Shown here: piece after piece, positions 1 through 42,010 of the stretch | Layout: each line of letters starts with the position of its first letter | Position numbering within the stretch: the first letter of the stretch is position 1 | Assembly: GCF_023256195.1 (NCBI RefSeq) | Contig: NZ_JAGDWX010000004.1 | Location: forward strand, 1 to 42,010 | Direction: 5' to 3' | Length of the DNA: 42,010 nt | Source: Acidithiobacillus sp. | GTDB taxonomy: Bacteria > Pseudomonadota > Gammaproteobacteria > Acidithiobacillales > Acidithiobacillaceae | The notes under the pieces: generated by a model | Databases searched by the model: none | What the model was told of the DNA's origin: nothing | The model's input: the letters and a program-made list of their open reading frames with translations, nothing else | Position numbers and translations under genes: made by a program

Positions 1-181
1 TCTCGAAAAAGCGATTGAGCTTGTACCAGCGCTCGTCACCGGTCTTGAGCCAGGCTATCTCCAACGCGAAGAGCAGCCAGGACATACCGATGGTCAGTGG
101 CGTCCAGAGAATGTGCATGGTGGTGATCCAGGCAAAATCCAGACGACTGAGCAGCACCGGCAGGCTATTTTCAATGATCAT
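1..181 (-). CDS. cydA: Cytochrome bd-type quinol oxidase subunit I, N-terminal fragment
   Basis: Partial gene: the reverse strand reads from an ATG at 181 to the left edge, giving 60 residues. The product would be the haem-bearing subunit I of a cytochrome bd or cyanide-insensitive quinol oxidase in the inner membrane, reducing O2 to water with quinol. Residues 11-60 match the CydA start pattern: SRLDFAW, then TMHILWTPLTIGM in the first membrane helix, then a second hydrophobic stretch and KTGDERWYKLNRFF. His23 sits where the haem b595 ligand (His19 in E. coli) is found. A G-rich Shine-Dalgarno (CTGGGGGGT) lies about 9 bases upstream. The rest of the gene and any cydB lie outside the window. 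A CioA-type assignment is equally possible. Confidence 0.85.
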   Translation of the reverse strand, partial: MIIENSLPVLLSRLDFAWITTMHILWTPLTIGMSWLLFALEIAWLKTGDERWYKLNRFFE

Positions 182-561
182 GATAGGTACCCCCCAGGTT
201 ACTTTTAACTTTTAGCTAGTTGAATGCTCTACAAAAACTTCCCGATCCCATACGAGCAATCGCTGTGCCACATCCTTACCGAGCGCAAGGGGCTGTAAAA
301 TCATCACATGCTGATATTCTGGCGGAGTATCGTGGTCAAAAGCACCGTTGCATTGGTTGAAAAGCCCCGTCAGACGTCAAATAACCCAATATAAACATAT
401 ATCAAGACCACGACATCGTTTTATTTTACCGGTGTCTCCAGGCTCTCGATGAAGGCAACGTCCCGACTTTTTCTTGCCCCTCAGCTTTGCCTCACCTAAG
501 CTCAAGAAGACTCGTCCGGCAGCGCCGGTCGCGTCATCCCTGGGGCAGGAAGAGGTGAAGC
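182..561. other. Divergent intergenic region between cydA and pgi
   Basis: About 380 bases without a gene, clearly more AT-rich than its flanks around 360-430 (ATATAAACATATATC). It must hold the promoters for the leftward oxidase gene and rightward pgi, but I see no -35/-10 pair good enough to name. A single TTGAT half-site (minus strand, about 401-405) lacks the partner needed for an FNR/ANR box. Confidence 0.5.
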
Positions 562-2184
562 ATGACGCAGCACAGTTTGGTGGACCTTGCCGTCTGGCAG
601 GATTTGCGGGGACAGGCGGCGGCGTGGCACGGTCGCCATCTCAAGGATCTCTTCCGCGAAGATCCGCAGCGCGCAGAGCGCTATGGGGTCGAGGCCTGCG
701 GGCTGTACTTCGATTTTTCCAAGAACTGGCTGGATGATAGAGTCCTGGCCGGCCTTCTGAAGCTTGCCGAGGAGCGCGGCGTCACCGCGCGGCGCGATGC
801 CATGTTCGCCGGGGAGCACATCAACGCGACCGAGGATCGGGCAGTGATGCATGTGGCCCTGCGCATGCCGCCTTCGGCGCGGTGCGTGGTGGACGGCAAG
901 GACGTGGTCCCCGAGGTGCAGGCGGTGCTGCAGCGGATGGCGGACTTCAGTACCCGAGTGCGGGAGGGACGCTGGCTTGGCGCCAGCGGCAAGCGGATCC
1001 GGACGGTCATCAATATCGGTATCGGCGGTTCGTACCTGGGTCCGGAAATGGCCTACCATGCCCTGCGCCGTTTTTGCCACCCGCAGATCGGTCTGCGCTT
1101 CGTCGCCAATGTGGATGCAGCGGCGCTGGAGCGGGCCGTTGCCGATCTCGATCCGGCGGAAACCCTCTTCGTCGTCGCTTCCAAGACCTTCACGACCCTG
1201 GAGACCATGACCAACGCTCGGGCAGCTCGGGAGTGGCTGGTCCGCGCCCTGGGTGAGGCAGCCGTGGCCCAGCACTTCGTCGCGGTATCCACCAACACCG
1301 AGGCAGTGCGGGCCTTTGGCATGGACACCGAGCACATGTTCGGCTTCTGGGATTGGGTAGGTGGACGGTATTCCATGGATTCGGCCATCGGTCTGTCCAC
1401 CATGATCGCAGTAGGTGCCGAGGCCTTCACGGAGATGCTTGCCGGCTTCCACGCCATGGACGAGCACTTCCGCAGCGCGCCGCTGCGGCAGAATCTGCCG
1501 GTGCTGCATGGCCTCATCTCCCTCTGGTACAACGATTTCTTCGGTGCCCAGAGCCAGGCCGTGCTTCCCTACGCCCAAGATCTCAGCCGTTTTCCCGCCT
1601 ACCTGCAGCAGTTGCAGATGGAGAGCAATGGTAAGTCCGTAGATATGCACGGCCGAGCCCTGCCGGTGGACAGCGGCATGGTCATCTGGGGAGAGCCCGG
1701 GACCGATGGCCAGCATTCCTTTTACCAGTTGCTGCACCAGGGTACGCGTCTCATTCCCTGCGACCTGATCGGCTTTGTGGAACCACTGGCCGATTCCGCC
1801 GCGCAGCACGATCTGCTCATGGCCAATCTTATCGCTCAGGCCGAGGCTCTGGCCTTTGGTAAGACGGCCGAGGAGTTGCGGCAGGAGGGCGCGCCCGACG
1901 CACAAATACCCTTTCGCGTCTGTCCGGGGAACCGCCCCAGCAACGTCCTCTTGCTGGATGCGCTGACGCCCTACAGTCTGGGGGTGCTGGTGGCCTTCTA
2001 CGAGCACAGCGTGTTCACTCAGGGCGCCATCTGGGATATCGACTCCTTCGACCAGTGGGGCGTGGAGCTCGGCAAGGTGCTGGCGCTGCGAATCCTGGAC
2101 GATATCCAGGGCAAGGCGCAGCACCCGCACGACAGTTCCACCCGACAACTCCTCGCCCGTTACCGAGCGGCACGCCGGAACTAG
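562..2184 (+). CDS. pgi: Glucose-6-phosphate isomerase
   Basis: Interconverts glucose 6-phosphate and fructose 6-phosphate in the cytoplasm (glycolysis, gluconeogenesis, polysaccharide precursors). At 540 residues it is the usual length. Family signatures are intact: [19 protein letters not shown] near 152-170, the [17 protein letters not shown] block, QMESNGKS with catalytic Glu354, [12 protein letters not shown] with His385, and the C-terminal [11 protein letters not shown] with Lys505. The ATG has a purine-rich ribosome site (AGGAAGAGG) just upstream. The gene stands alone: it is followed by a tandem repeat and hairpin before the next gene. A 656-residue open frame on the opposite strand is a codon-bias shadow. 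Confidence 0.97.
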
Positions 2185-2198
2185 GGATCGGGCAAAAC

Positions 2199-2240
2199 CT
2201 CGGGAACGGAACTCGGGAACGGAACTCGGGGCGAGGTTCC
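2199..2240. repeat. 13-bp tandem repeat and hairpin downstream of pgi
   Basis: The unit CTCGGGAACGGAA occurs at 2199-2211 and 2212-2224 and is continued by six bases to 2230. The end of the array overlaps a stem (GGAACTCG with CGAGGTTCC, one bulged base, loop GGG) at 2221-2240. There is no U-tract, so it may be a weak or Rho-assisted pgi terminator rather than an intrinsic one. Confidence 0.45.
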
Positions 2241-2372
2241 GGAGCCACAAGCCTGGGTTCGGCGAGATGACCGGCCGCCCGGGATCTGCCCTGGCTCCTC
2301 GTGATCCGGGAACTTTTGCACGGCTTCGCCCTTCCAAGGGACATTCCGACAAGCCGAATGTGCCGCACAACC

Positions 2373-3533
2373 ATGAAGCCATCCTTGCCCGTTTTGGGCC
2401 TTGCCACGCTTTTTTCCGCACAGATCGCCCTGGGGGGCGTGCCGCCCCTGCCCAGCCCACCACCGCCACCACCCATGCCTGCTCCGCAGATTTCGGGGGT
2501 GCAGGCGGCGGTGCTGTTGGATGTGCAGACCGATCAGGTGCTCATGGACGAGCACGGCGACCGGCCCCTCAACCCCTCGGGGCTGGTGAAGCTGATGACG
2601 GCCTATCTGCTCTTGCAGGCCGAGCACCAAGGCCTGGTGCGGCCGGAGCAGTCTGTGCAGGTGTCCGATCGCGCCTGGCACGCCCAGGGCTCAAGGATGT
2701 TCATCCAGCCAGGTCTGCCCGTCACCGTGGCACAATTGGAGCGGGGCCTGCTCATCGACGGTGGCAACGACGCCGCCATTGCGATCGCTCAGGTTGTGGC
2801 GGGCAGCATCTCGGGTTTCGTGGATCTCATGAACCGCGACGCCGCCGAAATGGGCCTGAAGCAGACCCATTTTGCCAATCCGGACGGTCTGCCCGCCCCC
2901 GATCAACGCAGTACCGCCCTGGACATGGCGCGTCTGGCGCGGATCCTGATCGAGCATTATCCTTCGGTGCTACAGGTGGCGGGGCAGCCCAAGTACACCT
3001 ACAACCACATCACCCAGTACAACTATAACCCTCTGGCCGGGGAGAAAGGCATCAATGGCCTGGGGGTAGGGCTTGCGGCCACCAATCACTGGGATCTCGC
3101 CGTGAGCGCCAACCGTGACGGCCGGACACTGGTGGCCGTGATTCTGGGCGCGGCCTCCCGCAGTGCCGCTGGCAGCGATGCCAGTGCCATGCTGCACTAC
3201 GGCTTTCACGGCTGGCGGGTACACACCGTTTACGCAGCCGGGGCGCAAGTGGGGGAGATACGCCACCTGACCTGGAGCCCCGAAACCCTCGAGGTGACGA
3301 CGCCCAAGGCCGTAGAGGTAGCCGTGCCGCAAGGTGGGATGGGCAAACTGAGCAGCCAGTTCGTGCCGAGCCCGGGGCTGGTCCTGCCCATCCATGCCAA
3401 GGAGGTGGTGGGCCAGCTGGAACTGCGTTGGCAGGGGCGCTTGCTGAAAACGGTACCCGTGCAGGCAGCCCGATCCGTGCACGCCGCCGGCCTGGTCACT
3501 CGGCTCTGGCATCGTGTCCGGGCTTGGCTGTGA
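2373..3533 (+). CDS. PBP5-family D-Ala-D-Ala carboxypeptidase homologue lacking all catalytic motifs
   Basis: Homologous to DacA/DacC (PBP5/6), periplasmic enzymes that trim peptidoglycan pentapeptides. I chose the ATG at 2373 because it begins a signal peptide (MKPSLPVLGLATLFSAQIALG); the frame is open upstream with further starts at 2301 and 2358. Numbered from 2301, the SxxK site reads G94-L-V-K97 (serine replaced by glycine), the SxN site reads G154-G-N156, and the KTG site reads G255-V-G257. The flanking blocks align well (GSRMFIQPG, DLMNRDAAEMGLKQTHFANPDGL, STALDMARLARILI), and the beta-rich domain II and C-terminal amphipathic helix (RLWHRVRAWL) of PBP5 are present. It is therefore a full-length family member that should be unable to acylate. 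It lies 56 bases before the PBP1A gene on the same strand, probably co-transcribed. A proline run (PPLPSPPPPPPMP) follows the signal peptide. Structural or regulatory function is inference. Confidence 0.85.
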   Translation: MKPSLPVLGLATLFSAQIALGGVPPLPSPPPPPPMPAPQISGVQAAVLLDVQTDQVLMDEHGDRPLNPSGLVKLMTAYLLLQAEHQGLVRPEQSVQVSDRAWHAQGSRMFIQPGLPVTVAQLERGLLIDGGNDAAIAIAQVVAGSISGFVDLMNRDAAEMGLKQTHFANPDGLPAPDQRSTALDMARLARILIEHYPSVLQVAGQPKYTYNHITQYNYNPLAGEKGINGLGVGLAATNHWDLAVSANRDGRTLVAVILGAASRSAAGSDASAMLHYGFHGWRVHTVYAAGAQVGEIRHLTWSPETLEVTTPKAVEVAVPQGGMGKLSSQFVPSPGLVLPIHAKEVVGQLELRWQGRLLKTVPVQAARSVHAAGLVTRLWHRVRAWL

Positions 3534-3589
3534 GATCCGTGCCGATCCTGGAGTATTGCTGCGTGCGGGCTGGGGGAGGGCGCTGAGGG

Positions 3590-6067
3590 ATGCACCCGCG
3601 CTTGCGCAGACTGCGGCCGTGGCTGCTGTGGGGCCTGCTCTCCATCGTCCCTTTGTTCCTCTTGGTCTTGGCGGGATTGGGTGTGTGGACCTACCGCCTG
3701 TGGGAGAGTCTGCCTGCCGTGCATCAGTTGGAGGACTGGCATCCGCAGGAACCGCTACGCATCTATGCCGACAATGGTCAGCTACTGCAGGTCATCGGTC
3801 CGCAGTTGCGTTATGCCCTGCCTTTGCAGAAGATCCCCCGCCACCTGCAAGAGGCTTTCATCGCCGCTGAAGATGCCAGTTTCTACAGCCACAACCCCCT
3901 CTATTACCCCGTCAGTTTTCCGGGAATTGCGCGCGCTGCCTGGGTCGATCTCACGCATCTGGCACCGGTGCAGGGAGCCAGTACCATCCCGGAGCAAGTG
4001 GCCCGGGATTTTTACCTGAGTCCGAAGAAGACGGTGACGCGCAAGGTCGCACAGATCCTGCTGGCCTATAAGCTGGCGGCGCACCTCGGTCGACAGCAGA
4101 TTCTGGATCTCTATCTGAACAAGATCTACCTTGGTGAAGGCGCCTATGGCGTGCAGGCGGCGGCCAGGACCTACTATGGCAAATCGGTGGACCAGCTGAC
4201 GCTGGCTGAGATGGCAACCTTGGCGGGCCTGCCGGCAGCGCCCTCGGCCTTCAATCCCATTGCCTCGCCCGCGGCCGCCAAAGCGCGCCGCGATTACGTC
4301 CTGCGCCGTATGGCCCGGCTTGGCTTCATCAGCCCAGCCCAGGCGCAGGCCGCCACCGCCATGCCCATCCGTGCCCGCTATCATGCTCCCGCGAGCAATG
4401 TCGCTCCCTATGCCACCGATTGGATCCGTCACTGGCTGGAGTCCCATTTCGGTGCCGATTTTACCTACCGCAGCGGCCTGCGCGTCTACACCAGTATCGA
4501 TCCGGCGGATCAGCGTGCCGCCGACCGCGACCTGGCGATCGGGCTGGAGAACTACGCCATGGGGCTGGACAGCATGGATCCCAAGGCTTGGCATGGCCCC
4601 ATCGCCCAGCTGCACGGGGCGGCACTGACGGCGGCGCTGCACGGTCAGCGGCCGTCCCTGCTGCCAGAGCACGATCCCGCCAATCTCCGCTGGGCGGTGG
4701 TGGTGAGGGCCTCAGCCCGGGGTGCGGAGCTCTCTCTGCAGGGACGACGACCCGTGCACCTGACGCTGCGCGATGTGCGTTGGGTGCGATTGCCTCCCGG
4801 CGGTCAGGCGCCGCAGGCCGTGGATCAGGTCCTGCAACGGGGCGATCTGGTCTGGCTGCGCCGCTATGTGGCCGCAGCCACGGCGGGTACAGGCAATCCG
4901 GTCTGGGGCAGCAAGGTCTGGCATCCGGTACCCCACGGCGGCTGGCAGCTGACTCAGATTCCGCACGTACAGGGCGCGCTGGTGTCCCTCGATAGCCACA
5001 GTGGGGGCATCCTTGCCCTGGTGGGCGGCTTCAGCTACGAACTGAGTCACTTCGATCGCGCTCTCTATGCCTACCGACAGCCGGGCTCGGGCTTCAAGCC
5101 CTTTGTCTATGCCTCGGCCATAGACGCACCGAGTCTGTTGGCCAGCGGTCACAAGGGCTACTATACGCCGGTATCGCTCATTGCCGACACCCCGCTCATC
5201 ATCCATCTTGCGGACGGGCAGATCTACGCGCCCACCAACTATAGCCGGACCTTTTCCAAGACGCCTTTCCCCATCTGGGAGGACTTGGCGGATTCCCACA
5301 ATGTGCCCAGCGTCCGGTTGCTCATGGATGTCGGCATACCTTATGCGCGCGCCTATGTGGAGCGCTTTGGTATTCCGGCCAGGCAGATTCCCGCCAGCCC
5401 ATCCATGGTCCTGGGTTCCGGCGACTTCACGCCCTTGCAGATCGCGCGGGGCTACGCGGTTTTCTCCAGCGGTGGCTTCCTGCCCCATCCCTACCTGATC
5501 CGCAAGATCCTGACGCGCAACGGTACGCAGGTCTCTCTGCTGGACTGTCCCCTGGGTTACCGGCCGCCATCCAAAGAGACGGTCATCCCGCCCGGCGTGG
5601 CCTATCTGCTCACCCGCATGATGGAGCGAGTGATCCGCGAGGGCACCGGTGTGGCCGCGCAGATCCTGCATCGTCACGATCTGGCCGGCAAGACGGGCAC
5701 CACCAACCACGAGGACAATGCCTGGTTCAATGGCTACAACCCGGACATCACGACCTCCGTCTGGGTGGGCTACGACGACAACCACAGCATGGGGACCTGG
5801 GCGGCTGGCGCGCGCGAGGCGCTGCCCATCTGGATCCGCTACATGCACACCGCACTTGCGCCCTATCCGGACATCGGCTTCTTCCAGCCGCCGGACGTGG
5901 TGACGGCCCGCTACGATCCCAAGACCGGTACCTTGGTGTCGGCGAAGGATCCCCAGCGTGGCAGCAAGATCGGCTACTTTCTGGCGGGTTACCTGCCGCC
6001 CTCGGCCAAGGCCCAGCGGCGGTCGGAGCTGCGCAGCTTCATCCACGCTTTGATGCACATCTTCTAG
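3590..6067 (+). CDS. mrcA: Class A penicillin-binding protein (PBP1A-like), variant GT51 site
   Basis: Bifunctional peptidoglycan synthase homologue of 825 residues with an N-terminal membrane anchor (about 13-36), a GT51 glycosyltransferase domain (about 60-250), a linker/OB-like region and a transpeptidase domain (about 460-760). The transpeptidase triad is complete: S500-G-F-K503, S569-H-N571, K701-T-G703-T-T. In GT51, E94-D95, F98 and H101 are kept, and motif 2 reads QGASTIPEQVARD (128-140) instead of the usual GGSTxTQQxxKN. The second catalytic acid in RKxxE is replaced: RKVAQ, Gln155. Alignment from there through ILDLYLNKIYLG is ungapped, so the change looks real. Polymerase activity is therefore doubtful while cross-linking should be normal. 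The ATG is preceded by GGGGGAGGG at 9 bases. Confidence 0.92.
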   Translation: MHPRLRRLRPWLLWGLLSIVPLFLLVLAGLGVWTYRLWESLPAVHQLEDWHPQEPLRIYADNGQLLQVIGPQLRYALPLQKIPRHLQEAFIAAEDASFYSHNPLYYPVSFPGIARAAWVDLTHLAPVQGASTIPEQVARDFYLSPKKTVTRKVAQILLAYKLAAHLGRQQILDLYLNKIYLGEGAYGVQAAARTYYGKSVDQLTLAEMATLAGLPAAPSAFNPIASPAAAKARRDYVLRRMARLGFISPAQAQAATAMPIRARYHAPASNVAPYATDWIRHWLESHFGADFTYRSGLRVYTSIDPADQRAADRDLAIGLENYAMGLDSMDPKAWHGPIAQLHGAALTAALHGQRPSLLPEHDPANLRWAVVVRASARGAELSLQGRRPVHLTLRDVRWVRLPPGGQAPQAVDQVLQRGDLVWLRRYVAAATAGTGNPVWGSKVWHPVPHGGWQLTQIPHVQGALVSLDSHSGGILALVGGFSYELSHFDRALYAYRQPGSGFKPFVYASAIDAPSLLASGHKGYYTPVSLIADTPLIIHLADGQIYAPTNYSRTFSKTPFPIWEDLADSHNVPSVRLLMDVGIPYARAYVERFGIPARQIPASPSMVLGSGDFTPLQIARGYAVFSSGGFLPHPYLIRKILTRNGTQVSLLDCPLGYRPPSKETVIPPGVAYLLTRMMERVIREGTGVAAQILHRHDLAGKTGTTNHEDNAWFNGYNPDITTSVWVGYDDNHSMGTWAAGAREALPIWIRYMHTALAPYPDIGFFQPPDVVTARYDPKTGTLVSAKDPQRGSKIGYFLAGYLPPSAKAQRRSELRSFIHALMHIF

Positions 6068-6077
6068 GAGGTCTTTC

Positions 6078-6269
6078 TTGACCGATCCCCGTGGGGAGTA
6101 TTCCTCCCCCCACCCCCCCAAAGTCTCTTCTCGCACTCGCGAGCTCCTCGCCGTTGTACTCGTTCTGGTGCTCTTCGCGCTCGCCTATGTGCTCATTCAC
6201 GCCTGGCTGGTACAGGTCCCGGATCGTCCGGACCCGCACCCCTTACACGTCATGTCACGGTCACGCTGA
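6078..6269 (+). CDS. Small single-helix membrane protein
   Basis: 63 residues starting at TTG 6078, which has a strong AGGAGG Shine-Dalgarno overlapping the stop codon of the preceding penicillin-binding protein gene. This spacing suggests translational coupling. Residues 1-20 are polar with a proline cluster. Residues about 22-45 form one strongly hydrophobic helix (LLAVVLVLVLFALAYVLIH), and a short proline/histidine tail follows. No family recognised. It could be an accessory or stabilising subunit for the upstream synthase, by position only. Its last nine bases overlap the end of the convergent RND gene. Confidence 0.55.
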   Translation: MTDPRGEYSSPHPPKVSSRTRELLAVVLVLVLFALAYVLIHAWLVQVPDRPDPHPLHVMSRSR

Positions 6270-9200
6270 GACCTTTTCCCCCAGGATTCGGGCGAGCACG
6301 GCGTAGATGGCGGGCATCACCAGCAGTACCAGCGGGATCTCGAAAACCAGACCGGCGATGATGGCGACGGCCAGGGGCGCCTGCATCTGGGCACCGGCAC
6401 CGATTCCCAGAGCCAGCGGCAGCAGCGCCAGGATGGCGATGAGTGCGGTCATCAGCACCGGGCGCAGGCGGACCTGTCCGGCACGGACGAGTTCTTCGCG
6501 ACTATCGTTACGCAGTTCGGCGAAGTAGAAGATCGCAGTTTCGGTGACGATGCCGACGATCATGGTCATGCCGATCATGGCCGTCAGGTTGCGTTCGATG
6601 CCCGTCAGCCACAAGCCGATGAAGGTAGCCCCCAAGGCCAGCAGATCGGTGGCGAGGATGGCCAGGACCACGGAAAAGCGTTCGTACAGAAAAAGTAGGA
6701 GCAGAGCTACCAGGAGAATCGCCGCCAGCAGTACCAGAGCCAGCTGTTGCATGGCGCGCTGCTGCTCGGCGTAGAGACCGCCGTAGACGATCTGCACGCC
6801 GGCGGGTAGCGTCAAGCCGTGCATGGCTTTTTTCACATCGGCCATGGTGCTGCCCAGGCTGCGTCCCTCGATGCGGGCGGTCACCGCCACCATGGGTTTG
6901 AGGTTTTCCGAGTGCAGTTCCGCCTGACCCGCTGCTACGCCGATGTCGGCGACGTCCCGCAGCTGAAAATAGTGGCCGTCCGGCGCCAGGATGGGCAGGC
7001 GCTCGAGGTCGTGGATGCGCTGCCAGAGAGCATGAGGGCCACGTACGCGGATGCCGATGGTCTCTTCGGGCAAGGGAATGCGGCTGGCGACCTTACCGTC
7101 CATGAGCACCTGCAGCTGGCTCGTGATCTGTCCCGGTGACATGCCCTGGATGGCCGCACGCACGGGGTCGATGCGGATATCGACACCGTCCCCCACCACC
7201 GTCACGCCATCGAAGATCTCCGTGACCCCCGGCACCTTGGCGATGGCTCCGGCGACCTTGGGTGCCGTACGTTCCAGGACCTTGGGATCGCTGCCGAAGA
7301 GCTTGATCTCGATGGGCTGCGGCACGGCGGTGAGATCGCCGATGAGGTCCTCCATGAGTTGGCCCGTCTCCACGCGCAGACCGGGTACGCGGTCGTGGAT
7401 CTCCTGGCGCAGAGCCGCCATGATCTGCCAGATGTCACGCTGTCGGTGATCCTTGAGTCGGATGAAGAAATCGCCGGTGTTGGCCTCGGTGAGTCCACCG
7501 CCCAGTTGCAGACCGGTGCGCCGCGAATAGCTCGCCACCTCCGGGGTGTGGGCGAGGATCTCCTGAACCTGATTCAGCAGGCGGTCGGTCTCGGCCAGAG
7601 ATGTGCCGGGCGGGGCAGTATAGTCGAGGACGAATCCGCCCTCGTCCATCTGGGGCATGAAGCCGCTGCCCACCTGACTGTAGGCGAAGAGGGAAAGCGC
7701 CAAGAGCACACCCACGGCGGGTAGGAGCAGTATGGGACGCTGCAGCAAAGCGCCGACCGTCCGCCGATACCAACGCCCCAGCGCCTGCTGGAAGCGCCCC
7801 TCGTGTTCCACCGCCTCGGCGTCGCGCTGGCGCAGCAGGAGTTCCGCCAGGAGGGGTACGGCGATGAAAGCCACCAGAAAGGACACCACCAGGGCCGAGG
7901 CGATGGCGATGGCAAGTGCCTGGAAAAAGGCGCCGGAAACTCCGGAGAGGAAGGCCAGGGGCGTAAAGATGACGATCGTGGCTGCAGAGGAACCGGCGAG
8001 GGGCCGTGCAAGCTCCAGCGCCGTCGGCAGGATGGGCAAAGGTCGCCCTGCCTCGCTGAAGCGGTGCATCAGGTGCTCCAGCATCACCACGGCATCGTCG
8101 ATGATCAGCCCCACTGCCGCCGCCATGCCGCCCAGCGTCATGATGTTGAAGCTCATGTGGAAGACATAAAGCATGAGCACGCTGGCCAGCAGCACGGCGG
8201 GCAGAGTGATGGCAACGATGAAGGTCAGGCGCAGGTTGCGCAGGAAGGCGAGAAGCACCAGGGCAGCCAGCACGGCGCCGATGAGGATGGCATCCCGAAC
8301 GCTGCCGGCGGCGGCGGTGATGAGCTGGCTCTGGTCGTACCAAGTGTGGATCCGCACCCCCGGGGGTACCCGTAGATCGGGAGATGCCAGGGTCGCGCGC
8401 AGGGCACGGTCGATGGCGACGGTATTGCCGCCGATCTGCTGGCGGATATTGAGGAGCACGGCATTCTGGCCATTGGCGGTGACGGTGGTCCACTGAGGCA
8501 CGGTGCCCGGCTCGATACGTGCGACATCGCCCAGGTTCACCACGCCGTTGGGGCCGCTTTTGAGGACGATGGCGGCGATGGCCTTGGCGTTGCGCACCGG
8601 GCTCTCGCTGAGGATTTGATAGAGGCGGTAGTGGCGCTGCAGACGACCCACGGCGGTGATGACGTTGCCTTCGGCGAGGGCTCGTTCTACATCGCTGGGG
8701 CTCAGGCCGTAAGCCTGCAGGCGCATCGGGTCCACCACTACCTGATACTCACGCTGCGCTCCCCCCTGTACGTCGACCCCGGCTACGCCTTTCAGGGCCA
8801 GGAGGCGTGGACGCAGGCTGTAGTAGGCCCAGTGCCGCAACTCCACGGGACTCAGGCTGTGGGAGGTGAGGGAAAGGCCCAGCACCGGGAACACCGTCGG
8901 ATCCATGCGCTGAGCATGGAAACTTGTCTCCGGCGGCAGCTTGGGCAAGACCTGATTGATGGCTGCCTCCGCCTGCAGGAGGGCCTCGTTCATGGGCGCG
9001 CCCCAGGCGAACTGGACGGAGATCTCGGCGGCACCGCGGCTCGTCGTGGCGCGGATCTTTTCCACACCGGGGACACCGCGCAGGGCTTGTTCCAGCGGCA
9101 GGGTCAGGGCCGTCTGGGTCTCCGCGATGGGCATGTTGCCGCTGTCGGCGGAGACCACGATGCGGGGGAAGGTGATCTGCGGAAAGAGCGCGACGGGCAG

Positions 9201-9302
9201 GCGCAAAGCGGTGAAAGCGCCGCCCAGGACCAGCAGCACCAGCAAAAAAAGTAGGGACCGGCGATGCTGGAGGAGCCACTCGCCAAGGGACGCCGTTCTC
9301 AT
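6261..9302 (-). CDS. RND-family efflux permease
   Basis: Inner-membrane proton-driven pump subunit of 1013 residues, the usual RND length, with the duplicated 12-helix layout and two large periplasmic loops. The N-terminal block RLPVALFPQITFPRIVVSADS and the helix-4 motif GLIIDDAVVML (Asp402-Asp403) mark the family. In helix 10 the position of AcrB Lys940 is Glu921 (GIVTETAIF), as in metal-exporting CusA-type pumps, yet the double Asp is typical of drug pumps and no Lys follows in the RLRPVLMT block of helix 11. Substrate class is therefore undecided. The ATG overlaps the stop of the membrane-fusion gene, placing it last in a six-gene regulatory/efflux operon. Confidence 0.93.
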   Translation of the reverse strand: MRTASLGEWLLQHRRSLLFLLVLLVLGGAFTALRLPVALFPQITFPRIVVSADSGNMPIAETQTALTLPLEQALRGVPGVEKIRATTSRGAAEISVQFAWGAPMNEALLQAEAAINQVLPKLPPETSFHAQRMDPTVFPVLGLSLTSHSLSPVELRHWAYYSLRPRLLALKGVAGVDVQGGAQREYQVVVDPMRLQAYGLSPSDVERALAEGNVITAVGRLQRHYRLYQILSESPVRNAKAIAAIVLKSGPNGVVNLGDVARIEPGTVPQWTTVTANGQNAVLLNIRQQIGGNTVAIDRALRATLASPDLRVPPGVRIHTWYDQSQLITAAAGSVRDAILIGAVLAALVLLAFLRNLRLTFIVAITLPAVLLASVLMLYVFHMSFNIMTLGGMAAAVGLIIDDAVVMLEHLMHRFSEAGRPLPILPTALELARPLAGSSAATIVIFTPLAFLSGVSGAFFQALAIAIASALVVSFLVAFIAVPLLAELLLRQRDAEAVEHEGRFQQALGRWYRRTVGALLQRPILLLPAVGVLLALSLFAYSQVGSGFMPQMDEGGFVLDYTAPPGTSLAETDRLLNQVQEILAHTPEVASYSRRTGLQLGGGLTEANTGDFFIRLKDHRQRDIWQIMAALRQEIHDRVPGLRVETGQLMEDLIGDLTAVPQPIEIKLFGSDPKVLERTAPKVAGAIAKVPGVTEIFDGVTVVGDGVDIRIDPVRAAIQGMSPGQITSQLQVLMDGKVASRIPLPEETIGIRVRGPHALWQRIHDLERLPILAPDGHYFQLRDVADIGVAAGQAELHSENLKPMVAVTARIEGRSLGSTMADVKKAMHGLTLPAGVQIVYGGLYAEQQRAMQQLALVLLAAILLVALLLLFLYERFSVVLAILATDLLALGATFIGLWLTGIERNLTAMIGMTMIVGIVTETAIFYFAELRNDSREELVRAGQVRLRPVLMTALIAILALLPLALGIGAGAQMQAPLAVAIIAGLVFEIPLVLLVMPAIYAVLARILGEKVSA

Positions 9303-10357
9303 GAGCCCGCACCCGATGTACGCAGCCGCATGTGCTCGTGCAGCTCGTAATTACCCAAGGTGACCACTTGTTCGCCGGCCTTCAGGCCTTGCCGCACGCC
9401 CAGCCAGCGGCCCGCCCGCGGGCCCAACTCGAGCCAGCGCCGCTGCGCCCGGCCGTCTACCGCGATGAAGGCGTAGGGTCGACCATCCTGGCGCAGGACG
9501 GCGCTGTCGGGCACGGCCAGCATATGCACCGTGTGCAGACGAATCTCCGCCTCTACCATGCTGCCGGGCAGGAAGGGACTGTCCGCAGGCAGGCTTACCA
9601 CCGCCTGGGCCAGGTGGGTGCGCGGGTCCACCTGAGCATAGATCTCCCGGATCTTGCCCGCGACCACGGCGCTGCCCCGCTGCAGGCTGCGCACGCGCAC
9701 GGGGTCACCCACCCGCACGGCGGCCAGGTCCTCTGCTTCGATGCCCAGCAGCACCCGCATCCGCCGCCCCTTCTGTACCTGCATCAAGGCCTGTCCGGCG
9801 GGGATGAGGTCCCCGGCCTTGGCGAAGACCTGGGTGATGACACCGCTGCCCGTGGCGCGCAAGACCCCGCCCTGCAGGGGAGCCAGACGCGTCGCCAGGG
9901 CCCGATAGTCTGCCGCCGCCTTGTCGCGATTCTGGCGAGCCGTGGCCAGCTGGGCATTGGTGGCCAATTGTCGGGAGAGCAGGGACTCGGTGCGGCGCAG
10001 GTCCTCTTCGGCAAAGTGCAGATTGATGCGGGCCTGCTCCAGCATCTGCCGATCGTTGCTGGAGGGATTCAGGCGCAACAGGATCTCACCTTGGTGGATC
10101 TCTTGCCCCGGCGCCACCAAGACCTGCTGGATGAGGGCCTCGGCCTGCAGGCTCAGGGTCTGAGCCCCCTGGGGGTCGAATTCCACCGTCCCGTAGGCGC
10201 GCAGATTCTCGTGCAGATCGCGCTCGCTGACGGTCTGCAGCTGTACCTGGGCCGAGACTTCGGCGGCTACCTCCGGGGCGACTCCCAGCAACAGGACAGG
10301 TGCGAGGGCCAGAAACAGGAATAAAAACGGGACGGGTCGATGGCGGCGATGGGTCAT
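9299..10357 (-). CDS. RND efflux periplasmic adaptor (membrane-fusion protein)
   Basis: 352-residue HlyD/CusB-type adaptor that bridges the RND pump and outer-membrane channel. The start is the ATG at 10357, overlapping the previous stop as ATGA; the frame stays open far upstream but that part is a shadow of the channel gene. Signal sequence about 9-32 (FLFLFLALAPVLLLGVAPEVAA). Lipoyl-like half with VLVAPGQEIHQGEILLRLNP, then a short alpha-hairpin (about 100-150, rich in Ala, Arg, Gln), second lipoyl half GVITQVFAKAGDLIPAGQ, and beta-barrel. I see no Met- or His-rich metal-binding extension like those of CusB or CzcB. Confidence 0.92.
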   Translation of the reverse strand: MTHRRHRPVPFLFLFLALAPVLLLGVAPEVAAEVSAQVQLQTVSERDLHENLRAYGTVEFDPQGAQTLSLQAEALIQQVLVAPGQEIHQGEILLRLNPSSNDRQMLEQARINLHFAEEDLRRTESLLSRQLATNAQLATARQNRDKAAADYRALATRLAPLQGGVLRATGSGVITQVFAKAGDLIPAGQALMQVQKGRRMRVLLGIEAEDLAAVRVGDPVRVRSLQRGSAVVAGKIREIYAQVDPRTHLAQAVVSLPADSPFLPGSMVEAEIRLHTVHMLAVPDSAVLRQDGRPYAFIAVDGRAQRRWLELGPRAGRWLGVRQGLKAGEQVVTLGNYELHEHMRLRTSGAGS

Positions 10358-11823
10358 GGCGTCTTCCAGGTGGACCAAGGGGAGCCGACGGCAAGCTCCA
10401 AAGCGACCTCCTGCTCGGCGAAGCTCTGCTCCAGAGACGCCAATTGCAGGGATTTGCTCAGAGCCTGACTGCGCAGGGTTTCGTAATCGAGGAGGGTGAC
10501 ATTGCCCTCGTTCAGGGCAGCACCGAGGCGCTGGGCCTCCGCCTGCAGGGCGGGAACCTGCTCCCGTAGCAGCGCTATCTCGCGCCGCAGACGGTGCAGG
10601 TCTGCCACCAGGGCGTGGATGTCGGCGCGGGTCTGGAAGAGGCGCGCGCTGTATTCGGCGTGCAGTTTGGCCCGCGTGGCCTCGGCTTCGGCAATCACTC
10701 CCCGATTGGCGTTGAAAAGCGGCAGACTGAGACTGACGTTGGGCCCCCAGGTCTGGACATTGGAAGTATCGGCGGCGCGGGTGAGGCCGATGGACAGACC
10801 CGGGTACTGACCCAGGATGGCGCGGCGCAGGCGGGCATCCTGGGCGGCGTAGCCGGCGCGTAGCGCGGCCAGATCCAGACGTTGCTTCTGGGCCAAGGCA
10901 TCCAACACGGCGCCTGAGGGAATGGCTTCGTGCAGCTGGGGTGGCGCGAGGGCGATGCGCGCGTCGGGGGGCAGCCCGAGGGTCTGCAGGAGTTGTTCCC
11001 GGGCTTTGGTGACCTGCCGCGCCAGGGCCAGGGCGCGGTCCTTGCTGTCCACGTAGGCGACGCGTCGCAGGGCGGCGGTGGCCAGGTCCAGATCGCCGCG
11101 CGCCAGCTCCTCCCGACTCTGTTCCCAGACTCTGCCCGTGAGACGCGCTGCGTCCTGGGCGATACCTTCCTGCTTTTCCAGATAGTAGAGGCTGCGTGCT
11201 TGTAGCCGTGCCTGACCGGCTACCAGCCATTCCTGCCAGGCGACGTGGTAGCGCACCGAGCGGGCGTTATCCTCGGCGGCGCGCCGTTCCAGCGGCCGCG
11301 TGAAAAGGCTGCCGATACTCCAGTTCAGGCCGATGTTGTAGGCAGTGAAGAGCTGCCCATCCCCGTTGCTGGGAAAATCGGCAGCCAGGGAGATCTGCGG
11401 ATCCGGCAAGAGTCCCGCCTGAAAGACCTGCGCCTCGGCCACACCATTGTCCTTGCGCAGAGCCCGCAGATCCGGATTGAGCAGCACGGCGATCTGGGCG
11501 ACGGCTTCGCCGCTCAGGGGTTTGGCAAAGTCGATTCCCTGGGTCCGCAAGGGAAGCTGCGGCAGCGCTTGGGCCAGCTCCTTATGCAAGGTCGCCGCAC
11601 TGGCGGGGGCCTTGGCCAGGGGCAGGGGTGTATAGCTGGCGCAGCCGGCGAGGCCGAGGCCCATCAGCAGCAGGGGGAGCAGGCCGCTACCGAGGGCGGC
11701 GCGGTGGCCATTGCCTCGGGAGAGCAGCAGCGAGGCACCCGCCCGCGCGGCGCGTGGGCGGATGCCAGGCGCTGCGAGATCACGGGCGCCTTGGACGCTG
11801 GGGCTGGGTACACGCTCAGGCAT
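10354..11823 (-). CDS. Outer-membrane efflux channel lipoprotein (TolC/OprM-like)
   Basis: 489-residue outer-membrane factor of the OEP family, the exit duct of the tripartite pump. It carries a lipobox LAGC with Cys61, so the mature protein should be acylated. About 40 residues precede the hydrophobic signal core (LLPLLLMGLGLAG), an unusually long n-region. The ATG at 11823 is nonetheless favoured because it overlaps the kinase stop by eight bases, like the other junctions here. Two long helical repeats are visible: AEAQVFQAGLLPDPQISLAA in the first half, then QYPGLSIGL with VSLSLPLFNANRG in the second. The C-terminus resembles the family but is short. Confidence 0.92.
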   Translation of the reverse strand: MPERVPSPSVQGARDLAAPGIRPRAARAGASLLLSRGNGHRAALGSGLLPLLLMGLGLAGCASYTPLPLAKAPASAATLHKELAQALPQLPLRTQGIDFAKPLSGEAVAQIAVLLNPDLRALRKDNGVAEAQVFQAGLLPDPQISLAADFPSNGDGQLFTAYNIGLNWSIGSLFTRPLERRAAEDNARSVRYHVAWQEWLVAGQARLQARSLYYLEKQEGIAQDAARLTGRVWEQSREELARGDLDLATAALRRVAYVDSKDRALALARQVTKAREQLLQTLGLPPDARIALAPPQLHEAIPSGAVLDALAQKQRLDLAALRAGYAAQDARLRRAILGQYPGLSIGLTRAADTSNVQTWGPNVSLSLPLFNANRGVIAEAEATRAKLHAEYSARLFQTRADIHALVADLHRLRREIALLREQVPALQAEAQRLGAALNEGNVTLLDYETLRSQALSKSLQLASLEQSFAEQEVALELAVGSPWSTWKTP

Positions 11824-13174
11824 GTGTATTCTCCGGGGGATTGCCGGACCTCATGGGGTGGCGGTAGAGGAGGCGCAGGCCGTGCTGATGGGGTCCGTCC
11901 TGCAGCTCCAAGCGGCCGCCCAGACGCGCCGCGGCGGCACGGATGATGGCGAGGCCCAGACCACTGCCTTCCCCTGGGCTCTCGGGCAGGCGAAAGAAGG
12001 GGTCGAAGACCCGCTGACGGAGCGCTGCAGGAATGCCCGGACCCTCATCTTCCACGGCGAACTCCAGGCTATCCTTTGCCGCACGCACCGTCAGGGTCAC
12101 CTGGCTGCCAGGCGGACCGTATTGTAAGGCGTTGTCCAGCGCGTTGGCCAAGAGTGTCTCCAAAGCGATGGGGTCGGCGTAGATGGAGAGATCCGCGGGT
12201 GCCTCGAGGCCCAGATCGATCTGCCGTTCTGCCGCGATGGGCTCACGTTCCGCAAGCAGACGGTGTAGCAGGGGCATGAGCGCAAATGTCTGCCAGACCG
12301 AGGCACGGGACTCCTGACGCTCAAGACTCAGCAATTGGTCGAGCAGGTGGCGAGCGCGGTCGAGTCCCTTGTCCACCTGTTCCAGACGCTGGCGACTCAG
12401 ACCGAGGTCCTCCGCATTGCGGGCGTTATCCAACTGCAGGGACAGGGCCGCCAGCGGGGTGCGCAGCTGATGGGCGGCATCGGCGACGAAGCGGCGTTCG
12501 CGTTGACGCAGCTCACCGATACGCTGCAGGAGATTGGAGATGGCGTCCAGAAAGGGCCGCAGTTCCAGAGGCACCTGTCGCTGCGGCCAGCGCAATGGCG
12601 CTTCCGCGGGCTGCCGCTCGAGATAGTCGGCCATCTCCTGCACCGGTGCCAGCGCTCGACTGACGGACAGCCGCGATACCATGACCAGAAAGGGCAAGAG
12701 GATGAGGAAGGGCCAGAGGGTGCGTTCGGCACCGTCCTCTGCCGCTTCCGCACGCAGTTGGGTGGGCTGCAGCACCGCGAGCCCTCCCCCCTCGGGGTCG
12801 GGACGAACGAATACCCGCCAACGGCGCTCTCCCAGCTTGAGGGTGTGAAAGCCCGAGCCTAGGGACGCGGGCAAGGGATGTGGTGCGTGCGCGTCTCCCA
12901 GACGCTCCACCAGCAGGCGGTTGTCCCGGTCGATATCACCGTACAGGCGCTCCGGACTTGGCGTGGAGGCGGCTGCCAGGGAGACGTAGCGGGCCGTCTG
13001 GGCCAGAGCACTGTCCTGCATTTCCTGAGCATCGCGGTAGGCGAGCAGATAAGACGCTGCCGCCGCCAGGATGCCGGCACCCAGAATCCAGGTGAAGAGC
13101 GCCCAGGACAGGCGGCGACGCAGTGAAAAATCGCCGGTGTCGGCGCCAGCCCGCCGATGCCGACGCTCCATCAC
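11816..13174 (-). CDS. Sensor histidine kinase (QseC/PmrB-like)
   Basis: 452-residue inner-membrane kinase. First membrane helix about 24-46 (ALFTWILGAGILAAAASYLLAY), periplasmic sensor about 47-150, second helix about 152-166. The dimerisation helix holds FVADAAHQLRTPL with phosphoacceptor His235. The ATP-binding domain shows N box LLANALDNALQYG, G1 DEGPGIP, F box VFDPFFR and G2 GSGLGLAI. The start overlaps the regulator's stop by four bases. Partner is the adjacent OmpR-type regulator; the co-transcribed targets are the RND pump genes. The ligand is unknown; metals, envelope stress or acidity are guesses. Confidence 0.95.
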   Translation of the reverse strand: MMERRHRRAGADTGDFSLRRRLSWALFTWILGAGILAAAASYLLAYRDAQEMQDSALAQTARYVSLAAASTPSPERLYGDIDRDNRLLVERLGDAHAPHPLPASLGSGFHTLKLGERRWRVFVRPDPEGGGLAVLQPTQLRAEAAEDGAERTLWPFLILLPFLVMVSRLSVSRALAPVQEMADYLERQPAEAPLRWPQRQVPLELRPFLDAISNLLQRIGELRQRERRFVADAAHQLRTPLAALSLQLDNARNAEDLGLSRQRLEQVDKGLDRARHLLDQLLSLERQESRASVWQTFALMPLLHRLLAEREPIAAERQIDLGLEAPADLSIYADPIALETLLANALDNALQYGPPGSQVTLTVRAAKDSLEFAVEDEGPGIPAALRQRVFDPFFRLPESPGEGSGLGLAIIRAAAARLGGRLELQDGPHQHGLRLLYRHPMRSGNPPENTHA

Positions 13175-13842
13175 GCGCGCCGCTCCACCAGCCAGCCCGC
13201 CCCGCGGATATTTTTGATGGCGTCGGCACCGAGCTTGCGCCGCAGGCTGTGGATGAGAAAGTCGATGCTGTTGCTCTCCACTTCTTCGCCCCAGGGATAG
13301 AGCCGAGTTTCCAGCTCCTGGCGGCTGAAGATGACCCCAGGGCGGGCCAAGAGAGTCGAAAGCAGCGCGAACTCCCGCTGTCCCAGATGCTGGCGTCGGT
13401 CCTCGGCACCTTCCCGCCAGGCCTCCAGGCTTGTCGGGTCCAGATGAATCTTGCCGTTGCTGAGGATGACCTGGCCACCGCCGCCTTGACGCCGCTGCAG
13501 TACCCTGAGGCGGGCCAGCAGCTCACTGCTGGCAAAGGGTTTGACGAGGTAGTCGTCGGCACCGCTGTCCAGTCCCTCGATACGCGTTTCCAGTGCATCG
13601 CGGGCGCTCAGGATGAGGACGGGCAGGGCACTGCCGCGGGCGCGCAGATCGCGCAGAAGATCCAGGCCCTCGCCATCGGGAAGGCCCAGATCCAAAAGGA
13701 GCACCTCGTGTTCGGGTGGGTTCAGGGCCGTCCGCGCCGTCCTGGCATTGCGCAGCCAGTCGACGGCGTGACCGCCCTCACGCAGGGCGATGACCAAGGC
13801 TTCGCCCAACATGGCATCGTCTTCGATCAACAAAAGCCGCAT
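13171..13842 (-). CDS. OmpR-family response regulator (QseB/PmrA-like)
   Basis: 223-residue transcription factor. The receiver domain has the acidic pocket E7-D8-D9, phosphorylated Asp51 (LLLDLGLPDG) and Lys101 (DDYLVKPF). The C-terminal winged helix (about 128-220) carries SNSIDFLIHSLRRKLG and IRGAGWLVER. Members of this family bind two direct repeats spaced 11 bases apart; such a pair is present upstream of the PepSY gene at 14255-14272, so self-regulation of the whole operon is likely (inference). It lies 48 bases downstream of the PepSY gene and overlaps the kinase. Confidence 0.95.
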   Translation of the reverse strand: MRLLLIEDDAMLGEALVIALREGGHAVDWLRNARTARTALNPPEHEVLLLDLGLPDGEGLDLLRDLRARGSALPVLILSARDALETRIEGLDSGADDYLVKPFASSELLARLRVLQRRQGGGGQVILSNGKIHLDPTSLEAWREGAEDRRQHLGQREFALLSTLLARPGVIFSRQELETRLYPWGEEVESNSIDFLIHSLRRKLGADAIKNIRGAGWLVERRA

Positions 13843-13890
13843 GAACTCCCACCCACCTATGGATTATCTTCACCGCGGCAAGGATGGACC

Positions 13891-14190
13891 TCAGTCCTTG
13901 CCGTCGTCCACGGAGTTTTCCAGCACCTTGCCGGTCACGGCATCGACGCCAACCTCGTGCACGACCTTACCCTTGCGGATATCGAAAGAATAGCGCAGGC
14001 CGCTGCCACCTGCCTCCTTCTCCAGCTCGACATCCTCGATCTGCCCGGGGAAGGTCTTCAGGGCAATGGCCTTGGCCTCTTCCACGGAGACCTTGGCCTC
14101 CTTGCTGAACTGCTCGCCCTTGAAGGCCATGGCCGTACCGCTGGCCACGAGGCTGGCGAGAAAAAGTCCCACGATAAGTTGTTTCTTCAT
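13891..14190 (-). CDS. Periplasmic PepSY-domain protein
   Basis: 99 residues from the ATG at 14190 (AGGAGT seven bases upstream; an ATG five codons earlier is less likely). Signal peptide MKKQLIVGLFLASLVASGTAMA, then a single PepSY unit: VSVEEAKAIALKTFPGQIED, a lysine/acid-rich middle, and YSFDIRKGKVVHEVGVDAVTG. Small PepSY proteins are commonly encoded beside QseBC/PmrAB-like systems and are thought to modulate signalling or bind the stimulus, but a biochemical role is not established. It is the first gene of the regulatory/efflux unit. Confidence 0.9.
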   Translation of the reverse strand: MKKQLIVGLFLASLVASGTAMAFKGEQFSKEAKVSVEEAKAIALKTFPGQIEDVELEKEAGGSGLRYSFDIRKGKVVHEVGVDAVTGKVLENSVDDGKD

Positions 14191-14254
14191 GATAGACTCC
14201 TGCAATATCGAGAACGCCCCATGCGTCCACGAGAGCCAGTCTGCCGCTGAAGTC

Positions 14255-14272
14255 TTAGCGCAAAATTAGCGC
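14255..14272 (-). promoter_or_regulatory. Putative OmpR-family operator for the PepSY/efflux operon
   Basis: Two identical heptamers, GCGCTAA on the minus strand, start exactly 11 bases apart (14255-14261 and 14266-14272 in plus coordinates, separated by AAAA). Direct repeats with one-helical-turn spacing are the hallmark of OmpR/PmrA/QseB binding. They lie 65-82 bases upstream of the PepSY start codon. The fitting regulator is encoded two genes downstream. Confidence 0.55.
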
Positions 14273-14484
14273 CGCGAACCCGGGAAACATATCCCGCCCG
14301 ACTCCAAGTAGCCATGGCTCGGAGGGTCGGGCGGTTCGAGATGCTCGTCCGTCCGACGGCAGAGCTTGGAGCCGTATCGTGGGATGGTGATTTTTACGGT
14401 AATGCCGCGCATTTCTGATTACCGCATATCCGGATACCAAGCAGTCTATTCTCCTCTCCTTACGAGCGAAAAATAAAACCTAAT

Positions 14485-14500
14485 GTAAACTTACGGTAAA
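14485..14500 (+). promoter_or_regulatory. GTAAA direct-repeat pair, 11-bp spacing
   Basis: GTAAA at 14485-14489 and again at 14496-14500, offset 11 bases, like a CpxR-type box. It is out of phase with the array that begins at 14515, so it may be an independent site upstream of the receptor promoter. Confidence 0.3.
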
Positions 14501-14514
14501 AGCTTTACTGGAAA

Positions 14515-14570
14515 CTGTCATGATTCTGTAAAAAAAGTTTCATCATATTGTCACAATGCTCTGCTAGCCT
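14515..14570 (+). promoter_or_regulatory. Tandem Pho-box-like array and extended -10 of the TonB receptor gene
   Basis: Four pentamers begin exactly 11 bases apart: CTGTC (14515), CTGTA (14526), GTTTC (14537), TTGTC (14548). The first pair with its spacer (CTGTCATGATTCTGTAAA) is close to the PhoB consensus, two half-sites CTGTCAT-type separated by AT-rich bases. A TGCTAGCCT element (14562-14570) gives an extended -10, about one turn downstream of the last half-site as in PhoB-activated promoters. No -35 of normal quality is seen, which also fits an activator-dependent promoter. Confidence 0.55.
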
Positions 14571-14621
14571 ACGCGCTTCGGTGTGCTCTTTATTCCTCTG
14601 AAGACTCGGCAAGGAGCTTTT

Positions 14622-16982
14622 ATGTCTATGCATCGGACGGTGAGTATTTCGGTCTATCTGGCGCTTCTGGTAGCGCCATCGGTCTGGGCGGCGGATAATT
14701 CGACGGACGGCGGAGCGACGGCAGCAACAAGCAGTGCGTCGAATCCATCGGGCGGTTCGGTGCATGTGGGAGAAGTGAGTGCGAGTTCCAATACTGTGGA
14801 ACAGAAGCGTACCCAGTTTGATTCCGGTGTGCTCAGTCCACAAGATATCTTCAAAAGCAGTCAGTCTGTAACTGCGGTAACACCCTCTGAATTACGTCTG
14901 TTCAATCCCGGGGCATCCGGTGTGCAGACACTTTCCATCAAGCCTGGAATTCAGATCAATGGCTATAACGCGACCAGCGGTACGGCACGCTCGACCATTT
15001 CCATGCGTGGTGTGAAGGTTGGTTGGAACAGTGTGCCTGGCGACCTCGAGACCAATGGTATAACCGCGGAGTTCGATGGCGTCCCGCTCAACAGTCTCAT
15101 TCAGGGTACCGGATGGCACTCTGTGGAAATCCCTTTGGGTCCCCTCCTTTCTGGCGTCAATGTTCTCTATGGCCCGGGAAACCCACGGGACCGCTGGTAC
15201 GACAGTATCGGCGGTACGATCAATTTCGTCCCGGTGCAACCCTCTGATCATCCAGAGGCTAGTGTTTCTGCAGGATATGGAAGCGACCAGTCTCAAGTCT
15301 ACACGGCAATAGCATCTACGGGAGACCACGGCGGCTGGTCGGCGGTTTTAGCCACGGCCTACGCCCATAGCCACAGTTTTCGCATCAGCAACTTCAATAC
15401 CCCAACTCGCGCCAACCAAGTGTTCTTGAAGTTGCGTAAGACCTTTTCCTTGGGAAGCTTCAGCGTTGGTGCCTACTGGCAGCGTAACGACGAGTATCGT
15501 CCCAACATGATCCCCGTCGATCCCATTCCCGGGGTCACCACCGCTGGTCTCGACCAGAACGCGCCCCTTTACAGCCAGAAGACCAGCGGTTTCTATTCTG
15601 CGCTCAACCCTAACGTCTGGTTCAAGAACAATATCATTGAAAACTATCTGGCGTATGCCAAGCTGCAGCTCAAGATCGCGGACAACGTCGAAATGCACGA
15701 TCTGTTCTGGTACCGACACGGACGCATTCTCCACTATCGCATCAACACCGGTTTTGCCGGTGGCAGCAGTGAGTATTATTATCCCTTCTCCGAGACTTAC
15801 GGCAACCGGTTGGTCTTCGACGCGAACTTGCCCTACCACAATCGTCTGAGTTTCGGTGGTTATGTGATTAACTCCAACACAGACAATCGGTTCAAGGGCT
15901 ACAATGCCTTGCAGGGATCGACCATTGCCAATCCCTCTTTCATCAGTTATAACGATTACCGTAATACCTATCTGTCTGCATTCATCCAGGACGAGTTCCG
16001 GCCTCTGGAATCGGTGAAGATTGTACCCGGTCTGCAATACGTCCAGTACCAGACCACCTTTACCAACAACAATCTGTCGCAGGCGCTCAATTACCCCAAC
16101 GCGGGATACAACACCAATCCCAATACCAGCAGAACCTTCGATCGGATCGCGCCCTCCGTGGGCATTACCTATTCCCCACGTCCCTGGTTGACGGCGTATG
16201 CCAATTATGCGATGACCTACCAGAACCCGACGGGTGGGAACTTCAACAACGCCCAGACAGACTTGCCGGCTTTGAAGCCGGTGAAGAGTACCGACTATGA
16301 GTTAGGGTTGCGTCTGCAGAAGGAGCACTGGCTGGGACTTCAGCGCATCTCCGGTGAGATAAACTACTACAGCGATGTACTCTCGAATGAGACTATACCG
16401 GTCTCTCTCGCCAGCAATCCCACGGTGATCACCTTTGGTTACGGCAAGGCGACGCTCAACGGCGTCAATCTGTCCGTGCATGCGGAAATTGATGACAACT
16501 GGTCGGCATATGTCAATGCGAGTTACCTGCATGGCTACTACAACAACTATTTTTCAACGACGACCAATCAGTCCTATGATGGTTATCCGGTCACCGATTC
16601 GCCCTATCTGACCACGGTGCTGGGTGCAAAGTATCGCACCTATATCTCTGGCAACGGTCTCGAGGTAAACCTCTGGGACCAGTATTACGGACACAGCTAT
16701 CTCTTTGATAACAATGCCGGTGCTCCCACACGTCAATGGATACCGGGATACAATCTGGTGAACCTGTCCGTGACGCTGCGCAACACCCAGATCCGGCACG
16801 TGATCCCGGGAGTGAAAATGGCTACCCTTGCGCTATATCTCACCAACATTCTCAATCGGAAGTACAATGCGACGGAATACGTCACTGCCGGTGGTTATTT
16901 CAACGGCAACAGTACCGGCGCGGTGTTGGCCAATCCGGGCGCTCCGCGGGCATTCTTCCTGGATGCACGGCTGACCTTTTGA
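14622..16982 (+). CDS. TonB-dependent outer-membrane receptor
   Basis: 786 residues from the ATG at 14622 (AAGGAG five bases before; an in-frame ATG 13 codons earlier has no such site). Signal peptide about 1-23, ending SVWA-ADN. A Ser/Gly-rich linker is followed by a TonB-box-like stretch (SVHVGEVSAS). Plug domain about 60-205 contains TISMRGV and GVNVLYGPG with GGTINF. The remainder is a 22-strand type barrel rich in Tyr, Asn and Thr, ending in Phe (LDARLTF) as needed for BAM insertion. No partner transport genes adjoin it. It is visibly less GC-rich than its neighbours and sits between two conserved blocks, consistent with a later insertion. The substrate is unknown; upstream Pho-like boxes hint at phosphorus supply. 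Confidence 0.92.
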   Translation: MSMHRTVSISVYLALLVAPSVWAADNSTDGGATAATSSASNPSGGSVHVGEVSASSNTVEQKRTQFDSGVLSPQDIFKSSQSVTAVTPSELRLFNPGASGVQTLSIKPGIQINGYNATSGTARSTISMRGVKVGWNSVPGDLETNGITAEFDGVPLNSLIQGTGWHSVEIPLGPLLSGVNVLYGPGNPRDRWYDSIGGTINFVPVQPSDHPEASVSAGYGSDQSQVYTAIASTGDHGGWSAVLATAYAHSHSFRISNFNTPTRANQVFLKLRKTFSLGSFSVGAYWQRNDEYRPNMIPVDPIPGVTTAGLDQNAPLYSQKTSGFYSALNPNVWFKNNIIENYLAYAKLQLKIADNVEMHDLFWYRHGRILHYRINTGFAGGSSEYYYPFSETYGNRLVFDANLPYHNRLSFGGYVINSNTDNRFKGYNALQGSTIANPSFISYNDYRNTYLSAFIQDEFRPLESVKIVPGLQYVQYQTTFTNNNLSQALNYPNAGYNTNPNTSRTFDRIAPSVGITYSPRPWLTAYANYAMTYQNPTGGNFNNAQTDLPALKPVKSTDYELGLRLQKEHWLGLQRISGEINYYSDVLSNETIPVSLASNPTVITFGYGKATLNGVNLSVHAEIDDNWSAYVNASYLHGYYNNYFSTTTNQSYDGYPVTDSPYLTTVLGAKYRTYISGNGLEVNLWDQYYGHSYLFDNNAGAPTRQWIPGYNLVNLSVTLRNTQIRHVIPGVKMATLALYLTNILNRKYNATEYVTAGGYFNGNSTGAVLANPGAPRAFFLDARLTF

Positions 16983-17030
16983 GCTACTCCGGTCCGTCCC
17001 GCCACGAATCCGGGAGCGTCTGACTCGAAC

Positions 17031-17057
17031 CCGCCACCCACAAGCTGGGGGCGGCGG
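17031..17057 (-). terminator. Hairpin downstream of prs
   Basis: On the minus strand CCGCCGCCC pairs with GGGTGGCGG (nine pairs including one G-U) around a nine-base loop. It lies 20 bases past the prs stop codon. There is no run of T, so termination strength is uncertain. On the plus strand the same stem has an A-C mismatch, so it serves prs better than the receptor gene. Confidence 0.5.
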
Positions 17058-17076
17058 ATCTTACCTCGGGGCCTCC

Positions 17077-18024
17077 TCAGTCCATGAACAGGGAGCTGAC
17101 GGAGTCCTCTTCGGCGATACGACGGATGGTCTCGGCCAGCAGTTCGGCTACGGACAGAACCCGTATCTTGCTGCAGCTGGCAGACTCCTCCCGGAGGGGG
17201 ATGGTGTCGGTGACCACCAGCTCGTCCAAGTCCGAGGCGGCGATGCGCGCCGTGGCGGAGCCGGAGAGCACGGGATGGGTGCAGTAGGCGGAAACGCGCA
17301 GGGCGCCTCGCTCCTTGAGGGCGTGGGCGGCTTCACAGAGGGTGTTGGCGGTGTCGACCATGTCGTCCACGAGCACGCAGCTGCGCCCACGGACATCACC
17401 GATGATGTTCATCACCACCGATTCGTTGGGCCGGGGACGGCGCTTGTCGATGATGGCCAAATCCACTTCCAGACGTTTGGCGATGGCCCGTGCCCGCACC
17501 ACACCCCCCACGTCCGGCGAGACCACCATGAGATCGGGATAATTCTGACGCCAGATGTCGCCCAAGAGGATGGGTGAGGCGTAGATATTGTCTACCGGTA
17601 CATCGAAGAAGCCTTGGATCTGGTCGGCGTGCAGGTCCATGGTGAGGACGCGGTTGGCACCGGCCCGGGTGATGAGATCGGCCACCAGTTTTGCGGTGAT
17701 GGCAGTGCGGGAGCGGGATTTGCGATCCTGCCGGGCGTAGCCGTAGTAGGGAATCACCGCCGTGATGCGGTCGGCGGAGGCGCGCTTGAAAGCATCGATG
17801 AGGGTCAGAAGTTCCATCAGGTGATCGTTGGTGGGCGCGCAGGTAGGCTGGATGGCGAAGACATCCCGACCACGGACGTTCTCGAGAATCTCGACGAAGA
17901 CCTCGCCATCGCTGAAGGTACTGACATCGGCGCGGCCCAGGGGGACCTGCAGGAAGCGCGCCACCTGGGTCGCGAGGCGGGGATTGGCATTCCCGCTGAA
18001 GACCATGAGATTACCGTGGGACAT
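17077..18024 (-). CDS. prs: Ribose-phosphate pyrophosphokinase
   Basis: Makes PRPP from ribose 5-phosphate and ATP for nucleotide, His and Trp synthesis. The 315 residues are the standard length. Recognisable blocks: [34 protein letters not shown] (ATP-binding flexible-loop region), [17 protein letters not shown] (class I signature), and the PRPP loop [17 protein letters not shown]. Follows tRNA-Gln by 46 bases, the usual gammaproteobacterial order. Downstream, however, the customary rplY and pth are missing and a receptor gene lies there instead, transcribed convergently. Confidence 0.97.
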
Positions 18025-18070
18025 GCTGGAAGACTTCCTTTGACTCGGGCTCAGGGCGCGACGATGAAAT

Positions 18071-18145
18071 TGGCTGGGGCGCCAGGATTCGAACCTGGGA
18101 ATGCCGGAATCAAAATCCGGTGCCTTACCGCTTGGCTACGCCCCA
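18071..18145 (-). tRNA. tRNA-Gln (anticodon TTG)
   Basis: Minus-strand cloverleaf: acceptor TGGGGCG paired with CGCCCCA, D arm with AGCGGTAAGG, anticodon stem CCGGA/TCCGG around loop TTTTGAT (anticodon TTG), T arm CCAGG-TTCGAAT-CCTGG, discriminator G and encoded CCA. U1-A72 is typical of glutamine tRNA. It lies between ispE and prs, the position it holds in many relatives. Confidence 0.96.
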
Positions 18146-18149
18146 AAAA

Positions 18150-19001
18150 TCAATCCTTGACCAGATCGTGCAACGGGTGGCGGTTGCGGCCTTGGACCAC
18201 CCAGGCCCGCCAGCCCTCGGGCAGCCCGGCCAGGAGGTTTTCCGGCTCCACCCCGTCACCGAGACGACCGAAACAACAGGCGCCACTGCCCGTGAGCATG
18301 GGTTCCACCAGACCGGCTGTCGCCATCCAGCGCAGGCAGTCATCCACCGCCGGATACAGCTGCCGCACCAGCTCCTCGAGCGTATTGGTCGGGGCTTCGG
18401 CCAAGAACGCCGATATTGTGATGGGGGGGTGTCGACGTGTCAATCGAGGATGCCGGAAGATTGCCGCGGTCTGCACGGAGACACCGGGATGGATCAAGAA
18501 AAAGCGGGGTTCCGATAGCTCCGGCAGGGCCTGCAAGCGTTCGCCGATGCCTTCGGCCCAGGCGCTGCGACCAAAGAGAAACACCGGGACGTCGGCACCG
18601 AGGCGCAGTCCGAGCTGCATGAGGTCCGGGCGCTTCAGGCCACAGCCCCAAAGCTGGTTGAGGACCATGAGGGTGGTAGCGGCATCGGACGACCCGCCCC
18701 CCAGACCACCGCCCATGGGCAGGGACTTGTGCAGGGTGATGGCCACACCTTCGCGACACCCCGTCTCGTCCGCCAGCAGGCGGGCCGCGCGCAGACAGAG
18801 ATCCTGCTCCTCAGGAACGCCGGCGAGTTCGGGCGAACGGTGAAAATGCCCGGCGGAAAGGGAATGGAATTCCAGGGTATCGGCGAGATCGAGGTACTGG
18901 AATACCGTCTGCAGCAGATGGTAACCGTCTTCCCGTTGGCCGACGACGCGCAGCATGCGGTTGATCTTGGCTGGAGCGGGAAAGGCCTCGACAGCGCTCA
19001 T
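18150..19001 (-). CDS. ispE: 4-diphosphocytidyl-2-C-methyl-D-erythritol kinase
   Basis: ATP-dependent kinase of the MEP pathway for isoprenoids. 283 residues from the ATG at 19001, which overlaps the lolB stop as ATGA; the frame continues upstream but only as a lolB shadow. PAPAKINRMLRV with the active-site Lys opens the protein, GYHLLQTVFQYLD follows, and the GHMP ATP loop reads PMGGGLGGGSSDAA. The C-terminal block MLTGSGACCFG is the third GHMP motif. Ends four bases before tRNA-Gln. Confidence 0.96.
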   Translation of the reverse strand: MSAVEAFPAPAKINRMLRVVGQREDGYHLLQTVFQYLDLADTLEFHSLSAGHFHRSPELAGVPEEQDLCLRAARLLADETGCREGVAITLHKSLPMGGGLGGGSSDAATTLMVLNQLWGCGLKRPDLMQLGLRLGADVPVFLFGRSAWAEGIGERLQALPELSEPRFFLIHPGVSVQTAAIFRHPRLTRRHPPITISAFLAEAPTNTLEELVRQLYPAVDDCLRWMATAGLVEPMLTGSGACCFGRLGDGVEPENLLAGLPEGWRAWVVQGRNRHPLHDLVKD

Positions 19002-19612
19002 GAGCCCGCCCCCAGTTGCCAACGGGTTACCGCCAGGCGCAGGCGCACGCCCTCGGGCCCGTCCGCCTGCAGCAGGCTCGGCATCTGCAATCCACCCACG
19101 GCGCCATAGCGGAGGTAATGGATGTCCCAGTCGCCGCTGTGCAGAGTTTCCGGCAGGCCCTCGGCATTGCGCTGCACGGCGCTGGCGCCGCTGGTGAGGC
19201 CCAGCATCCACAGAGGCAACTCCCGCGCCGGCAGCTGTACGTGCAGCACCTTGGCAAGGAGCGCTTCCAGGCTCTGCGCTTTTTCCCGCTTGCCATCGAT
19301 GGTCTGCAGTTCGGCGCCATCGCTGTCCGCCGTCAAACGGGCGACCGTGCGTCCCAGGGGATCGTAGATGGAGAGTTCCTGGTGCGCAGGGCCTTCCCGC
19401 CAACGGTAGGAGAAGCTCTCGCTGCCACGGGCGGTCTGGATGGAGGCGGAACCACTCGCCTGCCACTCCTTGAGGCTGTACAGGACCTGGGCGCGCTCCT
19501 CACTGGGCAGGGTGAGAGGCGAGGCTGCGACATGCGGCGGCGGCACGCTGGCGCAGCCATCCAGAAAGCCAAGGAGCAACAGCGATAGCAGAAAGGCACG
19601 AGTCCGGCTCAT
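18998..19612 (-). CDS. lolB: Outer-membrane lipoprotein receptor LolB
   Basis: 204 residues. Accepts lipoproteins from LolA and inserts them in the outer membrane. Assigned from size, lipoprotein signal, and position between a TPR lipoprotein and ispE; residues such as SGSASIQTARGSESFSYRWR and LSIYDPLGRTVARL match the LolB fold entry strands. The lipobox is odd: LDGC, with Asp at -2 where Ala, Ser or Thr is usual, giving lipidated Cys20. Both ends overlap neighbours by four bases. Confidence 0.88.
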   Translation of the reverse strand: MSRTRAFLLSLLLLGFLDGCASVPPPHVAASPLTLPSEERAQVLYSLKEWQASGSASIQTARGSESFSYRWREGPAHQELSIYDPLGRTVARLTADSDGAELQTIDGKREKAQSLEALLAKVLHVQLPARELPLWMLGLTSGASAVQRNAEGLPETLHSGDWDIHYLRYGAVGGLQMPSLLQADGPEGVRLRLAVTRWQLGAGS

Positions 19613-21261
19613 CGTTGTAAGGCCTTTTTCAGTACGGCGCTATCTGGGTGGGCACGCAGGGCCTCGCGCCAGATCGCGCGCGCCTCGTCCTTGCGGCCGA
19701 GATCCCAAAGTACCTGCCCCAGATGTTCGCCCACCTCGGCATCGGGGCGCAGTTGCTGCCAGGCCTCCTGGAGGTAGGGCAGGGCCTGGCTGTCCTTGCC
19801 TTGGCGATGATAGAGCCAGCCGACGCTGTCCAGGATCGCCGGATCCTTGGGCGCGAGCTGCAGTGCCTTCTGCAGAAGACTCGCGGCACGCTCCAGGTGC
19901 TGGTTTCGCTCCAGGAGACTGTAGCCGAGGAAGTTATAGGCGGCAGCATCGTTGGGATCGAGGCGGATCACCTCGGTCATGGCCTGTTCCATGGCGGGAT
20001 AATCCTTCGCCTGCTCCGCCTGTACCCCCGCCTCGAACCAAAGCTGGGCGTTCTGCGGATGCTTGGTCAAGGCCCCTTGCAGGACCTTGCGAGCTGCTGC
20101 GCGGGCACCAGAGTCCGCCAGCAGCTGGGCCTCGAAGAGGGCAATCTGGGCATTGTCCGGATGCTCCCGAGCGAGGCTGTCCAGATCTGCCAGAGCCTTT
20201 TCTCGCCGGCCCAGTCGATATTCTGCCTGGGCAATGTGTAGGCGCAGGTCTGTCGCCAGAGCCGGGTCCTGAATCCGCTGAAAATACTGCAGCGCGACGT
20301 TCCAGTGCGCTTGGGCTTCCGCTAGTAGTCCCAGATAATACAAAGGGATGGGAGACTGTGGCGCGAGCTCGCGGGCGCGCTCCAGTGCACCCTGCGCAAC
20401 GCTCCACTGGGAGTTCTGCAGGGCGACGAGGCCCAGCGACACCCAGAGTTCTGGGTTTTCCGGATCTTCGCGGGTCAGTTTCTGCAGTACCCGCATGGCC
20501 TGCTCCTGCCCGCCTACCTGCAGATACAAGGCGGCAAGATAGCGCTGGGCATCGAGATCGCTGGGGTGGTGCGCGGTGAAGGCCTGGATGCTCTGCAAGG
20601 CCACCGTTGGGCCCTGCTGTTGGCGCAGGGCCTCTGCCAAGGCGACGGCGATGCGGCCATCGTCGGGCTGGAGGGCAGCCGCCTGACGCAGGGCGGTGAC
20701 GGCCGCCTGCGGACGATTTTCGGCAAGGTAGATGCGACCGAGATTGAAGTAGGCGCTGGCGGAGTCGGGATGGCTCTGGACGAAGTTCTGGAGCAGCCGC
20801 TCAGCGTCGCCGCTACGCCCGTGTTCTGCCAGCAAAGCGGCCAGTTGCTCGGTCACGGTGGCGTCCTCGGGAAAACGTGCAAGGGTGGCTTGCAGGAGGG
20901 CGATGGCCTTCTGATCTTCTCCTTTGGCCAACAGGAGTGCTGCCTCATAACGGGCGGCCTCGGGATCGTCCGGTGCCGTCTGGCGCCACAGACGCGCCCA
21001 GCGCAGGGCGTCGCGCTGGTCACCGAAGCGCGCGGCCGCTTTGGTCGCGGCGGCCAGGACATTGGCCTGTGGCGCGAGCTCCACGGATTTCTGCCAAGCG
21101 GGCAGAGCTATCTCCGCACGCCCCTGGGTCGTCGCAAACTCCGCCGTGAGCAGGTAATAGAGTGTTTCGCCGCGGAGCTCCTCAGGGTCGGTGGCGGCAC
21201 ATCCGGACAGGGGCAGGAGCAGCGTCAGTCCCAAAGACAGCGTCCACCATCCCTTGCCCAT
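19609..21261 (-). CDS. TPR-repeat lipoprotein
   Basis: 550 residues. Signal sequence ends in LSGC (Cys21), so the protein is membrane-anchored in the periplasm or outer membrane. The rest is an array of about twelve 34-residue tetratricopeptide repeats, for example SAYFNLGRIYLAENRPQAAV, LWVSLGLVALQNSQWSVAQG and AYNFLGYSLLERNQ. Such proteins scaffold complexes. In many proteobacteria a TPR lipoprotein precedes lolB-ispE, as here, but its partner is not known. First gene of the minus-strand group and divergent from hemA. Confidence 0.92.
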   Translation of the reverse strand: MGKGWWTLSLGLTLLLPLSGCAATDPEELRGETLYYLLTAEFATTQGRAEIALPAWQKSVELAPQANVLAAATKAAARFGDQRDALRWARLWRQTAPDDPEAARYEAALLLAKGEDQKAIALLQATLARFPEDATVTEQLAALLAEHGRSGDAERLLQNFVQSHPDSASAYFNLGRIYLAENRPQAAVTALRQAAALQPDDGRIAVALAEALRQQQGPTVALQSIQAFTAHHPSDLDAQRYLAALYLQVGGQEQAMRVLQKLTREDPENPELWVSLGLVALQNSQWSVAQGALERARELAPQSPIPLYYLGLLAEAQAHWNVALQYFQRIQDPALATDLRLHIAQAEYRLGRREKALADLDSLAREHPDNAQIALFEAQLLADSGARAAARKVLQGALTKHPQNAQLWFEAGVQAEQAKDYPAMEQAMTEVIRLDPNDAAAYNFLGYSLLERNQHLERAASLLQKALQLAPKDPAILDSVGWLYHRQGKDSQALPYLQEAWQQLRPDAEVGEHLGQVLWDLGRKDEARAIWREALRAHPDSAVLKKALQR

Positions 21262-21316
21262 GGTCCTCTATCCCCATCCTGTTCGATGGGCGCACGATAG
21301 CGCCTCCCTTGCCGGC

Positions 21317-21345
21317 TTGCAATCGGCCGGTGCCTTCGCGACAAT
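21317..21345 (+). promoter_or_regulatory. Candidate hemA promoter
   Basis: TTGCAA (21317-21322), 17-base spacer, GACAAT (21340-21345). Transcription from about 21352 would give a leader of roughly 30 bases before the presumed ATT start at 21384. Confidence 0.35.
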
Positions 21346-21383
21346 CCACGGGTTAGTGAATCACGCAGCGGACGGATTCGGTC

Positions 21384-22646
21384 ATTTACTGCTTCGGTAT
21401 CAGTCATCACGGCGCACCCATCGAACTGCGCGAGAAAGTGGCCTTCTCTCCCGAGCAGTTGCCCGCGGCTCATCGCGATCTCCTGGACCGGCAGCTGGCA
21501 CGAGAGGCGCTCATCCTCTCCACTTGCAACCGCACCGAAATATACGCCCATGGTCTCGCCGAGGGCGGCCCGGAGCTTCTGCGGAATTGGCTGTGCACCT
21601 TTCACGGCCTCGACCCCTCTATCCTTGCGGGGCAGGGCTTCCAGTATCGCGGTGCGGACGTCGCCCGGCACCTCTTCCGGGTGGCCTGCGGTCTGGATTC
21701 CATGATCATCGGTGAGCCGCAGATCCTCGGACAGATCAAGGATGCGTATCAGATCGCCGCCGATGTGGGGGCCACCGGTCCCGTGCTCAACCGACTTTTG
21801 CACTGGGCCTTTCGGGTGGCCAAGCGGGTGCGGACGGAGACGGCCATCGGCGCCGCTCCCGTCAGCGTGGCCTACGCGGCCGTGAGCTTGGCGAAGCAGG
21901 TGCTGGGGACGCTGGAGGGTCGACAGGTACTGCTCATCGGTGCCGGCGAGACCATAGAACTGGTTGCCACCCACCTGCGTGAGCACGAGGTGGGCGGCTT
22001 TCGGGTGGCGAATCGCAGCCGTGAGCGGGCAGATGCCCTGGCGGAAAAATTCGGCGGCAGTGCCCACGGCCTGCACGAGATCCCGGCCCTGTTGAAGGAA
22101 GCGGACCTGGTCGTCAGCTGTACGGCGAGTACGGAACCCATCCTGTCCGAGTCGCTGGTGCGCCAGGTACAGGGGGAGCGTGGCGGGCGCCACCTGCTGC
22201 TCCTCGACCTTGCGGTACCGCGCGACATCGCGGCTGGAGTCGGCCAGCTGGATGGCTGCTTCCTGTATACTCTGGACGATCTCAACGACATCACCCAGGC
22301 GGGCATCCAGGCGCGGCGCGAGGCGGCGGAGGCGGCCGAGGCGATCATCAACGACGAGGTGGCCGATTTTCAGCGCTGGCGCGACAGCCTCGACGTGGTC
22401 CCGGCCATTCGCCGTCTGCGCGAGCACGTCGAGCAGGCGCGTCAGGATGAATTGAAACGCTTCTACCACTATCTGGATCAAGGTCAGGATCCGCGAATGG
22501 TACTCGAGTCCTTCTCCAAGGCCCTGATGAACAAGGTTCTGCACGATCCCATTTCCACCTTGCGCCAGCCCTGTCAGGAAGCCACCAGCGAGGCCCTGGT
22601 CGCTTCCCTGGACATTCTTTTTCATCTCAGCGACGCCGAGGGATGA
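21384..22646 (+). CDS. hemA: Glutamyl-tRNA reductase, apparent non-canonical start
   Basis: First committed enzyme of C5 tetrapyrrole synthesis: reduces Glu-tRNA(Glu) to glutamate semialdehyde. The conserved N-terminus ([20 protein letters not shown]) lies in frame but has no ATG, GTG or TTG before it: a TGA stop is at 21357-21359, and the codons up to ATT at 21384 include none. A GTG at 21438 would delete the conserved block. I take ATT 21384, by analogy with MxxxGISHH starts, giving 420 residues; ATC 21360 is an alternative, as is a sequencing frameshift (a GTG at 21356 lies in another frame). Catalytic Cys48 is in [26 protein letters not shown] and the NADPH loop VLLIGAGE are intact. Overlaps prfA as ATGA. 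Confidence 0.93.
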
Positions 22647-23740
22647 GTCTCAGTCCACGTCTGCAAGCTCAGCTGGAGCAGCTGGCCGAGCGCGCCGAAG
22701 AATTGCAGCAGGCCCTGGCGAGTCCCGAGGTGCTGCAGGACAACGCGCGCTTTCAGGCTTTTTCCCGCGAGCTGGGCGATATCCAGCCGGTGCTCGAACT
22801 CTTGCGTGCCCATGAGGATCAGCGGCGGCGCTGGGAAGAGGCCCAGGAGATCCTGCACGAGGAGCGCGACCCCGAACTGCGGGCCTTGGCCGAGGAGGAT
22901 CGGCAGGATACCGAGGCGGAGCTCGCGCGTATCGAAGCCGCCCTCCAGCTGCGCCTCTTGCCCCGTGACCCCAACGACGAGCGCAACGTATTCCTGGAGA
23001 TCCGGGCGGGCACGGGCGGCGAGGAGGCGGCGCTGTTCGCGGCCGATCTCGCGCGCATGTACACCCGCTACGCCGAGGCTCGGGGCTTTGGCGTGACGGT
23101 CCTGTCGAGCACCGAGTCCGAGCGGGGCGGATACAAGGAAATCGTGCTGGAGATCAGTGGACGTGGGGCCTATTCTCGGCTGAAGTTCGAGTCGGGTGGG
23201 CATCGTGTGCAGCGGGTGCCGGAGACGGAATCCCAAGGTCGCATCCACACCTCGGCCTGTACCGTCGCCGTCCTGCCGGAGGTGGACGCCGTCAACGAGA
23301 TCAGCATCCAGCCCAGCGATCTGCGCATCGATACCTATCGGGCCAGCGGTGCGGGTGGGCAGCACGTCAACAAGACCGACTCGGCCATACGCATCACCCA
23401 CCTGCCCTCGGGACTGGTGGTCGCCTGTCAGGAGGACCGCTCCCAGCACAAGAATCGCGCACGGGCCATGGCACTGCTGCAGGCGCGCCTGCTGGAGATG
23501 GCACGGGAGAAACAGCAGAGCTCCACGGCCGCCACGCGGCGTTCCCTGATTGGCTCCGGCGATCGTTCCGAGCGCATCCGCACCTACAATTTCCCCCAGG
23601 GGCGGATCACCGATCACCGTATCAACCTGACGATCTATCGTCTGGAGGCGGTGCTGGGGGGCGACCTGGATGCTCTCATCGACCCCCTCATCCAGGAACA
23701 TCAGGCCGAGCTTCTGGCGCAGAGTGCTGACCTGAGCTGA
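22643..23740 (+). CDS. prfA: Peptide chain release factor 1
   Basis: 365 residues; terminates translation at UAA and UAG. The GGQ loop ([16 protein letters not shown]) contacts the peptidyl transferase centre. The codon-recognition tripeptide PxT reads PET in [16 protein letters not shown]. Start overlaps hemA stop, and its own stop overlaps the start of prmC, which encodes the enzyme that methylates the GGQ glutamine: a conserved functional set. Confidence 0.97.
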
Positions 23741-24603
23741 TGGCCGTGCCCGCTGATCCCGTGCCCATTGTCGAGGTTCAGCGCCGCCTGGCGCGGGCCC
23801 TTGCAGAGGTCAGCGACCAGCCGCAGGCAGAAGCGCGCTGGCTGCTGGAAGCCAGTCTGGCCTGGGATGCCGCCACCCTGCTGCGCCGCGCCGACGAGTC
23901 CCTGCCGACACAGCTCCAGACCCGGCTGCAGACGCTCCTTGCGCGCCGCCTGGCCGGTGAGCCCCTGGCCTACTGTCTGGGCCGCGCGCCCTTCCTGGAT
24001 TTCGAGCTGGAGGTGTCACCGGCGGTGCTTATCCCGCGCGCCGATACGGAGGTACTGGTGGAAGCCGCCCTGGAGCGCATGCCCGTCGATGCCGCCACGC
24101 AAGTCCTCGATCTCGGAACGGGTTCTGGCGCCGTCGCCCTGGCCATTGCCCGCAGCCGACCTCGGGCGCGTGTCACCGCCGTCGACAAAAGTGCCGCGGC
24201 CCTCACCGTGGCCGAGCGCAACGGCCGGGCTCTGGGAGTTGAGGTCCAGTGGCAACTGGGGCATTGGTGTCGCGATCTGCCACCGGGACAGCGCTTCGAT
24301 CTGGTGCTGAGTAACCCCCCCTACTTGGCCGCCGACGACCGGCACCTAGCGGATTTGAGCCACGAACCTACCCTTGCCCTGGTGGCTGGACCCACGGGCT
24401 ACGAGGCTTTCACGGAAATCCTCCGGCAGATCGGCGGCCGCCTACGTGGTGGTGCCTGGCTGCTCTTCGAGCATGGCTGGGAGCAGGGGCCGGGCGTGCG
24501 CGAAAGACTGCGGGCAGCGGGTTTTACCGCGGTCTTCGCTCAGTATGACCAGGCGGGTCGGGAGCGGGTGAGCGGTGGTCGGTGGACGGGCATCCATGCC
24601 TGA
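23740..24603 (+). CDS. prmC: Release-factor glutamine N5-methyltransferase
   Basis: 287 residues. SAM-dependent enzyme modifying the GGQ glutamine of RF1 and RF2. N-terminal helical domain recognises the factor (ALAEVSDQPQAEARWLL, PLAYCLGRAPFLDFELEV). The SAM-binding loop is LDLGTGSGAVALAIA and the catalytic NPPY is in DLVLSNPPYLAADD. One-base overlap with prfA (TGATG) and eight-base overlap with mutM. Confidence 0.96.
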   Translation: MAVPADPVPIVEVQRRLARALAEVSDQPQAEARWLLEASLAWDAATLLRRADESLPTQLQTRLQTLLARRLAGEPLAYCLGRAPFLDFELEVSPAVLIPRADTEVLVEAALERMPVDAATQVLDLGTGSGAVALAIARSRPRARVTAVDKSAAALTVAERNGRALGVEVQWQLGHWCRDLPPGQRFDLVLSNPPYLAADDRHLADLSHEPTLALVAGPTGYEAFTEILRQIGGRLRGGAWLLFEHGWEQGPGVRERLRAAGFTAVFAQYDQAGRERVSGGRWTGIHA

Positions 24604-25408
24604 ATTGCCCGAAGTGGAAGTCACTCGCCTGGCACTGGCCCCCCATCTGGAGGGCCAGACCCTGACCGGCGCGGTGGTGCGTCAAGGAAGCTTGCGCTGG
24701 CCCGTGCCGGCAGAGCTGGGCACACTGCTGCGCGGACGCGTCGTGCTGCGTCTGCGCCGACGCGGCAAGTACCTGATGGTAGATTTCGCGACGGGCCAGC
24801 TCCTGCTGCATCTCGGCATGAGCGGGAGTCTGCGCCTGCTGCCCCAGGATCTCGCGCCCGCGATCCACGATCACGTCGATATCCTCCTTGCCGACGGTCG
24901 ATGCCTGCGCTTTCGGGATCCTCGGCGCTTTGGGCTGATCCTGTGGAATGCCGAGGGTGCGACCCACCCGCTGCTGCGAGACCTTGGACCAGAGCCTTTG
25001 GCGCCGGATTTTTCCGGTGAAACGCTCTACCGACGCAGTCGCGGCCGACAGCAAGCGGTGAAGAGCTTTCTCATGGACGCGCACACGGTCGTGGGCGTGG
25101 GCAACATCTACGCCAATGAGAGTCTGTTCCGGGCGGGGATCGACCCCCGCCGCGCCGCCGGTCGCATCTCGGCCGCACGCTATGAAGTTCTGGTCACAGC
25201 CATTGGCGAAGTGCTGCGCGAGGCCATCGCCCAGGGCGGCACGACCTTGCGCGACTTTCTGCAGCCCGATGGCGGCAATGGCTATTTTCGACTATCTCTG
25301 CAGGCGTACGGAAGAGAGGGGGAGCCCTGCACACGCTGCGGTCGGACCCTGCGTGGCCTTCGCCTGGGCGGACGCGCCACGGTCTTCTGTCCGAATTGCC
25401 AACGTTAG
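24596..25408 (+). CDS. mutM: Formamidopyrimidine-DNA glycosylase
   Basis: 270 residues from the ATG at 24596 so that the protein begins MPELPEVEV: Pro2 and Glu3 are catalytic after Met removal. Excises 8-oxoguanine and other oxidised purines. Lys58 in RRRGKYL, the helix-two-turn-helix block VVGVGNIYANESLF, and the C-terminal zinc finger CTRC-x16-CPNC are complete. Oxidative damage repair fits a metal-exposed aerobe, but the gene is universal. Confidence 0.97.
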   Translation: MPELPEVEVTRLALAPHLEGQTLTGAVVRQGSLRWPVPAELGTLLRGRVVLRLRRRGKYLMVDFATGQLLLHLGMSGSLRLLPQDLAPAIHDHVDILLADGRCLRFRDPRRFGLILWNAEGATHPLLRDLGPEPLAPDFSGETLYRRSRGRQQAVKSFLMDAHTVVGVGNIYANESLFRAGIDPRRAAGRISAARYEVLVTAIGEVLREAIAQGGTTLRDFLQPDGGNGYFRLSLQAYGREGEPCTRCGRTLRGLRLGGRATVFCPNCQR

Positions 25409-25425
25409 TCGCACAGGAGCGTCCG

Positions 25426-27399
25426 GTGGACTCAAAACCCTTGCAACCCTCCCCTATGCTTCAGGGCCTCGAGGACCTCAACGCGTGGCGAAGTGCCGTA
25501 GTAGAGCACCTCCATGCGCTCTCCAACATGACGGGCGAACTGGGCCTGTTGCCGGGCAGTGTCATCCTGCGCCTGGAGACCCTGGCCTTCGAGATCGAAC
25601 GGGACAGCCTGCGCCTCGCCTTGGTGGGGGAATTCTCGCGGGGTAAGACCGAGCTCATCAATGCTCTTTTCTTTGCCGACCAGGGAACCCGCCTGTTGCC
25701 CTCGGGTACGGGGCAGACCACGATGTGCCCGGTAGAGATTCGCGGAGCACCCCAGGGCCGTCCAGGACTGCAACTCCTGCCCATCGCCAGTCGTGCCATG
25801 GACGTCAGCATCGAAAAGCTGAAACGGGCCGGCAGTGCCTGGGTACGGCTCGCCTGCGACATGGCGCAGCCGGCGCATGAGCGCAGCGCCATACTCAAGA
25901 GCCTGACGGAGACCACCTGCGTGGCCATCGAAGAGGCGCGCCGATTGGGGCTCTGTCCGCCCCTCAACCGCACGCCCAAGGACCGAGAGCGAAGCATCTG
26001 CCCCTCCTGCGGCCTGGGCAAGGTGCTCATCCCGCGTTGGCGCCACGCTCAGCTGTTTCTGCCGCACCCGATCCTGGATGCTGGTCTGACCATACTCGAC
26101 ACCCCTGGTCTCAATGCCATTGGTGCCGAGCCCGAACTGACCTTCAGCATGCTCGCGGACGCCGATGCCGTGCTCTTCGTCCTCGGTATCGACACTGGCG
26201 TTACCCAGAGCGACCTGACCATCTGGGATCAGTACCTGCGGCGCAACCAGAATCAGCCGCAGCTGGTGTTGCTCAACAAGATCGACACGCTCTGGGACGA
26301 GCTGCGTGATCCCTTCGAGATCGACGATGAGGTGAGCGCGCAGATAGAGAAGACCGCGCAGCGGCTCGGTATTCCCGCCGAGCGGGTGCTACCCGTTTCC
26401 GGACAGAAGGCGCTGTTGGCTCGCATCCGTGGCGATGCCGATCTGTTGGAGAAGAGCGGCCTGCCCCAGCTGGAAGCCAGCATCGCCCGCCTACTCATCC
26501 CGGCCCGCCGCAAGGTGTTGGAAGAACGCTGTATCCATCTCGTGGAGCAGGTGGTCCGTGATCAGCGGCAGCTCCTGGTAGATCAGATCCGGGCCATCGT
26601 GGCGCAAGAGGACAGCATCCGCGGGCTCAAGGAACGCACCAGCGAGAAGGTGCCCCGCCTCGTGGCGCAGCACAAGGCCATGCTGGCCAACTTTGACCAA
26701 GACCGGCAGCGCTTCGAGGCACGCAAGGCGGTCTTCCGTGCCGCAGTGGATCGGGCCCTGCTGGAGCCCCTTTCTCCCGATCGCTTCGACGCCCGTATCG
26801 GTGCGGCGCGCAGCGAGATGCTGGCGGCCTGGACCACGGCCGGCATCGTCGAGCGTTTCCGCAGCTTCTTTGCCGAGGCCATCGCCCACTTCGATACCGC
26901 GCTGCAGGGCTCGGCGGAGATCAATGCGCAGATAGCCAGCGAGTACGCCACCCTTCAGGAGCGCTACCGGCTGCCCTCCCTCAGTGCCATTCCCTACGCC
27001 ATCATGCCCCGTCGCGCCGAACTCCTGGCCATGGCGGAAAATTACGAACGCTTCGGCATGATGCTGGAGATCGCCGTCAATACTCAGAGTGCGGTGGTGC
27101 GCAAGGCCTTCCTCACCGTGGCTGGCAAGGTGCGCGATTTCATCGTCGAGACACGGCGCGACGCCGAGGGTTGGGTGGACGAGATGATGGCGGTGATGAA
27201 CCGCCAGCTGGAACTCTATCGGCAGAAGGCCGAAGAAGAACTGGACGCCCTGGAGAACATCGCCGTGGCCATGGGCAATATCGACACCCGACTGCAGCAG
27301 CTGCAACAGAATCGTGAGGCCCTCGCAGAGCGGTCTGCTGCCTTGGAGCAGATTGCCGCCGAGCTGCGCCGGGCCTTGGAGGGAGACGCCAGGGCCTGA
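25426..27399 (+). CDS. Dynamin-like large GTPase
   Basis: 657 residues from the GTG at 25426, chosen because AGGAG lies six bases before it (the frame is open a further ten codons). P-loop GEFSRGKTELINALF, switch-I TTMCPVEI, G3 DTPGLNAIG, and G4 NKIDTLWDEL define a dynamin-type GTPase domain (about 60-350). A long insert between G2 and G3 carries Cys residues (GLCPPLNRTPKDRE, then ICPSCGLG). The rest is helical with coiled-coil character and ends in QQLQQNREALAERSAALEQ. I see no transmembrane or hydrophobic paddle segment, and no second dynamin gene beside it, although bacterial dynamins often occur in pairs. Position 17 bases after mutM suggests cotranscription. Role unknown; membrane remodelling or genome maintenance are both speculative. 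Confidence 0.85.
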   Translation: MDSKPLQPSPMLQGLEDLNAWRSAVVEHLHALSNMTGELGLLPGSVILRLETLAFEIERDSLRLALVGEFSRGKTELINALFFADQGTRLLPSGTGQTTMCPVEIRGAPQGRPGLQLLPIASRAMDVSIEKLKRAGSAWVRLACDMAQPAHERSAILKSLTETTCVAIEEARRLGLCPPLNRTPKDRERSICPSCGLGKVLIPRWRHAQLFLPHPILDAGLTILDTPGLNAIGAEPELTFSMLADADAVLFVLGIDTGVTQSDLTIWDQYLRRNQNQPQLVLLNKIDTLWDELRDPFEIDDEVSAQIEKTAQRLGIPAERVLPVSGQKALLARIRGDADLLEKSGLPQLEASIARLLIPARRKVLEERCIHLVEQVVRDQRQLLVDQIRAIVAQEDSIRGLKERTSEKVPRLVAQHKAMLANFDQDRQRFEARKAVFRAAVDRALLEPLSPDRFDARIGAARSEMLAAWTTAGIVERFRSFFAEAIAHFDTALQGSAEINAQIASEYATLQERYRLPSLSAIPYAIMPRRAELLAMAENYERFGMMLEIAVNTQSAVVRKAFLTVAGKVRDFIVETRRDAEGWVDEMMAVMNRQLELYRQKAEEELDALENIAVAMGNIDTRLQQLQQNREALAERSAALEQIAAELRRALEGDARA

Positions 27400-27414
27400 G
27401 GTCGGATCGGCGTC

Positions 27415-27691
<277 letters not shown>

Positions 27692-27707
27692 TCATGGGAC
27701 GCCCAGT

Positions 27708-28238
27708 CTACGACCTCTCGCCCCCGGCTTCCAATCCCCGATGCCGCTTCGCAAAGCGTTTTTGCAGAGCGGCCGCCACCGGCGCCTGCACGAAGGCACT
27801 GACGTCTCCACCCAGGCGGCTGATTTCGCGCACCAGGCTTGAAGAAAGAAAGGTGTAGGCGTCGGAGGTCATGAGAAACAGGGTTTCGATGTGGGCGTCC
27901 ATGCGCCGATTGATGGAGGCGAGCTGAAACTCGTGCTCGAAATCCGAGATAGCCCGCAGCCCGCGCAGGAGGATAGGGGTCTGCTCCTCGGCCAGAAGGT
28001 GAACCAGCAGACCGTCGAAGGCGCGCACCCGTACCTTGGCGATTTGACCCAGGGTAGCCTCGGCCAGAGCGACACGCTCCGCCAGCGGGAAGATGGTCTG
28101 CTTGGGTGTCTCGGCCGCTACCGCTACGACCACCTCGTCGAAGAGCGCGGCGGCGCGGCGCGCCAGGTCCTCGTGGCCCAGGGTAACCGGGTCGAAGGTG
28201 CCGGGGTAGATGATGCGTCTGCTGGGGCAAGGATTCAT
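27708..28238 (-). CDS. coaD: Phosphopantetheine adenylyltransferase
   Basis: 176 residues from the ATG at 28238; the frame is open upstream only as a shadow of rsmD. Penultimate step of coenzyme A synthesis. RRIIYPGTFDPVTLGHEDLARRA is the nucleotidyltransferase entry, with TLGH as the T/HxGH motif; ILLRGLRAISDFEHEFQLA and the C-terminal TFLSSSLVREISRLGGDV are diagnostic. Starts four bases after the rsmD stop. Confidence 0.96.
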   Translation of the reverse strand: MNPCPSRRIIYPGTFDPVTLGHEDLARRAAALFDEVVVAVAAETPKQTIFPLAERVALAEATLGQIAKVRVRAFDGLLVHLLAEEQTPILLRGLRAISDFEHEFQLASINRRMDAHIETLFLMTSDAYTFLSSSLVREISRLGGDVSAFVQAPVAAALQKRFAKRHRGLEAGGERS

Positions 28239-28242
28239 AGGC

Positions 28243-28869
28243 TCAGGTTTGGCGGCGATAGAGGTGAAAGTGGCTGTCGCCGCAGTGACCGCAGCGATGC
28301 AGGGACCAGCCCTCGGGCAGGCTGTCTTCGGACCAGACCTCGTCTGCGGCACTCTCCAGATAGAGCCAGGAGGCCTCTGCAAGGACGGTGCTGACGCCAA
28401 GACTCTTCTGCAGGCGGCGCGGCCAGCCCTGGTGAAAAGGCGGGTCGAGCAGGACGATATCGAAGCTTTGCCGACACTGTACCAGAAAACTCAGGGCATC
28501 GTGGCCACAGAGGGCGGATTCGGGGCAGGCGCAGGCCGCCAGGTTGGCTCGCAGGAGATCTCGGTGGCGCGGCAGTTTTTCCACCAGGCACAGCTCTGCC
28601 GCGCCCCGGGACCAAGCCTCCAGGGCGAGGGCGCCGGTACCGGCAAAGAGATCCAGCACCCGAGCGCCCTGTACGGCAGAACCTAGCCAGTTGAAAAGGC
28701 GTTCCCGCACCACCCCGGGCGTCGGCCGCAGGGATGGCCCCGGCGGCGAGCGCAGCACGCGCCCCCGATGCTTCCCGGCGATGATGCGCAGGCTCAAGAC
28801 TGGGCGCTGGCCGCCCACGGGCGGCTGCCTGGATTGTCGCGATCGCGACGACGGGGGATAATGCCCCAC
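28243..28869 (-). CDS. rsmD: 16S rRNA (guanine-966-N2)-methyltransferase
   Basis: 208 residues from the GTG at 28869 (AAGGA five bases before). Methylates G966 of 16S rRNA. LRIIAGKHRGRVL and LRPTPGVVRERLFNWL are the RNA-binding front, DLFAGTGALALEA the SAM loop, and LLDPPF the catalytic motif. The first 25 residues are poorly conserved, so an internal start (TTG before SLRII) is possible; that would also leave more room for promoters toward ftsY, only 28 bases away. Confidence 0.94.
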   Translation of the reverse strand: MGHYPPSSRSRQSRQPPVGGQRPVLSLRIIAGKHRGRVLRSPPGPSLRPTPGVVRERLFNWLGSAVQGARVLDLFAGTGALALEAWSRGAAELCLVEKLPRHRDLLRANLAACACPESALCGHDALSFLVQCRQSFDIVLLDPPFHQGWPRRLQKSLGVSTVLAEASWLYLESAADEVWSEDSLPEGWSLHRCGHCGDSHFHLYRRQT

Positions 28870-28897
28870 ATGATTCCTTCACGTCCCCCTGGAAAAT

Positions 28898-30124
28898 ATG
28901 GTCTTCAACTGGTTCAAGCGTAACAAAGGCAAGGCGGAAGAGGAAAGCATCGACGCCGATGCCGCGGCGCCTGAACCGAAAGGGGAGTCAGCGGCGGACG
29001 CCCCGACCCGCGACGTATCGGGCACCACCGGCGAGCAAGGGACGGGATCGGGCGAGACCTCCGTAGCACCGCCCGGTACGGCCACCCCACCAAGCCGGCC
29101 GGCACCGCAGTCGAAGCCCGAGCCCGAGCAAGCACAAGACGAGGCGGTCGGCACTTCGGAGCCCGTCCTCGGGTCGCCGCTTGCGACCGAGACTCGGCGG
29201 CCCGGCCTGTTCGGACGTCTGCGCGAGGGGCTGCGCCGCAGTCGAGAGCAGCTCAGCAACAGTGTCGAGCAGCTGGTTCTGGGTAAAAAAGTCATCGACG
29301 ATGCGCTGCTGGAGGATCTGGAGGCCATCCTCCTCCAGGCAGACATGGGAGTGGCCGCGACCCGCGAGATCATGGATCGGGTAACCCAGAGGGTGCGCCG
29401 CAACGAACTGAAGGACCCCACAGCCCTGCGCGCGGCCATCCGCCAGGCCCTGCTGGATATTCTCCAGCCGCGGGCGCAGGACTGGACGCCTCAGAAGGGA
29501 CAGACGCAGGTATTGATGATGGTGGGCATCAATGGCGCCGGCAAGACCACCACCATCGGCAAGCTCTCGGCGCGTTGGAAGGCCGAGGGTTACTCCATCC
29601 TGCTGGGCGCGGGAGACACCTTCCGCGCGGCCGCCGTCGAGCAGCTGCAGGGCTGGGCGGAACGTGTCCAGGTGCCGGTCATCGCTCAGGGAGCTGGCGC
29701 CGACAGCGCCTCGGTCCTTTACGACGCCTACGCCGCCGCCCGTGCCCGGGGCGTCGACCTGCTCATTGCCGACACCGCCGGGCGCCTGCACACCCAGGCA
29801 CACCTCATGGAAGAGCTGAAAAAGGTCAAACGGGTGCTGGCCAAGCAGGATCCCGCCGCGCCGCACCAGATCTGGTTGGTGCTCGATGCCGGCACCGGGC
29901 AGAACGCCCTGCAGCAGGTCCAGCAGTTCCATGAGGCGGTAGGTCTGACCGGCATCTGCATCACCAAGCTGGACGGCACTGCCAAAGGTGGTGTGGTGGC
30001 GGCGGTCGCCAAAGCCCTGCCTCTGCCCATCCGCTTCATCGGGGTTGGTGAAGGGGTGGAAGATTTGCGGCCTTTCTCGGCAGAGGCCTTCGTCGATGCC
30101 CTCTTTGCGGAGTCCGGATCGTGA
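28898..30124 (+). CDS. ftsY: Signal recognition particle receptor FtsY
   Basis: 408 residues. Docks SRP-ribosome complexes at the inner membrane. A variable acidic, proline-rich A domain (1-100) precedes the N domain (about 105-185, LFGRLREGLRRSREQLS) and the G domain with GINGAGKTTTIGKL, GAGDTFRAAAVEQL, DTAGRLHTQ, TKLDGTAKGG and the closing GVGEGVEDLRPF. First gene of ftsY-ftsE-ftsX-rpoH; its stop overlaps the ftsE GTG as GTGA. Confidence 0.97.
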   Translation: MVFNWFKRNKGKAEEESIDADAAAPEPKGESAADAPTRDVSGTTGEQGTGSGETSVAPPGTATPPSRPAPQSKPEPEQAQDEAVGTSEPVLGSPLATETRRPGLFGRLREGLRRSREQLSNSVEQLVLGKKVIDDALLEDLEAILLQADMGVAATREIMDRVTQRVRRNELKDPTALRAAIRQALLDILQPRAQDWTPQKGQTQVLMMVGINGAGKTTTIGKLSARWKAEGYSILLGAGDTFRAAAVEQLQGWAERVQVPVIAQGAGADSASVLYDAYAAARARGVDLLIADTAGRLHTQAHLMEELKKVKRVLAKQDPAAPHQIWLVLDAGTGQNALQQVQQFHEAVGLTGICITKLDGTAKGGVVAAVAKALPLPIRFIGVGEGVEDLRPFSAEAFVDALFAESGS

Positions 30125-30789
30125 TCGAATTCATCAATGTCACCAAGCACTACCCAGGACGGCGGCACGTCCTGCGGGAGATCAACCTGCGTCTGCCCAA
30201 AGGCGAGATGGTCCTGCTGACCGGGCCATCGGGGGCCGGCAAGAGCACCCTGTTGAAGCTCCTTACCCGACTGGAGGATGTCAGCCATGGCACGCTGATG
30301 GTGGGCGGCGTGGATCTGGCCACCCTCAAACGCCGCCACATTCCCGCTTATCGCCGACGTGTCGGCGTGGTGTTCCAGGATCACAAGCTGCTCATGGACC
30401 GGGATGTCTACAATAACGTCGCGCTGACCCTGAAGGTGGCCGGAGTGCCGGCCCGACAGATCGAGAGCCGAGTGCGCGCGGCGCTGGAGAAAGTGGGCCT
30501 CGGCGACCGATTGCGGGAACTGCCGGCGACCCTGTCGGGCGGTGAGCAACAGCGCGTCGGCATCGCCCGCGCCATCGTCCACACCCCGGAAATACTGCTG
30601 GCGGATGAGCCTACGGGCAATCTCGACCCCGCCCTGAGCGACGAGATCCTCGACCTGTTCCGCGATTTCCACCGCCACGGCACGACGGTTCTCGTCGCCA
30701 CCCACGATGCCCGGCAGATCGCGCGACTCGGCCTGCCGGCCCTGCATCTGGAGCAGGGACGACTGCACGCCCCCAAGGAGTTCTCATGA
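30121..30789 (+). CDS. ftsE: Cell-division ABC ATPase FtsE
   Basis: 222 residues from GTG 30121. ATPase of the FtsEX complex that gates periplasmic amidase activators during septation. Walker A GPSGAGKSTLLKLL, Q loop VVFQDHKLL, signature LSGGEQQRVGIARA, Walker B ILLADEPTGNLD, and switch His in THDARQI. Overlaps both neighbours by four bases. Confidence 0.97.
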   Translation: MIEFINVTKHYPGRRHVLREINLRLPKGEMVLLTGPSGAGKSTLLKLLTRLEDVSHGTLMVGGVDLATLKRRHIPAYRRRVGVVFQDHKLLMDRDVYNNVALTLKVAGVPARQIESRVRAALEKVGLGDRLRELPATLSGGEQQRVGIARAIVHTPEILLADEPTGNLDPALSDEILDLFRDFHRHGTTVLVATHDARQIARLGLPALHLEQGRLHAPKEFS

Positions 30790-31691
30790 ATCTGCACCTG
30801 CGTCTGGATGCTCTGCGCAATGCCCGGGACACGCTCCTGCAACAGCCCCTGGCGACATTGCTGACGGTGCTGGCCCTGGCCATCGTCCTGGCGCTGCCCG
30901 TCGGCCTCTTTACGGCACTCAACAACCTGCAGCTTCTGCTGGGGCAGTGGCGGGATCAGGCGCAGATTTCCCTGTATCTGCACAACGACGCCAGCGCCGC
31001 CGACGTCGCCAAGCTGCGGGCGCGGATCGAGCACAGTACGGGCGTGGTGGCCGTGCATTACATCAGCCGGGCACAGGCCCTGGCGGATTTCGAGCACAGC
31101 GCCGGCATGCAGGCGGCCGTCGATGTGTTGGGTGAAAATCCGCTGCCGGCCTCGCTGGTCGTGGAAATCAATCCGCTGGCCCAGAGCTCCGCCGATCTGG
31201 ATGCCCAGGTGCAGTCCTGGGCCAAGGAACCCGTCGTCGCCAGCGCTCAGTCGGATCTGCACTGGGTCGCCCGTCTGCAAGCCATCCTGGCCTTGGGCAC
31301 TCGCGCCGTGTGGATCCTCGCTCTGCTGCTCGCCCTCGGTGCCGTGCTGGTGATGGGTAATACCATCCGCCTGCATATCGCCCAGCGTCGGGATGAGATC
31401 GATATTGCGTCCCTGGTGGGGGCGACGCGCAGTTTCATTCGTCGCCCTTTTCTCTATCAGGGGCTGATTCAGGGCCTGCTGGCTGGAGCCCTCGCCTGGG
31501 CCGTGGTGGCCGTCGCCATCCTCAGCCTGCAAGGACCTGTGGACCGTCTCGCCGCTCTGTACGGAACCCATTTCACCCTGGTAGGACTGCGCCCAGAGCA
31601 AGGGTTGGCCCTCATCGCCATCAGTGCCTTCCTGGGATGGCTGGGCTCTCGCATTGCCGTGGGGCGCCACCTCGACCATACTTTCTCTTGA
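30786..31691 (+). CDS. ftsX: Cell-division membrane protein FtsX
   Basis: 301 residues. Membrane partner of FtsE: a first helix about 22-42, a periplasmic loop (about 43-170, QISLYLHNDASAADVAKL, ENPLPASLVVEI), then three helices (about 173-198, 225-245, 270-290). The cytoplasmic HIAQRRDEIDIASLVGATRSFIRRPFLYQG stretch, split here between two motifs, couples to the ATPase. The stop codon lies inside the sigma-32-like -35 element of rpoH. Confidence 0.95.
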   Translation: MNLHLRLDALRNARDTLLQQPLATLLTVLALAIVLALPVGLFTALNNLQLLLGQWRDQAQISLYLHNDASAADVAKLRARIEHSTGVVAVHYISRAQALADFEHSAGMQAAVDVLGENPLPASLVVEINPLAQSSADLDAQVQSWAKEPVVASAQSDLHWVARLQAILALGTRAVWILALLLALGAVLVMGNTIRLHIAQRRDEIDIASLVGATRSFIRRPFLYQGLIQGLLAGALAWAVVAVAILSLQGPVDRLAALYGTHFTLVGLRPEQGLALIAISAFLGWLGSRIAVGRHLDHTFS

Positions 31692-31713
31692 AAGATCGCA
31701 GCCCCGCCCACAC
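31687..31713 (+). promoter_or_regulatory. Sigma-32-like promoter for rpoH
   Basis: CTTGAAA (31687-31693), 13 bases, CCCACAC (31707-31713). The -35 matches the heat-shock consensus exactly and the -10 keeps CCCA. Transcription would start near 31721, giving an untranslated leader of about 100 bases with a GTCGG(N8)CCGAC stem. Confidence 0.45.
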
Positions 31714-31820
31714 ATCAGAAAAAGTAGATATGCCTGCGGGTCGGGCTGTGCGCCGACGCCGAAAAACTATCGGCCGTGACGCGGGTCTAAGGGGCGTGAG
31801 ACTTCGGGAGGTGCGGATTC

Positions 31821-32678
31821 ATGAATGACTTGGTAACGATGCAGAAGGATCTGGCGACCGTCGATGGGATGGCCGCCTATCTGCGCTTCGTCCACGCGCA
31901 GCCTTTGCTGAGTGCCGAGGAGGAGCGTAGCCTGGCGCGGCGTCTGCGGGATGAAGGCGATGTCGATGCCGCGAAACAGCTGGTGCTCAGCCATCTGCGT
32001 TTCGTCGTGCGGGTAGCGCGGGCCTATCGCGGTTATGGTTTGCCCGAGGCCGACCTCATTCAGGAGGGCAACATCGGCCTCATGAAGGCGGTCAAGCGCT
32101 TCGACCCGGAGCAGGGGGTGCGCCTCGTCTCCTTTGCCGTGCACTGGATCAAGGCAGAGATGCACGAGTTCATCCTGCGCAATTGGCGGATCGTGAAGGT
32201 TGCCACCACCAAGGCGCAGCGCAAACTGTTCTTCAATCTTCGCTCGGCACGCCAGGGCAGCGGCTGGTTAGGGCAGGAGGAGAGTGCGGCCATAGCCGAA
32301 GACCTCGGAGTATCCCAGGAAGCCGTGCTGGAGATGGAAGGGCGTATGGCCGGTCAGGATTACTCCCTGCAGTATGAGAGCGATGATGAGGAGGGGCGCG
32401 GTCGTGTTCTGGAGCTGGAGGACCCGGCGGACTCCTCCGTCGATGCCCTCATCGATCGCGACTGGGACCGCCATCGTCAGCAGGGTCTGCGCGCCGCACT
32501 GCAGAGTCTGAGTGATCGAGATCGCTACATCATCCAGAACCGTTGGCTGAGCGACGAACCCAAGACACTGCAGGCCCTGGGCGACGAGCTGGGAGTATCG
32601 GCGGAGCGGGTACGCCAGTTGGAGAAGAGCGGAATGGAGAAACTCCGTAGCCGTCTGCTGGAGCACGCCCCGGCGTGA
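31821..32678 (+). CDS. rpoH: RNA polymerase sigma-32 (heat-shock) factor
   Basis: 285 residues. Region 2 has LVLSHLRFVVRVARAYRGYG, ADLIQEGNIGLMKAVKRFDP and the -10 recognition helix near FAVHWIKAEMHEFILRNW. The RpoH box QRKLFFNLR, specific to this sigma, separates it from RpoD and RpoS. Region 4.2 closes with LGDELGVSAERVRQLEKSGM. Ribosome site GGGAGGTG seven bases before the ATG. Likely regulated by a sigma-32-type promoter upstream, leader structure and, by analogy, DnaK and FtsH. Confidence 0.97.
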   Translation: MNDLVTMQKDLATVDGMAAYLRFVHAQPLLSAEEERSLARRLRDEGDVDAAKQLVLSHLRFVVRVARAYRGYGLPEADLIQEGNIGLMKAVKRFDPEQGVRLVSFAVHWIKAEMHEFILRNWRIVKVATTKAQRKLFFNLRSARQGSGWLGQEESAAIAEDLGVSQEAVLEMEGRMAGQDYSLQYESDDEEGRGRVLELEDPADSSVDALIDRDWDRHRQQGLRAALQSLSDRDRYIIQNRWLSDEPKTLQALGDELGVSAERVRQLEKSGMEKLRSRLLEHAPA

Positions 32679-33007
32679 GTCAGCGTCTGCTCTTCCACAT
32701 CGACGATCCGGGCCGCTGGCCTCTGCTTTATGGCAATCTGCGCAACGCTCAGGCAGCGGAGCCCGGTGTGTCCTTGCAGGTGGTCGCCAATGTGTCCGCG
32801 CCGGTGGCGGTCTGGGCGATGGGTCGCTGGCGGGAGGATTGCGAGGCCTTGGCACAGGGCGGAGTCGACTTTGCCTTTTGTCGAAACAGCCTCAACGCCC
32901 TCGGCCTGAACCCGGATTGCTTGCCTGCCGGTACCCGCATCGTTGCCGCGGGGGTGCTGGCCTTGGCGCATGCCCAGCAGCATGGCTGGAGCTATCTCAA
33001 GCCCTGA
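32675..33007 (+). CDS. DsrE/YchN-like small protein
   Basis: 110 residues starting at GTG 32675 inside the rpoH stop (GTGA), so translation is coupled to rpoH. The pattern LLFHIDDPGRWPLLYGNLRNA, then VVANVSAPVAVWAMG, then VDFAFCRNSLNALGL is that of the COG1416-type DsrE-like fold, with Cys69 at the conserved position near the end of a central strand. Such proteins may carry or relay sulfur or bind small ligands, but function is unproven. The C-terminus (RIVAAGVLALAHAQQHGWSYLKP) completes the fold. Confidence 0.75.
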   Translation: MSQRLLFHIDDPGRWPLLYGNLRNAQAAEPGVSLQVVANVSAPVAVWAMGRWREDCEALAQGGVDFAFCRNSLNALGLNPDCLPAGTRIVAAGVLALAHAQQHGWSYLKP

Positions 33008-33108
33008 TTCCCTCAGCTGTTCATTCTGCGCGCGGCTGGTAACGCAGCCGAATGTCGTACCCTGTCTGCACATCTCAGGCAAATTATTGGGGCTCCAGCG
33101 CGCTGTGG

Positions 33109-33160
33109 TTGGACAATAAAGTGCCGGACATGCTAGTATGTATCCCTGAAAAAACAGGGA
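33109..33160 (+). promoter_or_regulatory. Promoter and leader hairpin of the MscS-type gene
   Basis: TTGGAC (33109-33114) and an extended -10 TGCTAGTAT (33131-33139), spacer 19. Just after the likely start point, TCCCTG (33143-33148) and CAGGGA (33155-33160) form a hairpin with loop A6, whose right arm contains most of the ribosome site AGGGAGA. Confidence 0.45.
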
Positions 33161-33173
33161 GATAGTCGTTAAT

Positions 33174-34253
33174 ATGTCGATATCCTTGGTACAGTCGGGT
33201 ATTATTGTCCTTGTTTCTGTCGCGCTGCTTGTGCTGATCCATTGGGGGATACGCAGACGCAGTGCGACCAAGATAGGGCGCTGGCTCGGTGGACTCTTAC
33301 AGGTCGGGGTGCTGGTCGGGGCGGGTTTTGCCCTCGCTTTTGTCTCGCATTTGCTGCCTCAAAAGTTTCTGGGCCTAGCAGAACACTACTTTGTCGACGG
33401 TTTCTCGGTCAGCGGCGTGCGCATCAATCCGCTGCACGTCGTCGTCGCCGTCGTGCTGCTGGTGGTCCTGTTTCGGATCATCGATCGCCTGGTGGCGCGT
33501 CTCGAGAGCTTTCTCGGGATGTTCGCCCTCGATTCCGGCGCGCGTTACTCCCTGGTCATGCTCACCAAATACATCGCCATCATTCTCAGTGTGGCGATCG
33601 CTCTGGCCGTGGCTGGTATTCCTCTGGGCAAGTTCGCCCTCATCGCCAGCGCCTTGTCGGTGGGTGTGGGATTCGGTCTGCAGACCATGGTCAACAATTT
33701 CGTTTCGGGCATCATCCTCATCTTCGAGCGTCCCATCAAAGTGGGCGACTGGATCAAGGTGGGCAGCGCCGAAGGTTACGTGAAAAAGATCAGCATCCGC
33801 TACACCCTCATCATGAGCTTTGATCGCACCGAAGTCTTCGTTCCCAATTCGGAAATCATATCTGGGCAGGTGACGAACTGGATGTATTCCAACAGCGTCC
33901 TGCGCCTCATGCTGCCGTTCACGGTGAGGCACGACGCGGATCTGCCAAGGGTCAAGGAGATTCTGGTGGATGTGGCACGCAAGCATCCCGATGTGATGCA
34001 GGACGACCCCAGCATCATTCCGCCCTCTGCCCTGATACTGGACGTCAATACCAATGGCGTCATGGTATATCTGCGGGTATACATCCAGGACTGCAACAAG
34101 TCTTTCAATGTACAGACGGATCTGCGGGCGGCGGTGGTGGAGGCGCTGCTGGCACATGGGGTGCCCCTGGCCCACCAACAGCAGGATATCCACATGGTCA
34201 GCTCGCAGCTGGAGCCCTACCCGGGGCTGCAGGCGCCATCGGCCGCTGCCTGA
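33174..34253 (+). CDS. Small-conductance mechanosensitive channel (MscS family)
   Basis: 359 residues. Helices about 7-24, 40-60 and 86-106 precede the pore helix, where ASALSVGVGFGLQTMVNNFVSG shows the Gly/Ala packing of MscS TM3. The beta domain begins IFERPIKVGDWIKVG and continues SIRYTLIMSFDRTEVFVPNSE, and the mixed alpha/beta vestibule ends the protein. Opens under membrane tension to release solutes on osmotic downshock. Has an extra N-terminal hydrophobic segment compared with E. coli MscS. Own promoter and leader hairpin upstream; convergent with hslU. Confidence 0.94.
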   Translation: MSISLVQSGIIVLVSVALLVLIHWGIRRRSATKIGRWLGGLLQVGVLVGAGFALAFVSHLLPQKFLGLAEHYFVDGFSVSGVRINPLHVVVAVVLLVVLFRIIDRLVARLESFLGMFALDSGARYSLVMLTKYIAIILSVAIALAVAGIPLGKFALIASALSVGVGFGLQTMVNNFVSGIILIFERPIKVGDWIKVGSAEGYVKKISIRYTLIMSFDRTEVFVPNSEIISGQVTNWMYSNSVLRLMLPFTVRHDADLPRVKEILVDVARKHPDVMQDDPSIIPPSALILDVNTNGVMVYLRVYIQDCNKSFNVQTDLRAAVVEALLAHGVPLAHQQQDIHMVSSQLEPYPGLQAPSAAA

Positions 34254-34262
34254 GCATCCATC

Positions 34263-34277
34263 GCCCGCCAGGCGGGC
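34263..34277. terminator. Hairpin between mscS-like gene and hslU
   Basis: GCCCGCC-A-GGCGGGC, ten bases past the channel stop codon. GC-rich stem without T-run; possible terminator for the channel transcript. Confidence 0.35.
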
Positions 34278-34360
34278 ACCCGCACCCGTAGTGGCGATCC
34301 GGTTCTCGGTGTCACCCGGACGAGGGGCAGCAGCGGGACGGGGTCACTTCCGCCGCACCA

Positions 34361-35686
34361 TCACAGAATATATCGTGAGAGATCCTCGTTGGCGGCAAGA
34401 TCGCCCAGGCGCGCGTTCACGTAATCGGTATCGATGGTGATATCGCCAATACTGGCGTCGGGCGCGCGAAAGGCAAGATCCTCCAGCAGACGCTCCATCA
34501 CCGTGTGCAGGCGTCGGGCACCGATGTTTTCCACACCCTCGTTTACCTGCTGGGCGATCTCGGCGATGCGACGGATCCCGCCTTCGGTAAAGTTGAGCCG
34601 CACCCCATCCGCCGCCAACAGGGCGGTGTACTGGCGCACCAGGGCGTTTTCCGGCTCGCGCAGGATGCGCTCCAGATCGGCGGCGCCGAGGGGCTGCAGT
34701 TCCACGCGAATGGGCAAGCGACCCTGCAGTTCGGGAATGAGGTCCGAGGGTTTGCTCAGATGAAAAGCCCCGGAGGCGATGAAGAGGATGTGGTCGGTCT
34801 TGACCACACCGTAGCGGGTGCTGACATTGGACCCCTCCACCAGAGGCAGCAGATCCCGCTGCACCCCCTCGCGGGAGATGTCCGGGCCACTCTGGGCGTT
34901 GCTGCGGGAGGTGACCTTGTCGATCTCGTCGATGAAGACGATGCCGTCCGCCTGCAGGCGCTCCAGGGCGATACTGCGCACTTCGTCTTCGTTCACCAGT
35001 TTGGCGGCTTCCTCATCGCGCAGCAGGGGACGTGCCTCGGCCACCTTCAGCCTGCGGCTTTGCTGGTTCTGCGGCGCCATGCGGGCGAAGAGATCGCGCA
35101 ACTGTGCGCCCATCTCCTCCATGCCAGGGGGTGCCATGAACTCCACGCCGGGACCCTTGCTGGCGCGGATCTCGATTTCGATCTCCTTGTCGTCCAGCTT
35201 GCCTTCGCGCAGCATCTTGCGAAACTTCTGCCGGGTGTTCTCGTCCTGCCGCGGCAGGCTCACGTCTCGTGGCCCCGGTAGGAGGGCGTCGAGGATGCGC
35301 TCTTCCGCCAGTTCCTCGGCGCGCAGGCTCACCGCCTGCTGGCGCTCACTGCGCACCAGATTGACGGCGATTTCGGCCAGGTCACGGATGATGGCCTCCA
35401 CGTCCTTGCCGACGTAGCCCACTTCCGTGAACTTGGTGGCCTCCACCTTGATGAAAGGAGCTTTGGCCAGTTGCGCCAGACGGCGCGCGATCTCGGTCTT
35501 GCCGACCCCCGTCGGACCGATCATGAGGATGTTCTTGGGGGTGATCTCGGCGCGCAGGTCGCCGGCCACCTGCGCGCGCCGCCAGCGATTGCGCAGGGCA
35601 ACGGCGACCGCCCGTTTTGCCTCGTCCTGGCCGACGATGAACTTGTCCAGCTCCTGGACGATCTCCCGTGGAGTCATTTCACGCAT
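34361..35686 (-). CDS. hslU: ATP-dependent protease ATPase subunit HslU
   Basis: 441 residues from the ATG at 35686 ([20 protein letters not shown]); the longer open frame upstream is the hslV shadow. AAA+ unfoldase: Walker [16 protein letters not shown], pore loop GYVGKDVE, Walker [10 protein letters not shown], arginine-finger region [16 protein letters not shown], sensor 2 near [18 protein letters not shown], and C-terminal DLSRYIL tail that docks in HslV. The I domain (about 110-240) is normal. Two bases separate it from hslV. Confidence 0.97.
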
Positions 35687-35688
35687 GC

Positions 35689-36231
35689 TCACGACAATTC
35701 CTCGACGCTGTGTTGCTGATTGGTGTAGATGCAGATGTCGGCGGCAATGGCCAAGGCGCGCTCGGCGATCTGCCGTGCCGAGAGCTCGCTGTGCTCCAGC
35801 AGGGCGCGAGCAGCGGCCAGGGCGTAGGGCCCGCCAGAGCCGATGGCGATGATGCCGTATTCCGGCTCGAGGACGTCGCCCTGGCCGGTCAGAATCAGGC
35901 TCTGCTGACGATCCGCCACGGCCAGCATGGCCTCCAGGCGACGCAGCACCCGATCCGTACGCCATTCTTTTGCGAGCTCCACCGCCGCTTTTGCCAGTTG
36001 TCCCGGATGCGCCTTGAGCTTGGCCTCGAAGCGTTCCAGCAGGGTGAAGGCATCGGCCGTGGCACCGGCAAAGCCCACCAGGACCTCCGCCTCCAGACGG
36101 CGCACCTTGCGTGCATTGGCCTTCATCACCGTATTGCCGAAGGTTACTTGGCCGTCGCCCGCCATCACTACGTTCTGCCCGCGGCGCACGGACAGAATGG
36201 TCGTACCGTGCAGATCCAGTACCTGAGACAT
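35689..36231 (-). CDS. hslV: ATP-dependent protease peptidase subunit HslV
   Basis: 180 residues from the ATG at 36231, which has AGGAGG seven bases upstream and overlaps the xerC stop by one base. Threonine protease related to the proteasome beta subunit. The catalytic Thr is expected at Thr10 ([11 protein letters not shown]), so nine residues (MSQVLDLHG) precede it, unlike the E. coli form that needs only Met removal. [18 protein letters not shown] and [19 protein letters not shown] are family blocks; [19 protein letters not shown] completes the site. Confidence 0.96.
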
Positions 36232-37184
36232 CAGCAATCCTCCTTGGGGCTCTGCTTGGGCGATGTACGATGGGCGCGCGGGTGGGCGCTGTCGTAGACG
36301 GCGGCCAGATGTTGGTGGTCCAGGTGGGTATAGATGGCCGTGGTGGCGATGCCGGCGTGCCCCAGAAAATCCTGGACGGCGCGCAAGTCGCCACTGGACT
36401 GTAGCAGATGGCTGGCTGCACTGTGACGCAGGGCATGGGGGTGCAGCGCCTGACCGAGCCGGTCGCGTCCCCAGCGATCGACGATGCGTTGCACGCTGCG
36501 GACCGTCAGTCGCCCACCGCGCTGATTGAGAAAGAGCGCCGTGGTTCCGGTAGCCGCCAGCGTCGCGCGCAGGGGCAGGTATGCCCGCAGTGCGGCCCGT
36601 GCCGCCTGGCCTACCGGCACCATCCGCTCCTTGCCACCTTTGCCGGAGACCCGCAACCAGGCACCGGCAAGATCCAAGTGGTCCAGATCGATGGCGACCA
36701 GCTCCGACACACGCAGGGCGCTGGAATAGAGCAGTTCCAGCATGGCCCGATCGCGGGCTTGGGCGAGCCCCGCCTGCCGTTCAGGCGTTGTGGCAGCCTG
36801 CCCGGAGGGTGGGAGCGGTACGTTCAGCAACTGCTGCGCCTGGTCCACCGTGAGCCAGTCCGGAAAGTGCTGCTCGAGCTTCGGCAGGCGCAGGTGCTGG
36901 CTGGGATCGATTAGCGAAGGGTGCTGGCGCTGCAGGTAGCGATAGAGTGCGCGCAAGGCCGCAAAACGCCGCCGCAGACTGCGAATGGCTACCCCCCGCG
37001 CCCGCTCCCGCCGGAGGAAGTGGCGCAGATGCTCCGGCTGCACTGCCTCGATATCGACGATCCCTCGTTCCGCCAGGAAATCCCGCCACAGCTTGAGATC
37101 GGCGCGATAGGCAGCTGCACTGGCGGCGCGGTAGGCCTGGGTCAGATGCCCATCGAAGTCCGCAAGCACCCGATCTAGGCGCAC
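36231..37184 (-). CDS. xerC: Tyrosine recombinase XerC
   Basis: 317 residues from GTG 37184, overlapping the DUF484 stop. Resolves chromosome dimers at dif with XerD. N-terminal SAM-like domain ([20 protein letters not shown]). Catalytic residues: Arg158 (SALRVSEL), Lys182 (SGKGGKER), His250 and Arg253 (HPHALRH), His276 (LGHAG), Tyr285 (IYTHLD). A 20-residue Pro/Gln-rich insert (about 124-141) lies before the catalytic domain. XerC rather than XerD because of the dapF-DUF484 neighbours, as in E. coli. Confidence 0.95.
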
Positions 37185-37885
37185 GACGGTTCCTCGCCCT
37201 TTCCCCCAAGGGGTGGCAGCGTGCAGCGATCCAGGGCCGCGCTTACCAGTCGGCCGATCTGCTCCAACAGATCGCTGCCCGTGTCGGCCCCATAGCGGTC
37301 CGGGTGCTGACTGCCCAGCACGATGCCGCCGCTGAGACAGCTCCCCTCCAGCGGGATGATGGCAAAGGAGCGCAGGCCTGCACCGGGCGCCTCGAAGAGT
37401 TGTCGACGCAGGTCTGGGTGCAGTTCGAGTCCCGTGCGAGCGCCGGCAACGGCCATGGCCAGCAGTGGTCGACGCAGTTCCGGCTCCAGTTCTGCCGACT
37501 CCTGCACTGGGAAATCGCTGCGCGCCACCAGCCAGGCCTGCTGTTCCACCTGAAAGACCTCCCTCAGATGACGCCGCGTGAGCGCTACCACCTCGATACA
37601 GTCGCGGGCTCGCAGAAGGGCCATGGCCAGGTCGCCGAGGTGGCGCGCCAGCACCGCATTTTGCTGCGCCGCGCCCAAGAGTGCTGCGATGCGCTGCTGC
37701 AGCAAGGCCTTCTCCTGACGCAGGGCCTGCACTTGTCGCTCCAGCAGGGAACTCGCCGACCCCAGCCCCAGGTGGGGCAGGGTGATTTCCGTGAGCAAGG
37801 CCTCCTCGGTCCACAGGAACTCCGGGTGTTTGCGTAAAAAAGCCCGTACCTGCTCCGCTTCCTCGTCCTGCCGCGTTTCTGTCAT
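37175..37885 (-). CDS. DUF484 GAF-like protein
   Basis: 236 residues from the ATG at 37885, which overlaps the dapF stop as ATGA (a TTG seven codons earlier is weaker). N-terminal [12 protein letters not shown] is the DUF484 signature, followed by a coiled-coil ([20 protein letters not shown]) and a GAF-like sensor domain (about 90-225; [18 protein letters not shown]). Conserved between dapF and xerC in many proteobacteria; no biochemical role established. Confidence 0.93.
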
Positions 37886-38754
37886 ATGGACTCCAAGCCC
37901 TGCCAAATGCCGTCGAAAAGCACCCGCGCAGGACCCGTCATCTGCAGGTGCTGCCCGGGGCCGGGCCAGCGAATCTCCAGGGAACCTCCCGGCAGGTCGA
38001 CGCGCACCTCCTCCCCCAACGCGCCCCAGCCGCGCCCCGCCACTACCGCGGCACAGGCGTTGCTGCCACAGGCAAGCGTCTCGCCGGCGCCCCGCTCCCA
38101 GGTGCGCAGCCGGATCTCCCGCGGACTCACAATCTCCAGAAAGCCCACATTGGTGCGCTCCGGAAAGGCCGGATGACGCTCCAGGAGCGGCCCCAGTGCC
38201 GCCACCGGTGCTGCCTCCACGTCCGCGACCCGGATCAGAGCGTGGGGATTACCCATGCCGACGGCAGCGAACTCGACCCTGCCCGACTCCAACTCTAGGC
38301 AGTAGTCGGTGGCAGGTGCCGGCGCGGCAAAGGGGATACGCGCAGGATCCAGACGCGGTACGCCCATGTCCACGGTCACCAGACCGTCGTCGTGCACCTG
38401 CAGTTGCAGCGGCCCGGAGGCGGTCTCTACCCGGATGCTGCTTTTGTCCGTGAGCCCGGCTCGGCGAACGAAAACGGCAAAACAGCGGGCGCCATTGCCG
38501 CACTGTCCCACCTCGCTGCCGTCGGCGTTGAAGATGCGGTAGCGGAAATCGGCACCGGGGCTGGTTGCCGGCTCGACGAGCAGGATCTGATCGCAGCCTA
38601 TCCCATAGTGACGGTCGGCAATGCGGCGACAACTCAGGGGGTCCAGAGAAAAGTCCTGGCGCACACCATCCAGGACCACGAAGTCATTGCCCAAACCCTC
38701 CATTTTGGTGAAGGGCCAGGTGCGTTGTAGCAGAGTCGGGTAGTCCTGGGGCAT
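37882..38754 (-). CDS. dapF: Diaminopimelate epimerase
   Basis: 290 residues. Converts LL- to meso-diaminopimelate for lysine and peptidoglycan. Catalytic cysteines Cys85 ([11 protein letters not shown]) and Cys229 ([10 protein letters not shown]) are present; [16 protein letters not shown] starts the first half and GMGNPHALI joins the halves. About 12 residues longer at the N-terminus than E. coli DapF. Heads the dapF-DUF484-xerC-hslV-hslU group; three tandem 11-bp repeats lie just upstream. Confidence 0.97.
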
Positions 38755-38779
38755 GATCGGAGTCTAGCAACGTCGCGCC

Positions 38780-38812
38780 AGTCTGCCCAGAGTCTGCCCA
38801 AAGTCTGCCGAC
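38780..38812 (-). repeat. Three tandem 11-bp repeats upstream of dapF
   Basis: AGTCTGCCCAG, AGTCTGCCCAA and AGTCTGCCGAC follow each other without gap, 26-58 bases before the dapF start. The shared core on the transcribed strand is GGCAGACT. Could bind a regulator once per helical turn, or be a replication-slippage product. Confidence 0.6.
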
Positions 38813-38911
38813 TCCCCCCCACGCACGCTTGCAATCCTGAGGGCATACGGGCCCGCGGCAGTCCCGACACGTTCGGCCTTGAACCTGGTGGTGCTCTGTC
38901 CTATGGTTAAA

Positions 38912-38925
38912 ACCGACCGGACGGT
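38912..38925. promoter_or_regulatory. TetR-like palindromic operator candidate
   Basis: ACCGACC-GGACGGT is a 14-base palindrome with one mismatched pair, close to the ACCGACCGGTCGGT type bound by TetR-family repressors. It lies 31-45 bases before the presumed TTG start of the dehydrogenase gene. No regulator gene is nearby. Confidence 0.35.
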
Positions 38926-38956
38926 ATCACAAGGGCTGTGGCAAGGGGGGTTGATC

Positions 38957-39865
38957 TTGAAACTGGGTTTTCTGGGACTGGGACGAATGGGTTCGGGAAT
39001 GGCTGCACGCCTCTTGACGGTGGCGCCAGACCTGAAGGTCTACAACCGCAGTGCCACGGCGACACGGCCCCTGGCGGATCGGGGTGCGACCGTCGTCCAG
39101 AGCATTGCCGATTTTGGCGACTGCGATCTGGTTTTCACCATGGTGGCGGACGACAGCGCCGAACGCGACCTGAGCCTGGGATCGGGGGGCCTGGCGCAGA
39201 CGCTGCCCGCCGGCGCCATCCATGTGGCCTGCAGCACCATCAGCGTGGACTGTGCGCGGGCTTTGGATGCGGCCCATCGCGAGCACGGCCAGTCCTACCT
39301 GTCCATGCCCGTCTTCGGTCGACCCGATGCGGCTGCGGCGGGCAAGCTCTTTCTGGTGGCGGCGGGGCCAGCCGAGATCTTTGCGGCCATCGCTCCCTAT
39401 CGCGAGCGTTTGGGGCAGCGCAGTTTCCACCTCGGCGAGCGACCGGAGCAGGCCAATCTCGTAAAGCTGAGCGGCAACTACCTCATCGCCACGGTCATCG
39501 AATCCCTCGGCGAGGCCATGGCCTTGGTGGAGAAGGGCGGTATCGACCGCCATGCCTATCTGGAGTTGCTCACCGGCACGCTCTTCGACGCACCGGTCTA
39601 TCGCAACTACGGCAAGCTCATCGCCGACCGCCAGCAGCGACCGGCGGGTTTCGCGCTTCCTCTGGCACAGAAAGATCTGCGCCTGGTCATGGCCGCGGCA
39701 GAGGATTTGGCCGTGCCCTTGCCCTTCAGTGGACCGTTGCGCGACCGCTTCTTGCAACTGGCTGCCCAGGGCCATGGAGATCTGGACTGGTCGGCGCTCG
39801 GGGTGGGTGCTGCGCAGGCGGCCGGCCTGCCTGTCGTTCTGGGCGGGGACGAGCGGGAACCGTGA
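38957..39865 (+). CDS. NAD(P)-dependent beta-hydroxyacid dehydrogenase family protein
   Basis: 302 residues from TTG 38957, chosen because AGGGGGG lies six bases before it and the protein then begins MKLGFLGLGRMGSGMAARLL, the usual Rossmann start; the frame is open upstream. 3-Hydroxyisobutyrate dehydrogenase superfamily. SMPVFGRPDAAAAGKL replaces the DAPVSGG block of classical members and marks the VFGRP subgroup. Catalytic Lys and Asn are in NLVKLSGNYLI. Substrate not predictable. Likely cotranscribed with the SDR 54 bases downstream. Confidence 0.88.
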   Translation: MKLGFLGLGRMGSGMAARLLTVAPDLKVYNRSATATRPLADRGATVVQSIADFGDCDLVFTMVADDSAERDLSLGSGGLAQTLPAGAIHVACSTISVDCARALDAAHREHGQSYLSMPVFGRPDAAAAGKLFLVAAGPAEIFAAIAPYRERLGQRSFHLGERPEQANLVKLSGNYLIATVIESLGEAMALVEKGGIDRHAYLELLTGTLFDAPVYRNYGKLIADRQQRPAGFALPLAQKDLRLVMAAAEDLAVPLPFSGPLRDRFLQLAAQGHGDLDWSALGVGAAQAAGLPVVLGGDEREP

Positions 39866-39919
39866 GCGCCCAGAGCAGCCACAGGACGGAGAATTTTATC
39901 CCAGACGGAGGGTAGGGTT

Positions 39920-40654
39920 ATGCAGATGCAGGATCTCAGAGGCAAGGTTGCCGTCGTTACCGGAGCATCCAGCGGTATCGGTGTGGCAGCTGCGCGTCTT
40001 CTGGCGGCGGAGGGGGTACGGGTGGTCCTGGCGGCGCGACGACGCGACCGACTGGAGGCCCTTGCCCATGAGCTTGGTGAAGCGGCGCTGGTGGTGCCCA
40101 CGGACATGCGCGATCCGCAGGCCATAGCTCGGCTCTTCGCCGAGGTCCAAGGGCACTATGGCGGCCTCGATCTGCTCTTCAACAATGCTGGCCTCGGCTA
40201 TCACGGTCCCTTTGCCGAGAGCGACCCCGATGAATGGCGCGAGACCATAGAGGTCAACCTCTACGGGGTACTGCACTGCACCCGGGCAGCGCTACCCCTC
40301 CTGCGCGGGCGCCCGGGCGCCATGATATCGACGGTGTCCAGCGTTGGCGGTCGCTACGGCCTGCCCGGCTGGTCTGTCTACAATGCCACCAAGTTCGCGG
40401 TGGTGGGCTTCCACGATGCCCTGCGCAAGGAGCTGGGACCCGAAGGCATTCGCGTCGCCCTCATCGAGCCCGGCGCGGTGTGGACGGAGTGGGGCTTCAA
40501 GGTGCCGGAGGAAGCCATGCGTCAACGGCGACAAGAGCTGGACGCCCTGCACCCGGAGGATGTAGCCCAGGCGCTGGTGTACAGCTTTGCCCAGCCGCCG
40601 CACGTGCTCGTCGAAGAAATCCTGGTGCGCCCGGTCAAGCAAGTCGTCCCCTGA
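39920..40654 (+). CDS. Short-chain dehydrogenase/reductase
   Basis: 244 residues, classical SDR. Cofactor loop TGASSGIG (14-21) followed by Arg40-Arg41-Arg42, favouring NADP. NNAG at 88-91 and the active-site set Ser141, Tyr154, Lys158 (YNATK) are complete. IEPGAVWTEWGF is the substrate-loop start. Ribosome site GAGGGTAGG before the ATG. Substrate unknown; pairing with the preceding dehydrogenase suggests a shared oxidoreductase role. Confidence 0.92.
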   Translation: MQMQDLRGKVAVVTGASSGIGVAAARLLAAEGVRVVLAARRRDRLEALAHELGEAALVVPTDMRDPQAIARLFAEVQGHYGGLDLLFNNAGLGYHGPFAESDPDEWRETIEVNLYGVLHCTRAALPLLRGRPGAMISTVSSVGGRYGLPGWSVYNATKFAVVGFHDALRKELGPEGIRVALIEPGAVWTEWGFKVPEEAMRQRRQELDALHPEDVAQALVYSFAQPPHVLVEEILVRPVKQVVP

Positions 40655-40666
40655 GGGAGCAGCCGC

Positions 40667-40900
40667 TCAGTGGCCCTCGGCGAGGCTCGCCACGGCACCG
40701 TTGTGGGCGTACTGGCAGGACATCGTTTTCTCGCGCTCCGGTTTTTCCCGACACCAGGCCAGCTCCTTGGCCGTTTGTGCGGGGTGATTCTGGTACCAGC
40801 CCTGGGTCTTGCCGCCGTAGGGGCCCTGCTTGAAAAACATGGGTGCCAGCGAGAGGATCACCACCAGCAGAGCGATGGCCGCGTATATCCATTTTTTCAT
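40667..40900 (-). CDS. Small membrane-anchored EexN-like protein
   Basis: 77 residues from the ATG at 40900 (GGGAGG seven bases upstream). N-terminal hydrophobic segment (KKWIYAAIALLVVILSLAPMF) and then WYQNHPAQTAKELAWCREKPE with a later SCQYAHNGAVAS: the spacing WYxxHPxxxxxxLxWCxxxP...CxxA resembles EexN entry-exclusion proteins and related small periplasmic proteins. Two Cys could pair. No conjugation genes are near, so exclusion is unlikely; function unknown. Confidence 0.7.
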   Translation of the reverse strand: MKKWIYAAIALLVVILSLAPMFFKQGPYGGKTQGWYQNHPAQTAKELAWCREKPEREKTMSCQYAHNGAVASLAEGH

Positions 40901-40936
40901 GGCCTAACCTCCCCAGATCGGGTTCCGTTTCCGCGT

Positions 40937-40954
40937 GTTCCAGTATAGTGGAAC
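40937..40954. promoter_or_regulatory. Palindrome overlapping a -10 of the EexN-like gene
   Basis: GTTCCA-N6-TGGAAC; on the minus strand the centre reads CTATAC, with TATACT as a -10 candidate. The site is 37 to 54 bases upstream of the start codon and could be an operator. Confidence 0.35.
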
Positions 40955-40993
40955 TCCCCCCGGTGAACCCAGGACCCAGACATCCACAGAAAC

Positions 40994-41017
40994 AAAAGGC
41001 CCGGAGAGAACCGGGCC
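40994..41017 (-). terminator. Rho-independent terminator of tRNA-Gln(CTG)
   Basis: Minus strand GGCCCGG-TTCTCT-CCGGGCC followed by TTTTGTTT. Perfect seven-pair stem and T-rich tail, 13 bases past the tRNA 3' end. Confidence 0.85.
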
Positions 41018-41029
41018 CGTTCGTGATCT

Positions 41030-41103
41030 TGGCTGGGGGACGTGGATTCGAACCACGGTTAGCGGAGTCAGAGTCCGCTGTCCTACCGCTAGACGATCCC
41101 CCA
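41030..41103 (-). tRNA. tRNA-Gln (anticodon CTG)
   Basis: Minus-strand cloverleaf: acceptor TGGGGGA/TCCCCCA, D arm GTCTAGCGGTAGGAC, anticodon stem GCGGA/TCCGC around CTCTGAC (anticodon CTG), T arm CGTGG-TTCGAAT-CCACG, discriminator G and CCA encoded. U1-A72 supports glutamine. Second Gln isoacceptor in the window; followed by its own terminator. Confidence 0.94.
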
Positions 41104-41249
41104 ATGAGGGGCAGAGCATAGCCAGCGGTGCCCGGATCTGTCAATCCTATCCCACCTATCCCAGCACGCCCGAACTCATCCGTGGAGCCCGCGCTCGGGA
41201 GGCTGGCGGCAGCCCCGAGGATCGTTGTAAAACAGATGTTGTGAAAATG

Positions 41250-41303
41250 TTGCAAAAGGGTTTGGGCGGTGCTATAACTTTCACCGTTGTACTTTAACAA
41301 CGG
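41250..41303 (+). promoter_or_regulatory. Porin promoter and 5' leader hairpin
   Basis: TTGCAA (41250-41255), exactly 17 bases, TATAAC (41273-41278): a strong sigma-70 match. Immediately at the predicted start point CCGTTGT (41284-41290) and ACAACGG (41297-41303) form a perfect seven-pair hairpin with loop ACTTTA. Three GTTG(T/C)-type repeats (41224, 41239, 41249) stand upstream or over the -35. Confidence 0.7.
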
Positions 41304-41323
41304 CTCATGAGGAGGAGCTTGTC

Positions 41324-42010
41324 ATGAAGAAGAATCTCGTAGCTTTCGCGGTTGCGGCGGCCGTTCTGGTACCCGGCATGGCCATGGCGGCGGATAGTTC
41401 CAACGCCGACACCGGTCCGGTCCTCTACGGCTATGCCCAGATCACCGGCAGTAATCAGTTTGGTACCCACGGTCCCGAGGGCCTCATCTTTGGCGCCCAC
41501 CGTATTCGTCTGGGCGTGAAGGGTGAGGCGGTACCCGGCGTCACCTATAATTTCCAGTACAAGTGGGACGGCGCCTATGTTACCAGTCCTCTCAATAAGA
41601 CGCTGGGTGTGAGCAATGTCCCCGGTTCCAGTTCCGGTGTGCAGGAAGCGGAAATCAACTTCGGCTTCATCCCAGCCCTGCAGCTGGAGGTGGGCAAGTT
41701 CCGCGTGCCCGTCGGCATGGAGCGGACCCAGTATAGCGGCAATAACCTGTGGTTCATCCAGCGTTCCATGAACCAGTCCCTGGGCGCTAATCGGAGCGCG
41801 GGTGCGGCCTTCCACAGCCCCGATGTCATGGGCACGGGCCTTTACTACAAGCTCGGTATCTTCGACAACCACTCTCTGGACGGCAACAATGCTTTCAATT
41901 CCGGGAATGTAGCGATTCCCTTCGGTGCCGGGCAGAGCGGTGTGGGTATGGCTCCGGTGGGTGGTGTGCTCTCCAACGGCAGTGGTCACTACCTTTTCGC
42001 CGGTATGCTG
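41324..42010 (+). CDS. Outer-membrane porin (OprO/OprP-like), N-terminal part
   Basis: The first 229 residues; the gene runs off the right edge. Strong ribosome site GAGGAGGAG ahead of the ATG. Signal peptide MKKNLVAFAVAAAVLVPGMAMA, cleaved before ADSSN. Alternating beta strands follow: VLYGYAQITGS, HRIRLGVKGEAV, TYNFQYKWD, and a long acidic to hydrophobic strand set AEINFGFIPALQLEVGKFRVPVG then NNLWFIQRSMNQSLG, typical of phosphate-selective porin O/P family proteins. Whether it is anion-selective cannot be judged from this part. Its strong promoter suggests an abundant protein. Confidence 0.88.
   Translation, partial: MKKNLVAFAVAAAVLVPGMAMAADSSNADTGPVLYGYAQITGSNQFGTHGPEGLIFGAHRIRLGVKGEAVPGVTYNFQYKWDGAYVTSPLNKTLGVSNVPGSSSGVQEAEINFGFIPALQLEVGKFRVPVGMERTQYSGNNLWFIQRSMNQSLGANRSAGAAFHSPDVMGTGLYYKLGIFDNHSLDGNNAFNSGNVAIPFGAGQSGVGMAPVGGVLSNGSGHYLFAGML

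Follow-up and report, generated by a model that had tools for sequence, protein, structure and literature searches.

The Acidithiobacillaceae almost certainly carry an old duplicate of their PBP5-type DD-carboxypeptidase that lost its catalytic serines and the Lys of its KTG motif before the family diversified, and that has been kept in a non-catalytic form by purifying selection. The copy examined here lies at positions 2373..3533 of the window, by which we mean the whole 42,010-nucleotide stretch of Acidithiobacillus sp. DNA that was analysed (contig NZ_JAGDWX010000004.1), and encodes 386 amino acids with no internal stop; it and all other features given below are on the + strand. That the same replacement is shared and kept by selection suggests a non-enzymatic role in wall building for this protein, which we refer to as the dead PBP5.

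A full-length PBP5-family protein with three erased motifs

In a Pfam scan, residues 43-261 of the dead protein matched Peptidase_S11 (PF00768; 8.7e-53, 179.7 bits against a cut-off of 27.6) and residues 284-370 matched PBP5_C (PF07943; 7.3e-09, 36.1 bits against a cut-off of 21.2). The only other family in the scan was Beta-lactamase2, and no LytM (M23) domain was present. The protein fell below the NCBIfam equivalog cut-offs (PRK10793 DacA, PRK10001 and PRK11397 DacD), with a best score of 198.5 bits against 610. From the N- to the C-terminus, it consists of a signal peptide (judged by eye), a proline-rich linker (VPPLPSPPPPPPMPAPQ, 2439..2489), domain I, domain II (PBP5_C, 3222..3482), and a C-terminal helix (3492..3527; model helix 340-351, pLDDT 60-69, amphipathicity judged by eye only) that is the presumed membrane anchor. 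The linker stands out by composition: between 55 and 26 residues ahead of the first motif, the dead rows contain 7-12 prolines and the active rows 1-8, the truncated record L053 being omitted from the count.

Aligned by profile with E. coli PBP5 (6ntz) and P. aeruginosa PBP5 (4k91), the dead protein has GLVK, GGN and GVG opposite SLTK, SGN and KTG, respectively. At the erased SxxK motif (PSGLVKL, 2574..2594) residue 70 has changed from Ser to Gly and residue 72 from Thr to Val, while Lys73 is kept; at the erased SxN motif (GGN, 2760..2768) residue 130 has changed from Ser to Gly and Asn132 is kept; and at the erased KTG motif (GVG, 3063..3071) Lys231 and Thr232 have become Gly and Val. The block adjoining the third motif (3012..3032) is also remodelled, reading TQYNYNP versus TQRSWNP in the active paralogues. 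None of the SxxK, SxN and KTG motifs of an active DD-carboxypeptidase is found in any of the 27 orthologues described below. Judged by homology the protein is a member of the S11/PBP5 family, and judged by motif it is not a DD-carboxypeptidase; the replacements argue strongly that catalytic activity has been lost.

The residue ahead of the lost nucleophile is Ser in all 27 dead rows and Ala in all 40 active PBP5-type rows, resulting in PSGLVK. This Ala to Ser change (Ser69) is a nuance that an earlier, sequence-only reading of the same DNA had overlooked. Since Ser69 sets the dead rows apart from the active ones, and since Lys73 and Asn132 are kept in 27/27, one could imagine that the chemistry has been relocated, with the invariant Ser69 and Lys73, one helical turn away (SxxxK), making up a new active site. 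We regard this as very improbable, as the second serine and both the Lys and the Thr of KTG are gone and nothing evident takes over the remaining steps of the mechanism.

The replacements are fixed in Acidithiobacillaceae

An orthologue of the dead PBP5 was found in 27 of 29 Acidithiobacillaceae genomes, spread over each of the four genera that the search covered, the genus of the window being represented by two genomes. All 27 orthologue rows read GLVK/GGN/GVG, and all 51 other S11 rows fetched (47 paralogues from Acidithiobacillaceae and four outgroup sequences) read S..K / SGN / K[TS]G. Retention is equally strict: no orthologue lacks the GLVK Lys or the GGN Asn. At each of residues 70, 130 and 231 all four GGN codons for Gly were seen, and this synonymous variation indicates that the amino acid itself is held. 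Eleven sites are fixed both within the dead rows and within the active PBP5-type rows but with differing residues (46, 69, 70, 72, 130, 217, 231, 232, 235, 245 and 263, the last being Arg in the dead rows; not every row has a letter at site 46), and 115 of 342 alignment columns are invariant among the dead orthologues.

The dead rows are monophyletic (support 100/100), sitting on a long stem (1.26) beside dacL and dacH, the two active PBP5-type groups; as the tree is midpoint-rooted and long branches meet at the root, the exact sister of the dead clade is unsure. Considering pairs with dS between 0.1 and 1.5, the median pairwise dN/dS was 0.127 in the dead clade (range 0.049-0.341, 96 pairs), 0.087 in dacL (37 pairs), 0.072 in dacH (36 pairs) and 0.115 in the PBP7 type (7 pairs), and the value for the window copy against its congener was 0.064. 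The dead gene is constrained, slightly less so than its active PBP5-type paralogues.

Both family genomes without an orthologue are incomplete. The first, G019 (71% complete), also lacks pgi, the usual upstream neighbour of the dead gene, so the assembly may just not cover the locus. The other, G024 (61% complete; locus L155), has pgi next to a downstream antiporter with the dead gene missing between them, and the same antiporter follows the dead gene in G023; this looks like a real lineage-specific loss at the locus, in an incomplete genome. In addition, the frame is broken in 2/27 copies, G015 and G027 (matching the named records L053 and L057, both MAGs), for which mutation and assembly error are alike possible. 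Broken frames and a missing gene are points in favour of a decaying pseudogene or a sequencing artefact, but we give this explanation next to no credence: for the clade as a whole it is already refuted by the identical replacements in 27 orthologues, the low dN/dS and the invariance of a third of the columns, although loss may be under way in individual genomes.

The sequence-only reading had called the gene a full-length PBP5-family member, had aligned the three motif losses by eye and had seen in it a conserved pseudoenzyme, not a decaying gene. The S11 and PBP5_C domains, the predicted fold and the open 386-residue frame bear out the family assignment, and the motif losses are upheld by the profile alignment and by all 27 orthologues. 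The proposal of a conserved pseudoenzyme is strongly supported by monophyly, occurrence in four genera, glycines that are fixed at three sites while their codons vary synonymously, and low dN/dS. Nor is the window copy an isolated mutant among intact orthologues, all 27 of which share the replacements.

In the sister family, each of two genomes has one match to the dead protein, with motifs intact. A scan of genome contigs, whose reach is limited to close relatives, returned 21 loci, namely 19 dead orthologues and two intact relatives. A DNA search pattern with degenerate positions (Pro, then a residue whose codon has C or G in the middle, GLVKLM and AC), which is blind to any dead PBP5 with another motif, matched 2 of 369 genomes of the class, G000 and G020, the sole members of the family in that sample. 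In plasmids, a tblastn search picked up 192 records with a match, none reaching 60% identity; this is a count of matches only.

Predicted fold and conservation of the cleft

A structure model of the dead protein built with the 27 orthologues (pLDDT 85.4, pTM 0.83) had PBP5 and PBP6 structures as its best structural matches, superposing on P. aeruginosa PBP5 (4k91) with a Z score of 38.8 over 338 residues at 2.3 A and on E. coli PBP5 with a Z score of 36.9. By prediction, then, the dead protein keeps the PBP5 fold. Within the dead clade the mean modal fraction was highest around the former active site (0.95 in the SxN region, 0.90 at SxxK, 0.91 in the ITQYNYNP block and 0.82 at KTG) and lower in domain II (0.66), whose conservation is weaker than that of the motif regions. 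Conservation of the former active site implies that the cleft still matters, without telling its ligand, and a substrate-binding role would be compatible with it. Active dacL displays a like trend that is stronger at the motifs (0.99-1.00 and 0.94); with dacL more conserved at SxxK, SxN and KTG, the conservation of the cleft in the dead clade may in part be an inheritance from the enzyme ancestor.

The locus and the adjacent PBP1A

In the window, a class A PBP of the PBP1A type with intact transpeptidase motifs (3590..6067) lies 56 bases downstream of the dead gene. The upstream gene (562..2184) we take to be pgi, encoding glucose-6-phosphate isomerase, having recognised it from its sequence. 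Across the 27 dead-gene genomes, pgi is directly 5′ of the dead gene in 24; in G020 it is ~6 kb off, whereas the contigs of G007 and G014 stop short of it. PBP1A is directly 3′ in 20/27 (broken or incomplete in G026 and G027), and other genes follow in the remaining seven (G004, G005, G006, G008, G009, G015 and G023); were the neighbour ancestral, the tree would require ~4 independent losses. The promoter and terminator scan gave nothing beyond shuffled expectation.

This arrangement raises the question of whether the dead protein is a dedicated accessory factor of the adjacent PBP1A, that is, a lineage-specific counterpart of the LpoA-type activators, encoded in the same operon. The position of PBP1A directly downstream in 20/27 genomes speaks for it, as do the 56-base gap with no terminator-like site found between the two genes in the window, and the fact that G024, which has no dead gene at the locus, has as its sister in the dacL tree G023, which has no adjacent PBP1A. 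Evolutionary rates, compared over 24 of the 27 loci (L046, L054 and L057 omitted), point the same way: the median ratio of dead-gene to pgi pairwise dN was 1.34 with PBP1A (101 pairs) and 2.25 without it (19 pairs, the pairs being non-independent), and the branch-wise dead/pgi rate was 1.09 with PBP1A (28 branches), 1.45 without (10) and 1.37 on mixed branches (7). This somewhat faster evolution of the dead gene without its neighbour is suggestive at most: L049 is fast despite having PBP1A, and a dead-gene dN/dS of 0.149 was obtained whether the neighbour was there or not. Moreover, seven genomes keep the dead gene with other genes downstream, no PBP1A of the adjacent-copy type was found elsewhere in the single-contig genomes G004 and G008, and LpoA itself is generally present in the family. 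On balance we consider a dedicated PBP1A factor unlikely. Two related ideas were rejected. The adjacent PBP1A is not an obligatory partner, as it is missing from the locus in 7/27 dead-gene genomes and is the least constant companion of the dead gene (20/27); and the dead protein is not a stand-in for a lost LpoA, which was found in 18 of 20 family genomes (31 genomes searched), being absent only from G019 and G020. The earlier suggestion that the dead protein regulates the adjacent synthase is accordingly not established, given the seven loci at which other genes follow.

The PBP1A-type proteins of the family that we read (3590-6067, the second paralogue in L134, L136 and others) share a remodelled glycosyltransferase motif 1, usually AE[ND]xxFYSxNPxYYPV, with a four-residue insertion, and two sister-family proteins read EDAxFYEHxGV at this position. 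In the genus of the window, the PBP1A adjoining the dead gene (3590-6067, RKVAQ; also L102) has Gln in place of the Glu seen in the other PBP1A-type copies read, within the RKxxE motif.

Active paralogues in the same genomes

The genome of the window, in which the sequence-only reading had proposed a count of dac paralogues, contains four S11 genes, the dead one among them. The active PBP5 dacL occurs in all 27 genomes with the dead gene (22 copies fetched and read; those of G004, G005, G009, G011 and G013 assigned by match rank only, G011 being fragmentary), and so does a second PBP1A paralogue (14 read, 13 assigned via position and score). The second active PBP5 type, dacH, is present in just 16/27 (loci L082-L095 and others). 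Thus, dacL and the second PBP1A are more constant companions of the dead gene than the adjacent PBP1A, although any core gene would be constant too.

The constant presence of dacL would fit a pseudo-subunit that acts as the partner of dacL, much as Csd2 pairs with Csd1, and controls how active it is or where it sits. In living E. coli cells PBP5 and PBP6a associate with themselves, and PBP5 carrying the dead S44G substitution self-interacts as well, with higher FRET than the wild type and a changed conformation (PMC5596342); the Csd1-Csd2 heterodimer provides a case in which one partner has incomplete metal ligands (PMC5053510). We nevertheless doubt that dacL pairing is the explanation. Such co-occurrence is expected of core genes, and distance correlation over 12 genomes, which gave r of 0.885-0.933 for all six gene pairs, singled out no partner (dacL 0.895, pgi 0.893, second PBP1A 0.918). 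In E. coli, furthermore, S44G and active PBP5 localise independently of each other in cells that make both (PMC5596342).

Proposed role of the dead PBP5

We tentatively propose, as the likeliest reading but at slightly less than even odds, that the dead protein is a membrane-anchored, non-hydrolysing subunit that binds peptidoglycan or a partner and biases trimming versus cross-linking. After export, its C-terminal helix would tether it to the outer face of the inner membrane, such anchoring being likely. There it would work without hydrolysis, its PBP5 fold retained and its cleft remodelled yet still conserved, as a naturally occurring equivalent of PBP5 S44G, a mutant made in the laboratory. 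It might occupy the nascent stem peptide or, alternatively, pair with an active PBP5 paralogue or a class A PBP; either way, the balance of trimming and cross-linking would be biased during wall growth.

The S44G mutant is the closest guide. The single Ser44Gly change in E. coli PBP5 abolishes penicillin binding and carboxypeptidase activity (PMC2909392). In a dacA deletion strain it causes bulging, which the authors credit to the presence of the mutant protein, not to its inactivity (PMC5596342); by analogy, a dead PBP5 can influence wall growth. Two aspects of the mutant call for caution. First, both papers infer that S44G loses substrate affinity (PMC2909392, PMC5596342), and the mutant remains along the lateral wall without being drawn to midcell (PMC5596342), which by analogy argues against simple pentapeptide binding by the dead PBP5. 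Second, E. coli cells that contain active PBP5 as well as S44G have a normal appearance (PMC5596342), and the Acidithiobacillaceae always have active copies, so the effect of S44G may not carry over simply.

Binding and catalysis may nonetheless be separable. The PBP5 of E. faecium is a class B PBP. It binds peptidoglycan at the edge of the cleft and not in the active site (PMC12717099), so an erased centre need not erase binding. A more specific version of our proposal is possible but more doubtful: that the family possesses an undescribed class of dead PBP5, evolved once in Acidithiobacillaceae as a dedicated membrane-anchored subunit that senses peptidoglycan or protects stem peptides, and steers trimming versus cross-linking in the acid-exposed periplasm without catalysis.

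It has long been asked why bacteria maintain more than one low-mass PBP and whether such proteins do anything besides catalysis. Work with S44G in E. coli hinted at effects of a dead PBP5 in its own right, and the Acidithiobacillaceae are a lineage in which one is fixed beside active copies; with the dead PBP5 so maintained, a non-catalytic role is directly testable by deletion in Acidithiobacillus. The gene also carries a warning for annotation, as it passes the S11 domain cut-offs yet should be counted neither as a carboxypeptidase nor as a beta-lactam target.

Comparison with known systems

Our search of the open-access literature turned up no description of a dead PBP5 from nature, and this speaks only weakly for there being no published case. 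Among mycobacterial homologues aligned to E. coli DacA, all but MSMEG_6113 and Rv3627c keep the three motifs, the exceptions being linked to low similarity to DacA (PMC6435803). A work on extremophile carboxypeptidases presents the motifs as conserved, with no mention of Acidithiobacillus (PMC9953012), and DacC and MrcA are named in F. caldus vesicles in PMC10853474, where DacC could be either the dead protein or an active paralogue.

With E. coli PBP5, PBP6 and PBP6b and P. aeruginosa PBP5 the dead protein shares the fold, the two domains and the C-terminal helix, at 28-34% identity over ~300-340 residues. Unlike these S11 DD-carboxypeptidases, it has other residues in place of the two catalytic serines and of the Lys and Thr in KTG, and it differs from the family's own active paralogues at seven further group-specific sites (46, 69, 72, 217, 235, 245 and 263). 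It resembles PBP5 S44G in its Ser to Gly replacement at the nucleophile, the presence of S44G having effects of its own. However, S44G is a single, made change that is harmful in a dacA deletion, whereas the dead PBP5 is natural, has three motifs replaced and is kept beside active copies.

A second parallel lies in proteins that are related to peptidoglycan hydrolases but catalytically empty, and that work through partners. The degenerate LytM factors EnvC and NlpD are of this kind, and so is the Csd1-Csd2 pair. The dead PBP5 is likewise related to peptidoglycan hydrolases and, by its motifs, catalytically empty. Those systems have a metallopeptidase fold and known partners, whereas the dead PBP5 has the S11 serine fold. 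By analogy, the dead PBP5 may work like the dead LytM regulators without belonging to them.
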